DNA of 32,742 nt from the NCBI GenBank assembly GCA_945870155.1, contig CAMBSB010000040.1, positions 1 to 32,742 on the forward strand. The letters are read 5' to 3'. The position numbers and the translations under genes are program-made. Of this stretch, positions 1 through 32,742 are shown piece by piece. The stretch is from Paludibacter jiangxiensis (GTDB taxonomy: Bacteria; Bacteroidota; Bacteroidia; Bacteroidales; Paludibacteraceae). The notes below the pieces were generated by a model that searched no databases, was not told where the DNA came from, and was given only the letters and a program-made list of their open reading frames with translations. Within the stretch, counting starts at the first letter, position 1. Each line of letters starts with the position of its first letter.

Positions 1-357
1 AATTTATTTGCATGTGGAGTGGCACGTAGCGGAGCTTATAACCGCACCCTTACTCCTTTCGGATTTCAAAGTGAACAGCGCAATTATTGGGAAGCTACCG
101 AGGTTTATGATAAAATGTCGCCATTTATGACAGCCGATAAAATGAAAACACCTATGCTTTTGGTGCATGGCGAGGCGGATAATAACCCCGGGACATTTAC
201 ACTACAGACCGAACGTTATTTTCAGGCATTAAAAGGACTGGGTGCTCCGGCACGCATGGTTATACTTCCTAAAGAACAACATAGTTATGTTGCACGTGAG
301 AACATACTTCACCTGCTGTGGGAACAAGATAAGTTTTTTGAGAAATATTTAAAGTAA
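1..357 (+). CDS. S9 family (prolyl oligopeptidase) peptidase, C-terminal fragment
   Basis: This is the 3' end of a gene that enters from the left edge. The frame is open from base 1, so the GTG at 19 is internal. The 118 visible residues are the end of an alpha/beta-hydrolase domain of the prolyl-oligopeptidase family, serine peptidases that cleave peptides and in Bacteroidota are usually periplasmic. The catalytic Asp lies in HGEADNNPGT and the catalytic His in KEQHSY. The nucleophile serine (normally GxSxGG) must lie upstream, outside the window. The stretch ARSGAYNRTLTPFGFQ just after it is typical of the S9 glutamyl/acyl-peptidase type common in this phylum. A signal peptide and propeller domain would be expected upstream but cannot be seen. 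No T-rich terminator follows; a GC-rich hairpin repeat begins 18 bases after the stop. Confidence 0.85.
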   Translation, partial: NLFACGVARSGAYNRTLTPFGFQSEQRNYWEATEVYDKMSPFMTADKMKTPMLLVHGEADNNPGTFTLQTERYFQALKGLGAPARMVILPKEQHSYVARENILHLLWEQDKFFEKYLK

Positions 358-374
358 AAAACTTGACAATTCAA

Positions 375-423
375 CCCCGCAAGCCCAAGCCCCCTAACCC
401 CCTAAAGGGGGAATATTGCGGGG
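375..423 (+). repeat. C5/G5 hairpin repeat, copy 1
   Basis: Core is C5 (390-394), taa, C5 (398-402), taaa, G5 (407-411). An outer stem pairs 375-382 with 416-423. The same modular core recurs at 25934-25954 in this orientation and at 695-716 and 14300-14320 in the opposite one. It lies downstream of the S9 peptidase stop and could act as a transcript-end hairpin, although no T-run follows. Confidence 0.75.
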
Positions 424-692
424 AACAAATAGTGTTTTATTTAATTATTTCATCAAATTTCAATTTAATGGTTTTTTTAATTCTATTTTTTTTCAATTTA
501 CTGCAAAATCAAAACTCTGTACTATTGGAGTAGTGATGAGTATTTACAAAAAAACAGATAAATTGATATTAACATAGTTGTTGTAGAAATAAAAAGGGTA
601 TTGAAAATCAGCGGATCTCGTTAAATGATGCAACCTGGCATACAAAATATTAAGTCAAGTTTTCAATTTCTATACAGGCATACACCCCAAAA
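424..692. other. Intergenic stretch with no recognised gene
   Basis: This AT-rich DNA lies between two oppositely oriented C5/G5 repeats. I see no coding region with family resemblance, no tRNA-like fold and no strong promoter here. A 67-residue reading frame starting at 625 runs through the second repeat and is judged spurious. Confidence 0.5.
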
Positions 693-717
693 CTCCCCCA
701 TTAGGGGGCTAGGGGGC
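693..717 (-). repeat. C5/G5 hairpin repeat, copy 2
   Basis: C5 (695-699), atta, G5 (704-708), cta, G5 (712-716). This is the reverse-complement arrangement of copy 1, so the two copies face each other across about 270 bases of non-coding DNA. Confidence 0.7.
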
Positions 718-783
718 AGATGCTTGACGCTAAGTAGTTACAAAAAACAAATAATTTGTTATTATTCAAATTTTTTTACATTT

Positions 784-818
784 TTTGTTGCACAATCCGA
801 AATAAATGAGTTCCTTTG
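784..818 (+). promoter_or_regulatory. Bacteroidota-type promoter for the RRM gene
   Basis: TTTG at 784-787 and TTG at 788-790 form a -33 element. From the TTG there are 20 bases to TTCCTTTG (811-818), one mismatch from the TAnnTTTG -7 consensus. Transcription would start near 825, giving a leader of roughly 125 bases. Confidence 0.55.
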
Positions 819-824
819 TACCCA

Positions 825-951
825 CTAAGATAATGTATTTTCTCTCGCTTGGTTATTCTATCTCTTCTATCTCTTGAACTGATTTCTATTAACCCTCGTT
901 TGCTTATACAGTTCTTGAAACAATCATTTATTCATTATTTTATTTTATTTT
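825..951 (+). promoter_or_regulatory. Long pyrimidine-rich 5' leader of the RRM gene
   Basis: A run rich in T and C with few purines separates the predicted start from the ATG at 952. It includes a perfect 9-base direct repeat, CTATCTCTT, at 858-866 and 867-875. Leaders of this length are common for cold-shock-type RNA-binding proteins, where they may control translation. This role is inferred; no conserved RNA fold was recognised. Confidence 0.4.
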
Positions 952-1197
952 ATGAACATTTACGTAGGTAACTTAAGTTACAAAGTTCGCGAAAACGACC
1001 TTCAAGGGGTTATGGAAGAGTATGGCAAAGTTGATTCTTGCAAAATTATCAAAGACCGCGAAACCGGAAAATCAAAAGGATTTGCATTTGTTGAAATGGC
1101 TGATGACGCTGTAGCAACAAAAGTAATCGAAGAATTAAACGGTGCAGAATTCGATGGTCGCACAATGGTAGTTAAAGAAGCAAGACCAAGAGCTTAA
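952..1197 (+). CDS. RRM-domain RNA-binding protein
   Basis: An 81-residue protein that is essentially one RNA-recognition motif. RNP2 is IYVGNL at residues 3-8 and RNP1 is KGFAFVEM at about 42-49, with the aromatic positions that stack on RNA bases intact. A short basic tail (KEARPRA) follows. It binds single-stranded RNA in the cytoplasm. Family members in Bacteroidota are abundant small proteins often compared with cyanobacterial Rbp and cold-shock proteins, and are thought to affect mRNA stability or translation. The ATG at 952 is the only sensible start because RNP2 begins three residues later. The gene stands alone, with its own promoter and long leader upstream and an intrinsic terminator 23 bases after the stop, so its expression is probably independent and abundant. 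Confidence 0.95.
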   Translation: MNIYVGNLSYKVRENDLQGVMEEYGKVDSCKIIKDRETGKSKGFAFVEMADDAVATKVIEELNGAEFDGRTMVVKEARPRA

Positions 1198-1220
1198 TCT
1201 TTTACAATCAAAAAAAAATA

Positions 1221-1257
1221 AAAACTTCTGTTATCGAAAGACGACAGAAGTTTTTTT
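1221..1257 (+). terminator. Intrinsic terminator after the RRM gene
   Basis: An 11-base-pair stem (1221-1231 with 1244-1254) encloses a 12-base loop and runs into a T tract at 1251-1257. Confidence 0.88.
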
Positions 1258-1307
1258 CGTAAATACAGTGTTTTAGAATATCTTTAGGCAAAATTTTTAG
1301 CTGCAAA

Positions 1308-2210
1308 ATGAAAAATACTCCCATTGATTTAATGTTCAGCAAAGGAAAATATAAAGATGCCGGTATCTTTTTAAAAATCACACAACTTCTTGGCATTCTG
1401 TTTGTTTTTACATTTATCACGTTAATATTAGTTACACTAACAACGAATAATAATTTAACTGACATTAAAAGTATTAAAATTGCTCAGTTAATTCAGTCAA
1501 TTTGTATTTTTATAATTCCACCTTGTGTTTTGGCCTACATGTGGAGTTCCAAACCATTGACATATATTCAGATAAGTCAAAAAATAAATTTCAAAGCTGT
1601 TTTGCTGGTTATAGTTTTCATAATAATAGCCATCCCTTTTATCAATTTACTTTCTTATCTAAATCAACAAGTAATTTTTCCTGAATTACTTTCACCACTT
1701 GAAAATTGGATGAAAGCCTCTGAAGCTGAAATTGGAGTTTTAACCGAAAAGCTGTTGAATGTACATACCATTAACGATTTGGCATTTAATATTCTATTAA
1801 TAGCCATTCTTCCTTCTCTGGGTGAAGAATTATTTTTCAGGGCTACAATACAAAAAATATTTTCGGAGTGGCGTGGAGCTATTTTTGGGATTTGGGTAGC
1901 TGCTTTTATATTTAGTTTCATACATTTACAATTCTACGGCTTTTTTCCACGCTTGTTGTTGGGTGCATTTTTCGGGTATTTGCTTTGGTGGAGCGGCAGT
2001 CTTTGGTTGCCAATTATTGCACATTTTACCAATAATGTAATTGCTGTAATATTTTATTATTTAAAATTCAACGGAGTTAAAGTGTTTGATATTGATACCA
2101 TTGGCACAAACGAAACTCTTTACTTAGGTGTAATAAGTGGTGTTTTAACTCTTGGCGGTGTTCTGTTGATTAAAAAGAAATTAAGTACTGAAGTTAAATC
2201 TGATTATTAG
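1308..2210 (+). CDS. CPBP-family intramembrane glutamic endopeptidase (CAAX/Abi-like)
   Basis: A 300-residue polytopic membrane protein. About eight hydrophobic segments are visible, starting near residue 25 after a short cytoplasmic N terminus. The CPBP (Abi, PF02517) signatures occur in order: GEELFFR (catalytic Glu pair) near residue 170, FSFIHLQF with its conserved His near 205, and the final HFTNN (HxxxN) near 245. These residues form the intramembrane active site in the Rce1 structure. The bacterial substrate is unknown; relatives process prenylated peptides or bacteriocin-like peptides, or act in immunity and stress pathways. The ATG at 1308 follows the terminator of the RRM gene by about 50 bases, so it probably has its own promoter, though only a weak TATCTTTA is visible. 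The gene looks intact. The next gene starts 129 bases downstream. Confidence 0.88.
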   Translation: MKNTPIDLMFSKGKYKDAGIFLKITQLLGILFVFTFITLILVTLTTNNNLTDIKSIKIAQLIQSICIFIIPPCVLAYMWSSKPLTYIQISQKINFKAVLLVIVFIIIAIPFINLLSYLNQQVIFPELLSPLENWMKASEAEIGVLTEKLLNVHTINDLAFNILLIAILPSLGEELFFRATIQKIFSEWRGAIFGIWVAAFIFSFIHLQFYGFFPRLLLGAFFGYLLWWSGSLWLPIIAHFTNNVIAVIFYYLKFNGVKVFDIDTIGTNETLYLGVISGVLTLGGVLLIKKKLSTEVKSDY

Positions 2211-2303
2211 TCATTCCTTCTTATTAATGTATTTAAAAAGAAAATCAAATTTTAAACTCAAAAGTTTTTAATTTTAATTAAACTATTCAGCTTAATATCA
2301 GTC

Positions 2304-2334
2304 TATTTTAAGTGCATCTCTACACCTTAAAATA
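2304..2334. promoter_or_regulatory. Inverted repeat just upstream of the chorismatase-like gene
   Basis: TATTTTAAG (2304-2312) pairs with CTTAAAATA (2326-2334), extended by TG/CA with one bulged C. The element ends five bases before the ATG at 2340. It could be an operator or an mRNA hairpin near the ribosome site. There is no T-run, so it is not a standard terminator. Confidence 0.5.
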
Positions 2335-2339
2335 AAATT

Positions 2340-3470
2340 ATGATAAGTACGCAGTATTTTACCGCACCGGAAACAACATCAATTTCATTTATTGAAACAA
2401 TTGGACAATTAATTGATAGTATCCCCAATAAAGATAGAATTATTAGTCTTAGTTTTTTTGGAAGCTCGTGCGATGATAATTATACTGAAATACTTTCCCA
2501 TATAAAAATAAAAACACAAGCTGTTTTTATAAATAACACACCACTAATCACTTACATCGCTCAAGAATTAAATCAATCGGGTGGATTTGCTGTGGAAGTA
2601 AATTATTTAAATTCGGACATATCTTTTGAATCTGTAAATTTCTCAACTTATTTAAATACCCGATATGCTTGCATTAATTCTTTCAAAAATAGAATTTTAT
2701 TGCTTGAAGGTGTTCAAGCCAATTCATTTAAAGATGCCATATCAATTCAGGCAAAGGATATATTTATTAAAATTGATAAAATATTAGAACTTGAAAATTT
2801 TCAGATTTCTGATATTGTCCGTCAATGGAATTACATTGGAAAAATAACTGAAATTCAAGAGGATATACAAAATTATCAGGCTTTTAATAATGAAAGAGCA
2901 AAATTTTATGCACAAACTGAATGGCCAACAGCTTATCCAGCTGCTACTGGTATTGGAATGGACTGTAATGGCCTGATTGTTAGCTTAGTGGCAATATCTA
3001 ATGGAGATGATTTTTCAGTATATCCTATAAACAATCCACTTCAAATAGCAGCACATAATTATTCCTCAACCGTACTTATTGGTGATAACCCAGTTAAATA
3101 TACACCCAAATTTGAGAGAGCTAAAATAATACAATCTAAATCAAATACCTATTGTTTTGTTTCGGGAACTGCAGCAATAAGAGGAGAACAAAGCATTGAA
3201 AATATGCATGTTTCAGCTCAAACAGTTCAAACTATCCAGAATATTTTATATCTCATTTCAAATGAAAACTTACGAAAGCAAGATATTGAAGTTTCAAGCG
3301 AGTTGAAAATGCAGAGCTTGCGAATTTACGTTAAATACTTCGATGATATTGAAAAAGTAAAGGCTGAAGTCAATAAAACTTGGCCGCATGTTCCGGCTAT
3401 TTATTTAAAAGGTGATATTTGCAGAAAGGAACTTTTGGTTGAAATAGAAGGTTTTGCCAAGGAAAAATAA
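2340..3470 (+). CDS. Chorismatase-like protein (FkbO/Hyg5/XanB2 family, Rid-like fold)
   Basis: A 376-residue cytoplasmic protein with no signal peptide. Several blocks match what I remember of chorismatases: RQWNYIGKI with YQAFNNER near residues 161-185; YPAATGIGM near 200-210; FVSGTAAIRGEQS near 278-290 followed by AQTVQTIQNI; and a C-terminal GDICRKELLVEIEG. Characterised members (FkbO, Hyg5, XanB2) hydrolyse chorismate to dihydroxycyclohexadiene carboxylate or hydroxybenzoates, feeding pigment or polyketide starter units. The segment after AAIRG lacks the His I expect in GTASIxGHxS, so the exact reaction cannot be assigned. It appears to be the first gene of a four-gene block; the next gene begins 39 bases later. 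No other aromatic-pathway gene is nearby, which makes the context odd. A non-enzymatic or altered-specificity Rid-superfamily protein is the main alternative. Confidence 0.72.
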   Translation: MISTQYFTAPETTSISFIETIGQLIDSIPNKDRIISLSFFGSSCDDNYTEILSHIKIKTQAVFINNTPLITYIAQELNQSGGFAVEVNYLNSDISFESVNFSTYLNTRYACINSFKNRILLLEGVQANSFKDAISIQAKDIFIKIDKILELENFQISDIVRQWNYIGKITEIQEDIQNYQAFNNERAKFYAQTEWPTAYPAATGIGMDCNGLIVSLVAISNGDDFSVYPINNPLQIAAHNYSSTVLIGDNPVKYTPKFERAKIIQSKSNTYCFVSGTAAIRGEQSIENMHVSAQTVQTIQNILYLISNENLRKQDIEVSSELKMQSLRIYVKYFDDIEKVKAEVNKTWPHVPAIYLKGDICRKELLVEIEGFAKEK

Positions 3471-3509
3471 ATGTGATTCAAATTTTTAAAATATAAATTC
3501 AAATCTATT

Positions 3510-4961
3510 ATGAGAAAATATGTTTTGATTCAAATATTGCTTTTTGTTTTTATATCAGTTTGGGCAAACGAAATTGACAATTTTTTTCCTGCTGCTGAGC
3601 TTAAGACAGGCATATTATGTAGTGATGAAGTATTTATTCGCCGAACCTATCTCACGCTTACCGGCAGACTACCTCAGGTAGAACAAGTTAAAGCTTTCTT
3701 ATCGTCAAAAAAAGAATTAAAACGAAGTGAGTTAATCAACCAGATTCTTGATTCGGAAGAATATATACGTTATATGCAAATGCGTTGGGGTGATATCTTA
3801 CGTATTAAATCTGAATTCCCAAGTAATCTTTGGCCGAATGGAGTTCAGGCCTATAACCGATGGTTATACGAAAAATTAGCTTCAAATACACCATATAATA
3901 ATATTGTTAAGGAGTTACTATTGTCAAAAGGAAGCAATTTTAAATCACCGGCTGTAAATTTTTATCGTGCATTTTTGAAAAAAACACCCGAGAATATTTA
4001 CAAAAACATTGACCTTTTGTTTCTTGGCAACAGGAATCAAAGTGATGATGGAGCCAAATGCTTTTCACAAATTCAATACAAAAAGACGAAAGAATGGAAA
4101 GAGGAAATAGTTTTTGTTGATATACACAAAAATTTTTACTCAACGTCTGTAACCATGCCCGATAAAAAAGTAATTCAATTAAATAAAGGAGAAGATTGGC
4201 GAGTAGGTTATCTTGATTGGTTAACAAATAAATCAAATAAACGATTTTCTGCTGTTATGGCCAATAGGCTTTGGTATTGGATTTTTGGGCAAGGTATTGT
4301 TAATGACCCGGATGACTGGGGAGCACATAATCCTCCATCGAACCCTAAGTTAATGGATTATCTTGCAAATCAGTTTGTAGTTTTGAATTACGATATGAAA
4401 GCTTTTTCTCGTCTTATTCTAAATTCCAAAACGTATCAAAGTCTTAGTACTCCAACATCTAATTTTGTGCCTCAAAGATTGCAAGCTGAAATAATTGTGG
4501 ATGCTTTGGCAGATATAACGGGCATTTCGGATGCATATCGCAGTCGTGTTCCTGAACCCTTTTCTTTCTTTCCCATTGGTACACGATCAGTAGATTTAGG
4601 AGATGCTACTGTATCAAGTTCAACACTGGAGTTATTTGGTAGAGTTTCGCGCGATGTTTCGCTTGAAAGTCAACGCTCTAATAAATTGACATCAAAGCAA
4701 TTACTATACCTAATGAACTCATCAGAATTAGAAGAAAGATTACGAAAAAGTGTGAAATTAAATTTTATTTGTCAAAATCAGAAAAACATAGCAGGGGTTT
4801 GCGATGAAATCACATTGCTTATACTTTCACGTTATGCTAGCAATGAAGAAAAGTTACTTTTTAAAGAATTTTCTGTAAATAACAAGTTGAATTTGCGTGA
4901 TTTAGCTACTACAATTGCATGGACTCAAATAAATAGTACAGAATTTTTGTATAATCATTAA
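3510..4961 (+). CDS. Secreted DUF1549/DUF1553 domain protein
   Basis: A 483-residue protein with an N-terminal signal peptide (cleavage near ISVWAN, residues 15-20). DUF1549 covers roughly residues 40-165 (FIRRTYLTLTGRLP, MRWGDILR). DUF1553 covers roughly 240-460 (ANRLWYWIFGQGIV, NPPSNPKLMDYLA, YDMKAFSRLILNSKTYQ). These domains abound in Planctomycetes and Verrucomicrobia, usually beside DUF1501 proteins as here, and their biochemical role is unknown. Family members normally have FLGxxxxCAQCHxHP. Here the matching segment (171-190) reads FLGNRNQSDDGAKCFSQIQY, so one Cys and the His of the CxxCH-like motif are replaced (G181, F185). There is no N-terminal cytochrome-like domain, and the protein is shorter than the 700-1000 residues common in Planctomycetes. 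The DUF1501 gene follows after 28 bases. Confidence 0.85.
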   Translation: MRKYVLIQILLFVFISVWANEIDNFFPAAELKTGILCSDEVFIRRTYLTLTGRLPQVEQVKAFLSSKKELKRSELINQILDSEEYIRYMQMRWGDILRIKSEFPSNLWPNGVQAYNRWLYEKLASNTPYNNIVKELLLSKGSNFKSPAVNFYRAFLKKTPENIYKNIDLLFLGNRNQSDDGAKCFSQIQYKKTKEWKEEIVFVDIHKNFYSTSVTMPDKKVIQLNKGEDWRVGYLDWLTNKSNKRFSAVMANRLWYWIFGQGIVNDPDDWGAHNPPSNPKLMDYLANQFVVLNYDMKAFSRLILNSKTYQSLSTPTSNFVPQRLQAEIIVDALADITGISDAYRSRVPEPFSFFPIGTRSVDLGDATVSSSTLELFGRVSRDVSLESQRSNKLTSKQLLYLMNSSELEERLRKSVKLNFICQNQKNIAGVCDEITLLILSRYASNEEKLLFKEFSVNNKLNLRDLATTIAWTQINSTEFLYNH

Positions 4962-4989
4962 CAATTATCTAATCAAAATATTGATAAAG

Positions 4990-6285
4990 ATGAAAACATA
5001 TTTTTTAATCCTGATTTTTATTTTGTTTTGTATAAATGAAATAATGGGACAGCAAGCTAAATCAGTCATTCTGGTTTATTTAGATGGTGGACCTTCACAG
5101 ACAGATACTTTCGATCCTAAACCAGAAGCCGGCAGAGATATTGTTGGAAATTTTAAAGATGCAATTCAAACGAATGTTCAGGGAATTCAAATTGGACAAA
5201 AATTACCATTGTTGGCAAAAATTGCGGACAAATACAGTTTAATTCGCAGCATGACACACAATGTAAATGCCCATGAAACAGGTCATTACGCAATGATTAC
5301 GGGAGATATGAGTGGCGGCTACGTGGTTTATCCTTCGTATGGATCGGTCATAGCTTTTATCAAAAAAGACGCTTATAACGGCATATTACCATCGTATATT
5401 TCTTTAACAAGTGCTAATAACCGATTTAACGAGGGCGGTTTTCTTGGGAATGAATATAAATCGTTTGATACTGGTGGCGAACCTGAAAAAAATTTGTTTG
5501 AAGTTGAGGGCATAGTTAATAGATATGTAAATGCAGCATCTTTAAACAAAAGAATGAATTTGTTGAAGGATTTTGAAAGCTTAAATGTAAATCTAAATAA
5601 TGAGTTCATATCAGAAAATGCGAATAAATTCAGGAAACAAAATTCAGAATTTATAGCAGGAAAATCGCGACAAGTATTCGATTTGTCAACTGAAAGTAAA
5701 GAAATGCGTGAACGATATGGCTTGAATCGATTAGGGCAGTCCTGTCTGGTTGCCCGAAAATTGGTTGAAGCGGGAGTGCCTTTTATCAATGTGCGCACTA
5801 CCGGTTGGGATACACATAAAATGCATTTTCAAAGAATGAATGATATGCTCCCCGAGTTGGATAAGGCATTGTCGGCATTGCTTATCGATTTAGATGAAAA
5901 AGGATTGCTAAAAAACACAATTGTACTTTGTGGAGGTGAATTTGGCAGGACACCTAAAGTGCTTTATGAGGCTCCGTGGAATGGGGGAAGAGCACATTTT
6001 GGTCAAGCATTTTCATATTTGGTTGCCGGTGGTGGATTTATTCCCGGAAAAGTTATAGGTGCTACCGACAAAACCGGCGAAAATATAGTGGATAGAAAAG
6101 TATATCCTGCCGATTTGATTGGCACACTATATTTGCTATTGGGCATAAATCCTTATGGTAAATTGCCTCATATTTTAGAAGGCGAATTGCCCATATTACC
6201 CTCATTGGGTAAAGCAGAACAGAGCAATGATTTACTTTATGAATTAATCAACATACCTAAACCTAAAGTAATGAATAACAAATAG
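4990..6285 (+). CDS. Secreted DUF1501 family protein
   Basis: A 431-residue protein of the DUF1501 family, which shares the alkaline-phosphatase/sulfatase fold. The ATG at 4990 is preferred over an in-frame TTG at 4981 because it places a clean signal peptide (MKTYFLILIFILFCINEIMG) directly at the start. Conserved elements are the early VYLDGGPSQTDTFDPKP, where the Asp and Ser/Thr are metal or nucleophile candidates; RSMTHNVNAHETGHYAM near residue 90; and the C-terminal CGGEFGRTP and GRAHFG blocks. Substrate and activity are unknown. The protein is probably periplasmic or exported. It lies between DUF1549/1553 and TIG/PPC genes with gaps of 28 and 47 bases, the usual companions of DUF1501 in Planctomycetes, so a joint function of the secreted products is likely. 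It is full length with no disruption. Confidence 0.9.
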   Translation: MKTYFLILIFILFCINEIMGQQAKSVILVYLDGGPSQTDTFDPKPEAGRDIVGNFKDAIQTNVQGIQIGQKLPLLAKIADKYSLIRSMTHNVNAHETGHYAMITGDMSGGYVVYPSYGSVIAFIKKDAYNGILPSYISLTSANNRFNEGGFLGNEYKSFDTGGEPEKNLFEVEGIVNRYVNAASLNKRMNLLKDFESLNVNLNNEFISENANKFRKQNSEFIAGKSRQVFDLSTESKEMRERYGLNRLGQSCLVARKLVEAGVPFINVRTTGWDTHKMHFQRMNDMLPELDKALSALLIDLDEKGLLKNTIVLCGGEFGRTPKVLYEAPWNGGRAHFGQAFSYLVAGGGFIPGKVIGATDKTGENIVDRKVYPADLIGTLYLLLGINPYGKLPHILEGELPILPSLGKAEQSNDLLYELINIPKPKVMNNK

Positions 6286-6332
6286 TTATATATATCATAA
6301 GATTTTTTCATTCATTTCAATTCATCAATATT

Positions 6333-8441
6333 ATGCGCTTCAAAATAGTTTTACTTTTTAGCTTCATATCATCTTGTTTATTTGTAGTATCACAAAAACT
6401 AAGCATAGGATATATTTATCCAGCTGGTGGTGAAAAAGGAACAACTTTTGAAATTCAGGTTGGGGGTTTAAACATTAGCGATGCTACAGAAGTGTTAATT
6501 AGTGGCAATGGATTAAAAGCAGAGCTTGTCCCGCTTAGCAAAAGCACTAACAGCGCGAAAGTGAAAAAAAAGGTAAAATTTGATGACCAAAGTAGTCCTC
6601 AGTTAGCCGATAGGGTAAATGTAAGAGTAACAATTGATAAAAATGCCTTGCCCGGCTTGCGCGATTTAAGACTTCAATCAAAAAATGGAATATCAAATAA
6701 ATTAGGTTTTGAAGTAGGTCAATATCCTAATATTGTTGAAAAAAATATTTCAACACTTCAAAGTCCAAATTATGTAAATAGTTTACCGGTTACACTATGC
6801 GGTCAGATTATGCCCGGCGAAAGAGATTATTTTTCTTTCAAAGCAACAAAAGGAATGAATTTAGTAGCTGAAGTAAAAGCCAGAGAATTAGCGCCTTACA
6901 TTGCAGATGCTGTTCCGGGCTGGTTTCAACCTATTATACGTATAACTAACAGTACAGGTAAGGAAATTGCATACAATGATGATTATAGAAATTCTGTTGA
7001 TCCGGTAATTATTACAACTATCCCCGAAACTGATACTTACACGCTTTGCATATTTGATGCAATTTACCGGGGACGCGAGGATTTTAATTACCGGATACAA
7101 TTAGGGGAAATACCATTTGTAAAATATATTTACCCTAGTGTTGGTAAAATAGGTAAAAACACAAAGATAAAAGTGTGTGGTGTTAATATTGAATCAAATA
7201 ATATAACATTCAAAACGAAAAAATTAGGCGTTTCAAGTTTTGTTGCGAAGGATGATAAAGGTTATATTTCAAATTCCTTCCCATTTTATGGAATACCAAA
7301 AACAGGGATTATTGATTTTAACAGTATTGAAAATAAGGAACTTTTTATTGGTTCAATAGTTTGCGATTCGCTTCATACTGCGTTTCAAACAAAACGCTAT
7401 CTGATAAGTGCCTTAAAAAATGAATATATTGCCATAGATATGAAAGCCCGAAGATTGGGGTCACTTTTTGATGGAAAAATGACATTGAAAAATACGTCCG
7501 GTAAAATTTTAATGCAAAATGATGACTTAGAGGATCCTACAGAAGGATTGATGACCTATCATGCGGATCCCAGAATTCAATATAAAGCAACAGAAACCGG
7601 TGTTTACATTTTAGAAATTGAAGATGTGTTAGGTAATTTTGGTACTGAGTATTTATATTTGATAGAAAGAGTTGAAATTTTTCCAACTTATAAGGTCTTT
7701 GTTTCTCCTGCTAATTTAACTATCCCCAAAGGAGGTACAGCATTAATAAAACTGGACATTGAAACCACTGAGAAATTTATTCCTGAAATTGATTTCACTC
7801 TAAAAGGTTTACCTAAAAACTTTAATATCAGCAATAATAAAATGCTACAAGGGCTTAAAACTTGGGATATGTCGATTACCGCACCCGAAAATGCCAAAGA
7901 AGCTAATTATTCAATTGAGGTTGAGGCCTCGTCATTTTTAAAAGGAAAACAACAAATAAGCATGAAACAAAAAGCAATTGCAACCGACAATATGATGCAA
8001 GCATTTTATTATATGCACCATATTCCGGCATCAGAATTGGCAGCTAAAGTTTCTCAATCCGCTCCTTTTTCGTTGCATTTTATACCGCAAATAGAAAGAA
8101 GTCTTGATAATTCAATTTTTGTAAATCCTGAAGATACATTGATAGATATTATTGTCCGGGTTGAAAGAAGAAATGGTTTTCCGGAGCCAATTAATGTTGC
8201 ATTGAATAAGAAAAACAAAAACATTGTTATGGAGAATGTGAAATTTCTTGTGGGTGAAACAGAAAAAACGATAAGGCTAAAATTGAACGCTGAAAACACA
8301 AGAAAAATAAAAAAAATAAAAATCCCATTGTGTTTTGTAGGTACCGTAAATGAACAAGTTGACAAAAAGGGAAAACGTTCATTCGAAAATGCTTCCTACA
8401 AAGAATATAGTCCGGTTTTTGTGTTGGAAAAAAGAGAATGA
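6333..8441 (+). CDS. Secreted TIG/PPC-repeat protein
   Basis: A 702-residue exported protein with a signal peptide ending near residue 20 (VVSQ). It shows a duplicated architecture. A TIG-like unit begins at GYIYPAGGEKGTTFEI (about 26-41), followed by a pre-peptidase C-terminal (PPC) domain at about 152-258. A second TIG-like unit begins at KYIYPSVGKIGKNTKI (about 263-278), followed by a second, more divergent PPC-like domain at about 347-447. The last 250 residues look like further beta-sandwich or immunoglobulin-like domains rich in Lys. PPC domains usually bind polymers or act as modules beside secreted enzymes; no catalytic domain is visible here. This architecture is known next to DUF1501 and DUF1553 genes in Planctomycetes, which supports reading genes 3510-8441 as one functional cassette. 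The gene ends convergently with the ABC genes. Confidence 0.8.
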   Translation: MRFKIVLLFSFISSCLFVVSQKLSIGYIYPAGGEKGTTFEIQVGGLNISDATEVLISGNGLKAELVPLSKSTNSAKVKKKVKFDDQSSPQLADRVNVRVTIDKNALPGLRDLRLQSKNGISNKLGFEVGQYPNIVEKNISTLQSPNYVNSLPVTLCGQIMPGERDYFSFKATKGMNLVAEVKARELAPYIADAVPGWFQPIIRITNSTGKEIAYNDDYRNSVDPVIITTIPETDTYTLCIFDAIYRGREDFNYRIQLGEIPFVKYIYPSVGKIGKNTKIKVCGVNIESNNITFKTKKLGVSSFVAKDDKGYISNSFPFYGIPKTGIIDFNSIENKELFIGSIVCDSLHTAFQTKRYLISALKNEYIAIDMKARRLGSLFDGKMTLKNTSGKILMQNDDLEDPTEGLMTYHADPRIQYKATETGVYILEIEDVLGNFGTEYLYLIERVEIFPTYKVFVSPANLTIPKGGTALIKLDIETTEKFIPEIDFTLKGLPKNFNISNNKMLQGLKTWDMSITAPENAKEANYSIEVEASSFLKGKQQISMKQKAIATDNMMQAFYYMHHIPASELAAKVSQSAPFSLHFIPQIERSLDNSIFVNPEDTLIDIIVRVERRNGFPEPINVALNKKNKNIVMENVKFLVGETEKTIRLKLNAENTRKIKKIKIPLCFVGTVNEQVDKKGKRSFENASYKEYSPVFVLEKRE

Positions 8442-8507
8442 TAATTATTTGTTATTTTTATTATCACAACAATTTAACAACTTATTATTCTATCATTAAC
8501 CCACTTT

Positions 8508-10274
8508 TCAGCTCACCATTTTACCATGCATCAATAAATCCATGGCTTCAGTCATCGAACCGGCTTTGGTAACTGTTCCTCCGTTGACAAAGTATATTGC
8601 ATCAGCATTTTCAATTGTATTTAATCGGTGCGCGATGATAATTCGTATGGTTTCTTTAGGTAATTTCAACATAATTTCATCGAGTAGTTTTTCCGTTACT
8701 GTATCAATATTAGCTGTAGCTTCATCCAAAATTAGCAACTCAGGTTTACGCAATACCGCACGAATAAAGGCAATTAACTGTTTCTGACCCAGACTTATAC
8801 TGTCGCCAGTCGATTTTATTTCGGCATCCAAACCACCATCAAATCGCTCGAGCAAACTGTCTAAACCAGCTTTGGCAATAACCTCAGCCAATACATTGTT
8901 GCTTATATCATTTAATTCCACATTGCCATATAAAATATTATCACGCAAAGTTCCGGTAAACAGAAATGGTTCCTGTAGTATAAATCCAATTTTAGAAGTT
9001 CTGGTTGTGTCGTCCATAGTTCTGATATCCACTCCATTGAGAATGATTTTTCCTTTTGTTGGATCATATAACCTGGCCATTAACGATGCTGTTGTAGTTT
9101 TACCGCCACCTGTAGGCCCTACAAAAGCATAAGTTTTTCCGCGTTGCAAACTGAAGCTCACGTTTTTAAGCACTTCGTTTCCGGTGGAATATGAAAATGA
9201 AACATCCCTGAAACCCAGCAGACAACATTCATCTTCGGTTTGAGTTAATTCATGAACTTTCAAATTATTTTCCATCACCAGAATTTGTGAAATTCTATCC
9301 CAGCCTGCCAATGCCACCTGAAAGTTAGCCCAAAGAGCTGCTATTTGTCGCAATGGATTGTAGAACTGAGCGATATATGCCAAAAAACTGATAAGTAATC
9401 CTACTGTAAATTGGCCTGTACTAATAAGATAAATACCAAAAACTAAAACTATCATTTGACCTATGCTTGATGAAAGACCAAATACAGGTGTAAATATATT
9501 ATTGGCAATGCCCGATTTCAAAGCTGTTTTATAATTTTCTGTATTCACCTCATCAAAGCGTTTTCTAAAATAATCACGGCGGTTAAAAGCCACAACCACT
9601 TTAAAATTATTCATGCTTTCTTGAATTTCGGCACTTAAATTACCTGTGCTTTTCATGTTTTTTGCATTTTTGCTTTTTACCCAGGGGGAAATAGACTTAG
9701 TAAAAAACAAAAGTAAAAGGGCTGGTAACAAAGCTGCCAAGCCTAGTTTGTAGTTAATTGAAATAAGAAAGATACCAGCTCCTACCATGCTGAAAATGCT
9801 GCCCATAAACTGAACGAGCGACTGTGAGAAAAACTGATTAATTTTATCGGTATCGTTATTCACACGCGAAATTAAATCACCGGCTTTGTTTTGCGTAAAA
9901 AAGTCAATAGGTAATTCCTGTAATTTATTGAAAACCGTATTGCGCAGGTTGTAAAGCATGCGTTGCCCTACACGACCCATTAATTGCATTTGAGTATAGC
10001 CGGTAATCAAAACGACAATAAAAAGGAAAAACAAAATGATACTGTATTTTAAAACTCCATCGTATTGTTTGGTAATCACAAATGTATCAACTGCATGTCC
10101 TAAAATATAAGGTCCTACAAGGTTTAAACCTGAATTTATAAAAATAAATGCCATCGCAATATAAAGATTTTTGCGCTCCTGCCCTACTAGCGTCATCAAC
10201 CTTTTAAAAGTAGTGAAAGCACTTACTTTTTCATTTTGATCTTTGTCCTTTAATATATTTAAATCGTAACTCAT
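8508..10274 (-). CDS. ABC exporter half-transporter, catalytic partner (ATPase-permease fusion)
   Basis: A 588-residue type IV ABC exporter subunit with an N-terminal six-helix transmembrane domain (about residues 30-325) and a C-terminal nucleotide-binding domain. Walker A is GPTGGGKT (386-393). Walker B is LLILDE (513-518) with the catalytic Glu518. The H-loop His is 549. The signature motif is ISLGQ (493-497), where the third residue of canonical LSGGQ is Leu. It is the second gene of a two-gene operon; its partner (10286-12016) ends 11 bases upstream and has complementary defects. Together they should form an inner-membrane heterodimeric exporter of the LmrCD/BmrCD/TM287-288 class that moves drugs, lipids or peptides out of the cell. 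The substrate cannot be read from sequence. The gene converges on the TIG/PPC gene with a 66-base gap and no clear terminator. Confidence 0.92.
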   Translation of the reverse strand: MSYDLNILKDKDQNEKVSAFTTFKRLMTLVGQERKNLYIAMAFIFINSGLNLVGPYILGHAVDTFVITKQYDGVLKYSIILFFLFIVVLITGYTQMQLMGRVGQRMLYNLRNTVFNKLQELPIDFFTQNKAGDLISRVNNDTDKINQFFSQSLVQFMGSIFSMVGAGIFLISINYKLGLAALLPALLLLFFTKSISPWVKSKNAKNMKSTGNLSAEIQESMNNFKVVVAFNRRDYFRKRFDEVNTENYKTALKSGIANNIFTPVFGLSSSIGQMIVLVFGIYLISTGQFTVGLLISFLAYIAQFYNPLRQIAALWANFQVALAGWDRISQILVMENNLKVHELTQTEDECCLLGFRDVSFSYSTGNEVLKNVSFSLQRGKTYAFVGPTGGGKTTTASLMARLYDPTKGKIILNGVDIRTMDDTTRTSKIGFILQEPFLFTGTLRDNILYGNVELNDISNNVLAEVIAKAGLDSLLERFDGGLDAEIKSTGDSISLGQKQLIAFIRAVLRKPELLILDEATANIDTVTEKLLDEIMLKLPKETIRIIIAHRLNTIENADAIYFVNGGTVTKAGSMTEAMDLLMHGKMVS

Positions 10275-10285
10275 TTTTCTGCTTA

Positions 10286-12016
10286 TTAATTAAAACTCCT
10301 TTGCGAATTGAAAATTTGAACATATTCAGGACTCGTTTCAATAAGCTCCTGATGTGTTCCTGAAGCTAGTATTTCACCTTCTTCAAGTAAAATAATTTGC
10401 CCATAATCCATCACTGATGCAATTTTTTGTGTAACCGAGAGTAAAGTTATGTCAGGATAGTTTTTAGTTACATTGGCTAAAATTTTTTGTTCAGTTTGGT
10501 TGTCAACACGCGCCGTAAAATCGTCGAGTAATAGTATTTTTGGATTCAGTGCCAATGCACGAGCCAGCATAATTCTTTGTTTCTGACCTCCCGAAAGACT
10601 TGTACCTCGTTCGCTTACCATGGTTTCCAAGCCATTGGGCAATGTATGTATAAAATCACTTAATTCAGCTGTTTCAATGGCTTTTGTCAGCAATTCATCC
10701 GTAACCTGATCGTTAAATGCAATATTTTCGCGCAATGTCATATTAAACATCACACTATCCTGAAAAACAAAACCGATTTGATTCTGGAAAGTTTCTTTGT
10801 TATAATCGTTTATGTTGATGCCATCAAAAAGTATCTCGCCTTCGTTTTGGGTAATTAAACCAGTAAGTAGATACAACAACTGTGTTTTTCCGGCAGCGGT
10901 AGGACCAATGATAGCAGTACTTGTGCCGGCTTCCAATGTGATTGAAACATTTTTCAATGCTGGTTTATCACCATATTTTACCCAAATGTTTTTCATTTCA
11001 ATCTCACCTTTCAAAGGCGTATTTACTGTGCCTTTGTCCTCAGTATCAGCAGCATTTAACACAGTCAAAATTCTTCCGTACGACACCGAAGCCTGTGCAA
11101 TAAAATTACTAATAAAGCCAATGACCATAATTGGGAAAATAAGTATAACCAGATATGAACTAAAAGCTGCAAAATCGCCCAAACTCATGGTTCCGTTTAT
11201 TACAAAATGTCCCCCCAAAGCGAGTATTATTAATGTTGCTAAATTGCTTATAAATACCACGATAGGAATTAATGTTGCAAAAAGCCTTAAAATAGACATT
11301 CCAATATCTCGTGCTTGCGTGTTGGCATCAAGAAATTTGTTGTATTCCAAAGTTTGGGAGTTAAGCACCCGCACCAAGGCTGCACCCATAATGCTCTCGT
11401 TTATTACCTTGTTAAGCCAGTCGATAATTTCGCGACTTTTTTTGAATAGTGACCCTAATTTCTTAAAAATAAACATGAAAGCTGTAATAATTATCGGAAT
11501 AATCATTAATACCGACAAAGCTAGTTTCCAGTTAATAGTAATGAGCAAAACACTTGCACCAATAATTATAAAAATTGAAGAGGCCAACATAACAATAGCC
11601 ATCGACACAAATAATTTAATAGAATCAATGTCAGAAGTCAGGTTAGTGAGCAGTTTCGACGGATTTGCATCTTGTATAAAAGCATAACTTTGACGGGATA
11701 TTTTATCGGCCAGTTTAGTTCGTAAATCCTTTGCCACGCGCTCAGATGCGTAAGTTTGCAATATACCTTGTAATAAGGTGAGTATGAAAATAATGAAGGC
11801 GGCAACCAGAAATTCAATCACTATTTTTTGATAACTGAAATCACCGTTGGCAAAATCATCAATACCTTTCGATATCAGTTTAGGAATAATTAAATTGATG
11901 GAATTACTCAATAATGCAAATAATATCAACCCTAAAATCATTAATTTATAGGGTTTTACAACTGCAAAAATATTGGGTTTTATAGGTTTAATAGCTTTTT
12001 CAGTTTTTTTTGCCAT
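10286..12016 (-). CDS. ABC exporter half-transporter, degenerate-site partner
   Basis: A 576-residue ATPase-permease fusion, first in the exporter operon. The transmembrane domain spans about residues 25-315. The nucleotide-binding domain has Walker A GPTAAGKT (371-378), Q-loop Q419 and an intact LSGGQ signature (474-478). Walker B is LLLDD, with Asp499 where the catalytic Glu should be. The H-loop has Gln530 (SVTQK) instead of His. Loss of Glu and His together is the hallmark of the degenerate site in heterodimeric exporters. Its intact LSGGQ would complete the working site of the partner, while the partner's ISLGQ faces this weak site. The gene begins after a 264-base gap from topB, and a -7-like element lies at 12056-12063. 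Family knowledge supports multidrug or lipid export, but the substrate is unknown. Confidence 0.92.
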   Translation of the reverse strand: MAKKTEKAIKPIKPNIFAVVKPYKLMILGLILFALLSNSINLIIPKLISKGIDDFANGDFSYQKIVIEFLVAAFIIFILTLLQGILQTYASERVAKDLRTKLADKISRQSYAFIQDANPSKLLTNLTSDIDSIKLFVSMAIVMLASSIFIIIGASVLLITINWKLALSVLMIIPIIITAFMFIFKKLGSLFKKSREIIDWLNKVINESIMGAALVRVLNSQTLEYNKFLDANTQARDIGMSILRLFATLIPIVVFISNLATLIILALGGHFVINGTMSLGDFAAFSSYLVILIFPIMVIGFISNFIAQASVSYGRILTVLNAADTEDKGTVNTPLKGEIEMKNIWVKYGDKPALKNVSITLEAGTSTAIIGPTAAGKTQLLYLLTGLITQNEGEILFDGININDYNKETFQNQIGFVFQDSVMFNMTLRENIAFNDQVTDELLTKAIETAELSDFIHTLPNGLETMVSERGTSLSGGQKQRIMLARALALNPKILLLDDFTARVDNQTEQKILANVTKNYPDITLLSVTQKIASVMDYGQIILLEEGEILASGTHQELIETSPEYVQIFNSQRSFN

Positions 12017-12055
12017 TTTTTTTGATGCTCAAATTTTTCTTTACTAATATAATAA

Positions 12056-12063
12056 CAAAGCTA
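12056..12063 (-). promoter_or_regulatory. Candidate -7 element for the ABC operon
   Basis: CAAAGCTA on the plus strand reads TAGCTTTG on the minus strand, matching TAnnTTTG, 40 bases upstream of the ABC gene start at 12016. No good -33 TTG is seen at the expected distance. Confidence 0.3.
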
Positions 12064-12280
12064 ACAACAAGTTTAAGCGCATTTAGTTGTTTACTTGAAT
12101 GTTTTTTTAAAGAATATTAAGGCAGGTAGTGAATAGTTTTGTGTATAAAATTCTTTGATTGAGTAAATGGAAATGTTGAACATAAACGATTCAGTGTATT
12201 TAGAACAAACCGTTTTCGTTTATTTACACATTCGAAATAGAATTATTTTTGCAATTTAAACTGAGATTTGGATTCCCTAT

Positions 12281-14197
12281 TCAATCAAACGCTTTTCTAA
12301 AAGTACAACCATTTTTCCACTCACTGCAACCGAAGGCCTTATTTCCTTTCAGAATCGACCCTTTTCCGCAAACCGGACATTTTGTGCCTTCTATTGTCTG
12401 TAAAGCATGATGAATCTGGCGATTATCACTTTTAACATTGAAAACAATCTGACGCACCATTTCCTTTAATTCTTCCAGAAAATCTTTGGCATCATATTCA
12501 CCACGTTCCACCTGACGAAGTTTTTTTTCCCAAAGCCCGGTTAGCTCTGCTGATTTTAACAAATCTTCCTGAATAGTTAAAATCAAATCCACTCCGGTGT
12601 TTGTGGCAATCAGGTTTTTGCGTTCTTTTCTTATATAATCGCGTTTAAATAGGGTTTCAATAATTGCCGCTCTGGTTGACGGACGACCAATTCCATTTTC
12701 TTTGAGCGCATCGCGGAGCTCATCGTTATCAACTAATTTCCCGGCCGTTTCCATGGCACGTAGCAATGTCGCTTCTGTGTATGGTTTGGGCGGCGATGTC
12801 CATTTTTCGGCTAATGTTGGTGTGTGTGGTCCGTTTTCGCCAATTACAAATATAGGAAGTGTTTTTTCATCATCCTCTTTCTCGTTATCTCCCTCATTAT
12901 CTTCCACTTTTGTTTTGTCAAATACTACACGCCAACCGGCATCAAGTATTTGCTTTCCATTCACTTTAAATTCAATTTTATCCACTTCGCCCAGCACTGT
13001 GGTGGTCGAAATTTTACATTCGGGATAAAAATTGGCAATAAAACGGCGGGCAACCAAATCGAAAACACGTTTTTCGTTTTCACTCAACGCAGTTGGATGC
13101 ACACCGGTTGGTATAATGGCATGGTGGTCGGTAACTTTGGTATTATCAAAAACTTTTTTTGTTTTGGGAATTTTGGATGCTAACACAGTTCTTGTCAATA
13201 GTTCATAATCCTTTAATCCCTTCATAATTTCCGGAATTTTGGGATACATATCATCACTCAGATACGAGGTGTCGACACGTGGATAGGTTGTAATTTTTTT
13301 TTCGTATAAAGTTTGGATTAATTTTAGAGTTTCATCGGCCGAAAAACCGAATTTTTTATTGCATTCTACCTGTAATGAAGTTAAATCGAACAAGCGTGGT
13401 GCTGATTCTGTACCTTTTTTTGTGCTTATATCCGTGACATAAAAATCGGAAGATTTAACGGTTTCTAAAAAGTTATTTCCCTCTTCTACACTCGAAAAGC
13501 GTCCTTGAGAAGCCGAAAAAGTAGTATCGCGATAAATAGTTTTTAATTCCCAATAAGCTTTTGGTACAAAGTTCTCAATTTCTAATTGCCTATTTACAAT
13601 TAGAGCCAAAGTAGGAGTTTGAACACGGCCTATCGAAAGTACCTGACGGTTTTTGCCATATTTAAGCGTGTAAAGTCGGGTAGCATTCATACCCAGCAGC
13701 CAATCGCCAATAGCACGCGAAAGTCCTGCTTCGTACAATTTTTGGTAATGACTTTGATCTTTCAATTTTGAAAATCCTTCGCGTATCGAATCTTCTGTCA
13801 GTGATGATATCCAAAGACGTTTTACAGGACATTTACAAAGTGCTTTTTGCAATACCCAACGTTGAATTAATTCACCTTCCTGACCGGCATCACCACAGTT
13901 TATCACTTCATCGGCCGTGGCCATTAGGCTTTCAATAACTTTAAATTGTTTTTGTATCCCACTATCATTCATTACCTTAATGCCAAATCTTGCAGGAATC
14001 ATGGGTAAATGACTCAAAGCCCAAGCTTTCCAGTCGGGAGAATATTCATGCGGTTCCAACAATCCACACAAATGCCCAAAAGTCCAGGTTACCTGATAAC
14101 CATTGCCTTCAATATAACCATCCTTACGGGTTTTAGCTCCCAATATCTCGGCTATATCACGTGCTACGCTTGGTTTTTCGGCAATGCAAACTATCAT
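12281..14197 (-). CDS. topB: DNA topoisomerase III (type IA)
   Basis: A 638-residue type IA topoisomerase, close to E. coli TopB in length (653). It relaxes and decatenates DNA through a transient 5'-phosphotyrosine link. The Toprim domain starts at once (IAEKPSVA, with Glu7 and Lys8). The active-site Tyr305 and Arg307 are in TTYPRVDTSYL, and SIGRVQTPT (about 188-196) is the conserved strand-binding block. A C-terminal zinc ribbon has Cys607, Cys610, Cys624 and Cys631. The Toprim acidic cluster reads D103-A-G105-Q-E107, where E. coli has D103-A-D105-R-E107, so one metal-binding Asp and the neighbouring Arg are replaced. I believe this variant is shared by Bacteroidota TopB but could not check. 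The ATG at 14197 sits next to a 191-base repeat cluster that contains no recognisable promoter. Confidence 0.95.
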   Translation of the reverse strand: MIVCIAEKPSVARDIAEILGAKTRKDGYIEGNGYQVTWTFGHLCGLLEPHEYSPDWKAWALSHLPMIPARFGIKVMNDSGIQKQFKVIESLMATADEVINCGDAGQEGELIQRWVLQKALCKCPVKRLWISSLTEDSIREGFSKLKDQSHYQKLYEAGLSRAIGDWLLGMNATRLYTLKYGKNRQVLSIGRVQTPTLALIVNRQLEIENFVPKAYWELKTIYRDTTFSASQGRFSSVEEGNNFLETVKSSDFYVTDISTKKGTESAPRLFDLTSLQVECNKKFGFSADETLKLIQTLYEKKITTYPRVDTSYLSDDMYPKIPEIMKGLKDYELLTRTVLASKIPKTKKVFDNTKVTDHHAIIPTGVHPTALSENEKRVFDLVARRFIANFYPECKISTTTVLGEVDKIEFKVNGKQILDAGWRVVFDKTKVEDNEGDNEKEDDEKTLPIFVIGENGPHTPTLAEKWTSPPKPYTEATLLRAMETAGKLVDNDELRDALKENGIGRPSTRAAIIETLFKRDYIRKERKNLIATNTGVDLILTIQEDLLKSAELTGLWEKKLRQVERGEYDAKDFLEELKEMVRQIVFNVKSDNRQIHHALQTIEGTKCPVCGKGSILKGNKAFGCSEWKNGCTFRKAFD

Positions 14198-14229
14198 GTG
14201 TTTTGGGTTTGGAAGTTAGGATTCAATGA

Positions 14230-14285
14230 TTCGGGTTTTATGTTCCGCGTTTCGGGTTTCATGTTTCGGGTTTCGGGTTTCAAAT
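14230..14285 (+). repeat. Period-7 tandem repeat, TTCGGGT type
   Basis: Eight contiguous heptamers run from 14230. TTCGGGT occurs at 14230, 14251, 14265 and 14272; variants TTTATGT, TCCGCGT, TTCATGT and TTCAAAT fill the remaining slots without breaking phase. The reverse complement of the same family is found at 31672-31713. It lies upstream of topB in a non-coding gap. Confidence 0.75.
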
Positions 14286-14299
14286 ACTTGATCTTTAAG

Positions 14300-14320
14300 C
14301 CCCCATTTGGGGGTTGGGGG
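14300..14320 (-). repeat. C5/G5 hairpin repeat, copy 3
   Basis: C5 (14300-14304), attt, G5 (14309-14313), tt, G5 (14316-14320): the same orientation as copy 2. It sits between two different period-7 tandem repeats. Confidence 0.72.
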
Positions 14321-14345
14321 TCTGGGAGTTGTTAGTCTTCCTTTC

Positions 14346-14380
14346 TTTGTTCTTTATTCTTTGCTCTTTGTTCTTTGTTC
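14346..14380 (+). repeat. Period-7 tandem repeat, TTTGTTC type
   Basis: Five exact-length heptamers: TTTGTTC, TTTATTC, TTTGCTC, TTTGTTC, TTTGTTC. Their reverse complement (GAACAAA/GAGCAAA) matches units at 21411-21438. The repeat ends eight bases from the stop codon of the DUF4924 gene. Confidence 0.78.
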
Positions 14381-14388
14381 TCAAAAAT

Positions 14389-14937
14389 CTACTCTTCCAA
14401 ATCGAGTTCTCCATTTCGGTAAAGCATAAAATTTCGAGAAAGTAAAACCATAAATTTGCTTATTTCAGTCTGTATTTGGATGGTTTGTGCCGATATTTCT
14501 GTTTTTTTCATCCTTAACAACATGATTCCATATTGAAAATTGAAACATAATTCAATATCGCTTAATCCAATATCACCCTTTTGTCGAAATTGGTTGATAT
14601 AGGGCAAGATATAGAAAAACTTGGCATTGTATGACGCAACTTTACCCGATTTTAACATAAGGTTGTGAAATTCAGTCAAATCAATAATAGTGTTTTTATT
14701 TATCTGTAAATGACCTTGTTGCTGAAGATTCTCAAGTCGCATCATTTCAATTAAACTTTCATACCATTCATAAATAGATTTCCGTTCGGCATCAGTATTT
14801 ACCGGAAACTTTTTTACAATTTGATCGTTTATTATGTCAATATTAAAATTGAAAGCACGGATTAAATCTTCTATCTGCCACATATACAGCAGATATTCGC
14901 AAATATTTTCTCTTTTTAGTTTATGGGCAATGTACAT
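14389..14937 (-). CDS. DUF4924 family protein
   Basis: A 182-residue cytoplasmic protein, predicted mostly helical, recognised by its opening MYIAHKLKRENICEYLLYM and the later segment QKGDIGLSDIELCFNFQYG. DUF4924 proteins are restricted to Bacteroidota as far as I know, and no function has been established. No catalytic motif, metal site or membrane segment is visible. It is the last gene of a likely operon rplY, pth, S4 protein, DUF4924 on the minus strand; 58 bases separate it from the S4 gene, and part of that gap is a period-7 repeat. Linkage to ribosomal and tRNA-recycling genes suggests, without proof, a link to translation. The start ATG at 14937 is well placed, since the conserved N terminus begins at residue 1. 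Confidence 0.82.
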   Translation of the reverse strand: MYIAHKLKRENICEYLLYMWQIEDLIRAFNFNIDIINDQIVKKFPVNTDAERKSIYEWYESLIEMMRLENLQQQGHLQINKNTIIDLTEFHNLMLKSGKVASYNAKFFYILPYINQFRQKGDIGLSDIELCFNFQYGIMLLRMKKTEISAQTIQIQTEISKFMVLLSRNFMLYRNGELDLEE

Positions 14938-14943
14938 GGAATG

Positions 14944-14972
14944 ATTTACGATTTAGATATTTACGATTTACC
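14944..14972 (+). repeat. Period-7 repeat, ATTTACG type
   Basis: ATTTACG, ATTTAGA, one extra T, ATTTACG, ATTTACC. This third heptamer family lies in the 58-base gap between the DUF4924 and S4 genes. Confidence 0.6.
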
Positions 14973-14995
14973 AATTGAAATGAAAAATGCATTTT

Positions 14996-15406
14996 TTAAA
15001 AATCCCAGTCACCGTCTTCGTCAATATAAACAGGTTCGCTAAAGTCATCTAATTCGCGGCGATCTTTTTTGGTTGGGCGTCCTGTGCCTCGGTCTCTACC
15101 TGTTTGTCCGGCCAGTTTTCCTAATTCAATCAGCTCAAGTTGGTCGGCAGTAGTTACGTTTTCCATAAACCCGGAAACTAATTTAGCATTCATTCGATTT
15201 TCGGACAAAGCTAAAACTTTGAAAGAAAACAAGATAGGGTTGCGTTTAATGCATACAATATCACCCACTTTTACATTGCGTGACGGTTTTACCTGAATAT
15301 CCTGAATAATTACTTTCCCTTTTTTACAAGCTTCGGCAGCTAAAGTTCTGGTTTTAAACAATCGCACAGCCCACAACCATTTATCAATACGAACTTCGGT
15401 TTTCAT
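14996..15406 (-). CDS. S4-domain RNA-binding protein (Hsp15-like)
   Basis: A 136-residue protein. The S4 RNA-binding domain occupies about residues 1-65: RIDKWLWAVRLFKTRTLAAE is the classic opening, followed by GKV and VKPSRNVKVGDIV. This matches Hsp15 (HslR), which binds 50S subunits carrying stalled peptidyl-tRNA. The C-terminal tail is first basic (GRDRGTGRPTKKDRRE) and then acidic and aromatic (YIDEDGDWDF), as in other family members. Its position directly after pth, 35 bases downstream, fits a ribosome rescue or recycling role, because Pth releases peptides from the same kind of peptidyl-tRNA. The protein is full length with no missing elements. Assignment to Hsp15 rather than another short S4 protein rests on domain position and neighbours, so I leave the symbol blank. 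Confidence 0.88.
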   Translation of the reverse strand: MKTEVRIDKWLWAVRLFKTRTLAAEACKKGKVIIQDIQVKPSRNVKVGDIVCIKRNPILFSFKVLALSENRMNAKLVSGFMENVTTADQLELIELGKLAGQTGRDRGTGRPTKKDRRELDDFSEPVYIDEDGDWDF

Positions 15407-15441
15407 AGTTTTGCTTAATTATATGGTTTTGGTTACAATGA

Positions 15442-16005
15442 TTATTTATTATTAAACTGTGTCATTGTCAGCTGCATACCTGCCAAACAAAAGCTTTTAA
15501 TAATCTCGACACATTTTTCGGCTTTATCTGGTATAAGTAAAGCCTGTTCATCAGTCCATTTTCCAAGTACATAATTCACTTGTTGACCTTTGCCAAAATC
15601 GGCACCAATGCCGAATCTTAATCTTGCATAATCGCTATGACCAAGAATTTCCTGAATATTTTTCAGTCCATTGTGTCCGGCATCCGACCCTTTGGGTTTA
15701 AGTCTTAATGTCCCAAAAGGCAATGCAATATCATCGACCACAATTAAAACCTGCTCAATCGGGATATTTTCTTTCTGCATCCAGTAACGAAGCGCATTGC
15801 CACTCAGGTTCATAAATGTTGAAGGTTTCAACAGCACTAGTGTTCTACCTTTCAATTTTACTTCGCATGTTGCTCCATAACGGTTTTCCGTAAAAAAAAC
15901 ATTGGACGCCTTAGCAAAAGCGTCCAATATTGTAAAACCTATGTTGTGGCGGGTATGTTGGTATTCGTTTCCAATATTACCCAATCCTACAATTAAGTAC
16001 TTCAT
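15442..16005 (-). CDS. pth: Aminoacyl (peptidyl)-tRNA hydrolase
   Basis: A 187-residue enzyme of normal length (E. coli 194) that hydrolyses the ester bond of peptidyl-tRNA released from stalled ribosomes, recycling tRNA in the cytoplasm. Signatures: [24 protein letters not shown] at the N terminus, where Asn10 and His20 (in TRHNIG) are active-site residues; STFMNLSG, binding the peptide end; [10 protein letters not shown], with the catalytic Asp near 93; and [11 protein letters not shown]. The ATG at 16005 lies 12 bases after the rplY stop, so translation of the two is probably coupled. The rplY-pth pairing is widespread in bacteria, and the S4 gene follows. No anomalies are seen. Confidence 0.97.
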
Positions 16006-16017
16006 TGTATCGAAAAA

Positions 16018-16596
16018 TTATTTTTTTCCTGCTGTTGCTGCTGCACCACGAGCTGCTCTTGTTAATTTCACTTGAGCTACAACTGCATTTTTAGCATTAA
16101 GAAGTTCAAGATTTTCAACGGCTACCTTAGCTACTTGTATAGTTTTTCCTAATCCTAGGCTGGTAACATCTATCGAAATAAATTCAGGAATCAAGGTATA
16201 TAAACCTTTCACTTTCAATTTACGCATTTCAAGACTTAATTTACCCCCTGCTTTAACACCTTCAGCTAATCCCTGAAGTTTTACCGGAAGTTCTACCACG
16301 ATAGGTTTAGTTTCGGTGATTTGTAAAAAGTCGATGTGTAAAACCTTGTCGGTTACCGGATGAAATTGCAATGCTTTCATGATTGATTTGCATTTTTTGC
16401 CATCAACATCCAAGTTTACTACAAATACATCGGGTGAATAAATAAGTTTACGTAAATCACTGGCTGTTGCAGTAAAATGAACGTTATCACCTACACCATA
16501 AAGTACGCATGGAACTGATTCCGATACGCGATCAGCTTTAGAAGCTTTTTTTCCAAGGTCAGCTCTCACTGTACCTGTTAATTCAAATGTTTTCAT
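16018..16596 (-). CDS. rplY: 50S ribosomal protein L25/Ctc
   Basis: A 192-residue protein of the long L25/Ctc (TL5) type: an N-terminal L25 domain that binds 5S rRNA (about 1-90) and a C-terminal beta-rich Ctc domain (about 95-180), with an Ala/Gly/Lys tail. Recognisable segments are ELTGTVRADLGKKASKADR, VPCVLYG and HIDFLQ. It assembles at the central protuberance of the large subunit; Ctc forms are also linked with general stress. It leads the minus-strand operon (rplY, pth, S4 protein, DUF4924). A well-formed Bacteroidota promoter lies about 100 bases upstream at 16696-16727, back to back with the rplS promoter. Confidence 0.96.
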   Translation of the reverse strand: MKTFELTGTVRADLGKKASKADRVSESVPCVLYGVGDNVHFTATASDLRKLIYSPDVFVVNLDVDGKKCKSIMKALQFHPVTDKVLHIDFLQITETKPIVVELPVKLQGLAEGVKAGGKLSLEMRKLKVKGLYTLIPEFISIDVTSLGLGKTIQVAKVAVENLELLNAKNAVVAQVKLTRAARGAAATAGKK

Positions 16597-16695
16597 TTGT
16601 TTAAAATAATTGTGTTACTCAAAATTTAAGCGTTTTATTATTAAGTGATTAGTCGCTTAATTTCCCATCACACTTTCTTTTTCAAAAAAGTGGTA

Positions 16696-16727
16696 CAAAA
16701 GTACTGCTTTTTTTGCAAATGAACAAA
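16696..16727 (-). promoter_or_regulatory. Promoter of the rplY operon
   Basis: Read on the minus strand, TTTG (complement of 16724-16727) is followed after 20 bases by TACTTTTG (complement of 16696-16703), a full match to TAnnTTTG. It leaves a leader of about 90 bases before rplY. The rest of the 415-base gap (16597-17011) holds only the divergent rplS promoter and AT-rich DNA. Confidence 0.7.
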
Positions 16728-16898
16728 TTTTTTACTCTTAAATCCTGCTCATTGAACTTTCAAAATTTTGAATGAATAATTAAGTAGAAAACTGCTTAGA
16801 GACTTATGATATACTTATGCAAAAATTATCTCGATTTGAATAATCATTGCAGATTTTATTTTAATCGATGTAAATTGTTCGATATTTAAGTATACGTA

Positions 16899-16928
16899 TT
16901 GCTATATCAAAAAAAAGTACTAATTTTG
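16899..16928 (+). promoter_or_regulatory. Promoter of rplS
   Basis: TTG at 16899-16901, a 19-base spacer, then TAATTTTG at 16921-16928. The predicted leader of about 75 bases before the rplS ATG at 17012 shows only a short possible ACAG/CTGT stem and no recognised L19 leader fold. Confidence 0.7.
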
Positions 16929-17011
16929 CAGTCCAATTTTCGCGTAATCTCTGACAGTGTAAAAGAAGCCTGTGAATATTGCGCTAATAATTAATTTAAA
17001 CAGAACAAAAA

Positions 17012-17359
17012 ATGGATTTAATTAAAATTGCAGAGCAAGCGTTTCTTGTTGAAAAAACGCACCCGGCATTTAAAAGTGGTGATACTGTAACAGTTGCTTA
17101 TCGTATTATTGAAGGTAGTAAAGAACGTATTCAGGAATATCGTGGCGATGTGATTAAAATCGTTGGACACGAAAACAGAAAACGTTTTACAGTACGCAAA
17201 ATGTCTGGTAATGTGGGAGTTGAGCGTATTTTTCCTTTGGATTCTCCGTTTATCGAAAGTATTACAGTAAACAAACGTGGTAAAGTTCGTCGTGCCAAAT
17301 TGTATTATTTACGTGCACTTACAGGCAAAAAAGCCCGTATCAAAGAAAGACGCGTGTAA
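17012..17359 (+). CDS. rplS: 50S ribosomal protein L19
   Basis: A 115-residue protein matching bacterial L19 in full length. Typical segments are [46 protein letters not shown] and the C-terminal [21 protein letters not shown]19 sits at the interface between subunits and contributes to intersubunit bridges. In many bacteria rplS follows trmD; here it is a single gene with its own promoter and a terminator 23 bases after the stop, divergent from the rplY operon. The start at 17012 fits the usual N terminus MDLIKIAEQ. Confidence 0.97.
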
Positions 17360-17381
17360 TTACTATTTCAAAAAAAAAATT

Positions 17382-17419
17382 AAAAAGAGAGGAGTTCAAT
17401 ATGAATTTCTCTCTTTTTT
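17382..17419 (+). terminator. Intrinsic terminator after rplS
   Basis: AAAAAGAGAG (17382-17391) pairs with CTCTCTTTTT (17409-17418), with a loop that itself can pair TTCA/TGAA. The 3' arm ends in six Ts. Confidence 0.82.
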
Positions 17420-17463
17420 GTTAACTTGTTTATATTGATGTTTATAGCTAGTGTAAAAAAGCT

Positions 17464-17471
17464 TATATTTG
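17464..17471 (+). promoter_or_regulatory. Candidate -7 element for the mlaEF-xth operon
   Basis: TATATTTG matches TAnnTTTG and lies 43 bases before the permease ATG. The nearest TTG (17435-17437) is 26 bases upstream, longer than usual, so the -33 element is uncertain. Confidence 0.45.
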
Positions 17472-17513
17472 CAGTCTTTATTTTAAAAATGGAATAAAAT
17501 TTAAATTTTATTT

Positions 17514-18254
17514 ATGAATATATTTCAAGATACCGGAAGATACGTATTATTAATGAAGCGTGTTTTTGTTTCGCCCGATCGTTGGCGCATGTTTTTCCGT
17601 CAGTTTCCTAAAGAATTGGAGAAACTCGGCTTACAATCTTTGCCCATAGTGATAATTATTTCAATTTTTATTGGAGCCATTATGACTATTCAAACAAAAC
17701 TAAACACAGAAAATCCGCTTCTTCCTACTTATAGCACAGGTTTAGTAACGCGCGATACCTTATTACTCGAATTTTCATCTACCATACTTTGTTTGATATT
17801 AGCAGGTAAAATTGGGTCCAATATTGCTTCTGAAATAGGCACAATGCGCATCACCGAACAAATTGATGCGCTGGAGATAATGGGTGTAAATTCTGCCAAT
17901 TATCTGATTTTACCCAAAGTTACGGCTTTTATTGTTATGATGCCTTTTTTGGTAATTTTTAGTATGGCAGTGGGATTATTTGGTGGTTATTTAGTCGGAG
18001 TTTTTACCGATGTAATTACTACGGCTGATTATTTACTTGGTATACAGTATGCTTTTATTCCTTATTATGTTTTTTATTCCTTGGTAAAATCCCTGGCTTT
18101 TGCATTCCTTATATCGTCAGTAGCAGCATACTATGGATATTATGCCAATGGAGGTGCACTCGATGTGGGTAAAGCAAGTACTAATGCCGTAGTAAATAGC
18201 AGTATTCTAATATTATTCTTCAATCTGTTGATTACTAATTTAATGTTGAATTAA
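17514..18254 (+). CDS. mlaE: MlaE-family lipid ABC transporter permease
   Basis: A 246-residue inner-membrane permease of the MlaE/YrbE family with five or so hydrophobic segments. Family signatures are IGAIMTIQTKLN near residues 53-65, the loop GSNIASEIGTMRITEQIDALEIMGVN (about 101-126), which couples to the ATPase, and the C-terminal NGGALDVGKASTNAVVNS. In other bacteria this protein and MlaF form the core of a phospholipid transporter that maintains outer-membrane lipid asymmetry. The MCE-domain partner (MlaD) is not in this window, as is common in Bacteroidota, where it is encoded elsewhere. The ATPase gene begins 54 bases downstream. I use the symbol for the family; the direction of transport cannot be inferred. 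Confidence 0.93.
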   Translation: MNIFQDTGRYVLLMKRVFVSPDRWRMFFRQFPKELEKLGLQSLPIVIIISIFIGAIMTIQTKLNTENPLLPTYSTGLVTRDTLLLEFSSTILCLILAGKIGSNIASEIGTMRITEQIDALEIMGVNSANYLILPKVTAFIVMMPFLVIFSMAVGLFGGYLVGVFTDVITTADYLLGIQYAFIPYYVFYSLVKSLAFAFLISSVAAYYGYYANGGALDVGKASTNAVVNSSILILFFNLLITNLMLN

Positions 18255-18308
18255 ATAAAACTATCACAAGGTGTTTAACCTAAACAACAATATATCAAAC
18301 AATACAAG

Positions 18309-19067
18309 ATGATTGAAGTTAAAAATGTAAATAAATCCTTTGATGGTAACCATGTTTTGAAAAATGTTTCGGCAATTTTTGATGATGGAAAAACAAATAT
18401 GATTATTGGTGCAAGTGGATCCGGAAAAACTGTTTTAATGAAAAGTATCATTGGACTGCACCGCATTGATAATGGCCGAATTGAATACGATGGGCGGAAT
18501 TTACCTGATATGAAAATGAAGGATATCAGAGTGCTCAGGCAAGAAGTGGGAATGTTATTTCAGGGTTCGGCACTATTCGACTCACTGAGTGTGCTCGAAA
18601 ATGTAATGTACCCATTAGAGATGTTTTCACCAATGCATATTCAAGAAATGGAAGAGCGTGCCCGATATTGTCTTAAACATGTGAACCTCGAAGAAAAATC
18701 GTTTCAACTTGCGCCATCAGAAATAAGTGGAGGTATGCAAAAACGCGTTGCTATTGCCCGTGCCATTGCTTTACAACCTAAATACTTATTTTGCGATGAG
18801 CCAAATTCTGGACTCGACCCCAAAACAGCCCTTATTATTGACCAATTAATTCACGAAATTACCGTTGAATTTAATATTACCACAATAATTAATTCACACG
18901 ATATGAATTCCGTGATGGAAATTGGCGAAAATATTATTTTTATTAATCAAGGTGTAAAAGCATGGCAAGGTACAAAAGATGATATTTTTCATTCTGATAA
19001 TGAAGACCTTAATAATTTTGTATTCGCATCTGAACTTTTCAAAAAAGTTAAAAAAGCAAACAAATGA
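18309..19067 (+). CDS. mlaF: MlaF-family lipid ABC transporter ATP-binding protein
   Basis: A 252-residue cytoplasmic ATPase partner of the adjacent MlaE permease. Walker A is GASGSGKT (about residues 36-43), the Q-loop is in [17 protein letters not shown], the signature motif is ISGGMQKR, and Walker B is [13 protein letters not shown] followed by the H-loop INSHD. The Met after SGG and the PNSGLDP form are typical of MlaF rather than drug or amino-acid transporters. It hydrolyses ATP to drive lipid movement between inner membrane and periplasm. Its TGA overlaps the ATG of the exonuclease III gene by four bases (ATGA), so the three genes 17514-19825 are probably one transcript with coupled translation. 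Confidence 0.94.
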
Positions 19068-19825
19068 AGATAATTTCATACAATGTAAACGGTATACGAG
19101 CAGCATTGACAAAAAATTTCAGAGAATGGTTAGTTAATGAAAACCCGGATGTACTTTGCCTACAAGAAACTAAAGCACAACCTGACCAAATAGATACTTT
19201 GTTGTTTGCAGAAATGGGTTATACATCCTATTTACATTCAGCACAAAAAAAAGGTTATAGTGGCGTAGCTATTTTAACTAAGTATTCGCCCGATAACGTG
19301 GTAATTGGCATGAATAATTCACGTTTCGATGATGAAGGACGTGTGATAAGAGCTGATTTCGGCGATATATCCATTATTTCAGTTTATATCCCTTCCGGAT
19401 CTTCAGGAGATGAGCGTCAGGCTTTTAAGATGGAATTTCTTGAAGCATTTCTGCCTTTTGTAGAAGAAGTTAGAAAAAGTCGTCCTAATTTAATAGTCTG
19501 TGGCGATTATAATATTTGCCATAAACCCATTGATATTAATCATCCCGAAAGACAAAATGGAGTATCAGGATTTTTACCCGAAGAAAGGGCATGGCTCGAT
19601 AAATATGAAGCTACAGGTATGGTCGACTCCTTTCGTATTTTTGACCAAAGTGCCGAAAAATACAGTTGGTGGAGTTACCGTGGCGGCGCACGTTCGAGGA
19701 ATGTTGGCTGGCGCATTGATTATCATTGGGTTAGCGAGCCACTGAGAATAAAGCTAAAATCGGCAGCTATACTTGCTGATGTTATTCACTCTGATCATTG
19801 TCCGGTATTAGTTGAAATTAGTTGA
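19064..19825 (+). CDS. xth: Exodeoxyribonuclease III / AP endonuclease
   Basis: A 253-residue enzyme of the exonuclease III/ExoA family that nicks DNA at abasic sites and trims damaged 3' ends in base-excision repair. All catalytic elements are present: NVNGIRAA (Asn7-Asn9 region), the metal-binding Glu35 in [15 protein letters not shown], the catalytic pair Asp148/Asn150 in [17 protein letters not shown], and the final SDHCPV with the active His. Length is normal (E. coli Xth 268). The ATG overlaps the stop of mlaF; this placement after Mla genes suggests shared transcription but no obvious functional link. A weak 8-base inverted repeat (19821-19853) follows without a T-run, so the end of the transcript is unclear. 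Confidence 0.95.
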
Positions 19826-19902
19826 AAAAAAATATTTATAGTACATTTTCAACTAAAATCCTTACTAATAATTTAAAAAACAATAAAACTTTTTGTTATT
19901 GA

Positions 19903-19933
19903 TTGATAGGCTTTAAAATGTTATTTAACTTTG
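19903..19933 (+). promoter_or_regulatory. Promoter of the DUF6242 lipoprotein gene
   Basis: TTG at 19903-19905, 20 bases, then TAACTTTG at 19926-19933, a full match to TAnnTTTG. The predicted leader is about 60 bases. Confidence 0.68.
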
Positions 19934-20000
19934 TAAGTCAAAAAAATTTGACGCACCTAATTCTAACTAGTGATTTTGTAATAAACAAACATAAAAACAA

Positions 20001-21407
20001 ATGAAATTTAACTTCTTGAAATTTACGTTTCTCCTAATTATTGCTATTTCTATTACTTCTTGTGATTGGTTAGATACTACTTCCGATGTAACAACATCCG
20101 ACAAACCGTATTTTGTTTCGCTTCAATTTGCTACGGATGCCGACAATGCCGGATTAAGCAGTGCCAAATTCACGCTTGAAAAGGAAGGAAATGATTCTAT
20201 AATAGTAAATTTAGATTCACTGCCATTTAAAACCGATATAAGCGCAGTAATTCCAACTTTTAAATTTCAAAGTACTTTTGCAGCTTATGTTTATCGAAAC
20301 GATTCATTAGGTGTGTTTAAAGACTCGATAGCATTGACCGGAAATGATACCTTAGATTTTCGCCGTGTGTTCAAAGTTAAGAATATTGCTTCAGATGGAA
20401 AGGCTAAAACCTCCTATCGAATTAAAGTAAATGTACATACAGTCGAAACTGAGTTGTATGTTTGGAATAACACCTTTGATAATTTATACACACACGAAGG
20501 CAGTGTACAAAAAGGAACATTGTTTAAAGATTCGATATTTTTATATGTTGGTAGCGGTTTAAATAATTCACTTTATAGATCGAAAAACGGGACTCAATGG
20601 GGTTCAAAAATTAACGTACCTACTTTACCAAAAGAAGCAGCTTTGCGCGACATTCAGAAGTTCAACAATAAATTATATCTGATTCACGAAGGTGAAAATT
20701 TATTTTCAAGTTCGGACGGTTTAATTTGGACTTCCACAGTATTTAGCAATAAAGATTATAATTTCATAAATTTGCTTTTCGAATTAAATGGCAAACTTTG
20801 GGCGATTACAAAATCAAAAATCGACTCAAAATATAGATTTGCATATACCCAGGATGCAACAAATTGGGATGTTATAGGTGAAATACCGGCCAATTTCCCT
20901 ATAGGTGATTTTGCTTCACTTTCATTTACATCGCGAAACAAAAAACCAAAAGCATTAATCGCGGGTGGATTTTCAATAAATGGTACGCTTTTAAGCAATG
21001 TTTGGAGTACTGAAAATGGCATTTATTGGGTAGATTTTAGTAGAGAAAATTCAAGTTTCGGTTTACGTGCAGGAACATCGATAATTCATTATGATGATAA
21101 ATTATTGCTTTTTGGTGGCATGGACGATTATGCAAATGTAAGCGAAAGTATTTATTTGGAGTCGATAAATGAAGGTTTAAACTGGACAGTTCCTGATACT
21201 ACAAACAATCAAATTCGTCAAAGAATTATCAAAATAGCTGCTGATAACAAGGCAGATACAACTTATGTTAAGTACGAAAAACGGTATCAACAATCAGTGA
21301 TTCTTGATAAAAACAACAGTATTATTTTGATAGGAGGTAGAAACAAATCTACTGTATTCTCAGATGTTTGGGTTGGCAAACTTACACGTCTTGGATTTGC
21401 GAAATAA
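20001..21407 (+). CDS. DUF6242 domain lipoprotein with sialidase-like propeller repeats
   Basis: A 468-residue lipoprotein. The lipobox ends at Cys21 (ISITSC), followed by acidic residues that could act as a surface-export signal. Residues about 35-150 match the N-terminal DUF6242 domain of Bacteroidota (PYFVSLQFATDADNAG onward). The remainder carries repeated Asp-box-like turns: RSKNGTQWG, SSSDGLIWTS, TQDATNWDV, STENGIYWVD, ESINEGLNWTV. These are spaced about 45-75 residues apart and suggest a beta-propeller of six or so blades. No sialidase active-site residues are evident, so binding rather than catalysis is more likely. It has its own promoter and lies upstream of a small protein and a TonB receptor, resembling loci in which a propeller lipoprotein caps a receptor (for example BtuG with BtuB). 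The ligand is unknown. Confidence 0.72.
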   Translation: MKFNFLKFTFLLIIAISITSCDWLDTTSDVTTSDKPYFVSLQFATDADNAGLSSAKFTLEKEGNDSIIVNLDSLPFKTDISAVIPTFKFQSTFAAYVYRNDSLGVFKDSIALTGNDTLDFRRVFKVKNIASDGKAKTSYRIKVNVHTVETELYVWNNTFDNLYTHEGSVQKGTLFKDSIFLYVGSGLNNSLYRSKNGTQWGSKINVPTLPKEAALRDIQKFNNKLYLIHEGENLFSSSDGLIWTSTVFSNKDYNFINLLFELNGKLWAITKSKIDSKYRFAYTQDATNWDVIGEIPANFPIGDFASLSFTSRNKKPKALIAGGFSINGTLLSNVWSTENGIYWVDFSRENSSFGLRAGTSIIHYDDKLLLFGGMDDYANVSESIYLESINEGLNWTVPDTTNNQIRQRIIKIAADNKADTTYVKYEKRYQQSVILDKNNSIILIGGRNKSTVFSDVWVGKLTRLGFAK

Positions 21408-21410
21408 TTA

Positions 21411-21438
21411 GAGCAAAGAGCCTAGAACAAAGACAATA
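21411..21438 (+). repeat. Period-7 repeat, GAGCAAA/GAACAAA type
   Basis: Four phased heptamers: GAGCAAA, GAGCCTA, GAACAAA, GACAATA, starting three bases after the DUF6242 stop. They are the reverse complement of the TTTGTTC family at 14346-14380. Confidence 0.6.
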
Positions 21439-21529
21439 GATATCTAAAATATAAATATATAATTTTCTGAAATTCAGTATTTAACATTTCAAAAAAATGA
21501 TTTTGTTTTGAAATGAAAAACAATTAATA

Positions 21530-21853
21530 ATGAATAAACCTCAACATTTCAAACAAAAAAATATCCGATTTCGCCGTTGGAGTAGAGTTGGTTATGCCGT
21601 GTTTGTAAGTTTGAGTGCAGTTGTTAGTATTGGTTGCTTAAGTGTTTCAATAAGCGATAAGTCTGTTATAAAAAGCAATAATCCTGTTTGCATTTCAGAA
21701 AACACGCTAAATAACAACATTCCCGAAGAACAAGACAAAACTTCAGATTTAGAGCTTCATCTCGAACAGACTCTTAATATCATTGTAAATCAACAGGCTA
21801 CAGATAAAGTGGCTGCACTTTTTATATTTAACAACATCAATCACAACGGTTGA
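21530..21853 (+). CDS. Small protein with RRWSR-x-GYAVF motif, function unknown
   Basis: A 107-residue protein I cannot assign to a named family. A basic N terminus leads into RRWSRVGYAVFVSL (15-28) and a hydrophobic stretch to about residue 42, followed by SISDKSVIK, a polar acidic region and a C-terminal stretch rich in Leu and Ile. I recall similar short proteins with an RRWSRxxYAxFxSL-like segment upstream of TonB receptors in Bacteroidales, but could not verify this. One membrane-spanning or signal-anchor segment is plausible. Two cysteines are present (36, 54). The stop codon TGA (21851-21853) lies inside the stem of a strong terminator, and the receptor gene starts 54 bases after the stop. 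This suggests that the small gene and the hairpin may control or accompany receptor expression. Confidence 0.6.
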   Translation: MNKPQHFKQKNIRFRRWSRVGYAVFVSLSAVVSIGCLSVSISDKSVIKSNNPVCISENTLNNNIPEEQDKTSDLELHLEQTLNIIVNQQATDKVAALFIFNNINHNG

Positions 21854-21885
21854 AATAGGACAAGTCCTGTTTCAACCGTTTTTTT
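21845..21885 (+). terminator. Strong terminator between the small gene and the TonB receptor
   Basis: AACGGTTGAAA (21845-21855) pairs with TTTCAACCGTT (21870-21880), and the inner AGGAC/GTCCT can pair as well. Seven Ts span 21879-21885. The 5' arm contains the stop codon of the small gene. Only 21 bases then remain before the receptor ATG, too few for a separate promoter, so read-through or attenuation is likely. Confidence 0.85.
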
Positions 21886-21906
21886 ATTTATTTAATCAAT
21901 TTCATT

Positions 21907-23823
21907 ATGACATTCAAAAAAACGATTATTTTTTTCGAACTATTTTTTTTAATACAAGTAACTTTATATGCGCAATCGAAATCTGACACTTTAGAGGTCG
22001 ATCTCAAATCAATTGAAGTAAATGCCAACTATCAGAAATTGTATTCTGAATTGGGAAGAATAGTAACTGTAATTGATAAAGAAACAATTTCCACATTACC
22101 GGTTGGTAGTATTGACGAATTGCTTGAATCAGCAGCTGGAATAGACATCAGGCAACGTGGAACCGGAAATACACAAGCAGACATATCAATGCGTGGGGGG
22201 ACTTTTGATCAGGTGTTGGTGTTACTTAACGGTGTAAATATTACTGATCCTCAAACGGGACATTATAACCTGGATATTCCACTTAACTTGTCTGATATAA
22301 AAAAAATTGAAATACTACAAGGTTCAGCAGCAAGGGTTTTAGGACCAAATGCATTTAGTGGTGCTATTAATATTGTTACTGAAAGTAATGATAAATCCAC
22401 GCTAAACCTTGAGCAAAGCGGTGGTAGCTTTAACACTTACAATCAGTCTGTTTCAGGCAATTTAGCTGGTAAAAAAACAAATACTTTTGCATCTATTTCC
22501 CACAACAGCAGCGATGGATACATTAAAAATACAGATTATAATATTTCTAATGCTTTTTTACACTCAGTTCTACACACTTCAAAATTGGGGAAATATGATT
22601 TACAATTAGCTTCGCTAAAAAAAGCTTTTGGGGCGAACAGTTTTTATTCACTCAAATACCCCAATCAATATGAAAATACACAGACTTTATTTGCAAATTT
22701 AAATTGGGCAATAAATCTAAAAAAATTAAATGTAAAGGTTCAAGGCTATTGGCGTCAACATTATGATAGGTACAAATTAGATTTTAACAATTCAGCTACA
22801 TGGAATTATCATTTAACTGATGTTAGTGGCTTTAAATCAACTGCTTCGTATTTTTCTAGAATTGGAAAAAGTACGGTTGGATTTGAGTTAAGAAATGAAC
22901 ATATTTTAAGCAACAAATTGGGTCAAAAACGAGATTCTTTGCTTAATCCATTTGATAAAAATGTCTATTTTACGAAAGAGGACAACCGTTTGTTAACAAA
23001 TATATTTATAGATCAATCTGTAAATTTCAATAAGTTTTACATTTCGCTAGGTGCTTCAGCTTCGCATAGTAGTGATTTTAAATGGAATAGCTTTGGCGGA
23101 ATTGATATAGGATACCATATAAATGATGATATCAGGTTTTACTCTTCATTAAATACAGCACTTCGCTTACCAACCTTTACCGATTTATACTATCAAAATG
23201 CTATACAAGTTGCTAACCCCAATTTAAAGCCGGAACATTCACAAACACTGGAAATTGGTTCAAAATTCAAAAAAAACAATTTTGATATTGAAGCAACTAT
23301 CTATAGAAGATGGGGACAAAACATCATAGATTGGGTAAAACTTCCGGCATCATCTGTTTGGGAAAGTAAAAATCTTACCAATGTGAATGCAATGGGGCTC
23401 GATTTTTCGTCGCAATATTTTTTCAAAAAAAGCTTTATTAAATCAATATCAGCTACTTATTCGTATTTACAAATGGACAAAACGGCCAATGAATTCGATT
23501 CAAAGTATGCACTGGACTATTTAAAACAAAAAATCACTCTGAATATCAATCACAGTATTTGGAAAAACTTATCAGTAACCTGGAAAGCTGCATATTACGA
23601 TAGATCCGGAACCTATGATGCAAACAGAATAATTGGAGCCCCTACACAAATTACAAATTATTCGCCTTATTTTATGCTTGATAGTAGAATACTTTTTACT
23701 CAAAAAAAATATAATTTATACCTCGATTTAAATAATATTTTAAACGCTAGCAATATTGATTTTGGTGGTTTGGAACAAGCGGGAAGAAATATTTTATTGG
23801 GGATAAGGATAAAGTTAAGTTAA
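21907..23823 (+). CDS. TonB-dependent outer-membrane receptor (BtuB-like)
   Basis: A 638-residue outer-membrane beta-barrel receptor that imports a scarce ligand using TonB energy. A signal peptide ends near residue 22 (LYAQ). The plug domain runs to about residue 160 with SIDELLESAAGIDIRQRG, ISMRGGTFDQVLVLLNGVNI, TDPQTGHYNLDIP and VLGPNAFSGAINIVT. The barrel includes TALRLPTFTDLYY and the typical NPNLKPEHSQTLEIG near residue 440. It has no carboxypeptidase-like N-terminal extension, so it is not SusC-like; the length and form fit cobalamin, siderophore or metal receptors. BtuB-like is the best description, but no cobalamin riboswitch is visible upstream. A clear terminator follows. Confidence 0.88.
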   Translation: MTFKKTIIFFELFFLIQVTLYAQSKSDTLEVDLKSIEVNANYQKLYSELGRIVTVIDKETISTLPVGSIDELLESAAGIDIRQRGTGNTQADISMRGGTFDQVLVLLNGVNITDPQTGHYNLDIPLNLSDIKKIEILQGSAARVLGPNAFSGAINIVTESNDKSTLNLEQSGGSFNTYNQSVSGNLAGKKTNTFASISHNSSDGYIKNTDYNISNAFLHSVLHTSKLGKYDLQLASLKKAFGANSFYSLKYPNQYENTQTLFANLNWAINLKKLNVKVQGYWRQHYDRYKLDFNNSATWNYHLTDVSGFKSTASYFSRIGKSTVGFELRNEHILSNKLGQKRDSLLNPFDKNVYFTKEDNRLLTNIFIDQSVNFNKFYISLGASASHSSDFKWNSFGGIDIGYHINDDIRFYSSLNTALRLPTFTDLYYQNAIQVANPNLKPEHSQTLEIGSKFKKNNFDIEATIYRRWGQNIIDWVKLPASSVWESKNLTNVNAMGLDFSSQYFFKKSFIKSISATYSYLQMDKTANEFDSKYALDYLKQKITLNINHSIWKNLSVTWKAAYYDRSGTYDANRIIGAPTQITNYSPYFMLDSRILFTQKKYNLYLDLNNILNASNIDFGGLEQAGRNILLGIRIKLS

Positions 23824-23851
23824 AACTAAATGTGACAGTAAGAATAATATC

Positions 23852-23884
23852 AAAGGGAAGATTTTAAACGTCTTCCCTTTTTTA
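23852..23884 (+). terminator. Intrinsic terminator after the TonB receptor
   Basis: AAAGGGAAGA (23852-23861) pairs with TCTTCCCTTT (23871-23880), a 9-base loop, with the T-run continuing to 23883. Confidence 0.9.
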
Positions 23885-23924
23885 TTTGAAAAAGATTGCT
23901 ATAAAATATACGTATTTCTACGTA

Positions 23925-23955
23925 TTGCCTTGCTGTTTATAAATCTACAATTTTG
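23925..23955 (+). promoter_or_regulatory. Candidate promoter for the secreted unknown gene
   Basis: TTG (23925-23927), 20 bases, then CAATTTTG (23948-23955), one mismatch from TAnnTTTG. Confidence 0.5.
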
Positions 23956-24051
23956 CATCAAGTAATAATTCAATTTTAAAACAACAATTTAATTAAACCC
24001 ATTTTGCAAAATTACGAATTATCTTTAACAATTTTCAATAATAACAAAATC

Positions 24052-25905
24052 ATGGAAATAAACATTCAGAATCACCCATTTTTTGGGGTTAGTAAAAAAC
24101 TAACATTTTTTATTTTAGCACTTTTAATGATAGTATGCAATGAAACTATTGCACAGGTAGCAATTTTAGAAAAGTCCTATGACATTTCTCGTAAAGCCAA
24201 AAATGGCTATTTAGGTGGGATTGAAACCAATAAGGAAAAAGAGACCATTGATATGATTTACATTTTACCTTCGTTAACCAAACGAAAAATAAAATATGAA
24301 ATTTATACTTACGATAAAGATTTAAACTTGATAAATACTGTAAAAGAAGAAGAGTTTATTGAAAAAGCGCGTTCTCGTTGGTCATGGTTTAACTTTAAAG
24401 GCGACACTTTTGTTACCAATAGTTTATCGGCAGGTTCAGACATGATGGGCAAATTAGTTTTTAGAAAAAAACAAACAAAAGGCACCTGGATTTGGTTAAC
24501 AGGGACTTATTATAGAAATATTAAACAGCTTGAAAAAGTAAAACCCAAGACTGATGATGGATTAAAGTACATTTATACAAGTGCTTATGAAATTGAACGA
24601 GATAGTTCTGTTTTGGTAATAGCAGGAAAACCGGAAAAAAAGACACACAATGAAATGCAGAATTTTGAGGTTCTAAGCTGTGACAACGAAGTGAATATTA
24701 ACGTAGTTGATAAAATTAATTTTCAATATCCACAAAAAATTGTTTTTTCGTCACCTCTACAGGATGAACTTGAAAATGTGAAGAACGATGATTCCCCCAG
24801 AGATTGGATTGTAGTATTTGCTCCAAGCGGATTGTATAAAAAAGATGCCGATCCTAAACCAACAAACTATACTTTTATCAGAATTTCTACCAAAGGAAAA
24901 ATTGTTGAAAAATTTAATTTTGATTCACCATCAAATGGTTGGAGAATTTTGGGTGCATATGAAAAAAGCAATTCAGTTTTTATTTATGGTTCTGCCATTA
25001 CTAAAAATCCAACAAAAGATTATACCAACGATGTATTTAAAAACCTGCAAATGGTTGCTACTACGTCAGCTTCGGCTCAAGAAAAAGAAGAAGCAAACAA
25101 TACCGGAAATGGTATATTGGGTGGGGTTTCCGCAATTGCATCCATTGGCTCTTTTGACTTGGGAATGACCCAAGATGCTGTAGACTTACCATTGGACGAA
25201 TTAAAATATACAAACATTCAAATAGGGAAAATTACAAATGGGAAATTTGAATTTTTATCATCTCCCAATATTGAAGAATTCGAAGCTAAGCAAGCTAAAC
25301 CAATAGGACAAAAGAAATTTATTCCTTTTGATGGTAAAAAATTTGAAATTAATGGCATAGGCTTTGCATCATCAGGAGATGTTTTTATCAATGGACAGGA
25401 TTTCAGTAACAGCAAAAAAGGGCGAATATATAAAGGCGTATATATGTTTCAATTTGATTCAAAAGGAGATTTGAAACGAAATTATGGAGTTAAATTAGAC
25501 CAATCAAGTAAAGCTGGCTTTTTTAACAATTCACCACTGACTTCGGATATGTATATGGCAGGGAATACTATTATTGAAACGGCTGATAGTAAATATCTGT
25601 TTTGGTTAATTAAAGATGTCAAAACAATCAGACAGGAATCGCAAACTACTAAAATTACACTAACAAGCAATACTGTAACAACTACTTGGACGCCATTATA
25701 TCAATATGAATATGGGAATATACAAATATCGGATGGTAAATTGAGTGATTTTAAAGGTTTTGGTGAGTCTGAAAGACGTGAATACTATCTTATCCCCAAT
25801 ACCGGATCCTATCAGGTAAATAATTATTTGTTTTTCTTTAGCGAAACAATAAGTGGAAGCAAAATACTTTTATCGAGAATTGATTTATCGAAAGTAAAAC
25901 TTTAA
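24052..25905 (+). CDS. Secreted protein of unknown function
   Basis: A 617-residue protein I do not recognise. The ATG at 24052 is chosen over an in-frame TTG at 24004 because the predicted promoter lies about 100 bases upstream and a signal peptide (KKLTFFILALLMIVCNETIAQ) then lies near the N terminus, with cleavage near residue 35. The mature part is rich in Lys, Asp and aromatic residues and alternates short strands with turns, suggesting a beta-propeller or other all-beta fold; segments such as KGVYMFQFDSKGDLKRNYG look like propeller blades. A low-complexity Ala/Gly/Ser stretch near residues 340-380 (TSASAQEKEEANNTGNG) looks like a linker. There is no lipobox, membrane helix or C-terminal sorting domain. 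It stands alone, with a likely promoter upstream and a C5/G5 hairpin repeat 25 bases after the stop. Confidence 0.7.
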   Translation: MEINIQNHPFFGVSKKLTFFILALLMIVCNETIAQVAILEKSYDISRKAKNGYLGGIETNKEKETIDMIYILPSLTKRKIKYEIYTYDKDLNLINTVKEEEFIEKARSRWSWFNFKGDTFVTNSLSAGSDMMGKLVFRKKQTKGTWIWLTGTYYRNIKQLEKVKPKTDDGLKYIYTSAYEIERDSSVLVIAGKPEKKTHNEMQNFEVLSCDNEVNINVVDKINFQYPQKIVFSSPLQDELENVKNDDSPRDWIVVFAPSGLYKKDADPKPTNYTFIRISTKGKIVEKFNFDSPSNGWRILGAYEKSNSVFIYGSAITKNPTKDYTNDVFKNLQMVATTSASAQEKEEANNTGNGILGGVSAIASIGSFDLGMTQDAVDLPLDELKYTNIQIGKITNGKFEFLSSPNIEEFEAKQAKPIGQKKFIPFDGKKFEINGIGFASSGDVFINGQDFSNSKKGRIYKGVYMFQFDSKGDLKRNYGVKLDQSSKAGFFNNSPLTSDMYMAGNTIIETADSKYLFWLIKDVKTIRQESQTTKITLTSNTVTTTWTPLYQYEYGNIQISDGKLSDFKGFGESERREYYLIPNTGSYQVNNYLFFFSETISGSKILLSRIDLSKVKL

Positions 25906-25929
25906 TAGCAAAACAATTATTTGATAATC

Positions 25930-25958
25930 AGCTCCCCCAACCCCCAGAAGGGGGAGCT
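25930..25958 (+). repeat. C5/G5 hairpin repeat, copy 4
   Basis: AGCTCCCCC (25930-25938) pairs perfectly with GGGGGAGCT (25950-25958). The core is C5, aa, C5, agaa, G5, the same orientation as copy 1. It could serve as a transcript-end hairpin for the upstream gene. The rest of the 320-base gap (25906-26225) is AT-rich, with only the pepD promoter recognised. Confidence 0.75.
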
Positions 25959-26149
25959 TGAAGCATTTTAATAAGTTTTCTCGATAAAAATATGCTAAGC
26001 TGTAATCAATTATTTGATATATTCAGTTTTATTTGATTGTTTGCGAATGTAATTTTAGTTAAGGTTTTCAGGTTTTTTTATTTGTTCTCAATATTTATTT
26101 TTGATTTCATTCAATGATGCTTTTTTTTATTAAAAAGGAAAACAAACTA

Positions 26150-26179
26150 TTGATATTATAAAAAAAAGTCGGATATTTG
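26150..26179 (+). promoter_or_regulatory. Candidate pepD promoter
   Basis: TTG (26150-26152), 19 bases, then GATATTTG (26172-26179), one mismatch from TAnnTTTG. The leader would be about 40 bases. Confidence 0.5.
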
Positions 26180-26225
26180 TATTTATATAAATCAGAATAA
26201 ATATTCAAAATAAATTTAACTAACA

Positions 26226-27689
26226 ATGAAAGCAAACGATATTCGCGAATTGGAACCCAAAGCACTTTGGAATCATTTTTACAACATTACCCAAGTACCA
26301 CGTCCATCAGGAAAAAAAGAAAAAATAGGTTTATTCTTTGAAGAATACGGAAAGTCGCTGGGTCTTGAAACTTTAAGAGACGAAATTGGGAATGTGCTCA
26401 TACGAAAACCTGCTACAAAGGGTATGGAAAACCGCAAAGCAGTGGTTCTTCAGGCACACATGGACATGGTTCCACAAAAAAACAGTGGAATTGCCCATAA
26501 TTTTGAAACGGACCCTATTCAAGCATATATCGATGGTGACTGGGTAACAGCCAAAGACACAACTTTGGGAGCAGATAATGGTATTGGTGCAGCAGCAGCA
26601 ATGGCTGTTTTGCAATCTAAAGAAATTGCACATCCAGCCATCGAAATGTTTATAACAGTTGATGAAGAAACCGGGATGCATGGCGCATTTGGTTTAAAAG
26701 CAGACTTTCTGAAAGGTGATATTCTCATCAATATGGACTCGGAAGATGAAGGCGAGCTTTATGTAGGGTGTGCAGGAGGATTAGATGCCAATATATATTT
26801 TGCTTATGATGAAGTAGAAATACCTGAAGGTGATGTTGCATTTAAAATTTCATTGACAGGTCTTAAAGGTGGTCATTCCGGTGTTGATATTCATTTACAA
26901 CGAGCCAACGCAAATAAGCTGATGTTCCGCTTTTTGAAAGATGCTGTGGCTGATTATGATGCCCGTTTAGCAAGTATCGATGGCGGCAGTTTACGCAATG
27001 CCATTCCTCGTGAAGCATTTGCTGTAATCACCATTCCTGCCGATACTGTGGAGGATATGATTGATTATGTAAAATTCTGCGAAGATTTATTTATCGAAGA
27101 ATACAAAGGTGTTGAAAACAACATAACTTTTTCAATTGAACAAATCGAAAATCCAAATGGATTGATGCCCGAAGTAGTTCAGGATGATTTGATTAATGGC
27201 GTAACAGCTTGTTTTAATGGAGTATTCCGTTTTATTCCTGAGTTACCAACTGTGGTAGAAACTTCGAATAATTTAGCCATTATAAAATCAGATGGAAAAT
27301 CTATTAGCTTACGCTCTTTAATTCGCAGCTCGGTTGACTCTCGCAAAGAAGAATTGGCGTCAATTATTGAAAGCGCCTTTTCATTAGCAGGTGCTAAAGT
27401 AGATTTTACGGGCGGATACCCGGGTTGGAAACCAAATTTAGAATCGCCAATTTTGAAAAGTATGACCCAGGTTTATGAAAATAAATATGGCAAAACACCT
27501 AAAGTTATGATTATTCATGCCGGACTTGAATGTGGAATTTTAGGAACACATTATCCTAAAATGGATATGATTTCATTTGGTCCAACCATTCGTTATCCAC
27601 ACTCACCTGACGAAAAAGTGAATATAGCTACAGTGCAAATGTTTTGGGATTATTTAGTAGCTACTTTAGAAAACATACCTGTTAAATAA
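26226..27689 (+). CDS. pepD: Aminoacyl-histidine dipeptidase (M20 family, PepD)
   Basis: A 487-residue cytoplasmic metallodipeptidase of family M20C (E. coli PepD 485) that cleaves Xaa-His and other dipeptides using two zinc ions. Metal and catalytic residues are all visible: His78 and Asp80 in QAHMDMVPQ, bridging Asp117 in GADNGIG, the Glu147-Glu148 pair in VDEETGMHG, Asp171 in INMDSEDEGE, and a late His in RYPHSPDEKV. GLKGGHSGVDIH marks the lid/dimer domain. There is no signal peptide, consistent with a cytosolic role in using imported peptides. A second peptidase, the exported C1 enzyme, follows after 73 bases that contain a perfect hairpin, so the two may share a transcript. Length and motifs are normal. 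Confidence 0.96.
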   Translation: MKANDIRELEPKALWNHFYNITQVPRPSGKKEKIGLFFEEYGKSLGLETLRDEIGNVLIRKPATKGMENRKAVVLQAHMDMVPQKNSGIAHNFETDPIQAYIDGDWVTAKDTTLGADNGIGAAAAMAVLQSKEIAHPAIEMFITVDEETGMHGAFGLKADFLKGDILINMDSEDEGELYVGCAGGLDANIYFAYDEVEIPEGDVAFKISLTGLKGGHSGVDIHLQRANANKLMFRFLKDAVADYDARLASIDGGSLRNAIPREAFAVITIPADTVEDMIDYVKFCEDLFIEEYKGVENNITFSIEQIENPNGLMPEVVQDDLINGVTACFNGVFRFIPELPTVVETSNNLAIIKSDGKSISLRSLIRSSVDSRKEELASIIESAFSLAGAKVDFTGGYPGWKPNLESPILKSMTQVYENKYGKTPKVMIIHAGLECGILGTHYPKMDMISFGPTIRYPHSPDEKVNIATVQMFWDYLVATLENIPVK

Positions 27690-27708
27690 TAATCATGTAA
27701 TACTGTTT

Positions 27709-27740
27709 GTTTCGCGTTCATAAATAATTGAACGCGAAAC
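27709..27740. repeat. Perfect 12-base-pair inverted repeat between two peptidase genes
   Basis: GTTTCGCGTTCA (27709-27720) and TGAACGCGAAAC (27729-27740) with an 8-base AT loop. Neither side has a T-run, so it is not a standard intrinsic terminator. It may be an operator, an mRNA-stability hairpin or a weak terminator. Confidence 0.7.
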
Positions 27741-27762
27741 ATATATCATCAACAATAATTTT

Positions 27763-28956
27763 ATGAATAAACTATTCATCTTTACCGCTTTTTTGCTTTT
27801 AAGCATTGCTATTTCAGCACAAAAAGATACAGCCAAAGTTGATACAACATTTCGTTTCACAACCATTAAAGAGAATAAAATAACTCCAGTTAAAAATCAG
27901 GCTAGCACGGGAACATGTTGGAGCTTTTCCGCATTGGGCTTTTTTGAAGCAGAATTGTTACGTTTGGGAAAACCTGAAGTTGATTTATCCGAAATGTTTG
28001 TGGTTCGTCATAATTATTCCGACAAGGCTGATAAATATGTAAGAATGAACGGTAAAATTAATTTTGCCGAGGGCGGTTCCTTTTACGATGTAATTTATGC
28101 CTTGAAAAATTATGGTATTGTGCCTGATTCATTGATGAATGGCTATAATTACGGAGAAGATAAACATCGACATGGCGAATTGGATGCCTTGACAAAAGCT
28201 TATGTGAATGTGATTGTGTCTAATCCTAATAAAAAGTTGTCAACCGCATGGAAAGCCGGATTTGAAGGTATATTGGATGCATATCTGGGCAAAATCCCTA
28301 CTGAATTTACAGTGAAAGGTAAAAAGTATAATCCTCAAACTTATGCCCAGTCATTGGGTTTAAATATGGACGATTATGTATCACTTACTTCGTTTACTCA
28401 TCACCCGTTCTATTCAAAATTTATTATCGAAATTCCGGATAATTGGCGTTGGGAAGAATCGTATAACTTACCACTAGACGAATTTAAACAAGTGTTTGAC
28501 AATGCCATTGATAAAGGTTTTACAATTGCCTGGGGTTCGGATGTAAGCGAAAAAGGCTTTACACGCAATGGTGTTGGAGTTAATCCTGAAGTGAAATTAA
28601 ACAACCTTCCCGGTTCCGACCAGGCTAAATGGTTGGACATATCACAAAAAGATATGGAAGAAAAAATTTACAAAGTAAAAGGACCACAACCCGAAGTCAA
28701 AGTAACTCAGGAAATTCGTCAACAAAGTTTTGATAATTATCAAACCACCGATGATCATGGCATGGTGATATTTGGCACTGCAAAAGATCAAAATAATACA
28801 AAATATTATTTGGTAAAAAACTCATGGGGTACCGATAACAAATACAAAGGAATTTGGTATGTAAGCGAGTCATTTGTAATGCACAAAACAATCAATATAA
28901 TTGTACATAAAGATGCTGTCCCTAAAGAAATTTTGAAGAAATTAGGCATAAAATAA
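27763..28956 (+). CDS. Exported C1-family peptidase (bleomycin hydrolase/aminopeptidase C-like)
   Basis: A 397-residue papain-fold cysteine peptidase with a signal peptide (FLLLSIAISAQ, cleavage near residue 20). The catalytic triad is intact: Cys52 in GTCWSFSALG, with the oxyanion Gln46 in KNQAS; His332 in DDHGMVIFG; and Asn353 in KNSWG. The insertion between the Cys and His regions and the overall length fit the bleomycin hydrolase/PepC group (C1B), aminopeptidases that usually form hexamers. The signal peptide indicates action in the periplasm or outside the cell, unlike cytosolic PepC. The C terminus (KLGIK) is short, and family members use this tail as part of the active-site cleft. It follows pepD, suggesting joint peptide breakdown, and is closed by a strong terminator. 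Confidence 0.92.
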   Translation: MNKLFIFTAFLLLSIAISAQKDTAKVDTTFRFTTIKENKITPVKNQASTGTCWSFSALGFFEAELLRLGKPEVDLSEMFVVRHNYSDKADKYVRMNGKINFAEGGSFYDVIYALKNYGIVPDSLMNGYNYGEDKHRHGELDALTKAYVNVIVSNPNKKLSTAWKAGFEGILDAYLGKIPTEFTVKGKKYNPQTYAQSLGLNMDDYVSLTSFTHHPFYSKFIIEIPDNWRWEESYNLPLDEFKQVFDNAIDKGFTIAWGSDVSEKGFTRNGVGVNPEVKLNNLPGSDQAKWLDISQKDMEEKIYKVKGPQPEVKVTQEIRQQSFDNYQTTDDHGMVIFGTAKDQNNTKYYLVKNSWGTDNKYKGIWYVSESFVMHKTINIIVHKDAVPKEILKKLGIK

Positions 28957-28976
28957 AATCCTTTCTGAAAAAAATG

Positions 28977-29016
28977 ATAACCTCCTAATTTTTAATAAAT
29001 TTAGGAGGTTATTTTT
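28977..29016 (+). terminator. Intrinsic terminator after the C1 peptidase
   Basis: ATAACCTCCTAA (28977-28988) pairs with TTAGGAGGTTAT (29001-29012), followed by a T-run to 29016. Confidence 0.9.
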
Positions 29017-29027
29017 GTTATATTGTG

Positions 29028-29061
29028 TTTGAAAATTTATCCAAAATATTTTTTATCTTTG
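29028..29061 (+). promoter_or_regulatory. Promoter of the rSAM/lipoprotein operon
   Basis: TTTG (29028-29031), 22 bases, then TATCTTTG (29054-29061), a full TAnnTTTG match. It begins right after the previous terminator, so the cassette is an independent unit with a leader of about 75 bases. Confidence 0.68.
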
Positions 29062-29143
29062 TACACTCGATAAAAAGAAAGAATATCAATTTAGCAACAT
29101 TACAAGGTATTTATTCATAATACAATTGTAAAAATTATTGACA

Positions 29144-29395
29144 ATGAAAACAAATTCATTACGAAATTTACTTTTGAAAATATATGACAAATTACTAGTT
29201 GCCATACTTTTTTCAGGCATTTTCATAAGTTCTTGTGAAGAACCAGAGCCTGTTCCTGAATATGGCATTGTTCCATTGTATGGAGTGCCAACCGCTATAG
29301 ATCAAAAACATAAGATAAATACTTCAGAACAGGATACTGTTGTTATAAATAATGACCAAGTTCAATTGAATTATAAACAATCAAATGAATTATGA
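29144..29395 (+). CDS. Short lipoprotein of the rSAM/lipoprotein cassette
   Basis: An 83-residue lipoprotein. The ATG at 29144 is preferred to the in-frame TTG at 29138. The signal peptide ends in a lipobox with Cys31 (FISSC), then comes an acidic/proline stretch (EEPEPVPEYG) and the motif LYGVPTA at 45-51. The remaining 30 residues are polar with no recognised domain. The signal region (YDKLLVAILFSG) resembles that of the next gene (FDKVILTLLGFV), and LYGVPTA resembles its EYGTPNA, so this looks like a shortened paralogue without the following Ig-like domain. The stop overlaps the next start (ATGA). Family knowledge suggests such lipoproteins are partners, and possibly substrates, of the radical SAM enzyme encoded downstream; the modification is unknown. 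It is a very small gene, but the operon structure supports it. Confidence 0.68.
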   Translation: MKTNSLRNLLLKIYDKLLVAILFSGIFISSCEEPEPVPEYGIVPLYGVPTAIDQKHKINTSEQDTVVINNDQVQLNYKQSNEL

Positions 29396-29835
29396 AACTG
29401 ATAAAATGTTTTGACAAAGTTATACTTACTCTTTTAGGTTTTGTAGGTTTGCTAAGTGCGTGTGAAACCGTAGCAGAATATGGAACACCCAATGCAGATT
29501 TTGTTATAAAAGGTACTATTACAGATAGTATTAGTTCCTCAAAAGTTCCAAATATTCGTGTTATTCGAACTGATGTCAATAATCCAATGCGTAAAGATAC
29601 CATTTATAGCGACTCTAAGGGAAATTACCAATTCACGTTTAATAGTTTTGCATATGAAAAACCTGAATTTGATATTAAAGTTGAGGATATTGATGGTACT
29701 CTGAATGGTGGTGAATTTATTGCCCAACAAGCAAGAATTTCTATAATAAATACCGACTGGGTTAACTCCGGGGATGACGATTGGTATTATGGTAAAGCTA
29801 TTAAAACAAGGGACTTTAAACTACTAAAAAAATAA
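29392..29835 (+). CDS. rSAM-associated putative lipoprotein
   Basis: A 147-residue lipoprotein that I match to the putative lipoprotein family of the rSAM/lipoprotein system (TIGR04134, from memory). The lipobox ends at Cys24 (GLLSAC), followed directly by the hallmark ETVAEYGTPNADF (25-37). Residues about 38-115 look like a carboxypeptidase-regulatory/transthyretin-like beta-sandwich (IKGTITDSISSSKVPNIRV and SDSKGNYQFTF), and the end contains DDDWYYGKA. Its start overlaps the stop of the short lipoprotein by four bases, and the radical SAM gene starts 22 bases after its stop. It is probably anchored in the periplasm or outer membrane. What the enzyme does to it, if anything, is not known to me. 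Confidence 0.82.
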   Translation: MKLIKCFDKVILTLLGFVGLLSACETVAEYGTPNADFVIKGTITDSISSSKVPNIRVIRTDVNNPMRKDTIYSDSKGNYQFTFNSFAYEKPEFDIKVEDIDGTLNGGEFIAQQARISIINTDWVNSGDDDWYYGKAIKTRDFKLLKK

Positions 29836-29857
29836 TTACCCTCCTATAAACAAAGTA

Positions 29858-30937
29858 GTGAATTTAAAGAAAAAAATCATACTCACCCTTTTTAAGCAAC
29901 ATAAACGCAATCAAAGTAAGTTGCATGAGCTAACATATTTATTTTGGGAGTGTACTTTGAGATGCAATTTAAACTGTATCCATTGCGGAAGCGACTGTTC
30001 AAAAGAAGCTTTGACACCTGATATGCCATTGTCCGACTTCTTGAATGTATTGGACAATATCGCTCCACACGTTAATAAACATAAAACTATGGTTGTGATT
30101 ACAGGTGGTGAGCCTCTAATGCGAATGGATTTGGAAAAATGTGGTGAAGAAATACAAAAACGCGAATTTCCATGGGGCATGGTTACCAATGCATTTGCCT
30201 TAACTCCGCAACGATTGCAAAATCTCCTAAATGTTGGTTTACGTTCTATAACTGTAAGCTTTGATGGTTTAAATCCTGAAACTCATGATTGGTTTCGTGG
30301 GAAAAAAGGGTCTTGGCAAAAGGCTTTAAATGCCATATCAAATATTACACAAACACCTGATTTAGTTTACGATGTAGTTACTTGTGTAAATAAAAAAAAT
30401 ATTAACGATTTAGAAGCAATTCGAGATTTACTTGTTAGTATTGGGGTTAAACGTTGGCGATTATTTATTATTTTTCCAAAAGGCAGAGCCAAAGAAAATC
30501 CTCTACTTCAACTTACAAATAATGAATTTGTTCGTTTAATGGATTTTATTAAACAAACTCGAAAAGAAAACGTTATACATACTTCGTTTGGCTGTGAAGG
30601 TTATTTGGGCGATTATGAACTGGAAGTACGTGATACGCCTTTTTTTTGTCAGGCAGGAATTCATATTGGTTCTGTATTGGTAGATGGGTCAATTAGTGCG
30701 TGTCCCAGCTTAAGAGGCGATTATATTCAAGGAAATATATATCAGGATGATTTTTGGAGCATTTGGAACAAGCGATATAAAAACATGCGTAACAGAACCT
30801 GGACACGAACCGGTAAATGTGCTGAATGCAAAGAATATAGATATTGTGAAGGAAATGGTTTGCATTTACGAGATGAAAAAACAACTGAAGTCCTTTGTTG
30901 CCATTTTGAAAAATTGCAGCATAAAAACTATATTTAG
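29858..30937 (+). CDS. Radical SAM/SPASM enzyme of the rSAM/lipoprotein system
   Basis: A 359-residue enzyme starting at GTG 29858. The radical SAM CxxxCxxC motif is Cys36, Cys40 and Cys43 (RCNLNCIHC), flanked by Cys32 and Cys47. The SAM-binding GGEP is at 83-86. The C-terminal SPASM domain carries Cys264, Gly277-x4-Cys282, Cys321-x2-Cys324-x5-Cys330 and Cys347/Cys348, enough for auxiliary iron-sulfur clusters as in anSME and peptide-modifying enzymes. I match it to TIGR04133 (rSAM enzyme of the rSAM/lipoprotein system), from memory. SPASM enzymes usually modify peptides or proteins; the natural candidates are the two lipoproteins encoded just upstream, but the enzyme lacks a signal peptide, so modification would have to precede export. 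No RRE-like domain is obvious. No terminator is visible before the V-ATPase gene. Confidence 0.9.
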   Translation: MNLKKKIILTLFKQHKRNQSKLHELTYLFWECTLRCNLNCIHCGSDCSKEALTPDMPLSDFLNVLDNIAPHVNKHKTMVVITGGEPLMRMDLEKCGEEIQKREFPWGMVTNAFALTPQRLQNLLNVGLRSITVSFDGLNPETHDWFRGKKGSWQKALNAISNITQTPDLVYDVVTCVNKKNINDLEAIRDLLVSIGVKRWRLFIIFPKGRAKENPLLQLTNNEFVRLMDFIKQTRKENVIHTSFGCEGYLGDYELEVRDTPFFCQAGIHIGSVLVDGSISACPSLRGDYIQGNIYQDDFWSIWNKRYKNMRNRTWTRTGKCAECKEYRYCEGNGLHLRDEKTTEVLCCHFEKLQHKNYI

Positions 30938-30980
30938 TTTTAATTAAATATAATAACAAAGATTCTAAAAAATAAAATGC

Positions 30981-30988
30981 TAAATTTG
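30981..30988 (+). promoter_or_regulatory. Candidate -7 element for the V-ATPase operon
   Basis: TAAATTTG matches TAnnTTTG, 26 bases before the ATG at 31015. No TTG is seen at -33 spacing. Confidence 0.4.
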
Positions 30989-31014
30989 CATTTCAAAATA
31001 ACAAATTAGTAATT

Positions 31015-31605
31015 ATGAACACAAAACTGCAAGAATTAACTGACAAAATATACCTCGAAGGTGTTGAAAAAGGGAATGAAGAGGCCAAAACCATAGTTGC
31101 AAAAGCCACAGCAGAAGCTGAAGAAATAAAGGCGCAGGCACAGGCACAGGCTCAGAAAATAATTGCCGACGCACAGGCAAAATCAGCTGAATTGACCAAA
31201 AACACACATTCAGAATTAAAACTTTTTGCACAACAATCGGTTAATGCCTTAAAGTCTGAAATTACCGACTTAATTTGTGGTTCAATTATTACAACTTCGG
31301 TTAAAGCTGCAAGCTCCGACAAAGCATTTATGCAAAAAACGATACTAAGTTTGGTACAAGAATGGGGTAAAAATCAATCGATTATCATCGAAACTAATGA
31401 TGCTAAAGCATTGACAGACTACTTTTTGGCAAATGCAAAAGAGCTTTTAAACAAAGGAGTTAAAATTACGGAAGCAAACGGAGTAAAAGCTGATTTTGCC
31501 ATTATTCCCGAAAAAGAGGGTTATAAAATTACCTTTGGTGATGCTGAATTTGTAGCTTACTTCAAAGAATTTTTACGCCCCAAATTAGTGGAAATGCTTT
31601 TTTAG
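31015..31605 (+). CDS. atpE: V-type ATP synthase/ATPase subunit E
   Basis: A 196-residue peripheral-stalk subunit. The N-terminal 65 residues form a strongly heptad-like helix rich in Ala, Glu, Lys and Gln (KATAEAEEIKAQAQAQAQK), the coiled coil that pairs with the partner stalk subunit. The C-terminal globular domain (about 100-196) includes GVKADFAIIPEKEGYKITFGD and ends in RPKLVEMLF, as in archaeal-type E subunits. The complex couples ATP to H+ or Na+ movement across the inner membrane; many Bacteroidota carry it in addition to or instead of F-type ATPase. DUF2764 follows, matching the operon order E, DUF2764, A, B, D, I, K that I associate with this phylum. The symbol atpE is used here in the V-type sense, not F-type subunit c. 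Confidence 0.88.
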   Translation: MNTKLQELTDKIYLEGVEKGNEEAKTIVAKATAEAEEIKAQAQAQAQKIIADAQAKSAELTKNTHSELKLFAQQSVNALKSEITDLICGSIITTSVKAASSDKAFMQKTILSLVQEWGKNQSIIIETNDAKALTDYFLANAKELLNKGVKITEANGVKADFAIIPEKEGYKITFGDAEFVAYFKEFLRPKLVEMLF

Positions 31606-31671
31606 GAAATAAGTTGCTTTACACGTCTTTGAAAATAAAAAATTAGATTATCGTTTTTTCTCTTCGGTAAA

Positions 31672-31713
31672 ACCCGAAACCCAGAACACGAAACCTGAAA
31701 CACGAAACAGTAG
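31672..31713 (+). repeat. Period-7 tandem repeat, ACCCGAA type, in the V-ATPase operon
   Basis: Six phased heptamers: ACCCGAA, ACCCAGA, ACACGAA, ACCTGAA, ACACGAA, ACAGTAG. They are the reverse complement of the TTCGGGT family at 14230-14285. The last unit abuts the ATG of the DUF2764 gene, so the repeat forms its translation-initiation region. Confidence 0.72.
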
Positions 31714-32547
31714 ATGAACTATTACTGCCTTATTGCGGGATTACCCGATATACAAGCCGAAGATTTAAAAATAAGCACTTCGTTGTTCGAACTCAAAAAC
31801 GAATTGATGGAGCAGTTGTCAGCTGCCGATGCTGATTTGATGAAGCTTGTTTTTGCAAAGTACGACAATGATAATTTTTTGACATTTCTCGACAATAAAG
31901 ATGCCGATTTAAATAAACTAGGAAACCTCAATACCGCTGACTGGGAGCAAATAATTGGTCTTTTACAAGAAGTAGAAAACCTTAAAGATGGCAGATTACT
32001 TCCTTATTTTCAAGCATTTTACCAAACTTTAGGCAACGAAAAAACAACTGCCGAAGGAATTTCGAACGAAGACCAGTTAGCGAGTTTGTACTATGAATAT
32101 GCTATGAAGAATAGCAACAAGTTTTTGAGTGATTGGTACGAATTTAATTTGAATATCAACAATATACTTACTGCAACGGCTTGTCGTAAACATGGTTTTG
32201 ACCAGCGACAATTGGTAATTGGTAGCAACGAAATTGCCATTGCCATTAAAAACAGCAATGCGCGCGATTTTGGTTTAGCAGGCATTTTTGACCAATTAGA
32301 TGTGGTGTTGCGTATTGCCGAAGAAAATGATTTGCTCGAACGCGAAAAAAAGATAGATGCTTTAAAATGGGCATGGCTCGAAGAAAATACTTTTTTCAGT
32401 TATTTCTCCATTGAAAAAGTATTGGCTTATGTACTCAAAATAGAAATGCTCGAACGCTGGAAACCACTTTCGGTAGAAAATGGAACGCAAATTTTCCGCG
32501 AGTTACTTTTGGGTATGAAAGAAGGAGTGAAATTTGAAACTATTTAA
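31714..32547 (+). CDS. DUF2764 family protein of the V-ATPase operon
   Basis: A 277-residue soluble protein recognised as DUF2764 by its opening MNYYCLIAGLPDIQ and by its place directly after subunit E. It is mostly helical and acidic. Segments such as WYEFNLNINNILTATACRKHGFD and LRIAEENDLLEREKKIDALKWAW resemble subunit C (Vma6/AtpC, the d/C subunit) of V-type ATPases. I infer that it may replace that socket subunit, which links rotor and head, but this is not established. The ATG at 31714 directly follows a period-7 repeat. The stop at 32547 is followed by a palindrome and an ORF6N-domain gene rather than the expected subunit A gene. The protein itself looks complete. Confidence 0.82.
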   Translation: MNYYCLIAGLPDIQAEDLKISTSLFELKNELMEQLSAADADLMKLVFAKYDNDNFLTFLDNKDADLNKLGNLNTADWEQIIGLLQEVENLKDGRLLPYFQAFYQTLGNEKTTAEGISNEDQLASLYYEYAMKNSNKFLSDWYEFNLNINNILTATACRKHGFDQRQLVIGSNEIAIAIKNSNARDFGLAGIFDQLDVVLRIAEENDLLEREKKIDALKWAWLEENTFFSYFSIEKVLAYVLKIEMLERWKPLSVENGTQIFRELLLGMKEGVKFETI

Positions 32548-32550
32548 TTT

Positions 32551-32573
32551 TGAGATCGCAATTTGCGACCTCA
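32551..32573. promoter_or_regulatory. Palindrome upstream of the ORF6N gene
   Basis: TGAGATCGCA-ATT-TGCGACCTCA, a near-perfect 10-base inverted repeat with one mismatch, 31 bases before the ORF6N start. It could be an operator bound by the ORF6N protein, a weak terminator or a repeat carried with the gene. Confidence 0.55.
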
Positions 32574-32604
32574 AACTAATAACCTTATTATCTATTGTTT
32601 TTAA

Positions 32605-32742
32605 ATGATGGAAATTGTAGCTGTTCAAAATAAAATTTATAACATTCGAAATAAGCAAGTAATGCTTGATTTTGACTTAGCTGAGATGTATCAAACTGAA
32701 ACTAAGAATCTTAACTTAAGTGTCAAAAGAAATATTAAACGA
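32605..32742 (+). CDS. ORF6N-domain protein, N-terminal part (runs off the window)
   Basis: The frame is open from ATG 32605 (a second ATG follows at 32608) to the window end, giving 46 residues. The segment IYNIRNKQVMLDFDLAEMYQ followed by TETKNLNLSVKRNIKR matches the ORF6N domain (consensus of the form IRGxxVMLDxDLAxLYGVETKxLNxxVKRNxxRFP). ORF6N is a presumed DNA-binding module found in phage antirepressor-type proteins and also scattered as single genes in Bacteroidota chromosomes. It lies 57 bases after DUF2764, where V-ATPase subunit A would be expected, so it appears inserted in the operon. Whether it is full length cannot be seen. Confidence 0.82.
   Translation, partial: MMEIVAVQNKIYNIRNKQVMLDFDLAEMYQTETKNLNLSVKRNIKR

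Follow-up and report, generated by a model that had tools for sequence, protein, structure and literature searches.

A compact three-gene cassette of Paludibacter jiangxiensis encodes a radical SAM/SPASM enzyme of family TIGR04133 together with two lipoproteins that carry an X-Tyr-Gly (XYG) motif, and across related loci this motif is specifically tied to TIGR04133 genes. We consider it probable, with modest confidence, that the cassette comprises a splicease-like enzyme that acts on lipoproteins instead of RiPP precursors and excises tyramine at XYG. The window, i.e. the whole stretch of DNA analyzed, comprises 32,742 nt of contig CAMBSB010000040.1 (GCA_945870155.1), and all coordinates refer to its forward strand. 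The following features were assigned:

29028..29061, + strand: candidate Bacteroidota-type promoter TTTG-N22-TATCTTTG, a pattern match upstream of the cassette
29144..29395, + strand: short lipoprotein (gene 1), 83 aa, putative minimal substrate (ORF, lipobox, relatives)
29234..29236, + strand: codon for Cys31, predicted lipidation site of the short lipoprotein (lipobox FISS/C; Cys in 9/9 short lipoproteins)
29258..29266, + strand: first XYG site in the short lipoprotein (E-Y-G; E-YG-IVP), YG in 9/9
29276..29284, + strand: second XYG site in the short lipoprotein (L-Y-G, then V-P), YG in 9/9
29392..29835, + strand: TIGR04134 lipoprotein (gene 2), 147 aa, with signal peptide, XYG linker and beta-sandwich domain (TIGR04134 score, AlphaFold2)
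29461..29463, + strand: codon for Cys24, predicted lipidation site of the TIGR04134 lipoprotein
29476..29484, + strand: linker XYG of the TIGR04134 lipoprotein, preceding the domain (E-Y-G, then T-P)
29858..30937, + strand: TIGR04133 radical SAM/SPASM enzyme, 359 aa (TIGR04133 score; Pfam Radical_SAM and SPASM)

The lipoprotein genes overlap by 4 nt (ATGA), and the enzyme gene starts 22 nt past the end of gene 2. ORFs and sequence agree with the initial annotation of two overlapping lipoprotein genes and a radical SAM/SPASM gene, whereas their placement under one promoter is plausible only: the candidate given above is the sole TTTG-N22-TATCTTTG match near the cassette in a pattern scan of the window, but the pattern matches seven times in the window versus 4.9 expected, which is not above chance and makes the promoter evidence weak. 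Scans for sigma-70 promoters and terminators gave no signal exceeding shuffles.

The enzyme initiates at GTG (29858) and contains CX3CX2C at residues 36-43 plus SPASM cysteines, both domains being confirmed by Pfam and by fold search. The families TIGR04133 and TIGR04134, initially proposed, are the correct ones, as the enzyme scores 554.5 bits against a cut-off of 425 and the adjacent gene 2 product 84.6 bits against 39.8. Gene 2 (ATG at 29392, stop codon 29833-29835) has the lipobox LLSA/C24, and its AlphaFold2 model (mean pLDDT 90.7) places the first strand from residue 34 onward, residues 21-30 having a mean pLDDT of 67. The description of this domain as Ig-like is loosely right, in that the model is a beta-sandwich, with a sub-threshold match to CarboxypepD_reg and weak fold matches. 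Gene 1 (ATG at 29144, stop codon 29393-29395, lipobox FISS/C31) gave no NCBIfam or Pfam hit at E<=1 and hence falls below the TIGR04134 cut-off. The segments first singled out, LYGVPTA and EYGTPNADF, are located as claimed, at residues 45-51 of gene 1 and 29-37 of gene 2; gene 1, however, has two XYG copies, a doubling that had been missed.

We compared 95 TIGR04133-like loci, from which the duplicates L137, L139 and L141 as well as L150 (no enzyme) had been dropped. Many of them are near relatives, Fibrobacter above all, as are many members of the 57-member lipoprotein cluster described below, and significance values for the locus counts are therefore indicative at most. A strict XYG occurs in an upstream same-strand lipoprotein-like ORF at 90 of the 95 loci, the same number as for any YG, and the other five have fewer than 500 bases upstream or a run of N. 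A stricter hydrophobicity rule for signal peptides gave 65/95, most of the misses nonetheless showing YG proteins. Strict XYG is present in 164 of 270 same-strand versus 5 of 188 opposite-strand upstream lipoprotein-like ORFs. The shared YGxP motif pointed out initially likewise exceeds chance: after removal of ORFs with less than 30 aa of mature sequence, 62 of 95 distinct lipoproteins encoded upstream of TIGR04133-like genes have it no more than 60 aa from the Cys. Among the other lipoprotein-like ORFs at these loci 1 of 91 does, and a 400-kb sample of the same genome gave 0 of 30 (YG alone: 3/30). We nevertheless rejected YGxP as the signature, since many Fibrobacter, Neomarinimicrobiota and C-terminal sites have no P at that position, and the core is therefore read as X-Y-G.

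XYG recurs in lipoproteins with unrelated bodies from Bacteroidota, Fibrobacterota, Spirochaetota and contigs labelled Neomarinimicrobiota, and in four short lipoproteins it is positioned at the far C-terminus (..IAMYGVRP..). Among 466 YG sites, incidental pairs included, X is L (34%), E (20%), M, A or K (7% each) or D (6%), and P-L-Y-G-V-P is the commonest context. At the 36 Fibrobacter loci, 123 of 126 lipoprotein ORFs contain YG, with 305 copies compared with a mean of 70 and a maximum of 92 in shuffles; the strict motif is found in 115 of them, 11 being without it. Copies occur in tandem, up to seven per protein, in arrays of up to 11 lipoprotein genes, and YG ranks first among residue pairs in the Fibrobacter ORFs and in the small clusters. 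Four Fibrobacter partners were tested and gave no TIGR04134 match and no Pfam family above cut-off. Similarity also extends to the signal peptides, where the likeness noticed between YDKLLVAIL and FDKVILTLL is real and general: a motif of aromatic or L/H, then D, G or K, then K and a hydrophobic residue is present in 53 of 95 upstream lipoproteins versus 1 of 30 genome-sample ORFs. Collectively, the specific tie to TIGR04133 lends good support, at the level of sequence, to the suggestion that the motif is a shared recognition or modification site.

Within the TIGR04134-like cluster of 57 lipoproteins, the motif Y and G (Y30 and G31 of gene 2) are each found in 55 members and the motif P in 51. 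All 57 have the lipidated Cys and two glycines of the domain, and 56 have one domain Asp. The expectation that YGxP would be the most conserved segment thus holds in part: the motif is among the top positions but is not the single most conserved one, two of 57 members do not have it, and an unbiased ranking of residue pairs in the TIGR04134 set places the domain pairs W..G, WY and IR above YG. Both YG-less members are the second lipoproteins of their loci (L023 and L044), each next to a YG-bearing one. YG is invariant in a 45-row alignment (44 of 56 references plus L177) that leaves both of them out. Several TIGR04134 proteins carry motif copies at both ends.

Intact, conserved copies of the short gene occur at nine loci (25-54% identity to the window copy), and the invariant mature residues of the nine aligned proteins are the Cys, two prolines and two YG pairs. 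Of 48 genomes of the host genus, seven give a strong match, in each case no more than 950 bases from a TIGR04133 enzyme; none of the 33 genomes that lack the enzyme does. The anticipated recurrence of an intact short gene beside TIGR04133 is therefore borne out in these seven genomes, but 8 of the 15 enzyme-bearing genomes have no strong match. Three Neomarinimicrobiota-labelled loci yielded no same-strand lipoprotein-like ORF other than the short gene.

No clear third recurrent gene is apparent among the 14 largest neighbor clusters listed (ORFs of at least 70 aa within 4.5 kb, 95 loci). The top two comprise the lipoproteins and another represents a second copy of the enzyme; the remainder, present at 7 to 10 loci each, look like antisense ORFs or like genes that are either general or locally syntenic. 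An upstream C1 peptidase, considered as the target of an inhibitor, is absent from these 14 clusters and was discarded as a candidate.

Alternative explanations of the motif differ in how well they accommodate these data. Very improbable, and already disfavored, is an enzyme-independent motif that reflects lipoprotein ancestry or an export or surface-localization signal, with the short gene as a truncated long one. A profile of the short proteins does weakly detect the gene 2 N-terminus (E 7e-9 to 0.02), which makes shared ancestry of the signal-plus-tether part possible, but the near absence of YGxP close to the Cys in both control sets and the far C-terminal placement in four short lipoproteins argue against this explanation, as do, for the truncation idea, the conservation of an intact short gene and its occurrence as sole lipoprotein-like ORF at the three Neomarinimicrobiota-labelled loci. 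XYG could also be merely a docking or recognition tag, with another residue being modified or with lipoproteins that bind or serve the enzyme unmodified. Sequences do not prove modification, and the signal-peptide n-region is likewise conserved, so further recognition elements exist; yet YG, two prolines and the lipidated Cys are the only mature invariants of the nine short lipoproteins, and tandem as well as both-end copies resemble substrate sites, leaving a tag function improbable.

Unlikely as well, but deserving more weight, is modification of XYG by other chemistry of the kind known from SPASM enzymes, for example a crosslink from Tyr to the residue after Gly (three-residue cyclophane), cleavage between Tyr C-alpha and C-beta, or a thioether. 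SuiB, SkfB, PqqE and anSME, which make crosslinks, thioethers or formylglycine, are among the high-ranking solved folds in the fold search with the enzyme, and the residue after Gly is itself Gly at only 2% of the 466 sites, so that a C-beta is nearly always present there. On the other hand, this position is occupied variously by V, I, P, T, C, A, S and D (P at 9%), which fits a spectator better than a reacting residue, and a fixed X-Y-G with variable neighbors corresponds to splicease usage (PMC10533398).

Under the favored tyramine excision, the cytoplasmic SPASM radical SAM enzyme and two lipoprotein substrates would be encoded together, and the substrates would be recognized before export, probably via the signal-peptide n-region (aromatic, D or G, K, hydrophobic) together with X-Tyr-Gly. 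The enzyme would act at each XYG, the likeliest reaction being of the PlpXY type, in which tyramine is cut from X-Y-G and the chain is rejoined; the predicted product is an alpha-keto-beta-amino residue derived from X, with a mass change of -135.0757 Da per site. The modified protein would next be exported and lipidated, an order of events that would put the ketoamide into the flexible segment joining the lipid anchor to the domain. A single site would be presented on a beta-sandwich by the long lipoprotein, and the short one would amount to a bare tether bearing two. Because spliceotides, via their ketoamides, are protease inhibitors (PMC11117315), the likeliest role would be that of a protease inhibitor tethered at the surface or another kind of covalent trap.

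A literature search found no experimental work on the TIGR04133/TIGR04134 family, and the near-fixed X-Tyr-Gly tag in unrelated lipoproteins beside the enzyme makes the question of its function testable. Tyramine splicing would imply that bacteria expose backbone ketoamides, electrophiles able to inhibit proteases, at their surface, and a splicease that works without a RiPP leader, if real, would be useful for protein labelling. More tentatively, with a chance that we put somewhat below even, TIGR04133 may represent a second, PlpY-independent lineage of protein spliceases, in which lipoprotein signal peptides replace RiPP leaders and, across about four phyla, surface lipoproteins receive backbone ketoamides in their tethers. 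If so, ribosomal beta-amino acids would be routine in cell-envelope proteins, including those of the Fibrobacter arrays, where most genes have one to seven sites, and the 83-aa lipoprotein would be a bare tethered warhead.

With respect to known systems, the window enzyme and long lipoprotein belong to TIGR04133 and TIGR04134 by score, and their gene order is that of annotated Treponema and Parabacteroides records. The short lipoprotein, in contrast, matches neither family, and the same applies to eight other partners tested (four from Fibrobacter, two from Neomarinimicrobiota, one with a C-terminal motif and one Paludibacter short protein). Both models are of type hypoth_equivalog, their entries name no site or chemistry, and a full-text literature search returned no papers naming either. 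Slightly higher bit scores than for TIGR04103 (123.8) were obtained for the window enzyme with TIGR04053 (144), AhbD (135) and NirJ2 (130). AhbD and NirJ act on tetrapyrroles. In our trees, however, NirJ-type and TIGR04053 rows fall on the opposite side of the branch that unites TIGR04133 with TIGR04103/TIGR03913 rows (97/91, 100/98 and 99/96 in three trees of small, overlapping sampling). These trees are nested subsets of 37 rows, with 7 to 11 outside rows, one TIGR04103 row and no AhbD, ACGX, Scm or GeoRSP rows. A fourth tree, to which four long, poorly aligned radical SAM ORFs of the same genome were added (end branches of 2 to 7 changes per column), did not recover this clade (30% of bootstrap trees), so that kinship with the splicease clade is supported but not settled. 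The TIGR03913 GDL-motif system of DUF1843 peptides is sister to the TIGR04103 row in our tree, and two of five peptides have PYG near the N-terminus; they differ from the lipoproteins in being small peptides without a lipoprotein signal, and three of five have no YG near the N-terminus.

A close parallel in site is PlpXY of Pleurocapsa, a TIGR04103-type system. We take IPR026482 (PlpX) to be equivalent to TIGR04103. The window enzyme falls far below the TIGR04103 cut-off of 725 bits, no protein in the whole genome exceeds it, and the substrates here are lipoproteins with a signal peptide, some with a folded domain. Searching 99 loci by tblastn with a Nostoc PlpY-like protein yielded no PlpY-like stretch (truncated RRE; best E 3.9), and no PlpY-like family is among the 14 largest neighbor clusters listed, although a smaller, diverged or distant gene is possible. 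The substrates gave no family match to a Nif11/NHLP (nitrile-hydratase-like) leader, their N-termini being lipoprotein signal peptides. In favor of the parallel in site, a Nostoc TIGR04103 enzyme (853 bits) adjoins a Nif11 precursor ending ..SIALYGLPPELF. Given the results for score, PlpY and leader, we do not file the cassette as a PlpXY member. PlpXY acts on XYG, naturally MYG and LYG, and tested splice tags include GPIRPLYGLPI-type sequences, most tags inserted into FtsZ remaining unspliced (PMC10533398), so that XYG alone is insufficient for PlpXY. We found no published case of EYG splicing, though Glu is common as X here. Three of four trees group TIGR04133 with the TIGR04103 row, and what the two systems share is a SPASM radical SAM enzyme and an X-Y-G site with L and M among X, set in a P-L-Y-G-x-P context.

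The cassette comprises three forward-strand genes in the window:

29144-29395, + strand: short lipoprotein gene, 83 aa, no family match
29392-29835, + strand: second (long) lipoprotein gene, 147 aa, TIGR04134
29858-30937, + strand: radical SAM/SPASM enzyme gene with GTG start, 359 aa, TIGR04133

The lipoprotein genes overlap by 4 bases, and 22 bases separate the second from the enzyme gene. The families named in the initial annotation were confirmed by scores of 554.5 bits for the enzyme (cut-off 425) and 84.6 for the second lipoprotein (cut-off 39.8), and the TIGR04133/TIGR04134 pair is an already catalogued hypothetical system. No NCBIfam or Pfam family matched the short lipoprotein at E≤1. 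A literature search found no publication naming TIGR04133 or TIGR04134 and, in records mostly short of full text, none that we recognised as describing lipoproteins with an X-Tyr-Gly (XYG) motif. A candidate promoter, of a kind matched no more often than by chance within the window, lies 5' of the cassette; 3' of it are a DUF2764 gene and genes that weakly match V-type ATPase subunits. Directly 5' is a gene for a C1-type cysteine peptidase with an N-terminal signal-like stretch (27763-28956); ketoamides can inhibit such enzymes, and the peptidase is not among the recurrent neighbours of TIGR04133-like loci. The same genome (G000) harbors a second TIGR04133 locus with one EYGVPNADY lipoprotein and no short lipoprotein, adjoining a gene that by eye resembles nitrogenase iron protein (locus L001:3550-4050, contig G000:C153).

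Association of XYG with the enzyme was assessed in 95 TIGR04133-like loci (80 plus 15 from further genomes, including the window genome's two, with 3 known duplicates removed). Strict XYG was present in an upstream same-strand lipoprotein-like ORF (≤2.6 kb) in 90 loci; among the other five, L034, L059, L089, and L096 have at most 488 bases upstream and L083 contains an N-run. Within these upstream regions, strict XYG marks 164 of the 270 lipoprotein-like ORFs encoded on the cassette's strand and 5 of the 188 encoded opposite. A stricter lipobox rule yielded 95 distinct upstream lipoproteins, a figure matching the number of loci by coincidence. YGxP within 60 residues of the lipidated Cys was found in 62 of these versus 1 of the 91 remaining lipoprotein-like ORFs at those loci (Fisher p 1e-23), and YG in 87 versus 13 (p 9e-29), values that are indicative only, because 57 of the 95 upstream lipoproteins form one homologous cluster. 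Among 30 lipoprotein-like ORFs in 400 kb of the window's genome, YG occurs in three and YGxP close to the Cys in none. An aromatic-[DGK]-K-hydrophobic n-region recurs in the signal peptides encoded 5' of the enzyme (53/95, compared with 1/30 in the genome sample). Across 395 sampled genomes of the class, TIGR04134 exceeded its cut-off in four (G000, G146, G211, G378), all within the six with TIGR04133. In G211, two TIGR04134 matches, one or both of them bearing EYGSP, lie on a contig separate from that of the enzyme (L150, G211:C2; L149, G211:C266), and substrates may therefore be encoded away from the enzyme, contig breaks allowing. We consider XYG very probably a site that is acted on in some way, the remaining probability falling to a docking-only or unrelated role.

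The initial annotation had asked whether YGxP is the most conserved lipoprotein segment; the core of the motif is XYG. Conservation of YGxP in 57 TIGR04134-like proteins is high (Y 55, G 55, P 51), but the Cys and two domain glycines, present in all 57, rank higher. TIGR04134-like proteins without N-terminal YG (L023:5548-5976, L044:5581-5994) each adjoin a YG-bearing lipoprotein and are possibly unmodified paralogues. BLAST comparison divided the 95 upstream lipoproteins into 14 clusters, with the strict motif in 10 and single ordinary neighbours as the other four; the motif outlives homology of the lipoprotein bodies. At 466 YG sites, incidental pairs included, X is L in 34%, E in 20%, and M, A, K, or D in 6-7% each; Y-G is followed by V (43%) and then by P (44%). 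Many TIGR04134-type lipoproteins carry a second XYG near the C-terminus (e.g., APMYGVPSAPF; L024, L026, L028, L030, L038-L043, L045, L047-L050), which the window's protein lacks, and short lipoproteins of four Bacteroidia loci have a C-terminal XYG (..IAMYGVRP..). In a further sub-type (CYGTPQDF, CYGVP; L014-L019, L140, L142-L145, L149, L151, L177), YG directly follows the lipidated Cys; X would therefore be the lipid-bearing Cys itself, making this sub-type a sharp test of permitted X.

Fibrobacter loci carry arrays of as many as 11 lipoprotein genes no more than 4.5 kb from the enzyme (L057, L063, L064, L073, L081, and other loci), and some loci contain a second TIGR04133-like enzyme copy. 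Across 36 loci, YG occurs in 123 of 126 lipoprotein ORFs (305 copies versus 70 in shuffles) and strict XYG in 115. Most array lipoproteins display 1-7 YG copies between Ser-rich linkers; four tested Ser-rich bodies gave no TIGR04134 match.

A profile of nine short lipoproteins was searched against 48 genomes of the genus, 15 of which encode TIGR04133 (14 over cut-off). Strong matches (E below 1e-20) occurred in seven genomes, all enzyme-bearing, and in 0 of 33 enzyme-less ones (p 9e-5), each on the enzyme's contig and at most 950 bases from it. At E≤0.1, 33 genomes matched, most of the weaker hits falling on the second lipoprotein or on signal peptides from other proteins. Recurrence of the short gene, questioned at the outset together with a possible frameshift, is thus upheld, and all translated copies are intact. 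Because no strong match was obtained in eight of the genomes with the enzyme, the short lipoprotein is an optional partner, though a real and recurring one. Mature residues invariant in the nine aligned proteins are the Cys, P36, P44, and two YG pairs. In L055, L056, and L062 (bins labelled Neomarinimicrobiota), a short XYG lipoprotein was the sole same-strand lipoprotein-like ORF found.

The AlphaFold2 model of the long lipoprotein (44-row alignment, mean pLDDT 90.7) comprises a signal-peptide helix, a linker of lower confidence that contains the Cys and XYG (residues 21-30, mean pLDDT 67), and a beta-sandwich from residue 34. The model thus places XYG in a tether, where it would be accessible to an enzyme prior to export. 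Fold matches were weak, led by intradiol dioxygenases (E 1e-4, TM at most 0.54); the fifth, a carboxypeptidase D transthyretin-like domain (TMt 0.75), agrees with a CarboxypepD_reg match that fell below threshold. The enzyme is modelled as a SPASM radical SAM protein (mean pLDDT 91.2), with SuiB as first fold match and SkfB, PqqE, anSME, DesII, and BlsE ranking high. SkfB, PqqE, and anSME act on peptides or proteins, whereas DesII and BlsE do not. A single helix precedes the barrel, and the model's secondary structure contains no RRE-like domain.

Published work describes PlpXY as a splicease that converts XYG to an alpha-keto-beta-amino residue via C8H9NO excision (-135.0757 Da), naturally at MYG and LYG, with transferable tags resembling PIRPLYGLPI or PIRPGYGLPI and only two spliced FtsZ constructs (PMC10533398). 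PlpX, of IPR026482, partners with the RRE protein PlpY (PMC11002830), and spliceotides are termed protease inhibitors (PMC11117315). We do not file the window enzyme as a PlpXY member, because it scores far below the cut-off of TIGR04103, the presumed family of PlpX, and slightly higher against TIGR04053, AhbD, and NirJ2; one noisier tree failed to recover a TIGR04133 clade with TIGR04103/TIGR03913; the trees contain few reference rows; no PlpY-like gene was seen in TIGR04133-like loci; the cassette's substrates, unlike those of PlpXY, are without RiPP leaders; and the motif is missing from a few of the enzyme's partner lipoproteins.

On the other side, three enzyme trees from overlapping subsets group TIGR04133 with the TIGR04103/TIGR03913 rows (and with an Agathobacter enzyme where included), separated from the remaining rows by a branch (97/91, 100/98, 99/96). 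Following the third cluster Cys, 23/23 TIGR04133 and 3/3 TIGR04103/TIGR03913-side rows have a glycine, as do 0/7 others. TIGR03913-type enzymes adjoin DUF1843 (GDL) peptides (L180:2287-2742, L176:4156-4869), which near the N-terminus carry PYG in 2/5 and LYA/MYA in 2/5, a hint that the sister clade, too, may target a Tyr-Gly-like site. Among the plasmid-collection matches listed (60 of 200), the best family-named match outside TIGR04133 is a Nostoc TIGR04103 enzyme, outscored by the Agathobacter enzyme, which has no family name. On balance our favoured reading, held with moderate confidence, is a TIGR04133 enzyme that works like the PlpXY splicease; the end of the Nostoc enzyme's Nif11 precursor, SIALYGLPPELF, resembles the IALYGVP, IALYGAP, and IALYGPP of the lipoproteins described here.
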